Positions 1 through 64,000 of a stretch of DNA of 64,000 nucleotides are shown piece after piece. The DNA comes from Pseudomonadota bacterium (lineage in GTDB: Bacteria > Pseudomonadota > Alphaproteobacteria > Micropepsales > Micropepsaceae), in assembly GCA_021851325.1 (NCBI GenBank), contig JAJZDZ010000004.1:1-64000 (forward strand). The letters are read 5' to 3'. The stretch's first letter is position 1, and each line of letters begins with the position of its first letter. A program made the position numbers and the translations under genes. A model generated the notes under the pieces. That model had not been told where the DNA came from. It saw only the letters and a program-made list of their open reading frames with translations, and did not search any database.

Positions 1-607
1 CACCCTACTCCTGTTCGTGCCGGAGCTTGCCTAGGAGGCAACTTCTTTGCGATGACAGGCTTTGGTAGCGCGACAGTCCGCTCTTACCGGTACTGATACC
101 AAGACGATCCAGCACGGCATTGTGATCGCAGTTTGGTGCTGGGCACCGGGCGGAAGCCATGACCACTAAACCTACCATGCCGCAGCATAACCAATCGCAA
201 CCCGACATCGTCACAACCTGGTGCGTCACATGGCGACGCCCCTCTCCTGGCCGCAGACGTGGCAGGTCCGAGCCCCAGCTCACCGTAGTCCCGATCAGCT
301 GACGAGCAAGGTCGAGGTTCATGTGAGCATTGGCGCCTCTGCCGTTCTGACCCAAGACAGTACAGCCTCCCGCGACAATGCCGGTTAGGCGACAGAAGAA
401 GCGCGTGGGATAAATGGGCGGCTTCATGGCCTGCATTGCCGAATGAATGTCGTCTCGGGCACACGGCCCCTCATTGCACTCTGATGGCGGGTCCTGCCCG
501 ACCGTCTTCACCCCAGCCGACTGTTGCACAGACGCAGGAATGGCAACGACACCCTGCGTCCGCATCCGCCCTATGCCTGAGGCAGACCAGTCCGCAATCG
601 GGGCTCC
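1..607. other. Stretch without a supported gene
   Basis: A minus-strand open frame of 186 codons spans most of this stretch, but its product has no motif I recognise, is rich in Arg, Cys and Gly in the way of antisense GC-rich DNA, and has no convincing ribosome-binding site. Frames on the plus strand are equally unconvincing. The stretch lies downstream of the ThDP-enzyme operon and may hold a decayed gene whose rest lies outside the window. No terminator hairpin with a T-run was found. Confidence 0.4.
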
Positions 608-2311
608 TCAGTAGCCGGCGTCGCCATACCACGATGCAAATTCATCAAAGCCAGGAACTTCTGTGGCATTAGCGCGACCATCGATCACCACCTGGACAAC
701 CGCAGGCAGGCCACTCGCCAGGGCCCGCTTCACCGCCGGCGCGATATCTTCAGCGCGATCGACATACTCGCCATAGGCGCCGAAGCCCTCCGCGATGCGA
801 TCGAGGCGAAGCTGCTTACCCCAATGGGCTTCAGTTTCCGGCGACTGCGGACCGAAGGCAGCCTTGTAGACGGTGACTTCCAGACCAAAGGCAAAGTCGC
901 AGCCAACAATACAGACAACCGGAAGCGCTTTGCGTACCGCTGTTTCAAGCTCCGAAATATGGAACAGAAACGATGAATCTCCGGTGATCAGTACAACCCG
1001 ACGACTATCGCCAACCGCCAGCTGCGCCCCGATTGCGTGTGGCAATCCAGTACCTAGGTGACCAAAGTTCTGGCACCATAGTACATCGCGCGGCGTTATC
1101 TGAGCGTATGCACCCGTAAAAATGCTCACCGCTCCACCGTCACGCACGATCACTGTATCTGCAGGAAGCTCGCGGGTTGCCTCGACGGCAAAGCGCGCCG
1201 GATGCACCGGCGTCGAGGTCTTTGGCACCGCCGCAAGCATCTGGGTCTTGAGCGCAGCGGACGCCGCCTCCCAGGTATCCATCTGCCCGCAGGCCCTGCG
1301 CTGCGTCCCTGAGAGCGCCGCCACCAGCTGGGGGGCGACATCACGCAGATCCCCTACCAGGGGCACGTCAATGGCGCGGTTGACCCCGATCGCCAGTGGA
1401 TCACGCTCAATATAGATCCATTTGCGATCGGTCCTACCCTTGGCCCAGTGGCGCCCGACGCCGTAATGCAGAGGCTCTCCAATCTCGGTGCCAATCGCAA
1501 TAACGAGATCTGCGCTGGCCACGATCTCCGTTCCAACCGGTGAAGCATAGGGAAAGGTCCTCTGCTCAAGACCGGGCAACACCGCGGCTCCTCCCGGCGT
1601 CTGGAGAACTGGGCAATTGAGTTTACGGGCAAGCTCCGCCACCAAATTATGGGCGCGCGACACGAATACCCCTTGACCGACCAAAAGAACTGGCACTTCT
1701 GCCGCTTCAATCAGACGTACCGCATCGGCAACCCGGCCCGGATCAGCAGCCTGATGTGTCAGACGGTACTTTTCGGGCGAGGTCACTGGTGGAAGATCAA
1801 GTTGGGCTTGTCCCATGTTCATCGGATATTCGATATAGACAGGACCAGGAGTTCCGCTCAGTGCCCGGCGAAAAGCCTCATGAACAATTTCATCGGTCTG
1901 TTCAGCATACTCAATCACTCCAACGTATTTCATTGCCGCTTCAAAATAGGCAGGTTGAGGCGTGTACTGGAAGCGGCCGCGCCGGACGCGTTGATCAAAC
2001 AGGCGGGGACGCTGACCGGCAATGAAAAGCGTGGGGACATTTTCCTTTGCGGCGCAAATCGCAGCAGCAGCAAGATTGGCTACACCTGGTCCCTGGTTGC
2101 CGACGATCACGCCTGGCCGGCCCGTCATACGCCAAAGCCCATCCGCCATAAAGGCTCCGGCCTGTTCATGATGCGGCGCAATCACGCGCCAACCACGTGC
2201 CTCGGCTGCAATGAACATAGCCACAAAACTCGGATCCGGAATGCCGAAAAGCGTCCTAATCCCTTCGGCTTCCATCAGTTCGAGCAGGCGGTCATGAACG
2301 TAGGTGGCCAA
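608..2311 (-). CDS. Thiamine-diphosphate-dependent enzyme, acetolactate-synthase-like
   Basis: A 567-residue protein with the three-domain layout of the ThDP decarboxylase/lyase superfamily (acetolactate synthase, benzoylformate decarboxylase, 2-hydroxyacyl-CoA lyase). The N-terminal Pyr domain carries the cofactor-activating glutamate in HHEQAG (Glu49); a central domain follows; the C-terminal domain has the ThDP/Mg site starting GDSSF near residue 442 and ending in GCDFAFG. The usual Asn-Asn or Asn-Asp at the second half of that motif is Cys-Asp here. The start is TTG, supported by AAGGAG seven bases upstream. It is the last gene of a six-gene operon after a ferredoxin and a nitroreductase, so its substrate is probably a 2-oxo or 2-hydroxy acid or its CoA ester. 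The exact reaction cannot be told from sequence. Confidence 0.85.
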   Translation of the reverse strand: MATYVHDRLLELMEAEGIRTLFGIPDPSFVAMFIAAEARGWRVIAPHHEQAGAFMADGLWRMTGRPGVIVGNQGPGVANLAAAAICAAKENVPTLFIAGQRPRLFDQRVRRGRFQYTPQPAYFEAAMKYVGVIEYAEQTDEIVHEAFRRALSGTPGPVYIEYPMNMGQAQLDLPPVTSPEKYRLTHQAADPGRVADAVRLIEAAEVPVLLVGQGVFVSRAHNLVAELARKLNCPVLQTPGGAAVLPGLEQRTFPYASPVGTEIVASADLVIAIGTEIGEPLHYGVGRHWAKGRTDRKWIYIERDPLAIGVNRAIDVPLVGDLRDVAPQLVAALSGTQRRACGQMDTWEAASAALKTQMLAAVPKTSTPVHPARFAVEATRELPADTVIVRDGGAVSIFTGAYAQITPRDVLWCQNFGHLGTGLPHAIGAQLAVGDSRRVVLITGDSSFLFHISELETAVRKALPVVCIVGCDFAFGLEVTVYKAAFGPQSPETEAHWGKQLRLDRIAEGFGAYGEYVDRAEDIAPAVKRALASGLPAVVQVVIDGRANATEVPGFDEFASWYGDAGY

Positions 2312-2339
2312 AGTAAAACTCCTTCATGACATGTGAACT

Positions 2340-2681
2340 TCAGAATTTACGTGGAAACATGAACTCGCTGATCTGCTTCTGTTCGTAGAATCCTGCAAAG
2401 TCATAGGGCTTGCTCGCAATGATGCCCTGACTTGCGCATACAGCGTAGCAGTTATTGCAGCTCATACAGCCGTTGGCATCGCCTTTAAGACGCGCCTTCT
2501 GGCTGTCCTTCGGACCAAAAAGCTCAAGTATATTGGCCGGACAGACGACAACGCATAGCTTGCAACCATCACACTTGTCGAGATCAATGGACACCCGGTG
2601 ATAGATCGCCTCATGTGGATCGTCCCAGATCGGGAGGTGATCAGCTGGGACCGCGGCTTTCTCGACACTCGCATCGCTCAT
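2340..2681 (-). CDS. 2[4Fe-4S] ferredoxin
   Basis: A 113-residue protein with two cysteine clusters of the bacterial dicluster type: CDGCKLCVVVCP around residues 39-50 and CMSCNNCYAVC about 30 residues later, enough ligands for two 4Fe-4S centres. Its N-terminal extension (about 35 residues) and aromatic C-terminal tail are longer than in a minimal clostridial ferredoxin. The ATG chosen follows AGGAG with good spacing, and that site overlaps the end of the nitroreductase gene, so translation is probably coupled. It sits between an FMN nitroreductase and a ThDP enzyme, so it likely shuttles electrons for one of them; this is inference. A longer reading frame adds 15 residues upstream but lacks its own ribosome site. 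Confidence 0.9.
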   Translation of the reverse strand: MSDASVEKAAVPADHLPIWDDPHEAIYHRVSIDLDKCDGCKLCVVVCPANILELFGPKDSQKARLKGDANGCMSCNNCYAVCASQGIIASKPYDFAGFYEQKQISEFMFPRKF

Positions 2682-2692
2682 GGCATGATCTC

Positions 2693-3508
2693 CTAATAAA
2701 GGATTTCCTTTTTCCCGTCCTCCCACCAGACAATTTGGTGGGTCTGCCGAGAGATGGCTTGCTGCGTGGGGTTTCCAATTGGGTACCCGACGGATATTGC
2801 TTCGGCGATTTCAAATGGTGGCTGCACGCCTAGCTTTTCAACCAGCGCCGGATTGCTGCTCAGCAATTTCGAAAAGCCAATCCAGCATGTCCCAAGTCCC
2901 ACACTTTGTGCGGCCAGGACAATGTTAGTACCCACCACGCCCACATCTACTTCCGGAACGCCAACGCCACGCTTGTCCATGAGGATCAGGATCACAGTTG
3001 GTGCCCTGTGAAACACGGCAAAGCGCCCATTGGCGATTGATTTGATCGCGGTCATTGGAACCGGGTGAAACGAATTGGGATTTTCACGATTGAGCTTTTG
3101 CGTATTTGCCATGATGACCGCGCGCTGCTCACTACCAGCTGGATAGTTTGTGTAGTCGATGGTTGCCGTCATGTTTTTACAGACTGCAACACAGTACTGT
3201 TCCATCTCTGCGATCATGGCCTTGTCCCGCACCACGACAAATGACCATGGCTGGCAGTTGCCCTGAGATGGCGCGAAGCGCCCCATTTCCAGAATCCGGC
3301 GGATCATATGCGCCGGCACTTGCCGCCCCTTGAACTTGCGAATGCTGCGCCGAGTAAGGATGGCATGCTCTACATCATTCCAGTCCGCCCCGGGCTCAAT
3401 ATCGTGAATGGCCGTCCGACGACGTGCTTTGCGACCAGCCTTCGCCGCAGCGGCATCCAGTTCGCATTCCAGTTCCTCGAGGTCGTGGCTATTGGCAATG
3501 TCGTCCAT
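2693..3508 (-). CDS. Nitroreductase-family FMN protein
   Basis: A 271-residue member of the NfsB/FRP-like flavoprotein family. After a charged N-terminal extension of about 45 residues come the FMN-phosphate contact RRSIRKF and the APSQGNCQPW segment, both hallmarks of the family; GLGTCWIGF near the C-terminus fits the second FMN-contacting region. Proteins of this fold reduce nitro groups, quinones or enones, or act as dehydrogenases, normally as homodimers with NAD(P)H. The start has GGAG eight bases upstream. It lies 36 bases after the acyl-CoA ligase gene, and the ferredoxin ribosome site overlaps its stop. A nearby ferredoxin raises the possibility that electrons come from or go to Fe-S centres rather than NAD(P)H; not proven by sequence. 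Confidence 0.88.
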   Translation of the reverse strand: MDDIANSHDLEELECELDAAAAKAGRKARRRTAIHDIEPGADWNDVEHAILTRRSIRKFKGRQVPAHMIRRILEMGRFAPSQGNCQPWSFVVVRDKAMIAEMEQYCVAVCKNMTATIDYTNYPAGSEQRAVIMANTQKLNRENPNSFHPVPMTAIKSIANGRFAVFHRAPTVILILMDKRGVGVPEVDVGVVGTNIVLAAQSVGLGTCWIGFSKLLSSNPALVEKLGVQPPFEIAEAISVGYPIGNPTQQAISRQTHQIVWWEDGKKEILY

Positions 3509-3544
3509 TATCTTACTCCGCTTGTCGCCCTTTTTCTTTCAATA

Positions 3545-5230
3545 TCAAGCCATTTGCGACTGCACCTGTCCGTGCTGAACCTGGCGGGCCATGTTGTCTG
3601 CTCTGAACTCAGACGGCGAAACCCGCTCCAGCCGTGCGCCGCGATAGGCGTAAACCTCCGCGCCCTCGGCAGATAGCGCCTCAACCAGAAAGCGATCTTG
3701 TGGCTTTTCCGATGCGGTCTTGGGGATTTCTGTCACGACCTGCAGATAGGTCGGTACAAAATTTGGTTCCAGCTTTGTCCGGCAATGGGCAAAAATCGCA
3801 GCAGGCTCAAAGCCACCTTTGCTCGGCACAACGGCAGCGACTACGTCACGTTCGCCTGGTGCACCGTTGGCAGACGGGACGCCGTAGACATAGGTGTCGT
3901 CGACCTTTGGATGTTCAGCCAGGACGCCCTCCACGAAGCCTGGATTTATGAAGTCACCGTTGTGACGTATGCCACCGCCTTTTCGATAATCGAAAAAGAG
4001 CCAGCCCTCTGCATCCCGATGGCAAATATCACCGCTGCGCAGCCATCCACCCAAGGTTTTCTTCTGTGATGCAGACGGATTGTTGAAGTAATTAACCGAC
4101 GCCGCTTCTCCAGTCACTGGCCGGCTAATCAATTCACCCTGCACATGGGGCGCACATTCATTGCCGTCCTCGTCCACAATCTTCATTTCAAGGTTAGGCG
4201 GAGGCTTTCCGAAGCTTCCCACCGGGCCGATGCCTATTGGTTTGAAGGCCATCCCCCCCTCAATCGCACCATAGGCTTCAAGGATTTTAAGATTGAAACG
4301 GCGCTCGAAGCTTTCCCAAATGGCAAATGGCATGCCTGCGCTGAGCACGAAGCGGACTGGATTGTCGGCGTCGTTGTCACGAAGCGGCTCACTGTAGATT
4401 GCCGTAGCCATGCCTCCCAAGAGGTTGAAGAAGGTGCAGCCGTACTTCCTTGTGATATCCCAGAGGCGGGATTTCGTGAACTTGCGACTGAAAACGGCGC
4501 GTTGCCCAAGCCGCAGTGCTGATGCAAGCGTCATAAGCTGGGCATTGCCGTGAGTGAGTGAAAGTCCGGTATAAGGCCGCTCGTCCGCGCCGATGCCCAG
4601 CATCGAGCAGAGCAGGGTTGCCGCTCCATAGCGCGTATTTGGAAAGACAACACCTTTCGGATCACCCGTTGTGCCCGAGGTATAGATGATCTGCAGCGGA
4701 TCTTCACCATCACGCAGGCGCATGTCGACCCAGGCCTGAGGCTGCTCGAGAATTTCACGCAGATCTGTTGTGCTGGATCGGATCCTGCCTGATTCGGCCT
4801 CACCGCTCTGCAACAGCCAGATCCATTCCAGTGCCGGAACCTGAGCGCGCATCTCTTCAACCTGAGCAAGCGAGTAATCGGCGCATACTATCCCCCGGCA
4901 ACCGGAGTTATTGAGCGTATAGGCAAGCTTGCTGCCGCGGGTGCGGGGGTCGATCGGCACAAATACGAGGCCGCTCAGCGAAGCGGCAATCATGAGTTCT
5001 ATGAATTCCGGGTGATTGCGGATCAGGATCGCAAAACGGTCCCCATAGTTCATGCCACGGGCGATCAGGCCCGCTGCCAGTCTATTTGCATTGCTCCATA
5101 GTTGCGCATAGCTGCGGATCTCATCGTCACGCTCATCTCCCCCCTCGAAGGTAACAACGTCAAGATCGGGCGTCGCCTCAGCACGCGCCGCAATAAGGTC
5201 CGCCAGAATCATGTCGTTGAGTGTGCGCAT
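3545..5230 (-). CDS. Acyl-CoA ligase (AMP-forming), CaiC-like
   Basis: A 561-residue class I adenylate-forming enzyme that would activate a carboxylic acid to its CoA thioester via an acyl-AMP. Visible motifs are the P-loop-like IIYTSGTTGDPKGVVFP (residues near 190), YGAIEGG in the adenine-binding region, GWLRSGDI with the hinge segment, and IPKTASEKPQDRF near the C-terminus containing the catalytic lysine region. The last form is typical of carnitine/crotonobetaine-CoA-ligase-like members. It follows the thiolase gene by nine bases in the same operon, and probably feeds the acyl-CoA dehydrogenase and thiolase encoded just upstream. The true acid substrate is unknown. Confidence 0.9.
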   Translation of the reverse strand: MRTLNDMILADLIAARAEATPDLDVVTFEGGDERDDEIRSYAQLWSNANRLAAGLIARGMNYGDRFAILIRNHPEFIELMIAASLSGLVFVPIDPRTRGSKLAYTLNNSGCRGIVCADYSLAQVEEMRAQVPALEWIWLLQSGEAESGRIRSSTTDLREILEQPQAWVDMRLRDGEDPLQIIYTSGTTGDPKGVVFPNTRYGAATLLCSMLGIGADERPYTGLSLTHGNAQLMTLASALRLGQRAVFSRKFTKSRLWDITRKYGCTFFNLLGGMATAIYSEPLRDNDADNPVRFVLSAGMPFAIWESFERRFNLKILEAYGAIEGGMAFKPIGIGPVGSFGKPPPNLEMKIVDEDGNECAPHVQGELISRPVTGEAASVNYFNNPSASQKKTLGGWLRSGDICHRDAEGWLFFDYRKGGGIRHNGDFINPGFVEGVLAEHPKVDDTYVYGVPSANGAPGERDVVAAVVPSKGGFEPAAIFAHCRTKLEPNFVPTYLQVVTEIPKTASEKPQDRFLVEALSAEGAEVYAYRGARLERVSPSEFRADNMARQVQHGQVQSQMA

Positions 5231-5239
5231 GGCTGCCCC

Positions 5240-6475
5240 TTAGCCCTGGGTTAGGATCGTGACACACTGGGCGGCGGCGTCGGTGCCGATGTTGCCTCCA
5301 CCATTGTGGCAAAGTCCGACCCTGGCGCCGTTGACCTGACGGGGGCCAGAGCGACCCTGAAGCTGCTCAGTGATCTCCACGATCTGGGCGATACCGGTTG
5401 CGCCAATCGGATGGCCCTTGCGCAAAAGACCACCAGAGGTCGAGACCGGAATACGGCCACCGAGCGTGGTATCACCATCTGCAATGAGACGCCCACCCTC
5501 CCCCTTTCCGCATAGCCCGATTGACTCGTACGCCATTAATTCGGCGGGCGCCGACGCATCATGCAGCTCGACGAGGCTGAGATCCTCAGGTCCTAGACCT
5601 GCTTCCTCGTAGGCGTCTCGAGCACAAACCTCTGAAAGGCCCTCTGCCCCAGCTTCATGATCCCAGCCTGAACGCAGCACGCTGGCGGCTACCCGCACCG
5701 GCCTTGTCAGACCGAGTTCCCGCATCTTGCGTTCACTAATGATAATTGCTGCGGCAGCGCCATCACCGATTGGCGAACACATCGGGCGCGTCAGCGGCTC
5801 GGCAATCGTCGGCGATGCCAGGACCTCGTCCGCCGTCATGGCTTCACGAAACTGCGCCCGCGGATTGAGCGATCCATGATATGAATTCTTGGCGGAGATC
5901 ATCGCAAAATGTCTGGCGGTCGTCCCGAAACGAGCCATGTGGCTTCGGGCAGCAGCGGCATATATGTCCATAAACATCGAGCGGTTCTTGCCTGCGCTTT
6001 TGGAGGCTTCACTTGCGCCACTTGCCGCGGCCGATTTCTGCAGACCCTCGAGAATGCTCTGGAGATTCTCGACGTCCACCGCTCCCATAAAGGCCCCAAA
6101 TACCTTGGCCTTGTCCTCAAAATACATTTTCTCGAATCCGGCAGCGAGCACGATGTCATAGAGCCCTGCCGTCACCATTGCGCAAGCCTGGTTAAAGGCC
6201 GTTGATGCGCTGGCACAGGCATTTTCCACATTGACGACTGGAATAGCACCAATTCCGATACCACGAAGAACTACCTCACCCCGGATGCATTCCTGCCCGG
6301 AGAGTACCCCCGCAGCAGCATTGGACATCCACGCAGCCTGTATATCTGTCTTGTTGATTCCTGCATCGGAAATGGCTGTAAGGATTGCTTCCCCGCCAAT
6401 CGACTTGAGCCCGCGATCCATCATGCGGCCAAACGCGGTCATACCGACTCCCGCGACATAGGCTTTCATTTTCAT
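5240..6475 (-). CDS. SCP2-type thiolase (acetyl-CoA acetyltransferase family)
   Basis: A 411-residue thiolase of the SCP-x/lipid-transfer branch. The nucleophilic cysteine is in NVENACASASTAF (residues about 82-94), the active-site histidine regions are ELHDAS and GHPIGATG, and CHNGGG closes the fold. All key residues appear present, so it should be an active thiolase rather than an Ltp2-type aldolase lacking the cysteine. It would cleave a 3-oxoacyl-CoA, often branched or cyclic in this branch. GGAGG seven bases upstream supports the ATG at 6475; a second ATG two codons later is possible. It lies 32 bases after the acyl-CoA dehydrogenase gene. Confidence 0.92.
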   Translation of the reverse strand: MKMKAYVAGVGMTAFGRMMDRGLKSIGGEAILTAISDAGINKTDIQAAWMSNAAAGVLSGQECIRGEVVLRGIGIGAIPVVNVENACASASTAFNQACAMVTAGLYDIVLAAGFEKMYFEDKAKVFGAFMGAVDVENLQSILEGLQKSAAASGASEASKSAGKNRSMFMDIYAAAARSHMARFGTTARHFAMISAKNSYHGSLNPRAQFREAMTADEVLASPTIAEPLTRPMCSPIGDGAAAAIIISERKMRELGLTRPVRVAASVLRSGWDHEAGAEGLSEVCARDAYEEAGLGPEDLSLVELHDASAPAELMAYESIGLCGKGEGGRLIADGDTTLGGRIPVSTSGGLLRKGHPIGATGIAQIVEITEQLQGRSGPRQVNGARVGLCHNGGGNIGTDAAAQCVTILTQG

Positions 6476-6507
6476 TTTTAATCCTCCCTTGGTACAGCCC
6501 AGGTCTG

Positions 6508-7713
6508 CTAAAATCTCGCCGCGGCGACCATGCCCAGAACTTCGTTACAACCGTCCTCGATCATCGAAATACGCGCATCGCGGAAAATTTTCTCAATCGG
6601 GCAGTCTCGGGAAATCCCCGCACCACCAAAGATCTGCAACGCGTCGCTTGCAACGTCGAACGCTGCCTGTGTCGACGTGACCTTCGAGGCAATGGCCATT
6701 TCCAGGACAGGAGTGTCCCGGGTCATGTTGATGCGGATGACACGCTGGTTCAGTGCCCTTGCAGCTTCGACCTTCTGGAACATTTTGAACAGGCGTGACT
6801 TGACGCTTTGGTGCGTGAAGATGGTGACGTCGCCCTGAATTCGTGTTTTGGCATAATCGACGGCCAGTTCGAGCGCTGCCCGGGCACAGCCAACAAACGT
6901 TGTGCCCATGCCGCCATTTGCTAGACAGAGGATCCTGTCAGCGGTCGCGCGATACAGCTCAGGCGGCACAACCATCGAGTCCATGGGGACTTTGAGGCCA
7001 TCGAAGAAGATTTCGCCCTGATTAAGGGCCCGCTGGCCGATCTTGTCGGTTGGTTTTCCTTTCTTTACGCCATCCTCATTGAGAGGGACGATGAAGACGC
7101 CACTGCCCATGCGGCCGTCCCCCATATCGACCGCACAGAACAGCGCAGCGGCCTCCGCGATGGTGCCGTTCGATACCCATGCGGATTTTTGGCCGGAGAT
7201 GACCCAGCCGTTGCCATCTCGCCGGGCGAGGCAGTTTGGCCTGCCCGTACGGCCATTGGGATGACCTATGGTGCCTTCAAAGTTGATCATGTCAGAGCCA
7301 TGATCGGGTTCGGTAATCGCCCAGCAACCCAAGGTGCCGACAGGAAAGCGCTCGATCAGGGCCGGATTTCCGGACATCTGGGCCATCATGGATGGAAAAT
7401 TCGAGACACCAAGGCTGATCGCGAGCCCCGCGTCCCCCCAGCCCATTTCCTCACCGACAATGCAGCGGATGCGTGCCTGGTCACGTAGCGACAGATCGGA
7501 ATTTTCTTCGAAAATCCCAAGGCCAAGCTCGCGGTAGCGCCGGAATACGTCCCAGAGGATTGAGTCTCGGGCGATGACATCTCCCGCCGGTAGCTTGTCC
7601 AGTTTCTCGCCCGCCGGTCGCAGCACATCACGCGCAAAGCGGTGCGCGGTGTCCCACGCCGCACGTTCGACCTCGGTCAGGTCCGGATCCAGATCTATTG
7701 CGGGTACGGTCAT
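6508..7713 (-). CDS. Acyl-CoA dehydrogenase
   Basis: A 401-residue FAD-dependent acyl-CoA dehydrogenase with the standard three domains: helical N-terminus, middle beta-barrel (CWAITEPDHGSDM, then ISGQKSAWVSNG), and helical C-terminus with IFGGAGISRDCPIEKIFRDARISMIEDG. It should oxidise an acyl-CoA to the 2,3-enoyl-CoA and pass electrons to ETF. Glutamate in the terminal MIEDGCNEV region is in the place of the base used by many family members. The start was set at the ATG with AGGAG six bases upstream; the open frame runs 25 codons further. It is the first gene of the six-gene operon. Confidence 0.93.
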   Translation of the reverse strand: MTVPAIDLDPDLTEVERAAWDTAHRFARDVLRPAGEKLDKLPAGDVIARDSILWDVFRRYRELGLGIFEENSDLSLRDQARIRCIVGEEMGWGDAGLAISLGVSNFPSMMAQMSGNPALIERFPVGTLGCWAITEPDHGSDMINFEGTIGHPNGRTGRPNCLARRDGNGWVISGQKSAWVSNGTIAEAAALFCAVDMGDGRMGSGVFIVPLNEDGVKKGKPTDKIGQRALNQGEIFFDGLKVPMDSMVVPPELYRATADRILCLANGGMGTTFVGCARAALELAVDYAKTRIQGDVTIFTHQSVKSRLFKMFQKVEAARALNQRVIRINMTRDTPVLEMAIASKVTSTQAAFDVASDALQIFGGAGISRDCPIEKIFRDARISMIEDGCNEVLGMVAAARF

Positions 7714-7774
7714 CGCGCTCTCCTGCCCCTTGACGCCCTGGCAAAAGCGTAGCGCCCGGCCAGGATGATTTGAC

Positions 7775-7787
7775 TGACAATTTGTCA
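7775..7787. promoter_or_regulatory. Palindrome, candidate operator of the 608-7713 operon
   Basis: The sequence tgacaa-t-ttgtca is a perfect inverted repeat with a single central base, about 61 bases upstream of the first start codon of the minus-strand operon. Its size and form fit sites bound by TetR- or GntR-type dimers that often control acyl-CoA catabolism, but no regulator gene is in the window. Which protein binds it is not known. Confidence 0.45.
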
Positions 7788-8645
7788 TATGCTGGGTCGG
7801 GGATAGGGAGTCGACTTTGCGCTAGATCAATCATGAAACCGATTTGGTAATCGGGCGTTGGGGGCGGGGGGATTGCGCTCGGATGTAAGCCTCTTCGCCC
7901 CAGGTGCGGCTTAGGAACTGGCCAACAGACGTCCGCCATGCCTTCACACCCGAGAGCGTGGAGAGACGGGGCCGCAGTTTCAAATTCAATCCTGATCCCG
8001 GAGAGGGACGCGCCGCGGCGTCCATGACGGCGCTCTTGGCTCAGCACGGATTTGGACAACGCCAGCATTGGTCATCCCGGCAGCTGAGATAGCCAATGCG
8101 CCGCTGTCACATGGTCCTCCAACAGACTACCGGGTCAACGGTACACCAGGGCACACGATGCAGCATTCCACACCGCCAGCAGCCTGCAGCGAAGATGGTT
8201 GAGCCGTCACACAATGCGCCTGGCGCAACAACAAGCAGCAGGGCGCACTTTTTAGGGTGAGCGTATTTCGTCGGCAGTCTGCCGGCCTCCGATTGATCAC
8301 TCCGAAGCATTGCCGCTGACACTGTACTGGGTACCGTGACCCGACCAATTATAACTTTTGATCGCGCCACCGGCAGTGCAGCTGGCTCAGTTGCGCCGTA
8401 GCCAGACCGTACCGGCGTGCAAAATCTCCGCGGCTGCGACCAAACCCATCCATGATTACCTGCAACCCTGGGACACGCGCCCGCAATGCGTCCGCCACAA
8501 CCAGTTGTTAAGGAAAATTTTCATAGTATACTTAAAGTTGTCAGTTTTCGGGCTCGCAAATCTGCTAGCGCTCTATTGAGCGCTCCAGCGCTGCTTGCCA
8601 GCGCACCTCTCACAGGCCTACACGCTTTAGGAATGGACTGCGAAC
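7788..8645. other. Long intergenic region between divergent units
   Basis: Together with the leader of the minus-strand operon this is over 900 bases between divergent genes. Open frames present (87 codons at 8107-8370 minus, 146 codons at 7628-8068 minus) show no recognisable motif or ribosome site. An AT-rich patch at 8511-8540 containing gaaaattttc and gtatac is the likeliest promoter zone for the histidine kinase gene. Nothing else was recognised. Confidence 0.4.
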
Positions 8646-10550
8646 ATGGCGAAAGACTTGTTTGACATTCCAGCGGGGCCACCCGAAGCCATTTTGGGGT
8701 CAGCACGCTTCATTCTCGAAAATACCCTGGACTGCGTCGCCGCAGTGGATCCCACATGGCGTTTTACTTTTCTCAATAAGCGAGCACGCCGGATTATTGC
8801 TGGCGAACGCGACCTTGTTGGCCAAGTATTCTGGGATGTATTTCCACAAGCTGTGGAGCACAAGCTTGGTCAAACCTTTCGTCAGACAATGGCGGACGGC
8901 ATTGCCCGAGAGGTGGAAGCTTACTATGCCCCCATGGATCAGTGGTTCGCATGCCGAACCGTTCGCACACCTGAAGGTCTAATTACCTTTTTCCGCGTGA
9001 CCACCGCAGACCGCGAGCGCGATACTGCCCTCAAAACCACCGAAGCCCGGCTACAGTCCATTTTCACCAATCTCAATGTCGGCCTTACCATTCTCAACGG
9101 CGAGGGCGTCATCTTGGATGCAAACCGGGCAGCCGAACATATCCTCGGCTTTCCCCGCCATGAACTATGCGGCATGTCCGTCGACAGCGCTGCTTGGCGT
9201 GCCGTTGATGCCAATGGCAGGGAACTGGCCGGGCGAGAATTTCCTGCCATGGTTGCACTGCGCACGGGCTCTGTTGTTCGTCAATTCGTGATGGGTGTTT
9301 ACAACCCCGAGCGTGCCCAGAAACGCTGGCTTTCCATTGATGCCTGCCCAATCCGTGTCTTTCCGGACGCCGCTCCGTCCCATGTATACGTTATCCTGTC
9401 TGACATTACGGAACGGCAGGAAGAAGAGCGGGAACTCAAACTCAGTCGTTTATTCATGGCGATGGCTCAGAAAGTCACGTCGATCGGCAGCGCTGCAATC
9501 GACTTCAGAACCGGAAAATGGAACTGGTCTGAGGAAACCTGTCGTATCTATGGTGTCGACCCGCACAGCTTCGTGCCAAGTGCCGCCTCGCTTTCAGCCC
9601 TTGTTCACCCCGACGACCGCAAAGCGCTGCTTTCCGCCCCTGAACTTGCCCGGACAGGCATTACCCCACCTCCGATTGAATACCGTATCCGGCGCACGGA
9701 CGGACAGGAACGCCTGTTGAGGCGCGAGGCGGTTCTGATCCATGACGATGACGGGCAGGTCATCGGAATCGTGGGAACAGTCCAGGATGTTACCGAGATC
9801 CGCGCCAAAGAACGTGAAAAGGAACTTCTCCAGATACAGCTCAATCACTCCCAGCGGCTCGATGCCCTGGGAAAATTCGCCGGCGGCATCGCTCATGACC
9901 TCAACAATACGCTGGTGCCAGTGCTCGCCCTTTCCGAAGTGATCGCCAATTCCTTCTCCCCAGACGACGAACGGGTGCAACTCATCGGCATGATACGAAG
10001 TGCGGCTGAAAGAGGGCGCGATCTGCTCGGACAAGTTCTGGCTTTTACACGCAGAGACTCACCCAACAGACAGTCCATTCACCTCGACGAGTTTCTTCGC
10101 TCTGCGATGGGGCTCTTTCGTGCGAGCACTCCCAGCCCTATCGCGATCACAGTGCAAACGGTACCCATTCCACCCGTTTATGCCGACCCGTCCCAATTAC
10201 ACCAGGTACTCATGAATCTGCTGACCAATGCCACCCATGCAATCGGGCCACAGCCTGGTCAAATCGAGATCATCCTGAATCAGGGTCCCATGCCCGGTAC
10301 CGTAGCAATCCCCGATGAAACTACCACTTATGCCGTTCTTTCAGTTAGGGACACTGGATGTGGAATGAGCGAAGAAGTAAGCGCGAGAATATTTGAGCCA
10401 TTCTTCACCACTAAGCACGCGGGATCCGGAACCGGACTTGGTCTATCTGTCGTTCATGGCATTGTGACCGCGCATGGCGGGAGGATCGCCGTGAAGAGTG
10501 TTCCGGGGGTAGGCACCCGATTTGATATATATCTGCCCTTCGCCAAATAG
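8646..10550 (+). CDS. Multi-PAS sensor histidine kinase
   Basis: A 634-residue soluble kinase with no membrane segment. Three PAS-like domains lie at roughly 20-120, 130-255 and 270-390, the last with HPDDR and the PAC-type ending GIVGTVQDVTE. The phosphoacceptor box is GGIAHDLNNTL with His417. The ATPase domain shows the N box NLLTNATHA, G1 DTGCGM, F box FEPFFTTK and G2 GTGLGLSVV. The lack of a receiver domain and of a neighbouring response regulator makes it an orphan sensor of an unknown cytoplasmic signal. The protein family is of the NtrB-like HDLNN class. Low confidence on any link to the divergent catabolic operon. Confidence 0.93.
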   Translation: MAKDLFDIPAGPPEAILGSARFILENTLDCVAAVDPTWRFTFLNKRARRIIAGERDLVGQVFWDVFPQAVEHKLGQTFRQTMADGIAREVEAYYAPMDQWFACRTVRTPEGLITFFRVTTADRERDTALKTTEARLQSIFTNLNVGLTILNGEGVILDANRAAEHILGFPRHELCGMSVDSAAWRAVDANGRELAGREFPAMVALRTGSVVRQFVMGVYNPERAQKRWLSIDACPIRVFPDAAPSHVYVILSDITERQEEERELKLSRLFMAMAQKVTSIGSAAIDFRTGKWNWSEETCRIYGVDPHSFVPSAASLSALVHPDDRKALLSAPELARTGITPPPIEYRIRRTDGQERLLRREAVLIHDDDGQVIGIVGTVQDVTEIRAKEREKELLQIQLNHSQRLDALGKFAGGIAHDLNNTLVPVLALSEVIANSFSPDDERVQLIGMIRSAAERGRDLLGQVLAFTRRDSPNRQSIHLDEFLRSAMGLFRASTPSPIAITVQTVPIPPVYADPSQLHQVLMNLLTNATHAIGPQPGQIEIILNQGPMPGTVAIPDETTTYAVLSVRDTGCGMSEEVSARIFEPFFTTKHAGSGTGLGLSVVHGIVTAHGGRIAVKSVPGVGTRFDIYLPFAK

Positions 10551-10867
10551 TCGGAAAAGGCGGAGCTTATAGGCACCGCTGGACCTTACCTGAGCTACAC
10601 CTTGTCATAACAAATGATCATACGCGCTCAGAACAAACAGCCGATACGACAACCGGACTTACCTGGATAAGCGGACTTGAATGTCCTCCATCGCCTATTG
10701 TAAATCTTCCCCGCTCACCCCACTATGGAATATGAGCGCTTTTGAGTGCGCGGGCGCCTGATCTGAGCCTTGCGCGCATGGACGCCTCGCGGGCATTTGC
10801 GTGCCGAAGGTTTAGAACTGACGCAGCCACCTGCAGTATTCATCTGACAACTCATGTTAGTGACCGA
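10551..10867. other. Intergenic region before L,D-transpeptidase gene
   Basis: About 317 bases after the kinase stop. The L,D-transpeptidase frame extends upstream to a TTG at 10742, but the 42 extra codons would precede a clear Tat signal and are probably untranslated. No terminator with a T-run is visible after the kinase, and no firm promoter can be named. Confidence 0.35.
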
Positions 10868-11485
10868 ATGACCGGAACTTTTTCACGTCGTGCGCTTCTT
10901 GGGGGAATAACTCTGTCCCTGATGGCAGCAGGCGTTAAAGCCCATGCTTTGCATGCACCTCGGTTCAGTGAGATCAACCCCGAGTTACTGAAACGTGCTC
11001 TTGTGGCAATGCAACGTCAATCCGCGTATCTGCACGCCACAGATCGACTTGCCGTCGTCGACTTCACGCTGCCATCAAAAAGTCCGCGCATGTACCTGGT
11101 CGACCTGCACGCGCGAACCGTACGCAGTGTGCTGGTTGCACATGGACTGGGCTCTGATCCAGACTACACTGGCTGGCTGATACGCTTTTCCAATGTTCCG
11201 GGCTCGCTTGCAACCTCCGCAGGCGGCTATGTGACGGGTCCGGCGTATATAGGGGAACATGGACATTCTCTGCGTCTAGAGGGCCTGGACAAGACAAATT
11301 CCAACGCAGAGGATCGGGAGATCGTCATCCATTCCGCGTGGTATGTGAGCCAGGAGCGCGCTTTGTCCACCGGCAAGATTGGCCGCAGTGACGGATGCTT
11401 TGCGGTCGCGCAGGCCTCCCTGGAGCAGGTTCTGAACCACCTTGGAACCGGGCGCTTCCTTTATGCAGAGAAAATTGCCGCCTGA
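10868..11485 (+). CDS. Exported L,D-transpeptidase-family protein (YkuD_2 type)
   Basis: A 205-residue protein beginning with a twin-arginine signal (SRRALLGG followed by a hydrophobic stretch and an AHA cleavage region), so export to the periplasm via Tat is likely. The catalytic part has His155 in VIHSAWY and the SDGC motif with Cys177 in GRSDGCFAV, matching the murein L,D-transpeptidase catalytic family often annotated as YkuD_2. It should act on the peptidoglycan peptide or a related substrate through a cysteine acyl-enzyme. The ATG at 10868 was chosen because it puts the signal peptide at the N-terminus; a TTG at 10742 would bury it. Confidence 0.82.
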   Translation: MTGTFSRRALLGGITLSLMAAGVKAHALHAPRFSEINPELLKRALVAMQRQSAYLHATDRLAVVDFTLPSKSPRMYLVDLHARTVRSVLVAHGLGSDPDYTGWLIRFSNVPGSLATSAGGYVTGPAYIGEHGHSLRLEGLDKTNSNAEDREIVIHSAWYVSQERALSTGKIGRSDGCFAVAQASLEQVLNHLGTGRFLYAEKIAA

Positions 11486-11563
11486 GCTGACTGAAGCTGG
11501 GAGCTACGGCGCTGGACAAACTGTTCCTCCGCGCCCGCAATGTCTTTCACATCAAAGACTGAA

Positions 11564-12313
11564 TTAACCGCGCCCAACATAGGGCATACCGTTCGCCATG
11601 ATGGTCATGAAGAGTATATTGGCATCAAGAGGTAGCGCAGCCATGTGGACCACTGCTGCTGCCGCATGCTCGACATCCATTACCGGCTCGGGCGCAGTTC
11701 TGCCGTCTGCCTGCAAAACACCATGTACCATCCGTGCGGTCATGGACGTTTGAGCATTTCCAATATCGATCTGCCCACACGCAATGTTGTGCACCCTACC
11801 TTCGAGCGCAGTAGAGCGTGTCAACCCTGTCATCGCATGTTTGCTAATGGTGTACGGAGCGGGGAACGGTCGCGGGGTATGTGCTGAGATTGACCCGTTA
11901 TTGATAATACGCCCACCCTTGGGATCCTGGGCCTTCATGAGACGAATGGCTTCCTGGGTGCACAGGAACGCACCCGTGACATTCGTCGCAATTGCCCGTT
12001 CCCATTGTGCGAACGGAACATCCTCAATGGGAGCCGGCATGGTTCCGGTTCCGGCGTTATTGAAGAGTACATCGAGGCGCCCAAATTTCCTGTGTACCGC
12101 ATCAAACAGCGCCCTGACCTGCTCGGGGTTGCCGACATCGGCAGGATAGGTCATCGCCTCGGCGCCGCGCGCCCGACAGGCGGTAGCGCATTCCTCAAGT
12201 GGTTCTGGTCGACGTCCTGTCAAAACCAGTTTTGCCTTGCGATCCGCAAATGCCAGTGCAGTGGCACGCCCAATGCCAGAGCCGGATCCCGTGACCAGAA
12301 CTACCTGTTCCAT
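11564..12313 (-). CDS. Short-chain dehydrogenase/reductase
   Basis: A 249-residue classical SDR. The dinucleotide-binding [10 protein letters not shown] lies at the N-terminus, NNAGTG follows near residue 85, and the catalytic Ser and YTISK are near residues 137-155. The Arg after the first glycine motif (TGRRPE) suggests NADP preference, though this is inference. The ATG at 12313 has a GGAAG sequence just upstream; the open frame extends 15 codons further without support. It is monocistronic, its 3-prime end facing the L,D-transpeptidase gene across about 80 bases. The substrate is unknown. Confidence 0.88.
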
Positions 12314-12716
12314 TCGCTTCCTTCCTGAGCTTCGACGCCTCTGATGAGTTGACCGCACTGTGCAGCTTTCCGAAGAAGGACACTAGCCGCATACCTGCGC
12401 TTGGCACAGCCTCGGCAGACATAAAGAATCAATGTTGCACCTCCACCGGTACATACCACAAGGGATCCCAGTAACGAGCGTTTAAGACTAGCACGACACC
12501 TCATTCGAAGCCATGATTGCAAGTCACCCGAGAGGCTGCGGCGAGCACGACCCTGCCATGCGTCGAATGTGAAGCTATGCCTCATGACGCCCCGAGCCAG
12601 CTCATGTCATAGTAATATCCGCCACGGGATAGGGCATACCGCAAATCTGGAATACCTTCGTTGCACTGGTCCAATGGCTGTTGTGGTCCCGCGGAGCTTG
12701 CGTACACAGGTGATAC
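12314..12716. other. Intergenic region between divergent SDR and FAD oxidoreductase genes
   Basis: About 400 bases that must hold both promoters. A minus-strand open frame of 94 codons overlaps it but has no motif or ribosome site. No palindromic operator of note was seen. Confidence 0.35.
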
Positions 12717-13850
12717 ATGTCTGAACATTTTGATGTCATCATTATTGGAGCCGGCATTGCCGGCGCGTCGCTAGCCGCCAACCTCGCCAATACTCATAGA
12801 GTAATCGTTTTGGAGCGAGAAGAATTTGCCGGGTTTCATTCTACCGGAAGATCGGCGGCTCAGTTTTCCGAAATATATGGTAACAGCACAGTAAGAGCTT
12901 TGACCCGGGCCAGCAGAAAGTTCTTCTATACTCCGCCACAAGGATTCTGCGAATCACCCTTGGTAATGCCGAGAGGTTCACTTTTCATAGCTACGCAGGA
13001 CCAGCTACGTCAGCTTACCGATTTCGCTGCCCAAAATGACGTTGGTGATTGCGTCCGCGCGGTAACTGCGAGCCAAGCCTTGCAAATGTGTCCGGTACTG
13101 CGTCCGGGTTATGTTGCCGCAGCCGTGCTCGAAGAGGCAGCCGCCGACATGGACGTGAATGCCCTGCATCAGGGATATCTTCGTCAACTTCGTCAACGCG
13201 GCGGCCGCGTGCTACTGAACGCCGAAGCCCTGGAGTTCTCCTATGCCAAGGCGATTTGGCAGGTACGTACCCACGACGCGACATTTCAGGCACCTGTGGT
13301 CGTCAATGCGGCGGGAGCCTGGGCCGACAAGGTAGCAGTCAGGGCCGGCGCCCGCCCACTAGGAATTCAGCCCTGCAGGCGCACGGCCGTGCTGGTTGAC
13401 CCACCGCCAGACATTGCAACGGCAAAATTTCCCATGGTCATAGACGTCGATGAAACCTTCTACTTCAAGCCTGATGCGGGATTGCTGTTTCTTACACCGG
13501 CAGATGAGAACCCGATCGACGCCTGTGACGTTCAACCAGAGGAAATTGACGTCGCCATAGCGATCGACCGCGTACAGCAGGCTACCACCTTACAGATTTC
13601 CCGCATTCGCAAACGCTGGGCAGGTCTGCGTTCCTTTGCGCCAGATCGGACACCCGTCATAGGGTTCGACCCATGTCTTTCCGGGTTTTTCTGGCTCGCC
13701 GGACAGGGAGGATACGGAATCCAGACAGCGCCAACGGCTGGAGCACTCGCGGCCGCACTGATTCGCCAGGACCTGCCTTCCGAACTTCGTGAACTGCCTA
13801 TCAACGAACTTTCGCCGGGTCGTGCGGCTCTCGTGGCGCCAGCTTCGTAG
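12717..13850 (+). CDS. FAD-dependent oxidoreductase, DAO/glycine oxidase-like
   Basis: A 377-residue flavoprotein of the D-amino-acid oxidase/DadA/sarcosine-oxidase superfamily. The FAD-binding GAGIAGASLAANLA is at residues 11-24, an acidic residue ending the second strand follows (LEREEF), and the closing FAD-contact GQGGYGIQTAPTAG is near residue 345. Such enzymes oxidise secondary or primary amines of amino acids using oxygen or a quinone as acceptor. AGGTGA lies four bases before the ATG. It converges on the GH15 gene with only a 32-base gap. The specific substrate cannot be assigned. Confidence 0.87.
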   Translation: MSEHFDVIIIGAGIAGASLAANLANTHRVIVLEREEFAGFHSTGRSAAQFSEIYGNSTVRALTRASRKFFYTPPQGFCESPLVMPRGSLFIATQDQLRQLTDFAAQNDVGDCVRAVTASQALQMCPVLRPGYVAAAVLEEAAADMDVNALHQGYLRQLRQRGGRVLLNAEALEFSYAKAIWQVRTHDATFQAPVVVNAAGAWADKVAVRAGARPLGIQPCRRTAVLVDPPPDIATAKFPMVIDVDETFYFKPDAGLLFLTPADENPIDACDVQPEEIDVAIAIDRVQQATTLQISRIRKRWAGLRSFAPDRTPVIGFDPCLSGFFWLAGQGGYGIQTAPTAGALAAALIRQDLPSELRELPINELSPGRAALVAPAS

Positions 13851-13882
13851 CACCGGTGACCGCGTGACGAAAAAACAGCGCT

Positions 13883-16219
13883 CTAATCTTGTTCAATAAC
13901 TTCGATCGCGTAATCCCGACCTTCCCAACGTTGCTGCTCGCTCCAAAAAAATGTGAAATCAACACGTCCATCACAGCCGAGCTCTGAGACGTCCAATTGC
14001 GCAACAAATAGGCCAAGTCCGTTTTTGTCGGTCTGCGTATCTTGAATCTTCTGCCAACCGTTTACACCCCAATGTACCAGGGCCTGGCTGCGCAGCGCTA
14101 TGTAGAGCCGCTGACCACGGATGATCTTGGCAGGCTGGTGATTGGGGCCCCAAATTACGAAATCTAATCGCGGCCGCTCGCCACCATAGCGCGCCCAGGT
14201 GGCAGCGGGCCGATCAATCGGGGCACCCGCCGCACGACTGTAGCAGAGCTTCAGAAATTCACTGTGCGCCCAAACCAAAGGCATGGCTGAGCCGCTTGGC
14301 CGCCCTGGCTCCAGACTGTAGGCACTAATGGGCGCGCTATCCCACACCTGTTCAGGTAATAGCCCTAGCGGATTTGCCATCTTTTTCATCGCCAACAGAT
14401 ATGGTTCGACATCCTCGCCATGAAGCAGGGCATGGTGTCCGCGCTCACCAACAAGCAAGGGCCAGCCTCGACCGTGACCGGTACCGTCAAACGCCTGGCC
14501 ATCGGCATGCTCGCCATAGCCATCATCATTATATCTATGCCAAACAGGCCCGCTCGGTGTTTCCGTCTTCAGAAGCGCATCGGCAGCCTTCAACGAGTCT
14601 AGGATGTAAGGATCATCGGCGCGGCGTAGTCCATAGCGCACAAGTTGCAGAAAATCGGTGGAGACCTGGGCGTTGGCCGGCAGATCTGGATCGTGAGCAC
14701 GATTCTTGATGGCGACCGGATCTGCCGGTGCGCGCCGGTGGGTTTGCGGGTCAAGCGGCACCGTGCGCATGAAATAGCCATCCGTTCCCAATTGGCGGGC
14801 CAGCTCGGACCCCCGCACAAAAGCCCATCGCTCTATCTGCGCGTTCCAGTAGTCGGCAAGCTTAAGTGCAAATTCCCGGTCTTCCGGTTCGAGGAACTGA
14901 CTACCTTCGACCAGGGCGGCAATGCTGACCGCCAGTGTGAAGGTATTGATGCCGGCATCTTCTTCCCAGCGATCCTGATGAGTGGCTGGTCCCTGACGCG
15001 AAATAAATCCAAGTGCACGTACAACCATGTCCTTTACTGGAATGTTGTGCAGTTGTCCGTGATCATGGAGCTGGGCTGCCAACAGCACCGGAAACGCAAC
15101 CTCATCCAGCTGCACGCCAGTCCAGAATGCGGTGCCACCAAGCCACTGGTTCTGAAACCAGTGACCGTCCTCCTGTTGTGTGGCGATGAGGTAGCGCAGG
15201 GTATCACGTGCATTGTGATAGGCCCCCAGCGCGACAAGGCCACCGGCGGTTTCAACCAGGTCGCGCGACCAGATCAGATGATAACCACCCCGACTTTGGC
15301 TGACGTCGCCCCATGGCACCGAAAGGCTTGCCACAGCAGCCCCGCGATAGGTGCGGTCTTCGTGAATTTTCAGCACCGAGGCAGATACCGCAAACATATC
15401 TTCTAACCCGGGCACCAGTTGTGGTGGCGTTATCCCGTCATGCCATTCCTGCCACGCTGCAACCTGCGACACCCATTCCGCGTCGAAGTCATCCATTAGG
15501 GCAGAGATCGCAAGTGTCGCGGCGGCCTGGCGGCTGGTGGCAAAGCCCAACGCTAGCCGCCCCTGCCGCCGCAATTCGCCCATCAGCGCGACGCAACCTG
15601 GACCGGCATGGTCGTAGGCCCAGCTCATTTTTCCGTTGCGGTGAAAGTCCTGCCAGCCATCACTGACACCAAAGCCGCCCGCCGATCCGCGCAGGATGAT
15701 ATCTGCGCCCTGTTTGTCCGCGCCACAGAGGGAAAGCGCAAACGGACCCTGGTCCGCCCACAACACGGTGCGCGCGCCATGACGTTCTACCGACGCCCGA
15801 TTGTCCTCCGCGTCACCACCCAGACGAGGCGCCAGGAGTGCATACGGGCGCAGTTCAGGATCGCCATCCAAGGTGTAGCGCAGCAAGATGACGTCGCGCC
15901 GCTGAGACGGGCAGATTTCCATCCGGAAGACAAAGCGCGGATGGCGGTGCTCAACGGTGACCGCGGGCACACCAGGCGCCGCGAGACGTACAGAATAGCT
16001 ATGCATCCGGCGTAGCTCGACCCAAAAACCTTGATCATCAGCAATGATGAAGCCGAGATCCCGGATTTGCGGAACATCGATACGTGGATAGTAGACCTCG
16101 GTCAGGATGCCTTCGCAGAGCGTGAACCAAAGACGCGACGATCCGAGGCTGGTGCCCACCATGTCCTTGCGTGCAGGGGCCCAGGTGGGTTTCGGGTCAG
16201 GGCTTAGAGGGGCATCCAT
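13883..16219 (-). CDS. GH15 glucoamylase-type glycoside hydrolase
   Basis: A 778-residue GH15 enzyme of the prokaryotic glucoamylase/glucodextranase type, which release glucose from the non-reducing end of alpha-glucans. Residues 1-270 form the N-terminal beta-sandwich domain; the (alpha/alpha)6 barrel follows. The general acid lies in RWEEDAGIN (about residue 420), GERGHH is near 592, and the likely base is Glu623 in LPEQVWD. A C-terminal beta domain of about 100 residues completes it. There is no signal peptide, so a cytosolic role on imported or stored oligosaccharides is likely. GGAGA seven bases upstream supports the start. No glycogen genes are adjacent. Confidence 0.92.
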   Translation of the reverse strand: MDAPLSPDPKPTWAPARKDMVGTSLGSSRLWFTLCEGILTEVYYPRIDVPQIRDLGFIIADDQGFWVELRRMHSYSVRLAAPGVPAVTVEHRHPRFVFRMEICPSQRRDVILLRYTLDGDPELRPYALLAPRLGGDAEDNRASVERHGARTVLWADQGPFALSLCGADKQGADIILRGSAGGFGVSDGWQDFHRNGKMSWAYDHAGPGCVALMGELRRQGRLALGFATSRQAAATLAISALMDDFDAEWVSQVAAWQEWHDGITPPQLVPGLEDMFAVSASVLKIHEDRTYRGAAVASLSVPWGDVSQSRGGYHLIWSRDLVETAGGLVALGAYHNARDTLRYLIATQQEDGHWFQNQWLGGTAFWTGVQLDEVAFPVLLAAQLHDHGQLHNIPVKDMVVRALGFISRQGPATHQDRWEEDAGINTFTLAVSIAALVEGSQFLEPEDREFALKLADYWNAQIERWAFVRGSELARQLGTDGYFMRTVPLDPQTHRRAPADPVAIKNRAHDPDLPANAQVSTDFLQLVRYGLRRADDPYILDSLKAADALLKTETPSGPVWHRYNDDGYGEHADGQAFDGTGHGRGWPLLVGERGHHALLHGEDVEPYLLAMKKMANPLGLLPEQVWDSAPISAYSLEPGRPSGSAMPLVWAHSEFLKLCYSRAAGAPIDRPAATWARYGGERPRLDFVIWGPNHQPAKIIRGQRLYIALRSQALVHWGVNGWQKIQDTQTDKNGLGLFVAQLDVSELGCDGRVDFTFFWSEQQRWEGRDYAIEVIEQD

Positions 16220-16951
16220 GATATCGTCTCCTGCACTGTGCTTTTGCGGCAGGTCCCCTGCCGGCCAACGGCTCAGAACCCAGCCCGGTTAATCAGGCCG
16301 AAAGACCTTTCGCCAAAATGCTCAGACGCCACCCTCCCGGCCTGAAGCTCCATGCGGGGGCACTTGAGTGTGACCTGTTCTGGGTCTCCCCGATACTGAA
16401 ACCATTTTCAGGTCAGAGATGGAAACTGGTTCTCTGCCCCTTAGGGACCGAACGCCTCCCTTGCCGTCTTCGGCTTGGTCAATACCTTCTGGATATCCGT
16501 TTGGTCGCGCACGGCGAGGCACTTTTAGGCGCCCGCACCTTGCACCCGTGGAGCCACGATGGGCTTGCCGCCTCCCACCCGCTATGTATCCGGTCCCAAA
16601 TGTGTTCACAAAATCGAGATCATCGCGCGACCGGACCCGGCCATAGGCAGGCAACTTGATCGCCACAATTCCGGGTAGCCTCGCCGCCAAGCCACCCAGA
16701 CAACGATCAGCTCGCAAGCGCAAAAAACCGTTTAAATCCGCCAGTTCCAGCACCTGCGGGGTGCCTCACAGCCGCCAATGACCGGGACAAACCCTGTATC
16801 TGGGCCTCTCCTCCCCGGACTGTAGGCAGCGTCTGCACCGCGACGGCGGCGGCCGGGCGAGATGTTCTAAGCTTGGTTTGCTTTCAGTTGGCGCATTGCA
16901 CGATTGCGCAAGGCGCGCTTACCCTCGCGCCCGCTCATTTTGGGGGTACCG
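16220..16951. other. Long intergenic region between GH15 and beta-propeller genes
   Basis: About 730 bases between divergent genes. A short hairpin, ggcagg-tcc-cctgcc at 16248-16262, lies in the probable leader of the GH15 gene. Open frames of 113-143 codons on both strands in 16318-16753 look like noise (Arg- and Gly-rich, no motif, no ribosome site). Nothing else recognised. Confidence 0.35.
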
Positions 16952-19900
16952 ATGAAGCTTGGACGATTAGCCCTTGTCGCCGCCGCTGTGACGCTGGCCG
17001 CTGGCATGGCACCTAACAATAAAGTAACATCAGCTGCGACCAGTCAAACTGCGACAGGAGCAGGCTCAAAGGCCGTGACCGCGGCTTATGGAACAAAGGA
17101 CCTCAGCCGCCACACCGGCAAGCTGGCCTTCCACTTCTTCGGCCCCATTCATGGTAACCGCGTTGCCTCGATCGCGGGCATACCGGGTAATTATACCACC
17201 TACTACGTCGGTTCTTCCGCCGGTGGCCTGTGGAAGTCCGATGATGGCGGTAACAGATTTAAGCCTATCTTTGAACGGCCAGGCGCTGCGGCGATCGGTG
17301 CGATCGCCGTTGATCCTTCCAAACCTTCAACCGTGTGGATAGGGACCGGAGAGCCTTGGGCCATCCGCAACATCGATATCGGCGGCAATGGTGTCTACAA
17401 GACCGAGGATGGCGGCAAGACCTGGCACCACATGGGGCTTACGCAGACCGGCCGCATCGCTCGTATCATTGTCGATCCCACTGACTCGAACACGGTCTTC
17501 GTCTGTGCCGAGGGGCACCTGACCAGCAAAGACCAGCAGCGCGGCGTATTTGTCACCCACAACGGCGGCAAGACCTGGACGCGTTCCCTCTTTGTCAATT
17601 CGCATACGGGCTGCTCAGGTCTGTCGATGGATGCTCATGACCACAACACTCTGGTGGCCGGCACCTGGCAGGTTGTCATGCACACTTGGGCCGAACTTAG
17701 CGGTGGCCCTGGGAGCGGCGTGTTCATCACTCACAATGGTGGCAAGACCTGGAAACGCATTGTTGGTCATGGGCTGCCGGCTTCGCCAGTCGGCAAAATC
17801 GATGTCGGCATCGCGCCTTCCAACTCCAAGCGGATCTATGCCCTCATAGAGGCCCCCAATCAGGGATCCATGTGGCGTTCCGATGACGGCGGCGTCAACT
17901 GGCATCGGGTCAGCTGGAATCGTATGCTTATCGGGCGGGCGGGCTATTACATCCGCCTTGCGATTTCTCCCCGCAACGACAACAAGGTGTATGTCGCAAG
18001 CAGCAGCTTCCTCGTCTCCAAGGATGGCGGCAAGAGCTGGCACCAAATGGACGTCGGCGGTGACAATCACGACATCTGGATCGACCCCAAGGACGCCACG
18101 CATATGGCAGAAACCAATGATGGCGGCTTTGCGATCACCACAACGGAAGGCAAGGGCTGGCATACCGTTTCTCTGCCGATCGGCGAAATGTATCACGTCG
18201 CGGTAGACGATCAGATTCCCTATTACATCTACTCCAACATGCAGGATGACTCGACGATGCGCGGCCCGGTGGATCCCATCGGTAGTACGGCCTGGGGCAT
18301 CGGGTCCCAGCAAGGCTGGGACTACGGCATGGGCGGCTGTGAAAGCGGCTTTACCGTTCCCGACGTCACCAACCCCAACATCGTCTGGGCGACTTGCTAC
18401 GGCGACGAGGTAACCCGCTGGGATGCTAAAACCCATGAGGCGCGTTCGGTAAGCCCGTGGTTCCATACGCTTGATTCAGCGCCCAACCAGACGAAGTATC
18501 GTTGTCATTGGACCGCTCCCCTGGCGATCGATCCGTTCAATCACAACATCGTCTATTTTGGTTGCCAGGTCCTCTTTGAAACCAAGGATGGGGGCCAGAG
18601 TTGGCATAAGATCAGCCCCGACCTGTCGACCCACAACCCCAAATATCTGGTGTCGTCAGGTGGCCTGATCGGCGACAATCTGGGCCAGTTCTATGGGGAA
18701 GTGATCTTTGCGATCGCGCCCTCGACCGTCCAGAAGGGGCTCATCTGGGTCGGCACCAATGACGGCAAAGTCTGGTACACGTCAGATCGTGGTGGTCACT
18801 GGACCGACGTCACCAAGAACATCGGCATGAAACCGTGGGGGACGGTGACAAGCATACAGCCGTCATTCTTCCACCCCGGCACTGCCTATGTATCGGTTGA
18901 CTATCACCTCAGTGGCGATCGTAAGCCTTACATCTACAAGACGACGGATTTCGGCAAACATTGGACGAAAATATCCAATGGCCTGCCACAAACCGGCAAC
19001 CTCGACTACGTACACGACATCTCCGAGGATCCCAATTGTGCCGGACTTTTGTTCGCTGGTACCGGCGAAGGGCTCTATTACTCGCTTGATCGTGGCGCAC
19101 ATTGGATCCATCTGGATCAGGGATTACCTCCCTCACCGGTCACCTGGACTGTGGTGCAAAAGCGCTTCCATGACCTTGTGGTGTCCACTTGGGGACGCGG
19201 AATCTATGTCCTTCCGGACATCTCCGCACTCGAGCAAATGGCGAAGGCACGAACAGACAGTGACGTCAGATTGTTTGCTCCGCTTCAGGCTTACCGCCTG
19301 CTGCGCCGACCGAAGGCCTATATCGACTTCGATCTTAAGTCTGCGCCCAAGAAGGACGTGGTACTTCAGATTGTTGACGCAAAGGGCAAGGTCATCCGCA
19401 CCATGTACCGGATCGCACATTCCGGCTTCAATCGCGTCACCTGGGACATGCGCTACGATCACCTGACCCCGGTGGTACTGCAGACAATCCCACCGGAGGA
19501 TCCCAATATCTGGAACGAAACGCGGTTCAAGGGCCGGCGTGCTCGTCCCGTTACGCATTGGGGAATGCCAGACATCGTAGCAGGTCCGCTCGCGGTGCCC
19601 GGCGCCTACACCGTGCGCCTGACGGTCGGTGGCAAGACACTGTCGGCCCCGCTTCAGATCCTGCGCGATCCTAACAGCGAGACCAATCAAGCCGGAATGG
19701 ATGCCACGCTGGCTCTGCAACTCCGTATTGCGCACGACGTCCATCACGTAGCCAACATGGTCAATCTGACGGAAGAAATGCGCGTACCGCTGCAGGCGCT
19801 GGAGAAGAAATATGCCGGCAACGTCAAGATGGAGCGGGAACTTCAGGCCATGGACAAGAAGATCCAGAAGGTCGAGTACACCTTGTTTTCGCGCTACCTC

Positions 19901-20233
19901 GCACCCAGTGACGACAAGTATTACCAGTCGGCATACAAGGTTTATTACAATCTGCTATGGCTGAATGCGGAAATCGGAACTGGTGCAGGTGACGTTGCGG
20001 GTGGCGCCGACTTTGGCCCCACCAACATCGAGCCCAAACTTCTGGCCATTATCGAAACCCATCTTGCCAAGGGAGCCAGTGAATTCCAGAACCTCGTCAG
20101 CAAAGAGGTCCCAGGATTCAATCGTACTCTCGCAGGTCAGGGTATTGCCCCCCTGCCGACAACGCTGCAGCCGGTACCGAACCTCTTTACGCTCTATCCA
20201 GTAAGGGAGTTGGTAGAGGCTTACGCAAACTAG
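16952..20233 (+). CDS. Exported BNR/Asp-box beta-propeller protein (VPS10/sortilin-like)
   Basis: A 1093-residue protein with a Sec signal peptide (MKLGRLALVAAAVTLAAGMA). At least nine Asp-box motifs of the form S/T-x-D-x-G-x-x-W are spread over the first 750 residues, for example KTEDGGKTW, THNGGKTW, RSDDGGVNW, SKDGGKSW, ETKDGGQSW and SLDRGAHW; these mark the turns of multi-bladed beta-propellers as in sortilin/VPS10 domains, sialidases and GH74. Residues from about 760 form a different C-terminal region with a beta-sandwich-like part and a helical segment. Proteins of this layout are often annotated as glycosyl hydrolases, but I see no confirmed catalytic pair, so function is open. A dedicated terminator follows. 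The start follows a GGGGG stretch. Confidence 0.85.
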   Translation: MKLGRLALVAAAVTLAAGMAPNNKVTSAATSQTATGAGSKAVTAAYGTKDLSRHTGKLAFHFFGPIHGNRVASIAGIPGNYTTYYVGSSAGGLWKSDDGGNRFKPIFERPGAAAIGAIAVDPSKPSTVWIGTGEPWAIRNIDIGGNGVYKTEDGGKTWHHMGLTQTGRIARIIVDPTDSNTVFVCAEGHLTSKDQQRGVFVTHNGGKTWTRSLFVNSHTGCSGLSMDAHDHNTLVAGTWQVVMHTWAELSGGPGSGVFITHNGGKTWKRIVGHGLPASPVGKIDVGIAPSNSKRIYALIEAPNQGSMWRSDDGGVNWHRVSWNRMLIGRAGYYIRLAISPRNDNKVYVASSSFLVSKDGGKSWHQMDVGGDNHDIWIDPKDATHMAETNDGGFAITTTEGKGWHTVSLPIGEMYHVAVDDQIPYYIYSNMQDDSTMRGPVDPIGSTAWGIGSQQGWDYGMGGCESGFTVPDVTNPNIVWATCYGDEVTRWDAKTHEARSVSPWFHTLDSAPNQTKYRCHWTAPLAIDPFNHNIVYFGCQVLFETKDGGQSWHKISPDLSTHNPKYLVSSGGLIGDNLGQFYGEVIFAIAPSTVQKGLIWVGTNDGKVWYTSDRGGHWTDVTKNIGMKPWGTVTSIQPSFFHPGTAYVSVDYHLSGDRKPYIYKTTDFGKHWTKISNGLPQTGNLDYVHDISEDPNCAGLLFAGTGEGLYYSLDRGAHWIHLDQGLPPSPVTWTVVQKRFHDLVVSTWGRGIYVLPDISALEQMAKARTDSDVRLFAPLQAYRLLRRPKAYIDFDLKSAPKKDVVLQIVDAKGKVIRTMYRIAHSGFNRVTWDMRYDHLTPVVLQTIPPEDPNIWNETRFKGRRARPVTHWGMPDIVAGPLAVPGAYTVRLTVGGKTLSAPLQILRDPNSETNQAGMDATLALQLRIAHDVHHVANMVNLTEEMRVPLQALEKKYAGNVKMERELQAMDKKIQKVEYTLFSRYLAPSDDKYYQSAYKVYYNLLWLNAEIGTGAGDVAGGADFGPTNIEPKLLAIIETHLAKGASEFQNLVSKEVPGFNRTLAGQGIAPLPTTLQPVPNLFTLYPVRELVEAYAN

Positions 20234-20253
20234 GCAGACGTTGAACGACCTCT

Positions 20254-20299
20254 AAAGGACGTGTAAGTCGCTATCATCTTACACGTCCTTTCTTTTTTT
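20254..20299 (+). terminator. Rho-independent terminator
   Basis: A perfect 14-base stem (20254-20267 pairing with 20278-20291) with a 10-base loop is followed by ctttttttta-type T-run at 20292-20299. It lies 20 bases after the stop of the beta-propeller gene and should end its transcript. Confidence 0.95.
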
Positions 20300-20418
20300 A
20301 GGTGTGTTCCCCGAGAAAACGGCTTCACCAAACCGCGGACGTTTGACCTGGATCAGCCCGCCCTGCGGGCAACACGCATACGACAGGGTGCCCCCCAGGA
20401 TGGAGTACCCCCGTACAC

Positions 20419-21957
20419 ATGGCGGCCACCACCTCCCGCAGGATTTATGCCTGGCCTCTTGCCGCCTGTATTTTCATCGCTGCATTTGGCTCCCCTTCGA
20501 ACGCTGCAGACCGCCCGATCGCACTGCAGCCGCGGCTGGAGCGCGCGATCAGCCGGGAAAAATCTCCCCAGCTCCGGCTCGCCCTTACGAAATTCTACCA
20601 ATTGAAGTCCTGGGTGCTGGCCTGGCAAGATTCGGATCTGGCGCAAACCGTTCGTGCCACCCTCGCTTCGGCAGCCGATCAAGGTCTGCCGGCCGCTTCA
20701 TACCTGAGCGTGGTTGGTCCCAACACCCCAGCCGACGCCGACGTGCAGCTAACTGCGCACCTGCTGCGCTATGCACGGGATGTCTCGGAAGGCCCTGCCC
20801 GACCCGCAGACGCTGGGGTCGCAGCTCGATCCCTGCAGCATATCGCCGCCACACTTGCTTTGGCTGCGCGCAACTCCGCAGACTTGCGCCAATATCTCGC
20901 AGCACTGCCACCCGATCATGCCGCCTACCTGGCACTGAAGCGCGCCTACGCCCATTACCGATTGCTCGCTGCAAACGGCGGTTGGCCCCAGCTACCTGCG
21001 GTCAGGCGCATCAGGCTTTCCTCCCCTGGTCCATGGCTTGATCTGGTTCGCAATCGCCTTGCCTGCGAGTATCCATCCCTGCGCCAGGCGGATGTCGAAA
21101 CGCTTAGAAGGACGATCAAGCGCTTCCAGGCCCATGTCGGCCTCACGGCCGACGGGATCATTGGCCCCAAAACGATCAGTGCACTCAATATAGAGCCGGC
21201 TGAGCGCGCAGCGCAGATCGCGGCCAACATGGAGCGCTGGCGCTGGATGCCGCGCCATTTTCCGACACGTTATATCGAGGTCAATACCGCGAGCGCCATT
21301 CTGCAAGCAGTCGACCGGGGCGCGACGGTTCTGCGCTCACGTGTCATCGTGGGTAAGGCTGCTACACCCACTCCAGATTTTATGACGGACGCATTGGCCA
21401 TAATCGTCAATCCCGTATGGGAGGTACCGCGCTCTATCGTCCAGAAGGAAATCCTTCCCCGTCTGCGGCGTCAGCCCGACTACCTCAGTCAAAATCACAT
21501 GGTCATGGAAAACGGCAATGTCAGACAGCTGCCGGGCGCAGATAATGCGCTTGGACGGGTAAAGATAGACATCACCGATCCATTTTCGATCTATATGCAT
21601 GACACGCCAGCAAGAACCCTGTTCGCACGGGACCAGCGTCATCTCAGTCACGGTTGCATTCGTGTGCAGGAAATCCTGCCACTTGCGTCATGGCTCCTGA
21701 CCGGCAGCCTCGACGGGGGGATCTCGCGCATCGAGACGGCGATCGCCGATGGCACGACCCGCCGAATCGCTCTCAGCCGGCCGGTTACCGTCTACGTCGT
21801 CTATCAGACTGCGATCGTTGGATCAGACGGACGCATCGATTTCGTTCCCGACGTCTATGATCTCGATTCTGATCTGATCACCAGCATGTTTGGCACGCGC
21901 CCACTACCCGGAACCACAAAAGAGGCTCCCAGCCATGGCTGCCGGACCACTGACTAG
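20419..21957 (+). CDS. L,D-transpeptidase with peptidoglycan-binding domain (YcbB/LdtD-like)
   Basis: A 512-residue exported protein. A signal peptide with twin arginines (TSRRIYAWPLAACIF, cleavage near NAA) is followed by a helical scaffold domain, a PG_binding_1 domain around residues 225-260 (LRRTIKRFQAHVGLTADG), and the YkuD catalytic domain from about 285. The nucleophile is Cys413 in SHGCIRV, with the histidine of YMHDTP upstream. NPVWEVPRSIVQKEILP is typical of the YcbB subclass, which makes 3-3 cross-links in murein. It follows the strong terminator, so it has its own promoter, and precedes ftsH by about 110 bases. Confidence 0.93.
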   Translation: MAATTSRRIYAWPLAACIFIAAFGSPSNAADRPIALQPRLERAISREKSPQLRLALTKFYQLKSWVLAWQDSDLAQTVRATLASAADQGLPAASYLSVVGPNTPADADVQLTAHLLRYARDVSEGPARPADAGVAARSLQHIAATLALAARNSADLRQYLAALPPDHAAYLALKRAYAHYRLLAANGGWPQLPAVRRIRLSSPGPWLDLVRNRLACEYPSLRQADVETLRRTIKRFQAHVGLTADGIIGPKTISALNIEPAERAAQIAANMERWRWMPRHFPTRYIEVNTASAILQAVDRGATVLRSRVIVGKAATPTPDFMTDALAIIVNPVWEVPRSIVQKEILPRLRRQPDYLSQNHMVMENGNVRQLPGADNALGRVKIDITDPFSIYMHDTPARTLFARDQRHLSHGCIRVQEILPLASWLLTGSLDGGISRIETAIADGTTRRIALSRPVTVYVVYQTAIVGSDGRIDFVPDVYDLDSDLITSMFGTRPLPGTTKEAPSHGCRTTD

Positions 21958-22065
21958 TGCTCGCCTACGCGTTTCGGGGGCTACCGAACTGGCTGCGCCG
22001 GTTGAGCGAAATCACAATTGGCGGGACAGGTGCCGCTATTGTGGGCTGTCACGGAGGACCGGCCC

Positions 22066-23913
22066 ATGACCTGGAACAAGTCACTTACAACCTTGGGCGT
22101 CCTCGTCTGGGTTGGCATTATCGCACTGCTTTTATGGGTCGGAGCACAAGGTCCTGCACCGCAGCCCGTGGTGCCGCTTGCTTACTCGGACTTCATGTCG
22201 AAGCTCGATCAGGGCGCAGTGAAGACTGCAAAAATTGAAGGCCACAAAATCGAAGGCACACTCAGCAATCAGTCGCACTACACAACCATTACGCCTGAGG
22301 ACCCGAACCTGCCCGCGCAGCTCCTGCGCCACCGCGTCCATGTCGTCGTTATCCCGCCACAGTCAGGGTCACCCTTGGTCACGCTTCTGACCTGGGTCCC
22401 CTTCCTGCTGATTGCCGGCGTCTGGATCTTCATCCTTTTTTCCAGTCGCAACCAGACCGGCAATCGCTTCGGCTTTGGCAAGAGCAGGGCTAAATTGATT
22501 ACGCCTGCGCAAACCCACCCCGTGACCTTCGCCGATGTTGCCGGGATCGATGAGGCCCGCAGTGAGCTTCAGGAGATCGTCGAATTTCTGAAAAGTCCGC
22601 AAAAATTTGAGCGGCTGGGAGGACGCATCCCCAAAGGATGCCTGCTCGTAGGACCGCCGGGAACCGGAAAGACGCTCCTGGCCCGCGCGATTGCCGGCGA
22701 GGCTCAGGTGCCATTCTTTTCAATCTCCGGTTCCGAGTTTGTCGAGATGTTCGTCGGCGTTGGGGCTAGCCGGGTACGCGATCTGTTCGAACAAGCCAAA
22801 AAAAGTGCACCCTGCATCGTGTTTGTTGACGAGATCGATGCCGTCGGCCGCAAGCGGGGGCTGAGTTATTCTGGAACAAATGATGAGCGTGAACAGACCC
22901 TCAACCAGCTGCTTGTGGAAATGGACGGGTTCGACACACGGGAAGGCGTGATCCTGCTGGCGGCCACCAACCGGCCCGATGTTCTTGATCCCGCGCTGCT
23001 GCGTCCCGGACGGTTTGATCGCCGTATCCAGCTGTCCAATCCAGATATCACCGGGCGCGAGCAGATCCTGCGTGTCCATGTCAGAAAAGTTCCTCTTGCC
23101 CAGGACGTCGACATCCGTGCTCTGGCCCGCGGTACCCCCGGGCTTTCGGGTGCCGATCTTGCCAATCTCGTAAACGAAGCCGCGCTTCTTGCCGCACATA
23201 GAAATGAGGCGCTGGTGAGTGCGCGCGACTTTGACGACGCCAAGGACAAGATCATGATGGGAAGCGAGCGTCGCTCTCTGGTCATGAGCCCCAAGGAGAA
23301 AAAGATAACTGCTGTGCACGAATCAGGACACGCACTGGTAACACTTTACTCGCCTGATCATGATCCTTTGCACAAAGTTACCATCATACCTCATGGACGC
23401 GCACTTGGTGCAACCCTTTCACTTCCCGAGCGCGACCGGTTCGGCTATTCGCGGCGAGAATTGAGTACACGGCTTGCTATCCTGTTTGCCGGGCGTATAG
23501 CCGAGGAAATGTACTTTGGCAGCGATGATACGACGACTGGCGCAAGTGATGATATAAAGCAGGCAACTGAACTTGCACGTCGTATGGTTTGTGAATTTGG
23601 CTTCAGTACCAAGCTCGGCCTTATCAACTTTGAAGAGTCAGAACACAGCACGGCTTATGAAGGCATTTTCTCCGGACGCAAACCAATGAGCGAGGAAACT
23701 GCTGCGCGGATTGATGAGGAGATTGTTCGCTTGACCGACGAAGCCGCGCGTAGCGCACGCGAAATACTTTCTGGTCATCGTAGTGAACTCAACCATCTTG
23801 TTGAAGCATTACTCGAGCATGAAACCCTGAGCGGGTCGCAGATCAGCGAACTGCTTGGGACCAATCTGCCGGTGGTACAGGAGACAAAGAGTTTGCTGAG
23901 TGCCGCCCAGTAA
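22066..23913 (+). CDS. ftsH: ATP-dependent zinc metalloprotease FtsH
   Basis: A 615-residue membrane AAA protease. Two N-terminal membrane segments (about residues 5-25 and 100-125) flank a small periplasmic domain. The AAA module has Walker A GPPGTGKT near residue 196, Walker B VFVDEID, and the second-region-of-homology pattern [18 protein letters not shown]. The protease zinc site is HESGH at residue 418, with the third ligand in the [12 protein letters not shown] helix. GGAGG eight bases before the ATG at 22066 fixes the start. The usual hflKC, tilS or folP neighbours are absent, so this may be a second paralog rather than the housekeeping copy; inference only. Confidence 0.95.
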
Positions 23914-24076
23914 TGGGCATCCGTCATCTACGCGGTCCACTACGGCTTGCGGGAAAATCTTGCCCGACGCGCGTAGGAAGGATAAAATCGAAATTGGTTG
24001 CCTTGATGCGCCGCGCACGGATGACTTTTGTTTCATGCGATGCCCGCCAGGCCGGCCCTCAAAAGGAGATCGTGTT

Positions 24077-24733
24077 GTGCGTAGATTTCCCGCCATAGCT
24101 GCCCTTGCCGGTTGTGTGGCTCTTGCAGTGCTGACCCAGGCCCAGGCGATGCCAAGAAATCGTGGTCCGGAACCCGGACCGGCGCCTGATCGCGGTCAGC
24201 CTCCACGCCGCGGCGCAGGTCCGGTGCCAGGTCCCGCCTTCAATCGCGCCATGCCGCCTCAAGGTTTTCGCGGCACGCCACCCGACTTTCATGGCGCGCT
24301 TCCTGGCCCTGCACAGGTGGGCGGTGGGTTTCAGGGGCGTCCAGGCTTTCAGGGGCGCCCTGGCTTTCAGGGGCGCCCTGGTTTTCAGGGGCGCCCTGGT
24401 TTTCCAATGCATCCGGACGGCCGATTTCGCGGACGCAGCTTTGACCGCTTTTCACCACCTGAGCGTCGTCTCTGGGAGGGTGGCGACTGGCATCACGCCT
24501 GGCACGATGGCCATCTTGGCTGGTGGTGGGTAGTGTCCGGGAACTGGTTTTTCTATCCGCAGCCGATCTACCCCTATCCCCTTTATGTCGGCCCATCGTA
24601 CTACTACGACTATTACAATACCTACGGCCCACCCTCCTATTACTGGTATTATTGCGAGGATCCTCCGGGCTACTATCCCTATGTCCCGCGCTGCTTTGTG
24701 CCGTGGCAGCCGGTGCCTCCAACTTCGGAGTAA
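24077..24733 (+). CDS. Exported Gly/Pro/Arg-rich repeat protein with C-terminal YYC..GYYPYV..C motif
   Basis: A 218-residue protein that starts at GTG, with AGGAG eight bases upstream; an open frame continues upstream but would bury the signal peptide (RRFPAIAALAGCVALAVLTQAQA). The mature N-terminal half is rich in Pro, Gly and Arg and includes four GFQGRP units. The aromatic C-terminal half (GWWWVVSGNWFF, then YYCEDPPGYYPYVPRC) matches a motif seen in many small proteobacterial cell-envelope proteins of unknown role, with two cysteines that may form a disulfide. It overlaps no neighbour and is 163 bases after ftsH. Function unknown. Confidence 0.8.
   Translation: MRRFPAIAALAGCVALAVLTQAQAMPRNRGPEPGPAPDRGQPPRRGAGPVPGPAFNRAMPPQGFRGTPPDFHGALPGPAQVGGGFQGRPGFQGRPGFQGRPGFQGRPGFPMHPDGRFRGRSFDRFSPPERRLWEGGDWHHAWHDGHLGWWWVVSGNWFFYPQPIYPYPLYVGPSYYYDYYNTYGPPSYYWYYCEDPPGYYPYVPRCFVPWQPVPPTSE
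24329..24400 (+). repeat. Four tandem 18-bp repeats in frame
   Basis: Four copies of an 18-base unit (first tttcaggggcgtccaggc, the others differing at one to three positions) lie head to tail and encode FQGRPG-type units. Because the unit length is a multiple of three, copy-number change would keep the frame. They are inside the exported repeat-protein gene. Confidence 0.97.
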
Positions 24734-24786
24734 GGGAGAGAGCAAGAGCGCCGAGCTCTCGGCCGAGCTGGAGATAAAACGCCCGA

Positions 24787-25776
24787 ATGACAGGCCAAAC
24801 CGAAGGTGGTGAGCTTGGCGACCCTGCGGCGGTTCCAATTCTAGACGCAGCTGCTGTCCGCCGGCTCGCGGACGCAAATCTCATGGTGGAAGCCCTGCGC
24901 CACGCCTTTGCGCAAGGCTGCGTGATGCCTGTGCGTCATCACCACCGCATCGCCGTCCCCGGCGAAGCGGATGGAACGCTGTTGTTGATGCCGGCCTGGC
25001 AGGAAGGGGCCCAGGCGGGGGTCAAGATAGCCACGGTATTTCCCGGAAATGCGGGACGGGGCGAACCCGCCGTGAACGCCACCTATCTTCTGTTTGATGC
25101 CAAAACTGGCCGGCCACGGGCGCTGATCGACGGTGATGAGCTGACGGCCCAGCGTACCGCCGCCACTTCGGTGCTGGCTGCAAGCTATCTGGCCCGCAGC
25201 AACAGCGAGCAGCTTCTTATCGTGGGCAGTGGCAGGATAGCCCGCTATACGGCCCTCTGCTATGCGCGGATGCGCCCACAGCTGCGCCGCATCGCCGTCT
25301 GGAGTCGGCAGCCAGACCATGCAGCCCGTCTTGCCAGGGATCTGGGCGCACAAACCGGCCTCTCCGTCGAGGGCGCACCGGAGCTGGAAGCCGCGGTCAA
25401 GGCGGCGGACATTATCAGCTGCGCCACACTTGCCCGAACCCCCCTGGTTTTCGGTACCTGGCTCCGTCCGGGCACCCATTTGGACCTCATCGGAGGCTTT
25501 ACTCCGGACATGCGCGAGGCCGATGACACGGCCGTCGCCAAAGCCAGCCTCTTTGCCGACACCAAAGAGGCGGCGATTGCGGAAGCTGGTGACTTCGTGC
25601 AACCCCTGCGCCAGAGACTTATTGCAGAGGACGCTATATCGGACCTGTTCGCGCTTTGCAGTGGGCGCCATCGGGGGCGGCGGGATGGCTTGGAAATCAC
25701 ACTGTTCAAGTCCGTAGGCGCAGCGCTGGAAGATCTGGCTGTGGCAGAACTGCTATGGCGGCATGCCGGCCGCTAA
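24787..25776 (+). CDS. Ornithine cyclodeaminase/mu-crystallin family protein
   Basis: A 329-residue NAD(P)-dependent enzyme of the ornithine cyclodeaminase/mu-crystallin/alanine dehydrogenase family. The early substrate-contact region (MPVRHHHRI) is followed by LLLMPAW, the DGDELTAQRTAATS segment typical of the family, the Rossmann motif IVGSGRIARYTALC near residue 140, and IGGFTPDMREADD near 235. Members deaminate ornithine to proline, interconvert alanine and pyruvate, or reduce ketimines; residues seen do not decide between these. The start ATG lacks a close ribosome site (GGAG lies 13 bases away). Confidence 0.9.
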   Translation: MTGQTEGGELGDPAAVPILDAAAVRRLADANLMVEALRHAFAQGCVMPVRHHHRIAVPGEADGTLLLMPAWQEGAQAGVKIATVFPGNAGRGEPAVNATYLLFDAKTGRPRALIDGDELTAQRTAATSVLAASYLARSNSEQLLIVGSGRIARYTALCYARMRPQLRRIAVWSRQPDHAARLARDLGAQTGLSVEGAPELEAAVKAADIISCATLARTPLVFGTWLRPGTHLDLIGGFTPDMREADDTAVAKASLFADTKEAAIAEAGDFVQPLRQRLIAEDAISDLFALCSGRHRGRRDGLEITLFKSVGAALEDLAVAELLWRHAGR

Positions 25777-25864
25777 AATCCCATTGCGTTGCCCTTCTTG
25801 CGCCCCATTTCTGCGCATGGTGACGCGGCTTGTCCTTATCCGGCAGCTTTAAGCTGGGAAAGCC

Positions 25865-26971
25865 ATGGAAGTTTCGAGCGCACAGCCTTCAAAATTTGCC
25901 GCCATCCGCGGCTTCCTCGCGCGTTATCGTTCCCACCTGTCCGTGGCCTCGATGCTTGCAGGATTCGCCAGCGACTACATGCTGCTGGGTAGCATTGACC
26001 TGCCGACAACGCAGGCACTGCTAAGCTTCTACCTCGCTCTTGCCGCACTCGGCATTGCCCTGCTGCATGCTGCTGAGAGCTCTGCCATCCAGGGTTTCCT
26101 GCAAAGGTGGCGCAATCTCTTTCCCATGGCCATCCAGTTTGCGCTGGGAAGCCTGTGGAGCGGCTTGCTGGTTTTCTACTCGCGCACCGCGGTTTTCGCT
26201 ACCTCCTGGCCCTTTCTGTTGCTTCTGGTGGCATTCCTCGTTGGTAACGAACTGTTCCACCATTACGTTTCACGGCTGGTCTTTTCCACCACGCTTCTGT
26301 TTTTCGCACTCATCTCCCTCGCCATCCTGATTGTGCCCATTTACCTTCATGCCATTGGGCCAAAGGTATTTCTGCTCAGTGGCGGCGGTGCGGTCATTGT
26401 CTTTCTGGTCTATTGCTGGATACTGGCGTGGATTGGCGGCGAAAGGTTCGCTCCGGCACGCTGGAAGATGCTGGGCGGAGGTCTTGGGGTCTTTTCAGTT
26501 CTGAATATCTTCTACTTTACCGGGGTGCTTCCGCCGCTGCCGCTCGCACTGGCAGCCAGCGGCGTCTATCAGCAGATCCGCAAGAGTGGCCCGGTCTACC
26601 TGGCTGCTGGTCAGCATCAGCCCTGGTACACACGCTTTGGCTGGCCACAAACAATCTATCTTGCCCCAGGCGCTCCGGTCTCAGTCTTCAGCTCCGTTTT
26701 TGCCCCAATCGCCCTTACCACCCGCATACGCCATGAATGGGAATGGTACTCACCCCAAAAGCAGGAGTGGATTCCTGAAGCTTCTGTAACCTTTACCGTG
26801 AGTGGTGGCCGCAATGGTGGCTACCGCGGCTACACCACGAAGCATGATCCCATGAATGGCGAGTGGCGGGTCGACATCGAGACCGAAGGTGACCGGCTGA
26901 TTGGCCGGGTACAGTTTCGGGTCGAGCATACTGGAACCATGCCGCCCCTTGAGCACATCGTTCTGCACTGA
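25865..26971 (+). CDS. Membrane protein with C-terminal DUF2914 domain
   Basis: A 368-residue integral membrane protein. Residues 1-230 contain about six or seven hydrophobic segments; the rest is a soluble domain with the pattern HEWEWYSPQKQEW and GGRNGGYRGYTTK, matching DUF2914. This domain is found in several proteobacteria in proteins of unknown role. It is monocistronic as far as can be seen, with GGGAAA six bases before the ATG. Function is unknown. Confidence 0.8.
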   Translation: MEVSSAQPSKFAAIRGFLARYRSHLSVASMLAGFASDYMLLGSIDLPTTQALLSFYLALAALGIALLHAAESSAIQGFLQRWRNLFPMAIQFALGSLWSGLLVFYSRTAVFATSWPFLLLLVAFLVGNELFHHYVSRLVFSTTLLFFALISLAILIVPIYLHAIGPKVFLLSGGGAVIVFLVYCWILAWIGGERFAPARWKMLGGGLGVFSVLNIFYFTGVLPPLPLALAASGVYQQIRKSGPVYLAAGQHQPWYTRFGWPQTIYLAPGAPVSVFSSVFAPIALTTRIRHEWEWYSPQKQEWIPEASVTFTVSGGRNGGYRGYTTKHDPMNGEWRVDIETEGDRLIGRVQFRVEHTGTMPPLEHIVLH

Positions 26972-27026
26972 TTGCCAGAGAACGGCCAATCGCGCATAGT
27001 CCCCCCGCAACTTCCGAGGGAACGTG

Positions 27027-27707
27027 ATGATGCGCCGATTAGTGATTGCAGCAGTCTTGACCGCCATTGCGGCCGCGCCGAGCTTATACGCCGCACCAGC
27101 CATGCAAAGGCTGTCTGGAACAATCGTATCTTATGGACGCACCAATCATCTGCTTACGGTTAAGACCAACACAGGCGTAATCAAAAAGATCACCCTGCTT
27201 CCAAAGGCACGCATCATTGGCGACAGAAAGGCCACCGTTGCCGATATCAAGAAGGGTGATTTTGTTGCCTCAGCCGCCATGAAAGCGCCGGATGGTAAAC
27301 TTTATGCGCAGGAAATGCGCATATTCCCGCCCGCCTTGCGGGGTATGGGCGAAGGCCAGTATCCGATGAGCCGGCCGCACCAGAGCATGACAAATGCAAC
27401 CGTGATTGAAACGCGCGGCGTTACTGCCAACGGCAAAGCCGGCACGATCGCCCTTACCTTTCACGGCACCAAGATGGTGAATGGCAAATGCGAGGGTCAT
27501 GCAAGCGCCCCAGGAAAGGGAACCTGCATCGGCAAGACCGCAATCATCGTTCGTCCCGGCATACCGGTGACGTACTGGATCCTGGGTAATACAAGCTGGC
27601 TGAAGCCGGGTCTTGCGGTACGACTGTTCGCAGCACCTGGTCCCAAGGGCGGACTGGTCAGCCCTGGGCTGATCGTCGAGCACAATGGTGTCATGCCCCA
27701 GATCTGA
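27027..27707 (+). CDS. Exported protein with OB-like (DUF5666-type) N-terminal region
   Basis: A 226-residue protein with a Sec signal peptide (MMRRLVIAAVLTAIAAAPSLYAA). The part after it (LSGTIVSYGRTNHLLTVKT, then VADIKKGDFVASAA) has the layout of small exported beta-barrel domains annotated as DUF5666, in which a modifier such as pH, ionic strength or a metal may be bound, but no ligand can be named. Two cysteines in KCEGHASAPGKGTC are 10 residues apart. GTG 27024 and a second ATG at 27030 are alternative starts. A terminator follows directly. Confidence 0.72.
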   Translation: MMRRLVIAAVLTAIAAAPSLYAAPAMQRLSGTIVSYGRTNHLLTVKTNTGVIKKITLLPKARIIGDRKATVADIKKGDFVASAAMKAPDGKLYAQEMRIFPPALRGMGEGQYPMSRPHQSMTNATVIETRGVTANGKAGTIALTFHGTKMVNGKCEGHASAPGKGTCIGKTAIIVRPGIPVTYWILGNTSWLKPGLAVRLFAAPGPKGGLVSPGLIVEHNGVMPQI

Positions 27708-27719
27708 CAGTCATAGGAC

Positions 27720-27752
27720 AGGAGCCGGTCGGAAGCCGGCTCCTTGTCTTTT
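27720..27752 (+). terminator. Rho-independent terminator
   Basis: ggagccgg (27721-27728), a seven-base loop and ccggctcc (27736-27743) form a GC-rich 8-base stem, extended by one A-T pair, followed by ttgtctttt. It lies 13 bases after the stop of the small exported protein gene and abuts the end of the convergent Hpt gene. Confidence 0.88.
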
Positions 27753-28135
27753 CAGACAGCCGGACAGGCTTGGCTCAGGGAAGGAGCCAGTTCGTCAAGC
27801 GCAGCCTGCAGCGCGACAAAGGCGCGTGACGCCGCTTCCGGCATGTCGGCAAGGATCGGCCCCACACCGGACAGCATATCTTCACGGCAGCAGCGTTCCA
27901 GCTGTTCGGCCAAATGCTGCAGTTTCAATGCACCAAAACTTCCAGCCACGCCTTTCAGGTCATGCGCCTGCTCTGCCAACTTCGTGCGGTGCAGATCATG
28001 CGCTGGATTTGTCAGTTCCGAAATCAGCTCCGAAACCGACTTGCGAAAACTTGCCGCGAGGTCATTTACTGTCTTGTTCGGCATCACTGCGGCATAGTCA
28101 TGAAGCTGCGCCGGATCAAAATCAGGACACGTCAT
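27752..28135 (-). CDS. Hpt-domain phosphotransfer protein
   Basis: A 127-residue single-domain protein. The phosphorylatable histidine is in HDLKGVAGSFGA (about residue 58), the hallmark of histidine phosphotransfer domains, within a predicted four-helix bundle. Stand-alone Hpt proteins relay phosphate between hybrid kinases and receivers. No hybrid kinase or receiver is encoded nearby, so the partners are unknown; the multi-PAS kinase at 8646 lacks a receiver and would need one in between. AAGGCGG precedes the ATG closely. Confidence 0.87.
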   Translation of the reverse strand: MTCPDFDPAQLHDYAAVMPNKTVNDLAASFRKSVSELISELTNPAHDLHRTKLAEQAHDLKGVAGSFGALKLQHLAEQLERCCREDMLSGVGPILADMPEAASRAFVALQAALDELAPSLSQACPAV

Positions 28136-28215
28136 GTCCGCCTTGAGGGTTGCTCTGGCATCACCTACATCTTAGCCATGCCGGAATTAAGGTTTTACTA
28201 AACGCGGGAATGCCA

Positions 28216-28806
28216 ATGCGCGTCGTAGGTGCGGTTATCGCGGGAGGACGGGCGAGCCGCCTTGGTGGTGAAAAGGCCTTCCTGGCATTTGCTGGATCAA
28301 CTCTGATCGAAACCGTCGTCAAGCGCTTTCGCCCCCAGGTGGATGAACTCGTACTCAATCTGCGTGCCGACGTGCCTGCTGCACTGACCAATTTTCCGGT
28401 CATACACGATACCGATCTTGATATTGGTCCACTGGCGGGTGTCATGGTCTGCCTGGCCTGGGCGGCAGGTCGCAAGGCAGATTTTCTGGCCACAGTTCCC
28501 TGCGATACCCCATTTCTGCCGCTTGATCTCGTCGCCCAGCTTGGGGGAGCGGTAAAGCCGAACCAGAGCATCTATGCCTGCGACGAGCGCAGACACTATC
28601 TCTGCGCACTATGGCCTACATCAGCTCTGGATCAGCTTCGGACCGAGGCAAGGCGGTCCCGGCGCCTTTCGGATGTTCACTCCGCGCTCAAGGGATTTGG
28701 CATACCTGTTCATGCATCGTCACATGCATTCCTGAATATCAACACCGAGGAGGACGTACGCGCCGCCCAATCAATCATCAGACAAGAATGCGCTCGTGAT
28801 GAGTAA
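28216..28806 (+). CDS. mobA: Molybdenum cofactor guanylyltransferase MobA
   Basis: A 196-residue nucleotidyltransferase that joins GMP to molybdopterin to give the bis-MGD cofactor. The GTP-binding start VIAGGRASRLGGEK is at residues 7-20; the metal-binding Asp is in CDTPFLPLDL near residue 98; NINTEED close to the C-terminus is also typical. The ATG at 28216 was chosen because GGGAA precedes it; ATG 28210 is an alternative. It converges on fdhD and the two coding regions overlap by 29 bases. The pairing fits supply of cofactor to a molybdenum formate dehydrogenase, which is not in the window. Confidence 0.92.
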   Translation: MRVVGAVIAGGRASRLGGEKAFLAFAGSTLIETVVKRFRPQVDELVLNLRADVPAALTNFPVIHDTDLDIGPLAGVMVCLAWAAGRKADFLATVPCDTPFLPLDLVAQLGGAVKPNQSIYACDERRHYLCALWPTSALDQLRTEARRSRRLSDVHSALKGFGIPVHASSHAFLNINTEEDVRAAQSIIRQECARDE

Positions 28807-29581
28807 AGACTTCAAATGAGTCATTGCGGGCCACCGCGACCAGTGTCAGGTTGGCGTTTTCAGCCTCCTTCAGGGCATAGGCTGTTGGCACCGAAATAGC
28901 GACAAGAACTCCGGCTCCCAGCATTGCGGTCTTCTGCACGATCTCGATTGAGATACGGCTTGTCATCACAACCACGCCGCTGGAGGCGGCAATCCCACTC
29001 CGGGAGAGGGCACCGCACAGCTTGTCCAGCGCGTTGTGGCGACCTACGTCCTCACGCACCAATAAAAGTTCCTCGCGGTCCACAGACCAGAAGCCGGCAC
29101 CATGAATGGCGTGGGTTTGAGCGTTGAGTGGCTGGTTGTTGTGCAACGCCGCCATCGCTGCAAAGATATGGTGCGCCGGCACGCGAATGGCGTTCTCGAT
29201 GCGGCGCAGAGGACGAGTCGCGGCGGAAAGGCTTTCGATACCGCAAAGCCCACAACCCGCTGGTCCTGCCATCGCGCGACGCCGCTTCAGGAGAGCAATA
29301 TCGCGCGCCTCTGTGAGTTCCATGCGCAGCTCTATACCCAGCGGCTGCGCCAGGATCTCGAGTGCAGCCAGCTGGGATGGCACTTCAATCACACCCTCAC
29401 TCAGCGAAAATCCAAGTGCAAAATCTTCAAGATCAGCGGGCGTTGCCATCATCACCGCATAACTTGACCGCCCGTAGGTAAACGCAATCGCCACCTCTTC
29501 AGGAATAAGACGCTCTGAACGCGCCACCCCGTCGTGACGAACACAAAGACTCTTCCAGCCAACTGCGGATAACCGGGTCAT
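28778..29581 (-). CDS. fdhD: Formate dehydrogenase accessory sulfurtransferase FdhD
   Basis: A 267-residue FdhD protein, which carries sulfur from IscS to the bis-MGD cofactor before its insertion into formate dehydrogenase. The essential cysteine pair is in GPAGCGLCG (near residue 116), flanked by the family pattern ADLEDFALGFSLSEGVI and the later VREDVGRHNALDKL. It starts five bases after the Rieske oxygenase stop, so the two genes are probably one transcript. No formate dehydrogenase subunits lie in the window. Confidence 0.95.
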   Translation of the reverse strand: MTRLSAVGWKSLCVRHDGVARSERLIPEEVAIAFTYGRSSYAVMMATPADLEDFALGFSLSEGVIEVPSQLAALEILAQPLGIELRMELTEARDIALLKRRRAMAGPAGCGLCGIESLSAATRPLRRIENAIRVPAHHIFAAMAALHNNQPLNAQTHAIHGAGFWSVDREELLLVREDVGRHNALDKLCGALSRSGIAASSGVVVMTSRISIEIVQKTAMLGAGVLVAISVPTAYALKEAENANLTLVAVARNDSFEVFTHHERILV

Positions 29582-29586
29582 CCCCT

Positions 29587-30645
29587 TTAAACGAGTGCTC
29601 CTGGAATACCGTTCCGCATCAAGACCCCGCGCAGATCAAGGATGGGCGGAAAAATCTCATTGTTCCAGTCTCCCCCTTGTGCGTCATGAGCACGCTGTTC
29701 GTGCTCGACGATATCCTTGTCTTCCGCAAATATCCGTTCCGTGAACCAGCTGAGAAAAGGCCAGAATGCATAAAGAACCAGAGGGATTGATGGCTTCTTG
29801 ACAGACAGGTACCCAAACGTGCGGTTGGTACGCTGTTCAATATCTAAGGGTACATAAGCAAGCCAGACATCGAGTACGGCATCACCATCATCAATCCAGA
29901 ATTTAAGCCGCTGATATGGGTACTCGGTTCTGATCGTCATCTTGTCGGTGCGCGCCTCGTCGCTCACACCCCGGCCGATCGAATTGATGGCAGCTTCGCC
30001 TATCGAGCCACGGCCGGCTGCCCGCATGAAGGTATAGTCTACCTCGCACCAGTCATCGCCACTGCGCCTCCCGAGACATTTGGTCCGGATCAGTCCCATC
30101 TGCTTGCGATGCAGGAACTGATGATTCATGTCGAACAGATTTTCGTGCATGAAACTGTAATGGCAGTCCACGCGGCGCCGCAGACGCCTTGTCGCATAGG
30201 CCGGGTTGCTTTTGCTGCCCGGTACCGGGACTGGTCTGCTCTCGGCTAGCTTGGCATTTCCGGGAAACACAAAGATAAGTCCGTCACGCTCCTGTACAGG
30301 GTAGGAGCGAACAGCGTTGCACACACGGTCCGGACCAAGATAGGGAATCTCAACACATTTACCGCTTTGGTCATAAGCCCAGCCGTGATAGCCACACCGC
30401 AGCCGGTCTCCCTCCACTTTTCCCAGATGCAATGGCACCTGGCGATGCGCACAGCGGTCTTCAAGCGCAACGATCTGGCCATCCGTCCGTCTAAACAGTA
30501 CGATCGCCTCGCCTGCAAAACGCGTTGCCAGAGGTTGGCCGCGTTTGAGTTCATAGCTCCATGCCACCGGATGCCAAAAGTCGGGATGAAGACCCACACG
30601 GCGCAGGTCTGGGGAATTGGACTGTTCTAACGTCTGGATTGTCAT
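29587..30645 (-). CDS. Rieske non-heme iron oxygenase, alpha-subunit type
   Basis: A 352-residue Rieske oxygenase. The [2Fe-2S] site is CAHRQVPLHLG and CGYHGWAY, 17 residues apart, with two Cys and two His ligands. The catalytic domain has ENLFDMNHQFLH, giving the two histidines of the mononuclear iron; the bridging Asp is in its usual neighbourhood. Such enzymes hydroxylate or demethylate aromatic or sterol-like substrates using electrons from a separate reductase, and vanillate-demethylase-like members are of this size. No reductase or ferredoxin gene is beside it. The start was set at ATG 30645 with AGGA upstream; the open frame continues 28 codons further. Confidence 0.9.
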   Translation of the reverse strand: MTIQTLEQSNSPDLRRVGLHPDFWHPVAWSYELKRGQPLATRFAGEAIVLFRRTDGQIVALEDRCAHRQVPLHLGKVEGDRLRCGYHGWAYDQSGKCVEIPYLGPDRVCNAVRSYPVQERDGLIFVFPGNAKLAESRPVPVPGSKSNPAYATRRLRRRVDCHYSFMHENLFDMNHQFLHRKQMGLIRTKCLGRRSGDDWCEVDYTFMRAAGRGSIGEAAINSIGRGVSDEARTDKMTIRTEYPYQRLKFWIDDGDAVLDVWLAYVPLDIEQRTNRTFGYLSVKKPSIPLVLYAFWPFLSWFTERIFAEDKDIVEHEQRAHDAQGGDWNNEIFPPILDLRGVLMRNGIPGALV

Positions 30646-31286
30646 TCGTCCTCGCCTCGCCAGGCAGGTCACCGCGGGAGGACCGGCGAGGCCGGCAGCG
30701 GCACATGATCTTGGGCGATCATGTGGCACCCGTCAACGCCTGCGCGCGCCTGATATCTGGGGTCCGCGCATGTCAGGATGCAGACCCAAGTCCATTGCTG
30801 GAAAGACGACAGTTCTGCAACGATACGTTGTCGTTGGCGTGCCGAAGTCCAGGCAGCACATGATCAGACCGACAGGCGCCCGCCCGCGGTTAAGAGATTT
30901 TTCCCGCACGGGGACTTTACGCCCTTGTGCAGGGATTGAGTCGCAAGACGGGCTGACCCGGTGTCCCGGCAACGGGTTTGCAGGTCTTCGGTCTTGGTGT
31001 AGAGCCCTTGTGTGGCGCCACGGCAACCGGGCAGGCTCCCGCACGGTCCTGGGTGCTGCAACGTCCCGGCAACAGGTACGACCGCGCAAGCAGCGGCCCC
31101 ATCACCCGCCTCTACCCAATAAATCCTGTCCACAATCGGAAAACTGTGCCCGAGTTTTGCGCGCGTCTGCGGCCGTCCCCAGGCCCGCATCGCGCTGGCT
31201 GATCAGCACCAAGCGCTTTGCCTAACTGCTTTAAGCGGGGCATAACACAGCTTGGGAGTGGCAACGGACAGTAATTAGAAAAGTTG
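30646..31286. other. Long intergenic region without supported gene
   Basis: About 640 bases between divergent genes. Open frames of 100-200 codons on both strands have noise-like composition and no motifs. The 11-base string gtcccggcaac occurs twice (near 30963 and 31072), which may be chance. No tRNA, known riboswitch or terminator was recognised; a structured RNA cannot be excluded by eye. Confidence 0.35.
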
Positions 31287-32090
31287 ATGCGCAAATCGTC
31301 CTTATCACAGGCAGACCTTGCCCAGAGCTTCGTGGCACATGCCGCCGCTTTGTGGCGCAGTGTCGGACGACCGGTTATTGTGGGACTATGCGGTGCGCAG
31401 GGTTCGGGCAAAAGCACGCTCGCTGAGGTAAGCAAGCACGAGCTCGAGAAACGGGGCATTCGCACAGCGATTGTAGCGCTGGATGACTTTTATCTTCCGC
31501 GAGAAGCACGGCTTGAACTCTCCAGCCGCATTCATCCACTTTTGCTCACGCGCGGAGTTCCTGGAACCCATGATACGGACATGCTGGCTGGATGTCTGCA
31601 GCAACTGGTACAGCCCGGCTTCTGCGACCTCCCACGCTTTGACAAGGCAGAAGATACGCGCACCGAGCCGGCAGACCGTATCCGAACCCCCGTTGACATT
31701 GTCCTTTTTGAGGGCTGGTGCGTGGGCGCACGTCCGCAGCCGGACGGTGAGCTTGAAGCGCCGGTAAACCGTCTGGAGGCCGAGGAGGACAGAGACGGGG
31801 TATGGCGCACCTTTGTCCAAGCCCAACTGGCTGGACCGTACCGGAACCTATTCGCCTCACTTGATGCGCTGGCGCTGCTTAAGGCACCAAGCTTCGAAGT
31901 GGTGTTCTCATGGCGCAAAGAGCAGGAAGATGAACTTCGTGCCCGGACCGGCCGCGGAATGACGGATGCCGAGCTCGTCCGTTTTATCGCACACTATGAA
32001 CGGTTGACCCGCTGGATCCTCAGCGAAATGCCCCAGCGTGCCGACTGGTGCTTCCCGCTGGACGAACGTCGTCGCTGGCTGGCTGGCTGA
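31287..32090 (+). CDS. P-loop kinase, D-glycerate 3-kinase-like
   Basis: A 267-residue P-loop kinase with Walker A GAQGSGKST near residue 37, followed by ALDDFYLPREAR (a conserved substrate-binding region in plant-type glycerate kinase and the yeast Tda10 group) and FEGWCVGARP. Its likely reaction is ATP-dependent phosphorylation of D-glycerate to 3-phosphoglycerate, but phosphoribulokinase/uridine-kinase relatives share this fold. TTG 31284 is the first codon of the frame; ATG 31287 is preferred. An aldehyde dehydrogenase gene follows after 161 bases, so the pair may belong to sugar-acid metabolism. Confidence 0.82.
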   Translation: MRKSSLSQADLAQSFVAHAAALWRSVGRPVIVGLCGAQGSGKSTLAEVSKHELEKRGIRTAIVALDDFYLPREARLELSSRIHPLLLTRGVPGTHDTDMLAGCLQQLVQPGFCDLPRFDKAEDTRTEPADRIRTPVDIVLFEGWCVGARPQPDGELEAPVNRLEAEEDRDGVWRTFVQAQLAGPYRNLFASLDALALLKAPSFEVVFSWRKEQEDELRARTGRGMTDAELVRFIAHYERLTRWILSEMPQRADWCFPLDERRRWLAG

Positions 32091-32251
32091 AGCAGATGCC
32101 TGACCCTCAGGGTACTGCGCCGGGGGGGCACCTTGGCCTGATGCAATGTCTTGTTTGCATGCACCGCGCCGGCTGTGTAGTAGCTATGCCACCACCCCGT
32201 CCGCGCAACAGTTCCTGCATCAGGTCGGATTATTTGAGTGAGGAGCGTTCC

Positions 32252-33784
32252 ATGGCAGCGCAGATTACCGGCGCATTCTTCATTGGCTGCAGACAGGTCC
32301 AATCGGCCGAGCGGTTTCACGCGATTAATCCGGCCACGGCAGAAGGAATCGAACCAGGCTTTAGCGTGTCGAGCGAAAATGACGTGGCGCAAGCCTGTGC
32401 GCTGGCCAGTTCTGTTTTTGATCGCTACCGCGCGACCAGCAGCGAGCAAAGAGCCCGGTTCCTGGAAGCCATTGCCGACAATATCGCGGCGCTTGGAGAG
32501 GTGGCCGTGGCAAGGGCCCAGGCTGAGACAGCACTGCCGCAGGCCCGCCTTTCGGGCGAGATCATGCGCACGGCAAATCAGCTCAGGCTGTTTGCGAGTG
32601 AATTACGGGACGGGCGCTGGCAGGGTTTGCGTATTGATCCGGCGCTACCGGACCGCAAACCTCTGCCGAGGCCCGATCTGCGGCTGCGCAAGATCCCGCT
32701 TGGTCCGGTGGCCGTCTTCGGAGCAAGCAATTTTCCTTTTGCCTTCTCGGTAGCCGGCGGTGACACCGCGGCGGCTCTGGCAGCAGGCTGTCCCGTCGTC
32801 GTCAAGGCGCATCCGGCGCATCCCGGAACAAGCGAACTGGTGGCAACTGCGATCATTGCCGCGATCAGGGCCTGCGACCTTCCGGATGGCGTATTTTCCA
32901 TGGTTGCAGGACCGGCCAACGCGCTAGGCGCAGCCCTCGTTGCCAATCCGCACATCAAGGCAGTGGGCTTTACCGGCTCGCGCCAGGGTGGCCTGGCGCT
33001 GATGGAGATTGCGGCACACCGTGCCGAACCGATTCCGGTCTACGCCGAAATGAGCAGCATCAACCCTGTCATCCTCCTGCCCAATGCCCTGGAGCGGCGC
33101 GCCGAAGTCCTAGCCGAGGCCTTTCTGAATTCATTGACGATGGGGGTAGGTCAGTTCTGCACCAATCCCGGACTGCTCGTCGCTCTGGAAAGCCCGGCGC
33201 TGGAGCGCTTTATCCGGACCGCTGCCGACGGCTTGCCGCAGAAGCCGGCCGCAACCATGCTGACAGCGGGAATCTTTGCCAATTATACCTCCGGCGTCGC
33301 ACGTCTGCGCCGTGATCCTCATACCAAGGCGGTCGGCGTAGGGGCTGAAAGCCAGAATCCCAATTGCGGCCAGGCGGTTCTGTTCTCGGTGACCGCCACC
33401 GATTTTCTGGCCTCGCCGGGTCTGGCGCAGGAAGTGTTTGGGCCGTCCTCAGTGCTCGTCCGCTGCACCAGTGAGACACAACTGCACGCGGTGCTGGAAG
33501 CCCTGGAAGGCCAGCTCACGGCCACGCTGCACTGCGATGAGGCAGATCACGCCCTCGCCCGCAACCTGCTCGGTGTCTTGGAGCGCAAGGCGGGCCGCAT
33601 CCTCGCCAATGGCTGGCCCACAGGAGTCGAAGTGGCACACGCCATGGTTCATGGTGGCCCCTACCCGGCGACCTCGGATGGTCGCAGCACCTCGGTTGGC
33701 ACCCTCGCCATCGATCGCTATCTGCGCCCGGTTTGCTACCAGGACCTGCCACCGGAGCTACTGCCATCAGAGCTGCGGCCATAA
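32252..33784 (+). CDS. Aldehyde dehydrogenase, 2,5-dioxovalerate (KGSA) type
   Basis: A 510-residue NAD(P)-dependent aldehyde dehydrogenase. The nucleophile is in GQFCTNPG, the general base glutamate in YAEMSSINP, and the cofactor region in GASNFPFAFSVAGGD. The spacing and the SSINP and CTNPG variants fit the alpha-ketoglutarate-semialdehyde dehydrogenase subgroup, the last enzyme of several sugar-acid and hydroxyproline pathways. AGGAG six bases upstream of ATG 32252 fixes the start; the open frame extends 68 codons upstream without support. The upstream kinase could serve the same route through glycerate, but no dehydratase or sugar-acid enzyme is nearby. Confidence 0.9.
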   Translation: MAAQITGAFFIGCRQVQSAERFHAINPATAEGIEPGFSVSSENDVAQACALASSVFDRYRATSSEQRARFLEAIADNIAALGEVAVARAQAETALPQARLSGEIMRTANQLRLFASELRDGRWQGLRIDPALPDRKPLPRPDLRLRKIPLGPVAVFGASNFPFAFSVAGGDTAAALAAGCPVVVKAHPAHPGTSELVATAIIAAIRACDLPDGVFSMVAGPANALGAALVANPHIKAVGFTGSRQGGLALMEIAAHRAEPIPVYAEMSSINPVILLPNALERRAEVLAEAFLNSLTMGVGQFCTNPGLLVALESPALERFIRTAADGLPQKPAATMLTAGIFANYTSGVARLRRDPHTKAVGVGAESQNPNCGQAVLFSVTATDFLASPGLAQEVFGPSSVLVRCTSETQLHAVLEALEGQLTATLHCDEADHALARNLLGVLERKAGRILANGWPTGVEVAHAMVHGGPYPATSDGRSTSVGTLAIDRYLRPVCYQDLPPELLPSELRP

Positions 33785-33815
33785 CCGCCCGCTCGCGCGT
33801 TCGCTTCCATCTCGT

Positions 33816-34589
33816 CTAGAGGCCGCCGCGCGAACCGCCGCCATCAACATAGATCTTCTGTCCGTTGACGTAGGGATTGGCGTCCGACACCAGAAAACAG
33901 ACCACCGCGGCCACATCTTCGGGCACACTGACACGCCCAAACGGCGAGCGGGCATCAAGGGCAGAAATATCAGCGCCCGTGCGCGCTTTTGCCAGGCGGC
34001 GTCCCATCTCGGTCACGGTCAGGCTCGGCCCCACGATATGGGTACGGATGCCGTTTGGAGCCTCTTCCTTGGCCAGGGTCTGCGCCAATGCCTCCATCGC
34101 AGCCTTGCCCATATTATACGGGGCACCATTGGCGCCCATGACCTGGGTCGCGACCGATGAAATCATCACGATGTCACCGCGCTGCTGCTTGCGCATGTGG
34201 GGCAGGACAATTTTGGAGAGAAAATGTGGTGCCAGCGCATGTACCCGCACCACCCGCTCAAGCTCGGCGGGGTCGGTGTCGGCAACGCTGCGTCCGGAAC
34301 TTGCGATCCCGGCATTGTTGACGAGAATGCCTATCCCGCCAAAATCTTCGGCCACCGCCGCCACCATCGCTTCGGCTGCCGGAAAATCATCGACTGCTGC
34401 ACGATAGCACCGTGCCTTGCGTCCCATCGCCTCGATCGCAGCAACGACGCTCTTGGCTTCGCCTTCCTCTCGGCGGAAGTTGACGGCGACGTCGGCGCCC
34501 GCTTCCGCCAGCTTGAGCGCGATGGCCTTGCCGATGCCGCGGCTGCCGCCGGTAACAAGTGCCACCCGGCCCTTCAGGGATATTTCCAT
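33816..34589 (-). CDS. SDR oxidoreductase, FabG-like
   Basis: A 257-residue classical SDR with TGGSRGIGKAIAL, NNAGIA near residue 88, catalytic Ser in MISSVAT and the YNMGKAAM active-site Tyr and Lys. The arginine pair in NFRREEGE after the second strand suggests NADP(H). It resembles 3-oxoacyl-ACP-reductase-like proteins, but with no fatty-acid genes beside it the substrate is open. AAGGAGA about six bases before the ATG supports the start. It converges on the aldehyde dehydrogenase gene with 31 bases between the stops. Confidence 0.88.
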   Translation of the reverse strand: MEISLKGRVALVTGGSRGIGKAIALKLAEAGADVAVNFRREEGEAKSVVAAIEAMGRKARCYRAAVDDFPAAEAMVAAVAEDFGGIGILVNNAGIASSGRSVADTDPAELERVVRVHALAPHFLSKIVLPHMRKQQRGDIVMISSVATQVMGANGAPYNMGKAAMEALAQTLAKEEAPNGIRTHIVGPSLTVTEMGRRLAKARTGADISALDARSPFGRVSVPEDVAAVVCFLVSDANPYVNGQKIYVDGGGSRGGL

Positions 34590-34978
34590 TTGCAGTCTCC
34601 TTTGCTCCGATGATTTCAGGCTTGCTCACTGTTCGCCAGCAAAATTCCCGGAGTAGTCGGCACCGAGCCTGTCTTTTGCACGGGCAGAAGGGTGAGGAAC
34701 CCCTACCCGCATCAGCCAGGAACCTGCCCTGAAGGCTGAACCGGGATCGGACGCACGGGGAAGCAGAGCTCAAGAGCTTGACCCGCCATGACGCGCCTCA
34801 ATCGGCGCAGCCTGGAAGGGCCTGCCAAGCCTGCGAACCCGCAGCGGTGACAGCTCTGCCCACGGCAGGGTGAGACCTTGGACAATGCCAGCGCGGTCGC
34901 ATAGCATGCCAAGGTTGACCCATGGGGGGCATGGGCAAACCAGTTCCAGATCCCATCAAGCCAGATTTTCCGGACAGA
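34590..34978. other. Intergenic region between divergent SDR and dusA genes
   Basis: About 390 bases. Short open frames are unconvincing. The DusA frame may begin at ATG 34922 instead of 34979. No clear operator or hairpin was seen. Confidence 0.3.
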
Positions 34979-35962
34979 ATGAACGATTTAAGCCACCGTG
35001 TCTGTTGCGCACCGATGATGGAGTGGACCGACCGACACTGCCGCATGCTCCATCGGCTGCTGTCGCGACGGACGCGTCTTTACACCGAGATGGTTACCGC
35101 CGAAGCCGTAATCCGGGGCGACCGCGACCGTCTGCTTGGTTTTGCTGCGCGCGAGCATCCGGTGGCACTTCAGCTCGGCAGCAGCGAGCCGGAACGGCTG
35201 GCAGAGGCTGCGCGCATCGGCGCCGAGTTCGGCTATGACGAAATCAATCTCAATGTCGGCTGCCCCTCCGACCGCGTTCAGTCCGGGCGCTTCGGGGCAT
35301 GTCTGATGGCTGAGCCGGACCTTGTCGGCGACTGTGTTGCAGCGATGCGCGCCGCAGTATCCGTTCCGGTGACCATCAAATGCCGTCTTGGCATTGATGA
35401 TCAGGATCCCCAACAGGCTTTGCGCGCGCTTGTCCGTGCTAGCAAGAGGGCGGGTACGACGGTTTTTATCATTCACGCCCGCAAGGCCTGGCTCAAAGGC
35501 CTTTCGCCCAAGGAAAACCGTGAGATCCCGCCCCTGGACTACGCGCTTGTCCATGCCATCAAGGCCGAAAACCCCGAGCTTACGATTGTTCTGAACGGCG
35601 GGCTTACACGTCTGGAGGATGCGCAGACCCAGCTTGCCCATGTAGACGGCGTGATGTTTGGCCGTGCTGCCTATCAAAATCCCGAGCTTCTTGCTGCGGT
35701 CGATGCCGGATTTTTCGGTGAACCGCCAACTGATCTGGACGATGCGCTGGAACAGTGGGGCCGCTACGTTGCCGCCCAGCTGGCTAGCGGCGTCCCCCTG
35801 CAGGCGATGACCCGTCACATGCTCGGCCTTTTTGCCGGCCGCCCTGGCGCGCGTCTGTTCCGCCGTCAGCTTTCCGAGCAGGCACCCAAGCCTGGCGCCG
35901 GCATCGAGGTGCTGCGCACTGCCCTCGCTTTCGTTCACTCACCCCACAGGACAGCTGCTTGA
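34979..35962 (+). CDS. dusA: tRNA-dihydrouridine synthase A
   Basis: A 327-residue FMN enzyme that reduces uridines at positions 20 and 20a of tRNA D-loops. Visible motifs are CAPMMEWTDRHCR (FMN-binding N-terminus), LYTEMVTAEAV, VALQLGSSEPE, INLNVGCPSDRVQSG with the catalytic cysteine, and FIIHARKAWLKGLSPKENR. All are typical of DusA rather than DusB or DusC. An ATG 57 bases upstream would add 19 residues. The stop overlaps the start of the next gene in TGATG. Confidence 0.95.
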   Translation: MNDLSHRVCCAPMMEWTDRHCRMLHRLLSRRTRLYTEMVTAEAVIRGDRDRLLGFAAREHPVALQLGSSEPERLAEAARIGAEFGYDEINLNVGCPSDRVQSGRFGACLMAEPDLVGDCVAAMRAAVSVPVTIKCRLGIDDQDPQQALRALVRASKRAGTTVFIIHARKAWLKGLSPKENREIPPLDYALVHAIKAENPELTIVLNGGLTRLEDAQTQLAHVDGVMFGRAAYQNPELLAAVDAGFFGEPPTDLDDALEQWGRYVAAQLASGVPLQAMTRHMLGLFAGRPGARLFRRQLSEQAPKPGAGIEVLRTALAFVHSPHRTAA

Positions 35963-36798
35963 TGCTGCACCAGTTTGCCACGTCTGACGCCCATCTGGGC
36001 CTGCTTGCTCTGGGCCTCGTGATTGCCGGAACCGCCGGTGGATTGATTGCCGGAATGCTAGGTGTCGGCGGTGGCATCGTCATCGTTCCGATCCTCTATC
36101 ATGTCCTAGCCGGGCTCGGCTTTGACGACCAATTGCGCATGCATCTGGCAGCGGGCACCTCTTTGGCCACGATCATACCGACTTCGATTTCCTCGCTGCG
36201 GGCTCATGCAAAGCGAGGCAATGTCGACTGGGGGCTGCTGCGCAAATGGGTTCTTCCCATGATATGCGGCGTTGCGCTTGGCACCTCACTATCCGGACTG
36301 ATTAGTGGTAGCACGCTGGCCTTCATCTTTGCCTGCGTTGCCCTTCCCATTGCGGCCAACATGGCGTTTGGCAAGGACAGCTGGCGTCTGGCGAACCAAC
36401 TGCCTACGGGCCTCGGCGGCAGTGCCATCGCTGCCGGCATCGGCTGGCTGTCATCAATGATGGGACTGGGTGGCGGGACTTTGGGCGTGCCGATCATGAG
36501 CCATTGCAATTATCCCATTCATCGTGCGGTTGGCACCGCCTCGGCGTTCGGCGTCATCATTTCGATTCCGGCGACCATCGGCATGGCGATGGCTGGCTGG
36601 AACGCTCCGGGTTTGCCTGTAGGGTCGCTTGGCTATGTGAGCCTTCTCGGTTTCATTCTGATTGCGCCCGCCTCCGTGCTGATGGCACCGGTCGGCGCCC
36701 ATCTCGCCCACAATCTCGACCGCAAGCGGCTACGCGCAGTCTTTGCCCTCTTTATCGCTATTACCGCCACCCGCATGTTGTGGAATGCGGTGGGCTGA
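35962..36798 (+). CDS. TauE/SafE-family permease (sulfite exporter type)
   Basis: A 278-residue membrane protein with about eight segments and the two-repeat layout of the TauE/SafE family (GGLIAGMLGVGGGIVIVPIL in the first half, SSMMGLGGGTLGVPIM in the second). Family members export sulfite, sulfoacetate or related organosulfur acids, or other anions. The start overlaps the dusA stop, so translation is likely coupled. A siroheme methyltransferase and sulfite reductase genes within 20 kb make a sulfur role plausible but do not prove it. Confidence 0.88.
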   Translation: MLHQFATSDAHLGLLALGLVIAGTAGGLIAGMLGVGGGIVIVPILYHVLAGLGFDDQLRMHLAAGTSLATIIPTSISSLRAHAKRGNVDWGLLRKWVLPMICGVALGTSLSGLISGSTLAFIFACVALPIAANMAFGKDSWRLANQLPTGLGGSAIAAGIGWLSSMMGLGGGTLGVPIMSHCNYPIHRAVGTASAFGVIISIPATIGMAMAGWNAPGLPVGSLGYVSLLGFILIAPASVLMAPVGAHLAHNLDRKRLRAVFALFIAITATRMLWNAVG

Positions 36799-36895
36799 GG
36801 AGGCGCGGGCCCCGGTGCGTTCAGACAATGCCCCCACGGCCGTGCTACCTTGGTCGTGGTGACGGCCGTGGTGCTCGCAGAGGGGACTGTTTGGC

Positions 36896-38404
36896 TCAGA
36901 TCTTCTGATCGTACGCGCCAACTTCGGGGTGGCGCGACAGTCGCCGGTCGAGATCCTGAAACATGGCACGCATCTGCGTCTCGGACGCCGGGCTTTCGAC
37001 CACAACCACGAGCGAAGGCTTGTTCGATGATGCACGTACCAATCCCCAGGTTCCGTCTTCCAGCGTGACGCGAACCCCGTTGACGGTAACAAGACGCACG
37101 ATCTTCTGGCCCAAAACGGTCTGGCCCCGTCGCATCAAATCCTGGTATTCTTCGGTCAGCGCCGCGACGACGTCATATTTTTTTTCGTCAGGACAATAAG
37201 GCGCCATGGTCGGCGAACCCCAGGTCTTGGGCAGCTCGGCCACCAGCTGACTCATGGTGCGACCGCCCGCGCGGTCAAGCATCTCAAGGATAGCGATGGC
37301 GGCGACAATACCGTCATCATAACCTCGACCAACCGGGGCGCGGAAAAAATAGTGTCCCGACTTTTCGAAGCCTGCAGTGGCATTCAGGTCATGGGTGTGT
37401 CGTTTCATGTAGGAATGTCCAGTCTTCCAGTATTCGGTCCTGGCTCCATTGCGTTTTAGGACTGGATCAATCTCGAATATGCCTGTCGATTTGACGTCGG
37501 CAACAAATCTGGCGTTTTCAATCCGGCTCGACAGATCGCGGGCGATCAGCACACCAACCTTGTCCGCGAAGATTTCCTCGCCCGTATCATCAACAACACC
37601 ACAGCGGTCACAATCGCCGTCAAAGCCCAGAGCGATCTCGGCCCCATGCTGTTTCAGTGCTGCCGCCATGGCGTGCAGCATCTCCATATCCTCGGTATTG
37701 GGATTGTATTTGGGAAAAGTATGATCGAGTTCGCCATCCATGACGATGACCTCGGCACCGATACGCTTCAAAGCCTCGGGCGCAAAAGCTCCGGCCGTGC
37801 CATTGCCACAGGCAGCGACCACCCTGATCGGGCGCGAGAGTTGGTGCCCCTTGGTCAGGTCCTCAAGATACCGCGCGCGCATGCCGTCGATATGGCGATA
37901 TTCGCCACCAGCCCGGCGCTGGAATGAGCCGCTGAGGACGATGTCCCTGAGGCGCGCCATCTCATCAGGGCCGAAGGTCAGAGGCCGGTTTGCGCCCATC
38001 TTGACCCCGGTCCAGCCGTTTTCGTTGTGGCTTGCCGTCACCATCGCCACGCAGGGGCAATCGAGCGCGAACTGCGCGAAATAGCTCATCGGGGTGGTCG
38101 CCAGGCCGATATCGAGAACCTCGCACCCGGCCTCGAGGAGACCAAGGCTGAGCGCCTGCTTAATCGACAGCGAGTAGGCACGATAGTCATGCCCGGTCAC
38201 CACCTGTGGCCGCACGCCCAATTCATGAATGAGAGTGCCCAGGCCCAGGCCGACCGCCTCTACCCCCAGCAGATTGAGCTCTTTGCCGAACAGCCAGCGC
38301 GCATCGTACTCGCGAAAGCCGTTCGGGCTGACGAGGGGCTCGGTTTCGTAGGCGTAGCTGTTGGGCTTGAGGTCGGCGCGCGGTCTGAAACTCATGACGT
38401 CCAT
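36896..38404 (-). CDS. Phosphomannomutase/phosphoglucomutase
   Basis: A 502-residue alpha-D-phosphohexomutase interconverting hexose 1- and 6-phosphates. The phosphoserine loop is TASHNENG near residue 128, the Mg-binding loop is DGDCDRCG near 260, and the sugar-binding and phosphate-binding loops appear as EKSGHYFFRAP-like and RASSNKPSLVV. It is typical of AlgC/ManB proteins used for capsule, LPS or alginate precursors. The start was set at ATG 38404; ATG 38395 and an upstream ATG 38488 are alternatives, none with a strong ribosome site. Confidence 0.9.
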   Translation of the reverse strand: MDVMSFRPRADLKPNSYAYETEPLVSPNGFREYDARWLFGKELNLLGVEAVGLGLGTLIHELGVRPQVVTGHDYRAYSLSIKQALSLGLLEAGCEVLDIGLATTPMSYFAQFALDCPCVAMVTASHNENGWTGVKMGANRPLTFGPDEMARLRDIVLSGSFQRRAGGEYRHIDGMRARYLEDLTKGHQLSRPIRVVAACGNGTAGAFAPEALKRIGAEVIVMDGELDHTFPKYNPNTEDMEMLHAMAAALKQHGAEIALGFDGDCDRCGVVDDTGEEIFADKVGVLIARDLSSRIENARFVADVKSTGIFEIDPVLKRNGARTEYWKTGHSYMKRHTHDLNATAGFEKSGHYFFRAPVGRGYDDGIVAAIAILEMLDRAGGRTMSQLVAELPKTWGSPTMAPYCPDEKKYDVVAALTEEYQDLMRRGQTVLGQKIVRLVTVNGVRVTLEDGTWGLVRASSNKPSLVVVVESPASETQMRAMFQDLDRRLSRHPEVGAYDQKI

Positions 38405-38490
38405 CGGAATCGGGTGACGGCTCTCTATAGCGCCGGAACTGTCTGATGCCCATTTTCTGGCGGCATCACCGTCAAAACATTTCACCAAAT

Positions 38491-38519
38491 TTTTTTATGT
38501 GATACACTATATATAACAT
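38491..38519 (+). promoter_or_regulatory. AT-rich element shared with the cysI operon
   Basis: 38491-38507 differs from 53864-53880 at only two of 17 positions (consensus TTTTTTATGTRATAYAC). At this copy the stretch 38497-38519 is also an imperfect inverted repeat with ATGT and ACAT at its ends. It lies just upstream of the SUMT gene start, and the other copy lies upstream of DUF2849-cysI, so it is a candidate site of a common sulfur or iron-sulfur regulator. Confidence 0.6.
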
Positions 38520-38522
38520 TAA

Positions 38523-39392
38523 ATGGTATGTGTAATGCCCATTGCCCTCAGAGCCGCTGAACGTAACGCGATCGCCCGCCTCAGCGAGGGCCTCAATCTC
38601 CCGAAATTCATGAGGGGCTCGGTGTGGCTGGCTGGTGGGGGGCCTGGCGATCCTGGACTGATTACGGCCCTTGGCCTCTCCGCCCTGGCAAGTGCGGATG
38701 CCGTCCTCTATGACGCGCTGCTCAATCCGCTTCTGCTCGAACTGGTGCGCCCCGGGGCCGAACTCATTTTCGCGGGCAAGCGCCGCGGTCAGCCCAGCTG
38801 CAAGCAGTCCGAAATCTCTGCGACGCTGATCCGCCTCGCCCGGGCCGGCAAGCGCGTCCTGCGTCTGAAGGGCGGAGATCCCTTTGTCTTTGGCCGTGGC
38901 GCCGAAGAAGCGCTCGCGCTTGCCCGGGCGGGCATCAGCTTCCGCATCGTCCCAGGCGTCACGGCCGGAATTGGCGGCCTCGCCTATGCCGGAATTCCGC
39001 TGACCATGCGCGACACCAATCACAGCGTCACCTTTATCACCGGCCACGACGCCGACGGACGGCTGGCAGATTTTGACTGGGACGCCCTGGCCCGCGCCAC
39101 GCCGCTGCTCGTTGCCTACATGGCCCTCGCCCATGCAGACAAAATCGCCAGCCGACTGCTCGCGGCTGGGCGCGCGCCCCAGACCCCGGCGGCAATCATC
39201 AGCGCCGCCACGACCGGCCAACAGCTCCGGACGCTGACGACCCTCGCCGAGCTTGGCGCGGCCGCACGGGACGCCAAGCCTCCCGCCCTTCTTGTCATCG
39301 GTGAAAATGTCAGCCTTGCCAACGAACTCGACTGGCTCAGTACCGGCCTCGAAGAGCAATCCCCCCCACAGCGTCGCCGCTCCGTGCTATGA
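38523..39392 (+). CDS. cobA: Uroporphyrinogen-III C-methyltransferase (SUMT)
   Basis: A 289-residue methyltransferase that makes precorrin-2 from uroporphyrinogen III with two SAM, the branch point to siroheme and cobalamin. The SAM/substrate loops are VWLAGGGPGDPGLITALG (residues about 33-50), VLYDALLN, LKGGDPFVFGRGAEE and PGVTAGIGGLAYAGIPLT, all standard. The fused dehydrogenase/ferrochelatase domain of CysG is absent, so other proteins must finish siroheme. The symbol cobA follows the usual name of the single-domain form. ATG 38535 is an alternative start. Siroheme is required by CysI, encoded 15 kb away with the same upstream element. Confidence 0.93.
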   Translation: MVCVMPIALRAAERNAIARLSEGLNLPKFMRGSVWLAGGGPGDPGLITALGLSALASADAVLYDALLNPLLLELVRPGAELIFAGKRRGQPSCKQSEISATLIRLARAGKRVLRLKGGDPFVFGRGAEEALALARAGISFRIVPGVTAGIGGLAYAGIPLTMRDTNHSVTFITGHDADGRLADFDWDALARATPLLVAYMALAHADKIASRLLAAGRAPQTPAAIISAATTGQQLRTLTTLAELGAAARDAKPPALLVIGENVSLANELDWLSTGLEEQSPPQRRRSVL

Positions 39393-39416
39393 CCACGGCC
39401 CGGTGGGGGAGCGGCT

Positions 39417-40208
39417 ATGTTTCACGTCATCGCCAAACTGTTCTGGCTCGTCTGCGCACCAGCCAATCTTATCATCTGGCTGGTCCTGAGTGCGGCGCTC
39501 CTTGTCCTGCTGCACCGTTATCGCATCGCCGGCCGGCTGGTTCTGACCGCGGCCGCACTCGCCCTTGTGTTCGCGGCCTTGCCAACCGGAAACCTGTTGC
39601 TGCGCCCGCTCGAAAATGAATATCCCCGACGCCCGCTGCCAGCACATATCGCTGGCATTGTGGTGCTCGGAGGCGGTCTCAAATCCTCAATCCTGCGCAG
39701 CCGCGGGACGTTAGGAGACGATGAAAGCATCGAACGGCTTGTGGCTGCCTATGACCTCGCGCGCCGACATCCCAGGGCACGCGTCATCTTTTCCGGTGGC
39801 CGGGGTGGCCTCACGACCGCGCTGCCGGAAGCGGTCATGGCAGGCTATGTCTGGCGGGATATGGGGCTTGATCCGCGCCGCCTCGCCTTGGAATCGCGCG
39901 CCCGCGATACCTGGGAAAACCTCGTCTATGCGCGTGCGCTGGCAAAGCCCAAACCCGGCGCCATATGGGTTCTGGCCACCTCCGCCTATCATCTGCCACG
40001 GGCTATGGGCATCGCCCGCCAGCTCGGTTGGAACATGCTGCCGTGGCCGACCAATTACGTAACCCGCGCTCACAGCGAACAGTGGTGGCCAGACACCGTG
40101 CGCAATCTGCACGAGACCGATCTGGCCCTGCACGAATGGATCGGACTGCTGGTCTATCGCCTCACCGGCCGCTGGGCGGAGCAGCTTCGGCAGGTTCCCG
40201 CGCACTGA
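39417..40208 (+). CDS. YdcF/DUF218 family membrane protein
   Basis: A 263-residue protein with two N-terminal membrane segments (about 5-30 and 38-58) and a C-terminal DUF218 domain: IVVLGGGLKSS, FSGGRGGL, ESRARDTWENLVYA and ATSAYHLPRAMGIARQLGW. This layout matches ElyC/YdcF/SanA-type proteins linked to envelope biogenesis and vancomycin sensitivity. The ATG has GGGGGA just upstream. Its 3-prime end overlaps the convergent DUF1289 gene by 47 bases. Confidence 0.9.
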   Translation: MFHVIAKLFWLVCAPANLIIWLVLSAALLVLLHRYRIAGRLVLTAAALALVFAALPTGNLLLRPLENEYPRRPLPAHIAGIVVLGGGLKSSILRSRGTLGDDESIERLVAAYDLARRHPRARVIFSGGRGGLTTALPEAVMAGYVWRDMGLDPRRLALESRARDTWENLVYARALAKPKPGAIWVLATSAYHLPRAMGIARQLGWNMLPWPTNYVTRAHSEQWWPDTVRNLHETDLALHEWIGLLVYRLTGRWAEQLRQVPAH

Positions 40209-40386
40209 ACCCGGCCGCCCGCCGGCGTTGGGGCAGTTCGGCCATCACCTGTGCCCGCTCGGCCGGGCTCATCGCTGCCCAGCCGCCAATTTCGCGCAGG
40301 GTCCGTCCGCAGCCGCGGCACAGCTGACTGCGCGGATCCATCTGGCATACAGAAATACAGGGCGTCACAATCGGAATGGTCGGCAT
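40162..40386 (-). CDS. DUF1289 protein
   Basis: A 74-residue protein with the DUF1289 signature PCISVCQMDP near the N-terminus, followed by LCRGCGRTLREIGGW. Four cysteines in this pattern suggest metal or Fe-S binding, but the biochemical role is not known. Members often lie near small metabolic genes in proteobacteria. Its last 47 bases overlap the YdcF gene on the other strand. Confidence 0.85.
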   Translation of the reverse strand: MPTIPIVTPCISVCQMDPRSQLCRGCGRTLREIGGWAAMSPAERAQVMAELPQRRRAAGFSAREPAEAAPPSGR

Positions 40387-40429
40387 GACCCTGACCTAAG
40401 CCGATGACGACGCCCCGTCAATCTACCAC

Positions 40430-40795
40430 TCAGCCCATTTTGAAGACACAGATCTTGTTGCCGTCCGCATCGCGGAAATAGGCCCCGTAGAAGGTGGGAA
40501 GCCGCTGGCCCGGCGCACCATCATCGACCGCCCCCAAGGACAGCGCCTTGGCATGCACCTTGTCGACCACGTCCTTGGTAGGGGCACTGAGCGCTACCAT
40601 CGTGCCATTGCCGCTGGTGCTCGCCTTGCCGTCATAAGGCTTGCAGATCGCCAGCATGCCACCCTGACCGTTGCCATAAAACTGGATGCGGTCACTGTTG
40701 AACAGGCGTTTGCCACCCAGTTCAGCGAGCAGGCTGTCATAAAACGCAAGCGCTTTGTCATAGTTGTTGGTGCCAAGCGTGACATACCCCAGCAT
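40430..40795 (-). CDS. VOC (glyoxalase-fold) protein
   Basis: A 121-residue single-domain vicinal-oxygen-chelate protein: TLGTNNYDKALAFYDSLL at the N-terminus and FRDADGNKICVFKM at the end give the paired beta-alpha-beta-beta-beta units. The functions of the family range from glyoxalase and epimerase to antibiotic sequestration. GGAGA five bases before the ATG supports the start. It is downstream in the gene cluster with a second VOC protein and two acyl-CoA dehydrogenases, with a 32-base gap. Confidence 0.88.
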   Translation of the reverse strand: MLGYVTLGTNNYDKALAFYDSLLAELGGKRLFNSDRIQFYGNGQGGMLAICKPYDGKASTSGNGTMVALSAPTKDVVDKVHAKALSLGAVDDGAPGQRLPTFYGAYFRDADGNKICVFKMG

Positions 40796-40827
40796 GAAAC
40801 TCTCCTTTGTTGCCCCGGCTCTGTTTC

Positions 40828-41217
40828 TCAGCTCCGGAAGTTCATTTCTATCATGATACCGTTCGGATCGCGCACGAACAGCTGCTGCAACCCGATCTCG
40901 GCGATGCGGTTTTCGCGGTAGGCGATGTTATGTGCCTGCAGGCGGCTAATCACCTCCGAGGCATCCCGGCCATGAAAAGCGACATGATCGAGCGCCGCGC
41001 CGCCCGCAGAATATTCGCCCCGCCTGTTCTCGACCAGCTGCCCTTCGCGACCAACAAGATGGACGACTGCGTGCCCCTCGCAATAAAGCCAGTAACCGGG
41101 AAAGCCGAGATCGGGCCGCCCGCCCTCGGTCAATCCCAGTATGTTGCAATAGAAGGCACGTGTCGCCTCAAGATCATCGCTCAGGACCGTGACATGATCG
41201 AGCCCACCAAGCCCCAT
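40828..41217 (-). CDS. VOC-family protein, dioxygenase/epimerase-like
   Basis: A 129-residue VOC protein: GLDHVTVLSDDLEATRAFY, HLVGREG, LDHVAFHGRD and FVRDPNGIMIEMNF give three histidines/glutamates typical of metal binding. The start is ATG 41217, with GGAGGT close upstream; a longer frame reaches into the acyl-CoA dehydrogenase gene. It starts one base after the stop of that gene, so the two are translationally linked. A role as a CoA-ester epimerase or hydrolase in the same pathway is plausible but not proved. Confidence 0.87.
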   Translation of the reverse strand: MGLGGLDHVTVLSDDLEATRAFYCNILGLTEGGRPDLGFPGYWLYCEGHAVVHLVGREGQLVENRRGEYSAGGAALDHVAFHGRDASEVISRLQAHNIAYRENRIAEIGLQQLFVRDPNGIMIEMNFRS

Positions 41218-41218
41218 G

Positions 41219-42463
41219 TCACCTCCCGGATGGCAGCTTGTTGAACGGCACATCCTTGTCGACACGCACATCCTGCGGCAGCCCGAGCACGCGCTCGGCA
41301 ATGATGTTACGCAGGATTTCGTCGGTGCCTCCCGCAATACGCAGGCCAGGCGCACTCAACCAACCCAGCTGGAACATTCCGCCAAGAGGGGCATCCTCAC
41401 CCTTCAGGCTCCCCAGTTCGCCCTCCAGCTCGGTGGCATAGGCGGTCAGGTCCTGGAGCTTGGCCGCAACGACGATCTTGGCGATCGAGGCTTCCGGCCC
41501 CGGCTGCTGACCACGGGAAAGCGCCGTCATGGTGCGATAGGTGGTATATTTGAGACCCGCCGAACGCACATACCAGTCAGCGATCTTCTCGCGCACCGCC
41601 GCATTGCGCAGGGCCGGACCATCTTCCAGTTCAAGGTCGCGGGCCAGCTGCAGCAGCTGTGGCACATCGAGACCACCGCCTTGCCCGCCGCCGACTGCAA
41701 GGCGCTCATGCATCAGCGTCGTCAGCGCCACCCGCCAGCCATCGCCGACATCGCCCACACGCATGCTGTCCTTTACCTTGAGATCGGTGAAGAACACCTC
41801 GTTGAATCCCGAGGCGCCAGAGGCCTGTTTGATCGGACGCACGTCTACCGCCGGGTCATGCATGTCCACGATGAACATGGTCAGCCCCTTGTGTTTTGGT
41901 ACGTTGGGATCCGTGCGGGTCAGCAATATCCCGAAATCAGAGATCTGCGCCCCGGTGGTCCAGATTTTCTGGCCATTGATCAGCCACTCATCCCCCTTGC
42001 GCTCCGCACGGGTGCGCAGACCAGCCACGTCAGAACCGCCCGCGGGCTCGGAAAAGAGCTGGCACCAGATCTCCTGACCATGAAGGGCGGGCTTGACGTA
42101 ACGCGCAAGCACCTCCTTGGCGCAGTAGGTCATGACCGTGGGAATGCACATGCCCAAGCCGATTGCGAAGGGCCCCCCGAGTCCATCGAGTGATTTTATC
42201 TTTCCCTCTTCCTGGCTGAAGATCACCTGCTGGATCGGGGTGCCACCAAAGCCTCCCACCTCCTTGGGCCAGGTGATGCGCGCATAACCGGCTTCCGCCT
42301 TGCGCGCCTGCCAGGCTTTGGCAGCCGCGAGGAATGCCTTGTCCGTGCGCTCGGCAAGCTCGTCGCCCCCAACGCCTTCACCACGACGTGGGGCATTGGC
42401 TGCCAGCCATTCGCGAACCTGTTTGCGAAATGCGGCTTCTTCTGGAGTATCTTCGAAATCCAT
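41219..42463 (-). CDS. Acyl-CoA dehydrogenase, FAD-binding subunit type
   Basis: A 414-residue acyl-CoA dehydrogenase with the complete FAD and substrate signature: CQLFSEPAGGSDVAGL (middle domain), IWTTGAQISDFGIL and the C-terminal IAGGTDEILRNIIAERVLGLP. TLMHERLAVGG lies where the catalytic glutamate sits in several FadE-type enzymes. It is paired with the 375-residue dehydrogenase encoded 15 bases upstream on the same strand, a layout seen in two-subunit FadE complexes that act on bulky or steroid-like side chains. AAGGA eight bases before the ATG supports the start. Confidence 0.92.
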   Translation of the reverse strand: MDFEDTPEEAAFRKQVREWLAANAPRRGEGVGGDELAERTDKAFLAAAKAWQARKAEAGYARITWPKEVGGFGGTPIQQVIFSQEEGKIKSLDGLGGPFAIGLGMCIPTVMTYCAKEVLARYVKPALHGQEIWCQLFSEPAGGSDVAGLRTRAERKGDEWLINGQKIWTTGAQISDFGILLTRTDPNVPKHKGLTMFIVDMHDPAVDVRPIKQASGASGFNEVFFTDLKVKDSMRVGDVGDGWRVALTTLMHERLAVGGGQGGGLDVPQLLQLARDLELEDGPALRNAAVREKIADWYVRSAGLKYTTYRTMTALSRGQQPGPEASIAKIVVAAKLQDLTAYATELEGELGSLKGEDAPLGGMFQLGWLSAPGLRIAGGTDEILRNIIAERVLGLPQDVRVDKDVPFNKLPSGR

Positions 42464-42478
42464 GTCGGTATCCTTCCC

Positions 42479-43606
42479 TTAGGCCGCATTTGACTGTTCG
42501 AGGGCCGTCACCAGTCTGTCTTTCCAGCTGCGCTGAGCCCCCAGATTGAGCGCCAGTTCACGCGCCCGCTTGTAATAAAGATGGCAATCGAATTCCCAGG
42601 TGAAGCCGACACCGCCATGGGTCTGGATGTTCTCTTTTGCGGCATAGTCAAACGCCTGGGTGGCCGATACCCGCGCCGCTGCCGCCGCCAAGGTCAGCTC
42701 CGGGGCATCGGTTGCCAGCGCCCAGGCGCCATAATAGGCATTGGAACGTGCCAGTTCGTTGTTAACGTACATGTCGGCGAGCTTGTGCTTGATCGCCTGG
42801 TAGGAGGCGATCGGACGGCCGAAGGCATAGCGTTCCATGGCATAGGCCTTGGCCATGGCCAGACACGTATCGGCTCCACCTACCTGTTCAAACGCCGTCA
42901 ATATTGCCGCACGATCGAGCACCGCCTGGGTGATACCCCAGCCCTCACCGATCTGCCCGACGGCTTCAGCCGGAGCATTGTCGAAAGTGATCTGTGCGTG
43001 CTTGCGCGACGGATCAATCGACTGTTCAGCTTGGCGGCGTACGCCTTGGGCCGTGAGATCGACCAGCGCCAGGCACAGAGCCCGTTCACCGCTGTCCTCG
43101 CTCGCGCGCGCCAGCACGAGCGCATGATCTGCCGCCAGGCCATCACTCACGGCGCGCTTGATGCCGTTCAGACGCCCCCCCTTGAAGGTGGTACGAACCG
43201 ATTTGACCGTCAGGGGACCGGCCCCCTCGCTGCGCGCGAAACAGCCAATCAGGCTGCCATCGGCAATCTTAGGCAGCAGCTTGGCCTTCTGGGCACTGGA
43301 GCCGGCACGCAGCAGGCCCTCGGCAAAGAGATAGACGCTGGAGGCGAAAGGCACCGGCGCCAGCACCCGGCCGAGTTCCTCGGCAATGACGCAAAGCTCG
43401 AGATAGCCAAGACCAAGCCCGCCATACTCCTCAGGAACGCTTGTACCCAACCAGCCCATCTCAGCGATCGCCGACCACAGCGCGCGATCATGGCTGGCGT
43501 CACCCTCCAGAACCGCCCGCACGGCCTTGGGCGGACAGCGTTCGGTCAGAAAACGTCGTGCCTGCTCGCGCAAAAGCTTCTGGTCGTCGGAAAAGTCGAA
43601 GTTCAT
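42479..43606 (-). CDS. Acyl-CoA dehydrogenase-like protein, partner subunit
   Basis: A 375-residue acyl-CoA dehydrogenase homolog. The N-terminal domain is standard (FDFSDDQKLLREQARRFL), and the C-terminal domain keeps GRPIASYQAIKHKLADM and QTHGGVGFTWEFDCHLY. The middle domain lacks the usual TEPxxGSD loop (CFARSEGAGPLTVKS instead), so it may not bind FAD or substrate in the usual way and could be the structural half of a heteromer with its downstream neighbour. ATG 43615 and a longer open frame are alternative starts; neither has a well-spaced ribosome site. Confidence 0.88.
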   Translation of the reverse strand: MNFDFSDDQKLLREQARRFLTERCPPKAVRAVLEGDASHDRALWSAIAEMGWLGTSVPEEYGGLGLGYLELCVIAEELGRVLAPVPFASSVYLFAEGLLRAGSSAQKAKLLPKIADGSLIGCFARSEGAGPLTVKSVRTTFKGGRLNGIKRAVSDGLAADHALVLARASEDSGERALCLALVDLTAQGVRRQAEQSIDPSRKHAQITFDNAPAEAVGQIGEGWGITQAVLDRAAILTAFEQVGGADTCLAMAKAYAMERYAFGRPIASYQAIKHKLADMYVNNELARSNAYYGAWALATDAPELTLAAAAARVSATQAFDYAAKENIQTHGGVGFTWEFDCHLYYKRARELALNLGAQRSWKDRLVTALEQSNAA

Positions 43607-44074
43607 GCCTTCCATCCCGTGTTGTTTGCCAGCTACGATAGACAGGCGCGCGGGCAGCGCAATGGGGCAGTTACGGCAGGTTCGCCACTGCGGTAAAATG
43701 GCGACGACGCCACCAGTGGCGCGCTGACGGGCCCACGCCCGACGGGAACTCGCAAATGCCACATCCCCATTCGTCATAGCGCTTGGCCACCAGACCTCAC
43801 GCCGCTCGGACAGGCAGACCAGACAGAACCGCCGGCCAGCCATGCAAGGCGTCAGCCCGTCTCCAGACCTGGGTTCAGCTATGATGGCGGGCCCTGGAGG
43901 ACCCACGGGCTGGGCCCGGTTGCACCATGGCCCATCGCGGCCTCGGCCGGTGCAGAAATGGTTGCGGTGCAGCAGCGGCGACGCGGAACCACGGCAGACT
44001 CAAGGGCCAGGTTTGCGCCGCGATGACCTATGGGTTTAAGACCGGGGCGCAATCCTGTCACCTCTGAGGGTTCC
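43607..44074. other. Intergenic region between divergent acyl-CoA dehydrogenase and pepN genes
   Basis: About 470 bases. The frames crossing it look spurious. A 7-base inverted repeat cgggccc/gggcccg at 43888-43918 with a 17-base spacer is visible but is not followed by a T-run. Confidence 0.3.
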
Positions 44075-46717
44075 ATGCGTACCGATCAACCGCGGGAGAT
44101 ACGGCTTTCGGACTACCGCGCTCCGGATTTTCGCATTCCGCGGATTGAACTGAAATTTGTTCTCGACGCGGCCCGAACCCAAGTCACCGCCCGTATGGAG
44201 GTTGAACGGATCGGCCCGACATCGGCGCCACTGGCATTGCAGGGAGACGGACTCAAGCTTGTCGCGGTTGCCCTCAATGACAGTGTCCTTTCGGCCAGCT
44301 CCTATCGCCTTGAGGACGAGGGAAGGACGCTCGTCCTTGCCGAGGTTCCCGATCACTTTTCGCTTGAGATTCAGACCGAGATTTCGCCCCAGGCCAACAC
44401 AGCCCTTGAGGGTCTTTATTTGGCTCGGGGCATCTTCTGCACCCAGTGCGAGCCGGAAGGTTTTCGCCGCATCACCTATTTTCTCGATCGCCCCGACAAC
44501 CTCAGCGTGTTTACGACCCGCATTGAAGCGCCCCGGGACCAGCTTCCAGTTCTGCTCTCGAACGGTAATCGGATCGAGCATGGCGAGCTTTCAGGCGGGC
44601 GTCATTTCGTCGTCTGGCACGACCCCTTTCCCAAGCCGAGTTACCTGTTTGCCCTCGTCGCCGGAGATCTGGGGGTCATCGAAGACCGTTTCGTCACGAT
44701 GTCCGGACGCACCATCAGGCTCTTCATCTATGTCGAGCATGGCAATGAGGACCAGGTCTCCTATGCCATGGATGCACTCAAAAGAGCCATGAAGTGGGAC
44801 GAAGAGGCCTATGGTCGCGAATATGATCTGGACATCTTCATGATCGTCGCCGTTTCGGCGTTCAATATGGGCGCCATGGAGAACAAGGGTCTCAATATCT
44901 TTAACGACAAGCTGCTTCTGGCCAGCCCCCAAACCGCCACCGATGCCGATTATGAACGCATCGAAAGTGTTGTGGCCCATGAATATTTTCACAACTGGAC
45001 TGGTAACAGGATCACCTGCCGGGACTGGTTTCAGCTCTCTCTCAAGGAAGGCCTGACGGTTTACCGCGATCAGAGTTTTTCCGCGGATATGCGCTCAGCT
45101 GGCGTCAAGCGCATTGAAGATGTGCAGTTGCTGCGGGCGCGCCAGTTCCAGGAAGACGCAGGCCCCCTCGCCCATCCGGTGCAGCCACAAAGTTATATTG
45201 CCATCGACAATTTTTATACCGCTACGGTTTACGAAAAGGGCGCCGAAGTCATCGGCATGCTGAAGACTCTTGTCGGCGCCAAAACCTACCGCAAGGCGAC
45301 TGATCTTTATTTCGCGCGTCATGACGGGCAGGCCGCGACGGTTGAAGACTGGGTACGCTGTTTCGAAGACGCCAGCGGACGGGATCTGTCCCAATTCCGC
45401 CTTTGGTATCGACAGTCCGGTACGCCCATTGTAGACGCCGAGGGCGTCTATGATGCCCAATCGCGGCGCTACACCCTCACCCTCAAGCAGAAACTGCCGC
45501 CGACACCTGGTCAGCCAACCAAGCAGGCCATGCTCATTCCGCTGCGCCTTGGTCTCGTCGGCGCCGCCTCAGGAAGGGCCCTGCCCGTCGCGCTCGAAGG
45601 AGAAAATGCCCGTGGCCCCCTCGAACGGGTCATAGAGCTCTGCGGCCACGAACAGACTTTTGTTTTCACCGACATCGCGGAGTCGCCGCTCATCTCCCTC
45701 GGCCGCGGCTTCTCCGCGCCGGTACACGTACGCACCAGCCTCAGCCGCCAGCAGCGCGCCGTGCTGATGGCCCATGATCCCGACGATTTCAATCGCTGGG
45801 AAGCCGGTCACGCTTTGGCCTGCGATGTCATGCTGACAATGGCGCAGGTGGCGCAGAATGGCGGCAATCCGCAGCCGGACCCAACCTATCTCGATGTGAT
45901 TGGCGCCGTCCTGGCTGATGCCCACAAAGACCAGGCCATGAGCGCACTCATGCTGGTACTGCCAGGTGAAGCCGAACTGGCCCAGCTGATGCACCCAGCC
46001 GATCCAGAGGCCCTGCATGGAGCCCGCACAGCTCTCATTCGTGCCGTGGCCGGCCATCACGCGGCGAAGCTGGCCGCCCTTTACGAGGAGCTGTCAACAG
46101 AGCGTACCTTTTCTCCCGACGCAGCCTCCGCGGGACGACGCGCCCTGCGCAACGTGCTCCTGCGCTATCTGACCGCTGCGGATGATGCCGCTGCTGCCGA
46201 GCGGGCGCATCAGCATTATCAGCGCGCTTCCAACATGACGGACATGATGGCCGGCCTGACTGCGCTATGCCGCATGGCCTCTTCTTTGCGTCCACGTGCC
46301 CTCGCAGACTTCCGCAATCGCTTCGCCACCAATCCCCTCGTACTCGACAAATGGTTGACGGTGCAGGCGCAATCGCCACGTCCTCAGGCTGCCGCCGACG
46401 TCAGGCTGTTGATGCAGGATTCAGCGTTTGATCTTAAGAACCCCAACCGCGTCCGTGCCCTCGTCGGCGCCTTTAGCGCCAATCATCTGCGCTTTCATGA
46501 TGCCAGCGGCACGGGGTACGAGTTGATTGGTGAAGTCGTGCGGCAACTGGATCCGATCAACCCGCAAGTCGCCGCGCGCATGGCCGGAGCATTTGAAACC
46601 TGGCGCCGTTACGACAGTACGCGCCAGCAGCGCATGCGCGGCGAATTGCAGAAAATCCTCAGCCTTGAGGGTATCTCCTCGAATCTCTTCGAGGTGACCG
46701 GCAAGCTGCTCGACTGA
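44075..46717 (+). CDS. pepN: Aminopeptidase N
   Basis: An 880-residue M1 zinc aminopeptidase. The exopeptidase motif GAMEN is at residues 266-270 and the zinc site HEYFH at 302-306, with the third ligand Glu about 19 residues later in KEGLTVYRDQ. Four domains, including the large alpha-helical C-terminal domain, give the length of the E. coli-type PepN. It removes N-terminal residues from peptides in the cytosol. GAGGG five bases before ATG 44075 supports that start over the one 45 bases upstream. It converges on speD across a shared terminator. Confidence 0.96.
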   Translation: MRTDQPREIRLSDYRAPDFRIPRIELKFVLDAARTQVTARMEVERIGPTSAPLALQGDGLKLVAVALNDSVLSASSYRLEDEGRTLVLAEVPDHFSLEIQTEISPQANTALEGLYLARGIFCTQCEPEGFRRITYFLDRPDNLSVFTTRIEAPRDQLPVLLSNGNRIEHGELSGGRHFVVWHDPFPKPSYLFALVAGDLGVIEDRFVTMSGRTIRLFIYVEHGNEDQVSYAMDALKRAMKWDEEAYGREYDLDIFMIVAVSAFNMGAMENKGLNIFNDKLLLASPQTATDADYERIESVVAHEYFHNWTGNRITCRDWFQLSLKEGLTVYRDQSFSADMRSAGVKRIEDVQLLRARQFQEDAGPLAHPVQPQSYIAIDNFYTATVYEKGAEVIGMLKTLVGAKTYRKATDLYFARHDGQAATVEDWVRCFEDASGRDLSQFRLWYRQSGTPIVDAEGVYDAQSRRYTLTLKQKLPPTPGQPTKQAMLIPLRLGLVGAASGRALPVALEGENARGPLERVIELCGHEQTFVFTDIAESPLISLGRGFSAPVHVRTSLSRQQRAVLMAHDPDDFNRWEAGHALACDVMLTMAQVAQNGGNPQPDPTYLDVIGAVLADAHKDQAMSALMLVLPGEAELAQLMHPADPEALHGARTALIRAVAGHHAAKLAALYEELSTERTFSPDAASAGRRALRNVLLRYLTAADDAAAAERAHQHYQRASNMTDMMAGLTALCRMASSLRPRALADFRNRFATNPLVLDKWLTVQAQSPRPQAAADVRLLMQDSAFDLKNPNRVRALVGAFSANHLRFHDASGTGYELIGEVVRQLDPINPQVAARMAGAFETWRRYDSTRQQRMRGELQKILSLEGISSNLFEVTGKLLD

Positions 46718-46931
46718 CATCCGCGCCCGCCATGGAGCGGGAACCTCGCTCTGCAGGAACCGGACAGGGAGGAGATATCCAGGTTTGGTGCTCGATCCGA
46801 GCAGGGAACTTCGTGCCCCATGCGACCTCGCCTGGCGCCGCGTCAACTCGAAAGCCGGCCCCATCCGGGGAAATGCAAGGGGGAGTTGGGCGCCATGGAA
46901 CACCACGCCCGCAGCAGGTTCCGCAAAGGCG

Positions 46932-46968
46932 AAGGGGGGAACCGGCTTGTTGCCGCTTCCCCCCTTTT
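46932..46968. terminator. Bidirectional terminator between pepN and speD
   Basis: aaggggggaa (46932-46941) pairs with ttcccccctt (46957-46966), with an inner cggc/gccg stem and a ttgtt loop; T-rich ends lie on the plus side and A-runs on the other. It is centred between convergent stops, 215 bases past pepN and 28 bases from the speD stop. Confidence 0.85.
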
Positions 46969-46995
46969 GCGCAGACTGGGTATGATGTGGCGGTT

Positions 46996-47475
46996 TTAAA
47001 GAACGCCGCGCTTGTGCTCGCCAATGACGAGCCGACCCGGATTGAAGGCAGCCTTGAATACGCCAAGGGCCTGCCGCGGATCCGCATCGCCGCACATGAA
47101 CACGTCAAAGGCGGCGTAGCCCTTCTCGGGCCAAGTATGGACGCTGATATGGCTCTCGGCGAGTACGGCGACGCCAGATATGCCGCCACCGCCCGAGAAT
47201 GTATGCAGATGAATGTGCAAGAGCGTTGCGCCAGCCTTGTCCACGGCATCGATCAACGCTTTTTCAATGCGGTTGCGGTCGTCGAGACCTTCCGCGTCCC
47301 ACAAATCGATAATCAGGTGACTTCCCGCATAGGTCAGTCCGTTACGCGTGATGAAGTGATCCTTGCGGTCCTCATCCCCAGGGGGAATAGGAACCGGGAC
47401 GGTCCTCGCCGGAGCGCGCACCTTCTCAGGCCGGGCTCCATTGATCGCCGCCACACCGAGTCCGAGTCGAGCCAT
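46996..47475 (-). CDS. speD: S-adenosylmethionine decarboxylase proenzyme
   Basis: A 159-residue prokaryotic SpeD. The self-cleavage and active site region is LAESHISVHTWPE, where the Ser after Glu becomes the pyruvoyl group, preceded by a glycine-rich loop (FSGGGGISGVAV). The enzyme makes decarboxylated SAM, the aminopropyl donor for polyamines. An N-terminal extension of about 35 residues is longer than in the smallest SpeD forms. It is divergent from speE, so both may share control of the 316-base region between them. Confidence 0.95.
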   Translation of the reverse strand: MARLGLGVAAINGARPEKVRAPARTVPVPIPPGDEDRKDHFITRNGLTYAGSHLIIDLWDAEGLDDRNRIEKALIDAVDKAGATLLHIHLHTFSGGGGISGVAVLAESHISVHTWPEKGYAAFDVFMCGDADPRQALGVFKAAFNPGRLVIGEHKRGVL

Positions 47476-47791
47476 CCTGGCACCTACCTCCTCAGAGTGT
47501 TGACACCTGTGGTGCCCATCTCCGCTTCCAAACGGTCACCGGGACACCGCTAAGAAGAAAGCGGCGCGCGGAAGGGAAGCTTCCGGACGCCGCTTTGACC
47601 CATCTCTGGGATAACGCGGAATATAAGCACCTGCCCCCCCCACGCAAGGATGAATTTCCCCCTGGGCGAATTTTTTTTGACGCTAACTGTCACAATCCGA
47701 GAGGCAGGGGCCTCCCGCCACGGTGGACACCGTTCCGCCAGCGCCTTACAAGCCGCCTCGTTCCAACTTTGCCGCACAGAGGGGTCCTGCG
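47476..47791. promoter_or_regulatory. Divergent speD-speE regulatory region with hairpin
   Basis: On the minus strand, towards speD, 47588-47596 and 47558-47566 form a 9-base GC-rich stem with an inner ggaag/cttcc pair, followed on that strand by a pyrimidine tail (tttcttctt). It ends about 80 bases before the speD start. It could be a leader terminator or attenuator of speD, but also a simple structure in the leader. No cobalamin or SAM riboswitch pattern was recognised. Confidence 0.4.
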
Positions 47792-48652
47792 ATGGCGCCG
47801 AGCTTCAAGGAAAAGCTTCACCGTGGTTATGCCCAGGTTATTGACCTGGCTGGCCAGCCGCTGGTCGAGGAAAAGAGCAAGTATCAGCGCATTAAGATCT
47901 TCGACAGCGTCGCTAATGGCCGTGTCATGACACTCGATGATGTGGTCCAGATCACCACCCGCGACGAGGCCTATTATGCTGAGATGCTGACACACCTGCC
48001 TCTGTTCGAGCATGGCAAGGCCCGCAGCGTGATGATCGTCGGTGGCGGGGACCTGTCGATTGCCGAGGAAGCGCTGAAGCACAAACGCGTTAAGGAAGTG
48101 GTACTGGTCGATATTGACGCACGGGTGGTTGAGCTGTGTCGAAAGCATTTTGCCGCAATCAATGCCAGCGCCTTTGCCGACCCAAGGCTGACGGTCGAAA
48201 TCGCCGACGCCTTCGAGTATCTGGGGCGTCCGGAAGCCAGGAGCCGGTTCGACCTGATCGTCGGTGATCGCCCGGACCCCATAGGCCCTGGCAAGGCGCT
48301 GTTCGGGGAAACATTCTACGACCGCATCAAGGCCGCGCTGAAACCCGGCGGCTTTGCCACTTTCCAGACCGGTGTCCCGTTCTATCAGCCTGACGAGGTG
48401 CGCGAAGCGCTCGCCGACCTCAAGCGCTTTTTCCCCCAGAGCGGCCTCTACCTTACGGTCGTGCCGAGTTATATCGGCGGCTTCATGGCGCTCACCTGGG
48501 CCGGCAAAGGTGCGAGGCTCGGCACGCCAGCTGGCATCAAGAAGGCCCGCGCCGCCTTCAAGCGCGCCAAGCTGAAAACCGATTACTACAATGGTGAGAT
48601 CCATGCCGGGGCCTTTGCCTTGCCGGAGTGGATCCGGCGCCTGAGCCTGTGA
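47792..48652 (+). CDS. speE: Spermidine synthase-like aminopropyltransferase
   Basis: A 286-residue SpeE-family protein that should transfer the aminopropyl group from decarboxylated SAM to putrescine. The entry loop YYAEMLTHLPLF and the cofactor loop VMIVGGGD are kept. The usual GGGDGG is GGGDLS here, and the active-site DSTDPIGP is DRPDPIGP, so the two residues after the base aspartate are replaced. The divergent speD next door argues for a working polyamine role, but another amine substrate is possible. The start at ATG 47792 has a GAGGGG site; an upstream frame adds 23 residues. Confidence 0.85.
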   Translation: MAPSFKEKLHRGYAQVIDLAGQPLVEEKSKYQRIKIFDSVANGRVMTLDDVVQITTRDEAYYAEMLTHLPLFEHGKARSVMIVGGGDLSIAEEALKHKRVKEVVLVDIDARVVELCRKHFAAINASAFADPRLTVEIADAFEYLGRPEARSRFDLIVGDRPDPIGPGKALFGETFYDRIKAALKPGGFATFQTGVPFYQPDEVREALADLKRFFPQSGLYLTVVPSYIGGFMALTWAGKGARLGTPAGIKKARAAFKRAKLKTDYYNGEIHAGAFALPEWIRRLSL

Positions 48653-48700
48653 TCGCCGCTGCCATCATCGCCCCATCAAACTTCTCCAAGGAACCAGACT

Positions 48701-49096
48701 GTGGTCCAGAACCTGAACGAATCTCTGGGTTTTGTGCGGGTGCGTGAACCCTCACGGCCAAACTTCGCGGCCGTGGAGTACCGCGCCACCCCGGCTATGT
48801 GTCATTCCGGCGGCATCGTCCAGGGCGGCTTCGTCACCGGCTGGATCGACGCTGCCATGGCGCACGCGGTGATGGCCGCCACCTCCTATCGCCAGTCACC
48901 CCTGAGCCTGGAAATCAAAATCAGCTTTCTGAAATCGGCAGCACCCGGGCTCGTCGTCGCCGAGGGCTGGATCGAGAAGATGGGCCGCTCAACCGCCTTT
49001 CTTGAAGGCCGCCTTCTTGCCGCTGACGGTGAGGTCCTCGCCAAGGGATCCTCGACCGTCAAACTCGTCCCCACCGAACGGACGGCAATCGGTTAG
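48701..49096 (+). CDS. PaaI-type hotdog thioesterase
   Basis: A 131-residue single hotdog domain, starting at GTG with AAGGAA about eight bases upstream. The helix region AMCHSGGIVQGGFVTGWID with its glycines and the acidic D fits the PaaI/YbgC-type acyl-CoA thioesterases, and LEIKISFLKSAAPG continues the fold. It is 48 bases after speE and could be in the same transcript. The acyl substrate is unknown. Confidence 0.88.
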   Translation: MVQNLNESLGFVRVREPSRPNFAAVEYRATPAMCHSGGIVQGGFVTGWIDAAMAHAVMAATSYRQSPLSLEIKISFLKSAAPGLVVAEGWIEKMGRSTAFLEGRLLAADGEVLAKGSSTVKLVPTERTAIG

Positions 49097-49104
49097 GAGG
49101 GGGC

Positions 49105-49156
49105 CTGCCGCGGCGGGCAGATGCGGGTGCCACGTCACCCACCCTGCCTGCGGCAG
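49105..49156 (+). other. Long GC-rich hairpin between thioesterase and transporter genes
   Basis: ctgccgc (49105-49111) pairs with gcggcag (49150-49156), then a six-base stem and an inner gggtg/caccc stem closing a six-base loop, about 18 pairs in all. It starts eight bases after the thioesterase stop. There is no T-run, so it may be a structured mRNA element or a processing site rather than a usual terminator. Confidence 0.55.
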
Positions 49157-49270
49157 CTGGCAACAGGATCTCACCCTGAAGGCGCCCGCTTTGGCGCCGG
49201 CGCATGGTATGGCAATGGCCTCGCGTCCAGGGCGGATGGCATGATACCTAGCGGCAAAAAGGACATCCCG

Positions 49271-50269
49271 ATGCGCTTTGCACTTCTCGGCACACTGCTC
49301 GTCGCGGCAGTTCTCGGTCTTTCGGGCTGCGCGCGCAGCAGGAGCCCGAAAGATGGTCTGGTTCCCGTTCGCTTCGTCACCGACTGGAAAGCCGAGCCCG
49401 AACAGGGAGGCTTTTACGAGGCCCTGGCTGAAGGCCTTTACCGCAAGCACGGACTCGACGTGAAAATCATCGAGGGTGGTCCGTCGGTGAACGTGCCGCA
49501 GATGCTGGCTGGCGGGGCTGCGGACTTCGGCATCGGATCCAACGCATTCATTCCACTCGATATCGTGCGTGCTGGTGTGCCTCTGCGCGCAGTCATGGCG
49601 ATATTTCAGAAGGACCCACAAGTCCTCATTACCCATCCCCGGCCAGATGTGAAAAGCCTGGCGGACATGAAGGGCAAACCGATCATGGTCTCAGATGCCA
49701 CGGTCGCTTCGTTCTGGCCCTGGCTCAAGGCGAAATATGGCTTCTCCGACACGCAGATCCGTAAATACACCTTCAATCTTGCACCGTTCCTGGCTGATCC
49801 CTCCGCCATCCAGGAAGGCTATGTCACGAGCGAACCGTACACCATCGAACGCAAAGGTCATTTCAAGCCTCAGGTCTTCCTCCTCGCCGATCATGGCTAC
49901 CCCGGCTACGCCAATATGGTTCTGGTACCCCAGCGCTGGATCGACCGGCATCCGGCTGTGGTACAGGCCTTCGTCGATGCCACGCGCCAAGGCTGGCACG
50001 ACTATCTTTATGGCAATCCCGCACCAGCCAACGCACTCATCAAGAGAAGCAATCCGGAAATGACTGACGCCATGATCGCGCAGTCGATTGCCAAGATGAA
50101 ATCCTATGGCCTCGTCATCAGCGGAGCCGCAAAGACCGAGGGCATTGGTGCCATGACCAACAGACGGTGGCGGAAGTTTTACGACACCATGCGCGCTGCC
50201 GGTGTCTACGCGCCCGGACTTGACTACAAAAAGGCCTATACCTTGCGCTTCATAAAGGCTGCTCACTGA
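49271..50269 (+). CDS. ABC transporter substrate-binding lipoprotein (NMT1/SsuA/ThiY-like)
   Basis: A 332-residue periplasmic binding protein. The lipoprotein signal ends in LSGC (lipobox, Cys about residue 20), so the mature protein is probably anchored by lipid. The mature domain has DWKAEPEQGGFYEALAEGLY, MLAGGAADFGIGSN and SLADMKGKPI, the layout of NMT1/ThiY/SsuA-type proteins that bind sulfonates, nitrate-like anions or pyrimidine-type ligands. AAGGA eight bases before the ATG supports the start. No ATPase or permease is adjacent; a matching pair lies at 59800-61427. Confidence 0.88.
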   Translation: MRFALLGTLLVAAVLGLSGCARSRSPKDGLVPVRFVTDWKAEPEQGGFYEALAEGLYRKHGLDVKIIEGGPSVNVPQMLAGGAADFGIGSNAFIPLDIVRAGVPLRAVMAIFQKDPQVLITHPRPDVKSLADMKGKPIMVSDATVASFWPWLKAKYGFSDTQIRKYTFNLAPFLADPSAIQEGYVTSEPYTIERKGHFKPQVFLLADHGYPGYANMVLVPQRWIDRHPAVVQAFVDATRQGWHDYLYGNPAPANALIKRSNPEMTDAMIAQSIAKMKSYGLVISGAAKTEGIGAMTNRRWRKFYDTMRAAGVYAPGLDYKKAYTLRFIKAAH

Positions 50270-50360
50270 ACGGCCACGAGCATCGCTCTCAGCGCGAGCC
50301 CAGGCTCAGATCCGACTGCACGATCGCCGTCACGCGCGCGGCGGGACCGGGGCTCTTCCA

Positions 50361-51764
50361 TCAGCTGAGTGGACCCTTTGCGATCCGCGATGCAGCCTTG
50401 TGCTGCTTTTGACGGCTCGCCCAGGCATATAACAGCAAACCGGCGACAAGAGCACCAAGAGAGGACAGCACAATCTTCAGAACGCTCTGCAGCGGGTGGG
50501 GATCATTGGCATTGGGTAACACGCTGCACCCGATGGCGACCAGCGTCGAAAGTCCCCCGAGCGTTGCCAGAGCGCGGCTTGCAACCGCTCCTCCCAACGG
50601 CATCCAGCCGTCGGCAGGAGAGGGCTTGCCGGCGCAGGCAAACTGGGTCGCGAACATGAAGAGGTAAGGTATGGCAACAGTCACGATACTCATGGCGACA
50701 AGGATATCGTAGGCCGAGGCGACGGTGCTGTTCAGCTGGCTGAGCATCACAATCGCCAGCGTCACGCCGCCTTGCAGCAGGACCGCAGCGACCGGCGCTC
50801 CCGTGCGCGGATGCCGCCAGCCGAAGGCCGGGGGAAGAAAGTTGTCCAGGCCTGCCGCAAACGGCAATTGCGCGCCAACGCCAAACCAGCCGACAAAGGC
50901 GCCCAGCATGGAGAGCGCAAAGAGCGCGATGGTGGGCCCGGCTAAATGCACAAGACCGACATGGGCAAGTCCACGTAAGACCGCATCGGGAAAGCCGAGC
51001 AGGCGGGTTAACGCGCGCGACGGCAGCACGGCAAGGAGTGCGACCGTTCCTCCCAGATAGATAACAAATGAGCCGGCACCGACAAGAACCAGAACGCGCA
51101 CGATGCTCCTTAGTCCTCCCTCGATTTCGTTGCGCAGGAAGGCCATGGCCTCGACGCCCGAGTAGGCGAACATGATAGTGCCCCACAGGATGGCTGTACC
51201 GAAGCTCCACTGCGGCACATAAGACGCGGTGACAAAATCTGTCGCCGCCTGTCCGCGCACACCGAGCACAATTGCCATGGCGATGACCACGGCAAATACC
51301 AGCCACATGCCCGCGGCTCCCGCATTGGGTAACCATTTGCCGTATTTGAGACCCGCAAGCTGCAGTCCGGTAACCCCAACCGTTATTGCGCCGGAAATAG
51401 CGAGTGTGGTGGTTGGATCCTTGGGGTTGAGCCCGGCGGCGCTCAGGATCATGCCACTCAGAAAGACCAGGGCACCGGCAAAAAACGGCATGAGGCTAAT
51501 CCAGTAGAACCAGCCACAGAGAAATCCTGCCATCGGCGACAGACCGTCACGGGCCCAGGCATAGATGCCGCCTTCGCCCTCAAAGCGGCCGGTCAGTTCT
51601 GCGGTTGCCGCGGCCAAGGGCAGGTAGAAGGTCAGGAGTGCAACAGCCCACAGCAGCAGCGACGATGGCCCTACTGCCGCCGCCACCGCGATCCAGCGCA
51701 TGCCGGTCCCGATCACAAGGGCATAGAGCGCGGCATCGACAAAGCGAAGGCGTTTGGCGGTCAT
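50361..51764 (-). CDS. APC-superfamily amino acid permease
   Basis: A 467-residue membrane transporter with about 12 hydrophobic segments. The N-terminal GTGMRWIAVAAAVGPSS loop and the conserved EGGIYAWARDGLSPMAGFLCGWFYW in helices 2-3 are typical of the APC/LAT-type family. The later FAYSGVEAMAFLRNEIE is also characteristic. Such proteins carry amino acids or amines by antiport or symport. The specific substrate is unknown. The ATG at 51764 was chosen from domain alignment; the open frame extends 25 codons further. Confidence 0.9.
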   Translation of the reverse strand: MTAKRLRFVDAALYALVIGTGMRWIAVAAAVGPSSLLLWAVALLTFYLPLAAATAELTGRFEGEGGIYAWARDGLSPMAGFLCGWFYWISLMPFFAGALVFLSGMILSAAGLNPKDPTTTLAISGAITVGVTGLQLAGLKYGKWLPNAGAAGMWLVFAVVIAMAIVLGVRGQAATDFVTASYVPQWSFGTAILWGTIMFAYSGVEAMAFLRNEIEGGLRSIVRVLVLVGAGSFVIYLGGTVALLAVLPSRALTRLLGFPDAVLRGLAHVGLVHLAGPTIALFALSMLGAFVGWFGVGAQLPFAAGLDNFLPPAFGWRHPRTGAPVAAVLLQGGVTLAIVMLSQLNSTVASAYDILVAMSIVTVAIPYLFMFATQFACAGKPSPADGWMPLGGAVASRALATLGGLSTLVAIGCSVLPNANDPHPLQSVLKIVLSSLGALVAGLLLYAWASRQKQHKAASRIAKGPLS

Positions 51765-51839
51765 CCGGAAGATCTCGTCAACGGCATGCGCAGGACAGGT
51801 CCTCACCCCGCAGCCTGTTCGGGCAGTGCCCCGCGTCAT

Positions 51840-53753
51840 TCATGACCGCGCCTCAAGGAGATCCAGCTGGCTACGTTCGGAGGGGGTGAGAAACAGGTGA
51901 GCGGCGATGGCGGCCTCACGGCGGGCGGCCGTTTTATGACCGCTCCACTTTAGGGCCTCAGCCCATTCGAGATGAAGACGTCCCCAGTCAGGGGCATAGC
52001 GGGCCGCCTCCGCGAATTTTTTCACGGCAAGATCGGAGCGGTTCTGGGCGATGAGGGCTTCTCCCCACAGCTCAAGCGGATCAGCAAAATGGGGCGCAAT
52101 ATGATGGGCCCGCCGCAGGAGAGCGATCGCCCCCTCGATATTGCCGTCACTCAGTTGCGCGGTACCCCAAACCGTCCAGGCAAACGGAACATGAGGAGCG
52201 GCCTGAACGGCACGGGCGAACCAGTAATTGGCGCCTTTAGAATTGTGCAAGGTGGCATCGACAAGCCCGCGCATGCGCAGACAGTCAATACAGTCAAGCG
52301 GCGTCGCCGCGATCAGCTTCAGTGCCGCGGTGCCTTGGCCATCGCGGGCCAGCGCGTAGGCCATATAAGGCCAGAACTGACGAACCAGTGTCTCACGGCC
52401 TGCAGGTCCGAGGCTCGTCAGGCCAGCGTCCAGTTGGCTGCGCTTGGCCAGAGCCGCGACATCCCGGTGCAAAATCAGGCTGGCAAGGGTAATGACAGCG
52501 CTACGGACCAGTACCTGCTGCGCATTGTGAAGGGGAGGCAAGGCCTTGATCGTGGCATCAGCCGCAGCCGGATCATGAAGCCTGGCATAGGCGATGATAT
52601 CGTTCATACGGGCGTTCTCTCGCGAGGTTAGGCCAGACCCTGATGGCATCGCCTCGAGGCGCTGATTATCCGCGATCTCAGCTTGATAATTACCCAGCTC
52701 CGAGGCAAGCACGCCTTCGGCCTGTATGAGGTCCTCCTTGCGGGCTAGTGGCGAGAGATCATCTTGTGCGCGGCCCTTCAGTAAGCGGATATATTTGCGC
52801 TGATCGCGCAGGGCTGCTTCATCATGCTGCAGCTGACCCTCGAGCGCGGCGAGGTTGCCATAGGCGATGACAAAGCCGGGCTTGATCGCAAGGGCGGCAC
52901 GCAAGGCCTTGAAGGCGCGTCGCGTCTGGGCCTGCTGCTCGTAAATGTTTTCCAGGCCGATTTCGGCCCAGGCGCGATCAATCGCCGAACCCGAGGCAAT
53001 CAGGTCACGATAGGCGGCCTCAGCCTGGTGCAGATGTCCCATGTTGAGGAGGTAGACCGCGTAGCGATAGGGCTGCGTGGCGGCGTAGACGCTCTTTGCC
53101 GCATCTTTCAGCAGCGTGGGAAGCGCACTGCTGGGTCCGCTGAAAGTTGGCCCTTGCTGCGCACCGACCCGGGCTGTGACTGCGATCTGGTTTGGAGCGA
53201 CAGCATAGATTTCGCCGGAGATGCGGGTCTGACGGCCGAACCAGTGTGCAAGATAGGTGTAGAGCTGACCTATCGACACTCCGGTTTCCGGAATCTGCAC
53301 ACGTACATCTCGGCCCCAGTCATGGGCATAGGAAGAGGGCGCGCGGCTCGACTGGGTTTCGTTCTGTAGGCGCGACAACTGATCAAGCACGCGTGTCGCG
53401 ATCAGCTCGCCGGTAAGACCCTGTTGCGACATGCGGGCAGGAACGCTGAACGGCTTGACCAGAAGTCCGTCGTCATGTGCTGCCGTCCACACCATGACGC
53501 TCGCGGCCGCGATGAGTGCCAGAACCACAAGTGCAATCGCACCCTCAAACAGGGCCTTCATCACCGCACTGAAATGTGCGAAGTGCTCAAAACGGTCGCC
53601 ATCTTTGATTTGCTGCGCCTGCAGCCGCACGAGCCTGATCGCTTCGTCGAGGTAAGCATCGGCCTTGGCGCGGCTGGCTGCAGCAAGCGCCAGCGCGAGG
53701 GACGCATCGTCGTCCTGCGTTCCCTTTCCGCCGCCTTGCACTTCGCTCTGCAT
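51840..53753 (-). CDS. TPR-repeat membrane protein of unknown function
   Basis: A 637-residue protein with one hydrophobic segment (ALVVLALIAAASVMVW, about residues 75-95). The region after it is a globular domain of about 150 residues, and the rest is a row of TPR-like repeats, for example RAWAEIGLENIYEQQAQTRR, AYGNLAALEGQL and the C-terminal pattern of PHFADPLELWGEALIAQN and AEAARYAPDWGRLHLEWAEAL. The topology suggests a large domain facing one side with TPRs for protein contacts. Related proteins are known from Rhizobiales and Sphingomonads as hypothetical proteins. I do not recognise a catalytic function. Confidence 0.75.
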   Translation of the reverse strand: MQSEVQGGGKGTQDDDASLALALAAASRAKADAYLDEAIRLVRLQAQQIKDGDRFEHFAHFSAVMKALFEGAIALVVLALIAAASVMVWTAAHDDGLLVKPFSVPARMSQQGLTGELIATRVLDQLSRLQNETQSSRAPSSYAHDWGRDVRVQIPETGVSIGQLYTYLAHWFGRQTRISGEIYAVAPNQIAVTARVGAQQGPTFSGPSSALPTLLKDAAKSVYAATQPYRYAVYLLNMGHLHQAEAAYRDLIASGSAIDRAWAEIGLENIYEQQAQTRRAFKALRAALAIKPGFVIAYGNLAALEGQLQHDEAALRDQRKYIRLLKGRAQDDLSPLARKEDLIQAEGVLASELGNYQAEIADNQRLEAMPSGSGLTSRENARMNDIIAYARLHDPAAADATIKALPPLHNAQQVLVRSAVITLASLILHRDVAALAKRSQLDAGLTSLGPAGRETLVRQFWPYMAYALARDGQGTAALKLIAATPLDCIDCLRMRGLVDATLHNSKGANYWFARAVQAAPHVPFAWTVWGTAQLSDGNIEGAIALLRRAHHIAPHFADPLELWGEALIAQNRSDLAVKKFAEAARYAPDWGRLHLEWAEALKWSGHKTAARREAAIAAHLFLTPSERSQLDLLEARS

Positions 53754-53863
53754 CCCGACCACGACAAGGCTTGTTGCAGGGCCGATGTTTACGTTGCGCG
53801 CGCTCCGACGCAATCACCTTGATGGCGGCACAGCTTCCCTGCCTGGTTGCCTTTATATACATA

Positions 53864-53880
53864 TTTTTTATGTAATATAC
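53864..53880 (+). promoter_or_regulatory. AT-rich element shared with the SUMT gene
   Basis: TTTTTTATGTAATATAC here matches 38491-38507 upstream of the SUMT gene with two substitutions, both transitions. It is 64 bases before the DUF2849 start, at the AT-rich core of an otherwise GC-rich region, which fits a promoter overlapped by a regulator site. Confidence 0.6.
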
Positions 53881-53943
53881 TTTAATTTACGATGCGTGAT
53901 ATGTTCTATCGAACTCACGTCACAAAGCTGCGAGCCGCCATCC

Positions 53944-54333
53944 ATGGCCGACCTCATTGAGATCATCACCGCCAACCGCCTGCGCGACGGGGCGGTGGTC
54001 TACTGGAAGCAGGGCGGCTGGACCGTCACCCTCGCTGACGCCGACCAATTTACCGACCGCGAGACCTGCGTCGCGGCCCTCACGCTGGCACAGGAGCGGG
54101 TTGCGGCCGGGGAAGTCGTTAACCCCTACCGTTTCGAAGCGCGCCGCGACAACGCCATCGCCATTCCGGTCAAGGAGCGCGAGCTGATCCGGGCCAGCGG
54201 CCCCAGCGTTCATCCCGAGCTCGGCAAGCAAGCAGATCCTGCCACCGCCCCAAAGTTTCACGTCGCTGCGCCAGCCAAACCACCCAGACCCAAGCAGGCC
54301 GACGGCCCGGAGGCATTTGATGTATCGCTATGA
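53944..54333 (+). CDS. DUF2849 protein
   Basis: A 129-residue protein of the DUF2849 family, regularly encoded before sulfite reductase in alphaproteobacteria. The conserved part is the first 80 residues (ITANRLRDGAVVYWKQGGW, VAALTLAQERV, NPYRFEA); the rest is Pro- and Lys-rich. The molecular role is not known. The start ATG 53944 was chosen because the open frame further upstream runs through the promoter. Its end overlaps cysI by 14 bases. Confidence 0.9.
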   Translation: MADLIEIITANRLRDGAVVYWKQGGWTVTLADADQFTDRETCVAALTLAQERVAAGEVVNPYRFEARRDNAIAIPVKERELIRASGPSVHPELGKQADPATAPKFHVAAPAKPPRPKQADGPEAFDVSL

Positions 54334-55993
54334 TGAATTTGACGCCCGTCTGGTCAGCGAACGCGTCGAGCAGTTCGCCCGCCAGATCGAGCGTCGGCTG
54401 AAGGGTGAACTGAGCGAGGACGAGTTCAAGCCCCTGCGCCTGATGAACGGCCTTTACCTCCAGCTGCATGCCTACATGCTGCGCGTCGCTATTCCCTATG
54501 GCACGCTTTCATCCCGCCAGCTGCGCATGCTCGCCCACGTCGCGCGTCGCTACGACAAAGGCTATGGCCATTTCACGACACGTCAGAACATTCAGTATCA
54601 TTGGCCGCGGCTCATCGACGTGCCCGACATCCTGCGGGAACTGGCGAGCGTACAAATGCATGCCCTGCAGACTAGTGGCAACTGCATTCGCAACGTCACA
54701 GCGGACCAGTTTGCAGGAGCCGTCGCCGATGAGATTGAAGATCCGCGCATCCTTGCGGAAATCGTCAGGCAATGGTCGAGCCTGCATCCGGAATTTTCAT
54801 TTCTGCCGCGCAAATTCAAGATTGCGGTGTCTGGAACGCCGGAAGATCGCGCCGCAGTTCGTTTTCATGACATCGGCATCGAAATCATACGCAGTGCAAG
54901 CGGTGACACTGGCTACCGCATATTTGTCGGTGGCGGCATGGGTCGCACGCCCTATCTTGGGCTTTGCATCGCGGACTTCGTCGCGCGCGACGATGTTCTC
55001 GCCTACCTGGAAGCCATACTACGCGTCTACAACATGGAGGGCCGGCGGGATAATATCTTCAAAGCCCGCATCAAGATCCTCGTCAATGCCCTCGGGCTTG
55101 AAGAAATGCGGGCCCGTGTCCGGCGGGAGTTCGAGGAAATCAGGAAAGAGGGCAGCCTCAACCTACCCGAACACGAACACGCCCGCATCGCCACGTATTT
55201 CGCGCCACCGAATTTTGAAACCCTGCCGGATACCTGCCTGGAATTTGAAACCGCCTGCGCCCGCGATGGTGACTTCGCAGCCTTCAGCCGGCACAATCTG
55301 AGCCGGCATCGGGCCAGTGGCTATGCCATCGTCACCATTTCGCTCAAACCGACAGGTGGCGTACCTGGCGACTGCTCCGCTGACCAGATGGATGGTCTTG
55401 CGCAGTTGATGGACGCGTTCGGGCTGGCAGAGATCCGCGTCAGCCATGAACAGAACCTCGTATTGCCGCACGTGCGTAAGAAAGATCTTCCTGCGCTCCA
55501 TGACCGGCTTAAAGCGCTTGGTCTTGCAAGCCCCAACAGCGGCCTTGCCAGCGACATCATCTGCTGCCCCGGACTGGATTACTGCGATCTCGCCAACGCC
55601 CGCTCCATCCCCATCGCGCAGGAACTCTCCCGACGCTTTTCCGACCTTGCGCGGCAGGAAGAAATTGGCGAACTCAAAATCAAGATGTCAGGCTGCATCA
55701 ATGCCTGCGGCCACCACCACGCAGGGCATATCGGTATACTGGGCGTAGACAAGAAGGGTGTCGAATTCTACCAGCTCCAGCTCGGCGGCTCAGGAGCGGA
55801 AGATGCTGCGATCGCCGAAATTATGGGCCCGGCGTTTGCAAAGGATGAAATCGTCGACGCCGTCGAGCGGGTGATCGCGGCCTATCTAAATCTGCGTCAG
55901 CCCGGAGAACGGTTTCTCGACTGCTATCGTCGTCTTGGCCTCGAGCCATTCAAGAATGTCGCCTATTTGGAGCAGCTCCATGCCGCTTATTAG
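54320..55993 (+). CDS. cysI: Sulfite reductase hemoprotein subunit (nitrite/sulfite reductase)
   Basis: A 557-residue siroheme/4Fe-4S enzyme. The two cysteine pairs for the coupled cofactor are CCPGLDYCDLAN and MSGCINACGHHHAGHIG near residues 415 and 456. The ferredoxin-like repeat halves begin with RHVARRYDKGYGHFTTRQNIQY-type and VSHEQNLVL segments. It should reduce sulfite to sulfide with six electrons. There is no cysJ flavoprotein, so another donor is needed. GGAGG six bases before ATG 54320 supports the start. DUF2849 before it and DUF934 after it form the alphaproteobacterial module. Confidence 0.94.
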   Translation: MYRYDEFDARLVSERVEQFARQIERRLKGELSEDEFKPLRLMNGLYLQLHAYMLRVAIPYGTLSSRQLRMLAHVARRYDKGYGHFTTRQNIQYHWPRLIDVPDILRELASVQMHALQTSGNCIRNVTADQFAGAVADEIEDPRILAEIVRQWSSLHPEFSFLPRKFKIAVSGTPEDRAAVRFHDIGIEIIRSASGDTGYRIFVGGGMGRTPYLGLCIADFVARDDVLAYLEAILRVYNMEGRRDNIFKARIKILVNALGLEEMRARVRREFEEIRKEGSLNLPEHEHARIATYFAPPNFETLPDTCLEFETACARDGDFAAFSRHNLSRHRASGYAIVTISLKPTGGVPGDCSADQMDGLAQLMDAFGLAEIRVSHEQNLVLPHVRKKDLPALHDRLKALGLASPNSGLASDIICCPGLDYCDLANARSIPIAQELSRRFSDLARQEEIGELKIKMSGCINACGHHHAGHIGILGVDKKGVEFYQLQLGGSGAEDAAIAEIMGPAFAKDEIVDAVERVIAAYLNLRQPGERFLDCYRRLGLEPFKNVAYLEQLHAAY

Positions 55994-56489
55994 AAATGGA
56001 GGCTGGGCGCACGACGAATACACAGCGCTGACCGATCAGGCGCCTCTTGCAGAGGGGCCAGTGCTGGTCTCGCTCACCCGCTTCCACAGCGAGCGCGAGC
56101 TTCTCCTGGCCCGCAATCAGCCCCTCGGTGTGCGCCTCAGCTCTGCACAGTCTCCCGAGGACATTGGCCCCGGGCTCCATCATCTGTCGCTCGTTGCCCT
56201 CGAGTTTCCGACCTTCCGCGACGGCCGCGGATTTTCCTGGGCCCGTCTGCTGCGCGCTCGTCTGGGCTTTCTGGGAGAGATCCGGGCGGTTGGCCATTTC
56301 CTGATCGATCAGCTCGCATTCATGGAACGCTGCGGCATCAATGCTTTCGATGGCGACGCGCGGATTACTCCCGAAGCGCTGGCAGCGGCGCGTGTGGAAT
56401 TCCGCAACGTCTATCAACCTGCTGTCGACAGCCGTCCCACCATCGGACGGCTGCGGGCAAAGGCGCATCCGGTCGACTGGAAACCATGA
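55980..56489 (+). CDS. DUF934 protein
   Basis: A 169-residue protein of the DUF934 family, a usual companion of CysI/CysH in alpha- and betaproteobacteria. Characteristic segments are LASxDxGPGLHHLSLVALEFP-like (GPGLHHLSLVALEFPTF here), FRDGRGFSWARLLR, and GEIRAVGHFLIDQLAFMERCG. The biochemical role is unknown; a link to sulfite reduction is inferred from context. The start overlaps the cysI end by 14 bases, with GGAG seven bases upstream. Confidence 0.9.
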   Translation: MPLIRNGGWAHDEYTALTDQAPLAEGPVLVSLTRFHSERELLLARNQPLGVRLSSAQSPEDIGPGLHHLSLVALEFPTFRDGRGFSWARLLRARLGFLGEIRAVGHFLIDQLAFMERCGINAFDGDARITPEALAAARVEFRNVYQPAVDSRPTIGRLRAKAHPVDWKP

Positions 56490-56854
56490 TTTAATCCGTA
56501 GACTGAGTATATCCTGCGCACGCAAAAACCTGATGCGTGCCAGACGCTGCTGGCAGCAGCGCGGCGCGTGCGGTACTGAGCCGGGCCTTACCTGCGCCCA
56601 TCGCCCCTTGACCGCTTTGGTTGTCGCCGCTTAGGAACATCGCTGCCACATACTCGGGCTGGGGCTAAGGCAGGCTTTTGCTTCAGCGTTGGGCATCACG
56701 GGGACCCGGTGGCAAGGCCCCTGGCGGAACAGAGACATGGTTTTCACCGCCACACGGTTTTTGCGATCGGCCCAGCCAGCGGCGGCGTCGGGCCAAGGCA
56801 AGGATCCCAGCTTTCTGCCCTTAGCAACGTAGCCGGAGCTGTCTGGAGATTGGG
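56490..56854. other. Intergenic region before glnE
   Basis: About 365 bases. gcacgc and gcgtgc (56518-56523 and 56535-56540) form a small hairpin shortly after the DUF934 stop, followed by a second short palindromic stretch near 56546-56560; neither has a T-run. A minus-strand open frame in 56631-57089 looks spurious. Otherwise nothing recognised. Confidence 0.35.
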
Positions 56855-59746
56855 ATGATCGACCATTTCGCCAGCCATGGCGCCCTGCCGCCCCCCTTCG
56901 ATGCCACGCGCGCGGAACGTGTTCTGGCCGACCTGGGACGCCTGCCCGATGGCCTGGCCGCGACGGTTGCGAGCGCTGTGGGCCATTCACCATTTCTGGC
57001 CAGGCTGGCGCAGCGCGAACACGACATCCTGGCTCCCTTGGCAGAAGCCGGACCAAGCGAAATGCTGGCCCAGACCCAGCGGCTGGCATTGTCGGCGACC
57101 TACGCCACGGATCCTAAGGAGGCCATGCAGCTGCTGCGCCGGGCCAAGCGGCAGATGGCCCTGACAGTGGCGCTCGCCGACATCGCCGGATTGTGGGGTC
57201 TTGAGGAGGTGACACGGGCACTCTCTGATTTTGCCGACGCTGCCGTGAAGGGCGCACTGCGGTTTCTGCTCCGGGATGCAGCAGTACGCGCCCACATCAA
57301 TGCGGATGATCCCGCCACCCTCGAAGCGACAACCGGCCTTACCATTCTTGCGATGGGCAAGTATGGCGCCTATGAACTTAACTATTCCTCCGACATCGAT
57401 CTCACTGTCTTTTATGATGCCCAGCGCTTTCCCTTCGCCACCAAGAACGGTGCGCGCGCCGCGGCCGTCGAACTTGTCAAGGGACTGGTCAAGTTACTGA
57501 GCGAGACCACCGTCGACGGGTACGTCTTCCGTACCGATCTTCGACTGCGCCCCGATGCCGGCGCAACCCAGGTTGCCATTTCACTGGACGCGGCCGAAGC
57601 CTATTACGAAGCCATGGGACAGAACTGGGAACGCGCCGCCCTGATCAAGGCGCGACCCTGCGCGGGAGATCCCCAGACGGGCGCGGAATTCATCAGACTG
57701 ATCGAACCTTTTGTCTGGCGGCGCAATCTCGATTACGCGGCGATCGAAGATATTCATTCCATCAAACGCCAGATCCACGCCCACGCCGGCCACGGTGTCA
57801 TCGCCATCGCCGGCCATAACATCAAGCTGGGCCGCGGAGGCATTCGCGAAATCGAGTTTTTTGCGCAAACCCAGCAATTGATCCTCGGAGGACGTGACCC
57901 TAGCTTGCGCGCGCGCGGAACCCTGGCAGCAATACATGCTCTGACGCTGCGCGGCCTGGTTTCCGCGCACGCCGCAGAAGATCTCGTCGACGCCTATCAT
58001 TTTCTGCGCATGCTGGAACACCGCCTGCAGATGATCGAGGACCAGCAAACCCATAGCCTGCCTAAAAGTCCAGAAGAACTGCGCCGGGTTGCCAGCTTTA
58101 TGGGTTACCACGATGAGGCAGTGTTCTCGCAGGCCCTGCGCGGTCACCTCGAGACCGTCCAGGGGCATTATGCGCGCCTATTCGAGCAGGCGGCACCACT
58201 GGCCAGCGCGGCCGGCAGCCTGGTCTTTACCGGCGTCGAGGATGACCCGGAAACGCTCGATACGCTGCGCCAGATGGGCTTTCATGAGCCCTCCCATATC
58301 GCTCAGACCATCCGTGGCTGGCATCATGGCAGAATCCGCGCCACTCGTTCAGTGCGGGCACGCGAACTTTTGACCTCCCTCATACCCGGGCTCCTTGGCG
58401 CACTGGCCAATACCGCCGACCCAGATGCGGCCTTCAATCAATTCGACCGCTTTATTTCGTGCCTCTCGTCTGGAGTGCAGGCGCTGTCGCTTTTTCTCAA
58501 CAACGCGGAACTGCTGCAGCTGATTGCCAATGTCGCTGGCGCAGCGCCGCGACTGGCAACTCATCTGGGACGCAATCCAGCTGCGCTCGATGCACTGATG
58601 GATCCGGGATATCTCGGTGAGCTGCCGAGCCGAACGCGTCTCGAACAGGATCTGACATCGCTGCTGCGGCCAGGTTCCTCTTATGAAGAGATCCTCGATG
58701 CCGCGCGCAGATTCGCCCGCGAACAGATATTCCGTGTCGGTGTCCAGATCATCGAAGGCAATGCCGAGGCCGCTGAGGCCGGTCCGGCACTGGCCAATGT
58801 CGCCGAGGCGGTCATCCGTGCGCTCCTGCCTGCGGTAGCAGGAGAACTGGAGGCGGCGCACGGTCGCGTCGCGGGCGGTGAATTCGTGGTGGTGGCGATG
58901 GGCAAGCTGGGCGGCCGCGAAATGACGGCGACCTCAGATCTTGATCTCATCTGCGTTTACGATGCGCCAGAGGAGATCGACCAGTCAGACGGCTCCCGGC
59001 CACTTCCGGTTTCGACATATTATGCGCGGCTGGCGCAGCGCTTCATTGCCGCCTTGACGACACAGACCGCCCAAGGCGGGCTTTATGAGGTTGATATGCG
59101 CTTGCGTCCCACCGGCAACAAGGGTCCGGTGGCGGTTAGCCTGACCTCATTTGCCCGCTACCAAGCCGAGCAGGCCTGGACCTGGGAGCGTATGGCGCTC
59201 ACCCGTGCGCGCGTGGTCGCGGGGCCGGCCCCGCTGACGTCGCGCGTCAGCGATGCCATACGCACCGCCTTGACCCGTCCCTCTGATGCAGCGCAGCTGT
59301 TTCACGATGCGTACGACATGCGTAACCGCCTGGCGGCGCAGTTTCCAGGCAGGAACCGCTGGGACATCAAGTACACACGGGGAGGGCTCATCGACCTGGA
59401 ATTCATCGCCCAGACCTTGCAACTTGTCCGTGCTGCCGAGAACCCAACGGTGCTCGACAGCAGCACCATTGCCGCCCTCGCAAAGCTTGAGCGCGACGGC
59501 GCCCTTTCTAGCGACGAGGCCCTCGCCCTCATCGAAGCTGCCGCGCTGCAAAATGATCTCTTGCAGGTTCTGCGGATTACCCTCGAGGCAACACTTGACC
59601 GGGCCAGTGCCACGCCCGGACTGGAGGCCCTGCTGGCGCGTGCGAGCCACCAGCACGATTTCGCTGCTGTCGAGGCAGCTCTCACCGCGGCCCAGGCCGC
59701 AGTGCAGCAGATCTGGCAGCGGCGGATGGTTCCAGCCGCCGGGTGA
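56855..59746 (+). CDS. glnE: Bifunctional glutamine synthetase adenylyltransferase/adenylyl-removing enzyme
   Basis: A 963-residue GlnE with two nucleotidyltransferase domains. The N-terminal adenylyl-removing domain has GKYGAYELNYSSDIDL near residue 170; the C-terminal adenylyl-transferring domain has GKLGGREMTATSDLDL near 687. Each keeps two aspartates. Helical GlnD_UR-type domains follow each catalytic domain. It adjusts glutamine synthetase activity in response to nitrogen and PII. GGAG nine bases before the ATG supports the start. Its stop overlaps a possible GTG start of the ABC ATPase. Confidence 0.96.
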   Translation: MIDHFASHGALPPPFDATRAERVLADLGRLPDGLAATVASAVGHSPFLARLAQREHDILAPLAEAGPSEMLAQTQRLALSATYATDPKEAMQLLRRAKRQMALTVALADIAGLWGLEEVTRALSDFADAAVKGALRFLLRDAAVRAHINADDPATLEATTGLTILAMGKYGAYELNYSSDIDLTVFYDAQRFPFATKNGARAAAVELVKGLVKLLSETTVDGYVFRTDLRLRPDAGATQVAISLDAAEAYYEAMGQNWERAALIKARPCAGDPQTGAEFIRLIEPFVWRRNLDYAAIEDIHSIKRQIHAHAGHGVIAIAGHNIKLGRGGIREIEFFAQTQQLILGGRDPSLRARGTLAAIHALTLRGLVSAHAAEDLVDAYHFLRMLEHRLQMIEDQQTHSLPKSPEELRRVASFMGYHDEAVFSQALRGHLETVQGHYARLFEQAAPLASAAGSLVFTGVEDDPETLDTLRQMGFHEPSHIAQTIRGWHHGRIRATRSVRARELLTSLIPGLLGALANTADPDAAFNQFDRFISCLSSGVQALSLFLNNAELLQLIANVAGAAPRLATHLGRNPAALDALMDPGYLGELPSRTRLEQDLTSLLRPGSSYEEILDAARRFAREQIFRVGVQIIEGNAEAAEAGPALANVAEAVIRALLPAVAGELEAAHGRVAGGEFVVVAMGKLGGREMTATSDLDLICVYDAPEEIDQSDGSRPLPVSTYYARLAQRFIAALTTQTAQGGLYEVDMRLRPTGNKGPVAVSLTSFARYQAEQAWTWERMALTRARVVAGPAPLTSRVSDAIRTALTRPSDAAQLFHDAYDMRNRLAAQFPGRNRWDIKYTRGGLIDLEFIAQTLQLVRAAENPTVLDSSTIAALAKLERDGALSSDEALALIEAAALQNDLLQVLRITLEATLDRASATPGLEALLARASHQHDFAAVEAALTAAQAAVQQIWQRRMVPAAG

Positions 59747-59799
59747 TCCAATTTGCCTGCTCTTCCTATAAACTAGGCGAATCAGCACTCGTCACCACC

Positions 59800-60582
59800 A
59801 TGTCCCTGCTCAGACTTCACCGCATCGCCAAAACCTATGACGGAGGACTTGCCGCCATCCGCCGTCTGGATCTTGACGTTGAGCGTGGTGAGTTCATTTC
59901 GCTGATAGGCCCATCCGGCTGCGGCAAGTCGACCGCCTTGCGCATCATCGCCGGACTGATGGCGCCCAGCGAAGGAACCGTCGGGTTTCCCGAAGGCCGT
60001 CCGGAGATCGGCTTTGTATTTCAGGAACCGACGCTGATGCCCTGGCGCGATGCGCTGAGCAATACGGCCCTGCCCCTTTCCCTGCGCGGGGTGCCAGGTC
60101 CCGAGGCGCAGAGGCGGGCCCGCGAAGCCCTGCGCCGGGTCGGTTTGGCGGGCTTTGAGCACAGCTATCCCAGGGCACTTTCGGGCGGCATGAAGATGCG
60201 GGTCTCGATCGCACGCGCCCTGGCTTCGACGCCACGGCTGCTGCTGATGGACGAGCCATTTGCCGCCCTCGACGAACTGACGCGCCAGCAGCTCAATGAT
60301 GACCTGCTCCAGCTGTGGCGTGAAGATGGCCTGACCGTAATCTTCGTCACGCATTCGGTGTTCGAGAGTACCTATCTGTCGCAGAAGGTGGTGGTGATGA
60401 CGCCCAGACCGGGACGCATCTTTGACGAAATCCGACTGGCCGCACCGGTGGCACGCGATGAAACTTACCGCCTTTCAGCAGAATTCTCCGCCGACGCGAC
60501 CAAGGTCTCTCAGGCACTCAAACTGGCCATGCAGGAGGGAAAAGAGTCGACCCGTCACAACCGCAACATTGCGATGGCATGA
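59800..60582 (+). CDS. ABC transporter ATPase (nitrate/sulfonate/taurine type)
   Basis: A 260-residue ATPase with Walker A GPSGCGKST, the Q-loop in FVFQEPTLMPWRDAL, the signature ALSGGMKMRVSIARAL, Walker B LLLMDEPFAALDE, and the switch histidine in VTHSVFE. The motif set is that of SsuB/TauB/ThiZ-type ATPases. Its start could be GTG 59743, which overlaps the glnE stop. It is translationally linked to the permease by ATGA. A matching binding protein is not beside it but at 49271-50269. Confidence 0.92.
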   Translation: MSLLRLHRIAKTYDGGLAAIRRLDLDVERGEFISLIGPSGCGKSTALRIIAGLMAPSEGTVGFPEGRPEIGFVFQEPTLMPWRDALSNTALPLSLRGVPGPEAQRRAREALRRVGLAGFEHSYPRALSGGMKMRVSIARALASTPRLLLMDEPFAALDELTRQQLNDDLLQLWREDGLTVIFVTHSVFESTYLSQKVVVMTPRPGRIFDEIRLAAPVARDETYRLSAEFSADATKVSQALKLAMQEGKESTRHNRNIAMA

Positions 60583-61427
60583 GCATGGAGGAGCCCGCAA
60601 ACAAGTTCGAGGCATCGCGACACGCCCGACGCCAGCTGCGCGGCGCCGACCTGGCGAAGCCCCTCGTCCCGCTTGCGGTCGGCATGATTGTGCTCGCGCT
60701 ATGGCAGGGCCTAACCCAGTATTATCACGTCTCTCCCATCGTGTTGCCATCACCTCTGGCAATCGCCCATGCACTCGTGACCCACTGGCGGCAGCTGCTC
60801 TTTGCAAGCTGGACGACCTTGTCGATTACGCTTGCCGCCTTTGTTCTTGCCGTGATCGGCGGTGTCGCCCTGGCCGTTCTGTTTTCACTCTCGAAACTGC
60901 TTGAGCATGCGCTCTACCCTTATGCCATCGTATTGCAGGTCACGCCGGTCATCGCGATTGCTCCGATCATCACGATCTGGATCGGCTACGACCGGATTGA
61001 CCTTGTTCTTCTGGTTCTGGCCTGGATCGTTGCCTTCTTCCCCATTCTCGCCAATACCACCCTGGGCCTGCGTTCCGCAGACCATAATCTGATCGATCTG
61101 ATGCGCCTTTATGGCGCTAACCGCTGGCAGATACTGACCCGGCTGCAGTTGCCGACCGCGCTGCCCTTTCTGGTTTCAGCAATGAAGGTCTCCGGCGGTC
61201 TTGCCCTGATCGGAACCGTGGTCGCCGAGTTCGCTGCCGGTACCGGAACCGCGACCGGGCTGGCCTGGACCATCACGCTGGCGACGCGCAACCTACAGAT
61301 GGCCGAGGCTTTTGCCGCCCTGGTCCTGCTTTCCCTGCTTGGTATAGCCCTGTTTTTTTCCCTGTCCGCTCTGGAATGGCTGCTCCTGCGTCGCTGGCAC
61401 GAGAGCGCGCTCAAAAAGATACAATAG
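60579..61427 (+). CDS. ABC transporter permease (nitrate/sulfonate/taurine type)
   Basis: A 282-residue integral membrane protein with about six segments. The EAA loop is LMRLYGANRWQILTRLQLP near residue 175, where the ATPase docks. FVLAVIGGVALAVLF and GLALIGTVVAEFAAGTGTATGLAWT are typical of TauC/SsuC/ThiX-type permeases. Its ATG overlaps the ATPase stop. No binding protein gene follows. Confidence 0.92.
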   Translation: MSMEEPANKFEASRHARRQLRGADLAKPLVPLAVGMIVLALWQGLTQYYHVSPIVLPSPLAIAHALVTHWRQLLFASWTTLSITLAAFVLAVIGGVALAVLFSLSKLLEHALYPYAIVLQVTPVIAIAPIITIWIGYDRIDLVLLVLAWIVAFFPILANTTLGLRSADHNLIDLMRLYGANRWQILTRLQLPTALPFLVSAMKVSGGLALIGTVVAEFAAGTGTATGLAWTITLATRNLQMAEAFAALVLLSLLGIALFFSLSALEWLLLRRWHESALKKIQ

Positions 61428-61461
61428 CCGCGGAGTTGCGCCGGCGAGCAAATTGCGCCTA

Positions 61462-61481
61462 ACCTCGGTCTGATCCGAGGT
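61462..61481. promoter_or_regulatory. Palindrome before hydrolase-MFS pair
   Basis: acctcgg-tctgat-ccgaggt, perfect 7-base arms with a six-base spacer, ends 17 bases before the hydrolase start. It may be an operator or a leader hairpin; no T-run follows. Confidence 0.45.
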
Positions 61482-61498
61482 GAGCGAAGGGACGCAGG

Positions 61499-62356
61499 AT
61501 GTTTGTCGAAGTCGAGGGCGCACGCCTGTTTTTTGATGTGGTCGGCGCAAAATTCATCCTCGATGGTCCAACCATGCGCGAAAAGCCCACCCTGATCGTC
61601 ATGCATGGCGGTCCCGGCTTTGACCATTCGACCCTGCGGCCATTCTTCGATCGCTTCAGCGATACCCACCAGCTCATTTATATCGACCACCGTGGCAACG
61701 GTCGTTCGACCGGGGCGCCCCAGTCGTGGAATCTGGTACAGTGGGGGCGGGACGTTAAGCTTCTCTGCGATGCACTCGGCATCGACAAGCCAAGGGTTTA
61801 CGGAAATTCCTTCGGCGGCATGGTGGCGATGTCATATGCCGCCCAGTTTCCGCACCATCCTGATAAGCTCGTGCTGTCCTCCACCGCTGCGCGCCTGCAT
61901 CTGGAAACCACCTATCGCCTTTTGGAAGAGCGCGGCGGGCCAGAGGCCCGCCAGATCGCCGTGAAGTTCTGGACCCAGACCGATGCACAGGCGATGGACG
62001 ATTACGTGCGGGTCTGTTTGCCGCTTTATAATCCCGGTCCGCCCAACCCGCAGGTTGCAGAAGGCTGGGCCCGGGCGATCCGTCGCCCCGAAGTATCGGC
62101 CCACTTCATCCTGGGTGAAATGCGGACCATGGACCTGCGCCGTGGCCTGCCCGGGTTTGGTTGCCCAACCCTGGTTCTGGCCGGCGGCTATGACCCCATC
62201 ACACCACCGGTTTGCAGCACGGAGATCGCGGAGCTGATACCAGGCGGGCTGAGCCAGCTTCACATACTCAAGGAAGCAGGTCATGGCATCCACCGTGACT
62301 GTCCCCAGGAGGCGGAGCGTATTCTGCGCAGCTTTCTGGAAGGCTCTGGCTTATGA
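61499..62356 (+). CDS. Alpha/beta hydrolase, proline-iminopeptidase-like
   Basis: A 285-residue alpha/beta hydrolase. The oxyanion region is MHGGPGFDHS near residue 36, the nucleophile is in GNSFGGMVA near residue 105, an aspartate acid is in the GGYDPIT region, and the histidine is in EAGHGIHRD. HRGNGRS is typical of the family. This subgroup includes proline iminopeptidases and lactonase-like enzymes, so the substrate is open. Its stop overlaps the start of an MFS transporter, which suggests uptake and cleavage of one compound. Confidence 0.88.
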   Translation: MFVEVEGARLFFDVVGAKFILDGPTMREKPTLIVMHGGPGFDHSTLRPFFDRFSDTHQLIYIDHRGNGRSTGAPQSWNLVQWGRDVKLLCDALGIDKPRVYGNSFGGMVAMSYAAQFPHHPDKLVLSSTAARLHLETTYRLLEERGGPEARQIAVKFWTQTDAQAMDDYVRVCLPLYNPGPPNPQVAEGWARAIRRPEVSAHFILGEMRTMDLRRGLPGFGCPTLVLAGGYDPITPPVCSTEIAELIPGGLSQLHILKEAGHGIHRDCPQEAERILRSFLEGSGL

Positions 62357-63624
62357 GCAAGAGCGGCACCGCGCCGCTCAAGCGTCATGTCGCGGCCGTC
62401 GTAGCTGGCAATGCGCTCGAATTCTACGATTTCCTGACTTATTCCTTTTTCGCCATCTATATCGGCGACACCTTTTTTCCCGCCAAGGATCCAGTAACCA
62501 GCCTGCTTGCCTCACTCGCCACCTTCGGCGCCGGGTTTGCAACCCGCCCGCTCGGCGGGGTCGTACTTGGCATGCTGGGCGACCGGATCGGGCGCAAGCC
62601 GGCCATGTACCTGTCCTTTACCTTGATGGGGCTTGGCATGCTGGGCGTTACGCTGACCCCGTCTTATGCCGCCATCGGCGTGGCCGCACCGGTCCTTCTG
62701 ATCACCTTCCGCCTGATCCAGGGATTTGCCCTGGGCGGAGAGGTAGGGCCGACGACGGCGTTTCTGATCGAGGCACCTCCACCATCACAGCGAGGCTTCT
62801 ACGGCTCGCTGCAGTCGGCGTCGCAATATGTGGCAACGCTCGTGGCAGGCGGTGTCGGCACCTTGCTGGCAGCGCTTCTCACCCACACCCAACTGGCTAC
62901 CTGGGGCTGGCGCGTCGCCTTCCTGGCCGGAGCTGCCATCATTCCGTTTGGTCTGATGGTACGGCGCTCGCTGCCAGAGACGCTTGACGGCACGGTCTCC
63001 TTGCCCTCCCAGGCCTTACGCCAGCATTGGACCACGGTCGTATTCGGCCTGATGCTGATGGCAGGAGCCACGATTGCCACTTACGTAATCCTGTCCTTGA
63101 CGACCTATGCCCAGGCAACCTTGCACATGCAGGCACAATGGAGCTTTGCCGCCACCGTGGCCATCGGGCTGGGCGGTGTCAGCGGCGCCCCCTTTGGCGG
63201 ATATGTTTCAGATCGCAAGGGACGCAAGCCGGTGATGCTGGTGAGCAATGGCCTGCTCATGCTCTCTACCATCCCGGTCTACTTTGCGCTCTCCCAGCTG
63301 CGTTCCGGCCTGGTTCTGGTCCTCGCCAGCTTTTATCTGACCTTCTTGCTGGCGATGAATGCCGGGGTCGGGATCATGGCGTTGTGCGAACTGCTACCTC
63401 CCAAGGTGCGTTCGGGGGCAATGTCGACCATCTATGCGCTGGCCATTGCGGTATTCGGCGGCAGTGCCCAGTTCATCGTCGTATGGCTCACCAATCGGCT
63501 CCATGACCCCATGGCTCCCGCCTACTACATGGCTGCGGCCCTGGCCATCAGTTTCATCGCCATCGCGGCCCTGCACGAGTCGGCGCCAATCCGGTTGGCG
63601 CAATCGCGTTCGCCGCGCAGCTGA
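62353..63624 (+). CDS. MFS transporter, metabolite:H+ symporter (MHS) type
   Basis: A 423-residue major facilitator with about 12 segments. GNALEFYDFLTYSFFAIYIG in helix 1, GDRIGRKPAMY in loop 2-3 and GFALGGEVGPTTAFLIE in helix 4-5 are the signatures of the MHS subfamily (citrate, ketoglutarate, proline/betaine, shikimate). The substrate is unknown but may be the hydrolase substrate or product. Start overlaps the hydrolase stop (ATGA). Confidence 0.92.
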   Translation: MSKSGTAPLKRHVAAVVAGNALEFYDFLTYSFFAIYIGDTFFPAKDPVTSLLASLATFGAGFATRPLGGVVLGMLGDRIGRKPAMYLSFTLMGLGMLGVTLTPSYAAIGVAAPVLLITFRLIQGFALGGEVGPTTAFLIEAPPPSQRGFYGSLQSASQYVATLVAGGVGTLLAALLTHTQLATWGWRVAFLAGAAIIPFGLMVRRSLPETLDGTVSLPSQALRQHWTTVVFGLMLMAGATIATYVILSLTTYAQATLHMQAQWSFAATVAIGLGGVSGAPFGGYVSDRKGRKPVMLVSNGLLMLSTIPVYFALSQLRSGLVLVLASFYLTFLLAMNAGVGIMALCELLPPKVRSGAMSTIYALAIAVFGGSAQFIVVWLTNRLHDPMAPAYYMAAALAISFIAIAALHESAPIRLAQSRSPRS

Positions 63625-63723
63625 ACAGAGCTAGCGGCAGCCTGTCACCTTGATCCAGAAGGCTGTGGATTGACGCTCAGGCTGACAGCTGCCTTCATAG
63701 ACAACATCGTAATATAGGTCCTC

Positions 63724-64000
63724 ATGATGAACGAAGCCACGCCGCGCGTCGAAGACGCCATCCAGTCCCGCAAATCCATTCGCGCCTTCCTGCCCGACCC
63801 GGTCCCACGGCAGCAGCTGGAACATATATTACGGGTGGCATTGCGTGCTCCGTCCGGTGGCAATCTGCAGCCGTGGCGGCTCTACGCGCTGACCGGTGCC
63901 GCCCGTGACCGGCTCGTCGCCGCGGTTCGCGAATATCGCAAAACTTCTCCCATGGGCGATGCTCCGGAATATCCCGTCTATCCGCCGCATCTGAACGAGC
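63724..64000 (+). CDS. Nitroreductase-family protein, 5-prime part only
   Basis: The first 92 codons are in the window and the gene runs off the edge. QSRKSIRAFLPDPVP gives the FMN-phosphate contact and RAPSGGNLQPWRLY the second FMN region, both typical of the NfsB/FRP family. ATG 63724 and 63727 are both possible; AGG is a short distance upstream. It is a different branch from the longer nitroreductase at 2693, with no N-terminal extension. Function and full length cannot be judged from this part. Confidence 0.88.
   Translation, partial: MMNEATPRVEDAIQSRKSIRAFLPDPVPRQQLEHILRVALRAPSGGNLQPWRLYALTGAARDRLVAAVREYRKTSPMGDAPEYPVYPPHLNE

Follow-up and report, generated by a model that had tools for sequence, protein, structure and literature searches.

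Whether six closely spaced genes on the minus strand of the window (the whole stretch of 64,000 nucleotides that was analysed) serve one catabolic pathway, and whether the ThDP enzyme, ferredoxin and flavoprotein encoded among them act as a single machine, is the question raised by the locus at 608-7713. Since a 183-kb contig begins with the window, the 3' end of the operon lies 607 bases from the contig end. In order of transcription, the genes and one signal among them are as follows:

6508..7713, minus strand: acyl-CoA dehydrogenase (ACAD), gene 1 (Pfam Acyl-CoA_dh_M/_1; alignment to solved SCAD; orthologs)
5240..6475, minus strand: SCP2/BbsB-type thiolase (Pfam Thiolase_C_1 and Thiolase_N)
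3545..5230, minus strand: AMP-forming acyl-CoA ligase (Pfam AMP-binding and AMP-binding_C)
2693..3508, minus strand: divergent nitroreductase-family protein of the FMN type (NTR), redox slot (Pfam Nitroreductase)
2690..2694, minus strand: ribosome site AGGAG of FDX, overlapping the NTR stop codon (2693-2695) (sequence)
2340..2681, minus strand: dicluster 2[4Fe-4S] ferredoxin (FDX), redox slot (Pfam Fer4_7)
608..2311, minus strand: ThDP enzyme with a TTG start, a proposed C-C lyase, lyase slot at the 3' end (Pfam TPP_enzyme_N/M/C)

The intergenic gaps are, from 5' to 3', 32, 9, 36, 11 and 28 bases, in agreement with the original prediction of six same-strand genes separated by 9-36 bases; the predicted overlap of the FDX ribosome site with the end of NTR was likewise found, AGGAG running from 2694 to 2690 and the stop codon from 2695 to 2693. 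In genome G050 the six genes recur in unchanged order, separated by 33, 8, 31, 11 and 28 bases and 87-94% identical to those of the window. This retention of order and near-equal gaps indicates that the arrangement is not due to chance, and upholds the claim of a single operon. A promoter and terminator scan of the operon gave results near chance level. The combination had also not been recognised as a named pathway, and a literature search at the level of titles and abstracts found no paper on such an operon. The best explanation, which as a whole is given a probability of about 0.47, is an accessory catabolic operon for an organic acid, built of a conserved acyl-CoA core and two exchangeable slots.

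ACAD, thiolase and ligase form a conserved module, orthologs of all three being present at nine loci, the window included. The core genes of the sister-genus operons (G088, G089 and G093) are 51-60% identical to those of the window, and the operon on plasmid pMPC6-328K of Pseudomonas sp. MPC6 keeps the identical order with 49, 59 and 54% likeness for ACAD, thiolase and ligase, respectively. A tenth locus, in Variovorax, has the thiolase-ligase pair (57 and 47%) with two SDR genes in the slot and without ACAD. The alignment of ACAD to solved SCAD places an Asp (IEDGCNE) at the position of the Glu of YEGTSE, which we take to be the catalytic Glu. The thiolase combines its Thiolase domains with the nucleophile Cys motif ENACASAS and GHPIGATG, present in four of four aligned orthologs, as befits the SCP2/BbsB type; its best solved relatives are a benzoylsuccinyl-CoA thiolase subunit (BbsB, 222 bits) and SCP2-thiolase type 1 (221 bits). 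Unlike BbsB, however, it is accompanied by ACAD and the ligase and lacks the BbsA-like partner that is a feature of the BbsAB enzyme. The Variovorax locus counts against the best explanation, as do a Sphingobium ligase (44%) in a P450/ADH/ALDH cluster from which the module is absent and the thiolase relatives at 50-52%, whose CoA clusters are different ones with no NTR, FDX or DUF5938 annotated. From the 107 records matching the thiolase, three were read by thiolase match (L049-L051) and two via the ligase (L043, L044), and all three records matching the ligase were read. ACAD matched 12 plasmid records, eight of which were read, MPC6 being of type A and the other seven of a paralogous type B.

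The redox slot that follows the core contains NTR and FDX in five of the nine loci, all of one genus, and DUF5938 in four (G088, G089 and G093 of the sister genus, and the Pseudomonas plasmid). Both were found together in none of the nine core loci, and DUF5938 (PF19362) had no match at 1e-15 in the window's own genome. The pMPC6-328K operon thus differs from that of the window in having DUF5938 in place of NTR and FDX, and has no ThDP gene annotated adjacent to it; the sister-genus operon shares the architecture ACAD-thiolase-ligase-(redox)-ThDP but has DUF5938 in the redox slot and a ThDP enzyme of another kind, which in G093, where it was searched, is of benzaldehyde-lyase type. DUF5938, for which the literature search gave no match, is an NAD(P)-binding, saccharopine-dehydrogenase-like protein and contains a saccharopine-dehydrogenase NADP-binding domain. 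It matched 16 plasmid records, and in the three further ones read an SDR gene adjoins it, accompanied by an AMP-ligase in two. All seven type B plasmid loci carry DUF5938 within the stretch read; the type B locus of G041 (L071) was found via DUF5938 itself and so stands outside this count. The complementary occurrence of DUF5938 and NTR+FDX in the nine loci suggests a non-orthologous replacement, in which NTR+FDX probably takes the place of DUF5938 as a reductase. The two should then share one job, and a single assay or complementation could assign both.

NTR scores 98.7 bits against Pfam Nitroreductase (cut-off 23.5), the domain beginning at residue 50, and is predicted to be of the FMN type; it reaches the cut-off of none of the 8 NCBIfam models listed. 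Its structure prediction had a pLDDT of 34, and no inference was drawn from the model. The gene occurs in 5 of 96 family genomes and, in samples of 385 genomes of the class and 398 of the phylum, in the window's own genome only. FDX adjoins NTR in five of five loci, and its two four-Cys motifs CxxCxxCxxxC (CDGCKLCVVVCP and CMSCNNCYAVC), the eight Cys of which are conserved in five of five orthologs, mark it as a 2[4Fe-4S] ferredoxin.

The last slot of the operon is a ThDP gene in six of the nine core loci, of the window type in three and, in the three sister-genus genomes, a different ThDP enzyme about 30% identical to that of the window. The G093 protein, the only one of these three searched, is closer to benzaldehyde lyase (430 bits) than to other ThDP families, with 365 bits for a Herbiconiux enzyme titled benzaldehyde lyase and 241 bits for 2-hydroxyacyl-CoA lyase. 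The window's own genome has three matches to the ThDP query, or about one gene in 1000 of an estimated ~3500; two unlike ThDP genes in one slot are therefore unlikely to have met by chance, and their presence there predicts a lyase step. A ThDP gene is absent from the operons of G030, G041 and Pseudomonas MPC6; the core is thus not dependent on one, a point against the best explanation. No ThDP match was obtained at 1e-60 in the G030 genome. The window-type enzyme was found at 15 loci, and at 12 of them the stretch read contains neither NTR nor FDX nor any CxxCxxCxxxC motif; ALDH lies beside the gene in 6 of these 12, and in 8 the cluster includes an SDR no more than about 7 kb away. In Actinomycetota as well, members of this subfamily have Rieske oxygenase, BVMO, SDR and ALDH genes as neighbours. 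Loci dropped from the count were L033 and L034 (26% identity), L009 and L010 (31-32%) and those of class genomes G280 and G450 (L041 and L042; 39-40%), the last two stretches containing none of the other five window genes.

With its TPP_enzyme_N, M and C domains and an invariant Glu49 as the catalytic Glu, the window enzyme belongs to the ThDP superfamily. The stretch GDS...Asp472 is conserved in the window type (SDS in three plasmid relatives) at the places of GDG...N, presumably the metal-binding motif of ThDP enzymes. Its profile scores are all of one order, 218 and 197 bits for acetolactate synthase, 193 for HACL/OXC, 171 for cyclohexanedione hydrolase and 145 for benzaldehyde lyase; by sequence, it is close to no known lyase, and acetolactate synthase scores first. 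Nor is it closest to benzaldehyde lyase when 125 bits are set against 183 for the best acetolactate synthase and 167 for HACL/OXC. His29 of benzaldehyde lyase, assumed here to be an active-site residue, aligns with Ser in the window enzyme, with Ser, Asn or Ala in the window-type subfamily and with His in the G093 type. The place of Gln113, taken likewise as an active-site residue, is occupied by Arg, next to a gap in a stretch aligned differently against acetolactate synthase. The oxalyl-CoA decarboxylase models of NCBIfam gave 160-185 bits against cut-offs of 557-739, and no model exceeded its cut-off among the 25 listed of 51, the 2-hydroxyacyl-CoA lyase model being outside those 25. The structure model (pLDDT 77) matched HKA synthase, benzaldehyde lyase, HACL and acetolactate synthase alike in a fold search, and assignment of a family by this route was dropped since the four score alike. 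The enzyme shares fold and ThDP machinery with benzaldehyde lyase and 2-hydroxyacyl-CoA lyase, and has relatives beside ALDH genes, but its identity is at most 29% among the 50 fold matches listed.

The original prediction had proposed that the ThDP enzyme, ferredoxin and FMN protein form a split oxidising system, in which electrons from the oxidation of the ThDP enzyme's carbanion intermediate go to FDX and on to the FMN protein, as in a split 2-oxoacid:ferredoxin oxidoreductase or a pyruvate-oxidase-like system. The adjacency of the three genes in three of five NTR+FDX loci, together with a similarity of FDX to NuoI- and PorD-type ferredoxins at weak scores, is consistent with it. The genes separate in both directions, however: G030 and G041, two of the five NTR+FDX loci, have no adjacent ThDP gene, and the sister-genus operon has a ThDP gene with neither NTR nor FDX in the stretch read. 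In the ThDP protein, moreover, Pfam finds only three TPP_enzyme domains, those typical of acetolactate synthases and lyases, and so not the POR-type set that 2-oxoacid:ferredoxin oxidoreductase ThDP proteins have. A joint oxidising system is therefore very improbable. The prediction had named rare co-occurrence as evidence against itself, and 12 of 15 window-type ThDP loci without NTR or FDX come largely to that.

The same loci bear on the view that the ThDP gene is a passenger, acquired once at the 3' end and serving another pathway, which leaves a five-gene core as the functional unit. The three operon-linked window-type genes do form one clade (100/100), matching one core clade (87/99), and the adjacent gene is missing in G030 and G041, but in three genomes of the sister genus this slot is filled by a different ThDP gene, so that a passenger is decidedly unlikely. 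It is also unlikely that NTR+FDX is an added oxidoreductase and no substitute for DUF5938, such as a dehydrogenase with FDX as its electron acceptor or a nitro/quinone reductase for the substrate, with the absence of DUF5938 coincidental; solved NTR relatives reach beyond reductases to albonoursin synthase and iodotyrosine deiodinase, as this would allow, but the complementarity in the nine loci argues against it.

For the conserved core with two exchangeable slots, the exchangeable parts point to a reductase and a C-C-cleaving enzyme rather than to one joint machine. FDX would feed electrons to the FMN of NTR, which would reduce a CoA-ester intermediate at an activated C=C (or C=O), the donor and the direction being those that we infer; bacterial 2,4-dienoyl-CoA reductase uses its Fe-S and FMN centres in an analogous way. 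NTR could equally oxidise, which speaks against the reductase reading. The predicted supply of the ThDP enzyme by the ligase, dehydrogenase and thiolase fits the conservation of that set and the ThDP gene's last place in six of nine loci, by which the enzyme seems to belong. The lyase option of the prediction gains support from the benzaldehyde-lyase-type enzyme in the same slot and from the ALDH genes beside window-type relatives, which together suggest that the window enzyme is probably the C-C lyase of the pathway. It would cleave an α-hydroxy-carbonyl intermediate (an acyloin or 2-hydroxyacyl-CoA) to an aldehyde and a second fragment, the substrate being a putatively bulky (branched, cyclic or aromatic) acid. 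The window operon has no ALDH to take up the aldehyde, which counts against the lyase reading, as do the window enzyme's distance from every known lyase, the fold search in which the families score alike, and the Ser at the place of His29. The window-type subfamily nevertheless looks like an uncharacterised tool for C-C cleavage. Doubtful, and put forward tentatively, is the wider proposal that NTR+FDX constitutes a hitherto undescribed FMN reductase for CoA esters, made of two components and driven by ferredoxin, which has displaced an NAD(P)H-dependent DUF5938 reductase, and that the divergent ThDP enzyme founds a new C-C lyase family recurring, throughout Pseudomonadota and Actinomycetota, in SDR/ALDH cassettes of the alkane, terpenoid or steroid type.

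The TauD-type dioxygenases in the Rhodococcus and Mycobacterium loci suggested phytanic-acid-type alpha-oxidation, an idea retained only as a variant of the lyase reading. No link to anaerobic life or denitrification is claimed, because nothing of that kind was recognised among the neighbour genes identified (a list that is not exhaustive) of the window and G050 operons. The G030 core lies alongside NnrS and two U32-peptidase genes, presumably UbiU/V-like, and the G093 operon has NnrS, Crp-type regulator, MFS and MobA genes within a few kb. A ScdA/hemerythrin gene is located about 7 kb from the G089 operon, and cytochrome-type genes occur near the type B module of Azoarcus.

The six minus-strand genes lie where the original prediction had placed them, separated by gaps of 32, 9, 36, 11 and 28 bases, and inspection of the sequence confirms that the AGGAG of the ferredoxin overlaps the nitroreductase stop. 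All six families are confirmed by Pfam.

608-7713, minus strand: operon of ACAD, thiolase, AMP-ligase, nitroreductase, Fer4 dicluster ferredoxin and three-domain ThDP enzyme
6508-7713, minus strand: the ACAD gene
8646-10550, divergent, upstream of the operon: PAS histidine kinase gene

The six-gene operon is conserved, as evident from G050, a genome of the same genus, with the same genes, near-identical gaps and 87-94% identity. The PAS histidine kinase gene is also present in G050, and is possibly a sensor for the operon. A nitrilase-family (carbon-nitrogen hydrolase) gene (8053-9033 of locus L021) is located 77 bases upstream of the ACAD of G041, another genome of the genus; other genes occupy this position in the window, G050 and G030, the three compared with it.

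The operon is rare and accessory. The family, identical to the order in our sample, comprises 96 genomes of seven genera; five carry the nitroreductase, all belonging to the window's genus, and eight carry the ligase (1e-110). The nitroreductase was found in the own genome alone among 385 sampled genomes of the class (1e-40) and 398 of the phylum (profile, 1e-22), as was the ligase among 344 of the phylum (1e-120). Plasmids gave no match to the nitroreductase at 1e-15 or to the ferredoxin at 1e-6.

Gene order, slots and the swaps within them are directly observed. Ligase, nitroreductase and ferredoxin adjoin in 5/5 nitroreductase genomes, preceded by ACAD and thiolase in all four with contigs long enough. 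The genes of G061 are split between C659 (ACAD-thiolase-ligase) and C798 (ligase tail-nitroreductase-ferredoxin-ThDP gene), contigs which we infer to join. Three sister-genus genomes (G088, G089, G093) and a plasmid of Pseudomonas sp. MPC6 display ACAD, thiolase and ligase in window order at 48-60% identity, followed directly by DUF5938, which in MPC6 comprises a saccharopine-dehydrogenase NADP-binding domain and PF19362. In each of these four, the stretch covered is free of nitroreductase, ferredoxin and CxxCxxCxxxC motifs, and DUF5938 is absent at 1e-15 from the own genome, G030, G050 and G061; G041 has one, but within a separate paralogous module. We read this pattern as probable non-orthologous replacement of DUF5938 by nitroreductase and ferredoxin, or the reverse. 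The slot rule is not strict, because a Variovorax thiolase-ligase pair adjoins two SDR genes and lacks ACAD, a Sphingobium ligase (44% identical) sits in a different cluster, and thiolase relatives at 50-52% sit in other CoA clusters.

Paralogous ACAD-DUF5938-ligase modules were seen at L045, L047, L048, L064, L065, L066, L067 and L071, with a thiolase in all except L066; the hosts are plasmids of beta-, gamma- and alphaproteobacteria, and G041, which has both types. APH phosphotransferase-SDR-ACAD sets, presumably resembling ACAD10/11-type genes, lie near both types (L011, 9-2453; L045, 15918-19039).

The window-type ThDP gene ends the operon in the own genome, G050 and G061; these three are monophyletic in the trees of both the ThDP enzyme (support 100/100) and the core (87/99). 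The sister-genus operons end with a different ThDP gene, ~30% identical to the window's and, in G088 and G089, truncated where the contig stops. The G093 protein, the only one of the three that was searched, scores 430 and 365 bits to two benzaldehyde lyases and 241 to 2-hydroxyacyl-CoA lyase, and is thus of benzaldehyde-lyase type. It groups with a separate ThDP gene, 46% identical, on contig C90 of the own genome (L002, 4.6 kb). The slot lacks a ThDP gene in G030, G041 and MPC6; G041 carries a window-type gene on another contig, adjoining an SDR and an AraC regulator. The filling of one slot by two unlike ThDP enzymes argues that a ThDP reaction is part of the pathway.

The best sequence score of the window ThDP enzyme is to acetolactate synthase, and sequence and fold alone leave its reaction undecided. 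Its partners were compared at 15 loci, 11 at ≥71% identity (window included) and four plasmid loci at 53-56%. Nitroreductase and ferredoxin stand beside the gene in three; ALDH occurs in 6/12 of the others and SDR within ~7 kb in 8/12, G041 being one with an adjoining SDR. Three Pseudomonas loci show SDR, TetR and DUF1302/DUF1329, with ALDH in two. Rieske oxygenase, BVMO, SDR and ALDH accompany the gene on the plasmids of Rhodococcus, Mycobacterium branderi and two Sphingobium (L035-L038; ALDH in two pieces at L037), a set recurring across two phyla; the Rhodococcus BVMO scores 675 bits against the PtlE model, below cut-off. At G086 and G090 the gene directly follows an FA_desaturase-family gene, AlkB-like in our reading, and an AraC-type regulator is encoded upstream on the opposite strand; both loci also have, at a distance of 2-4 kb, an SDR of weak similarity, which was left out of the SDR count. 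Locus comparison revealed no partner at two Caulobacteraceae MAG loci (L026, L028). An ALDH partner would fit an aldehyde-releasing lyase. The lyase option originally offered for the ThDP enzyme survives; its proposed joint oxidising system with ferredoxin and FMN protein is unsupported. Most likely, this is an acyl-CoA catabolic operon in which the FMN/ferredoxin reductase and the ThDP C-C lyase are separate, exchangeable parts, the reactions of its enzymes being predictions.

BbsB and SCP2-thiolase, which act on aryl or branched 3-oxoacyl-CoAs, are the closest solved relatives of the thiolase; this kinship is the main substrate clue and hints at an aryl or branched substrate. The window ACAD and its aligned orthologs (4/4) carry Asp in place of the catalytic Glu of SCAD. 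The motif is IEDGCNE in MPC6 and G093, and IEDGEN in 7/8 ACADs of the paralogous modules (not displayed for the eighth, L047); the Glu to Asp change is common to both module types. Genes for NnrS, U32, a Crp-type regulator or ScdA, presumably of nitric-oxide or anaerobic function (U32 being UbiU/V-like), lie within ~7 kb of three operons (L020, L069, L068).
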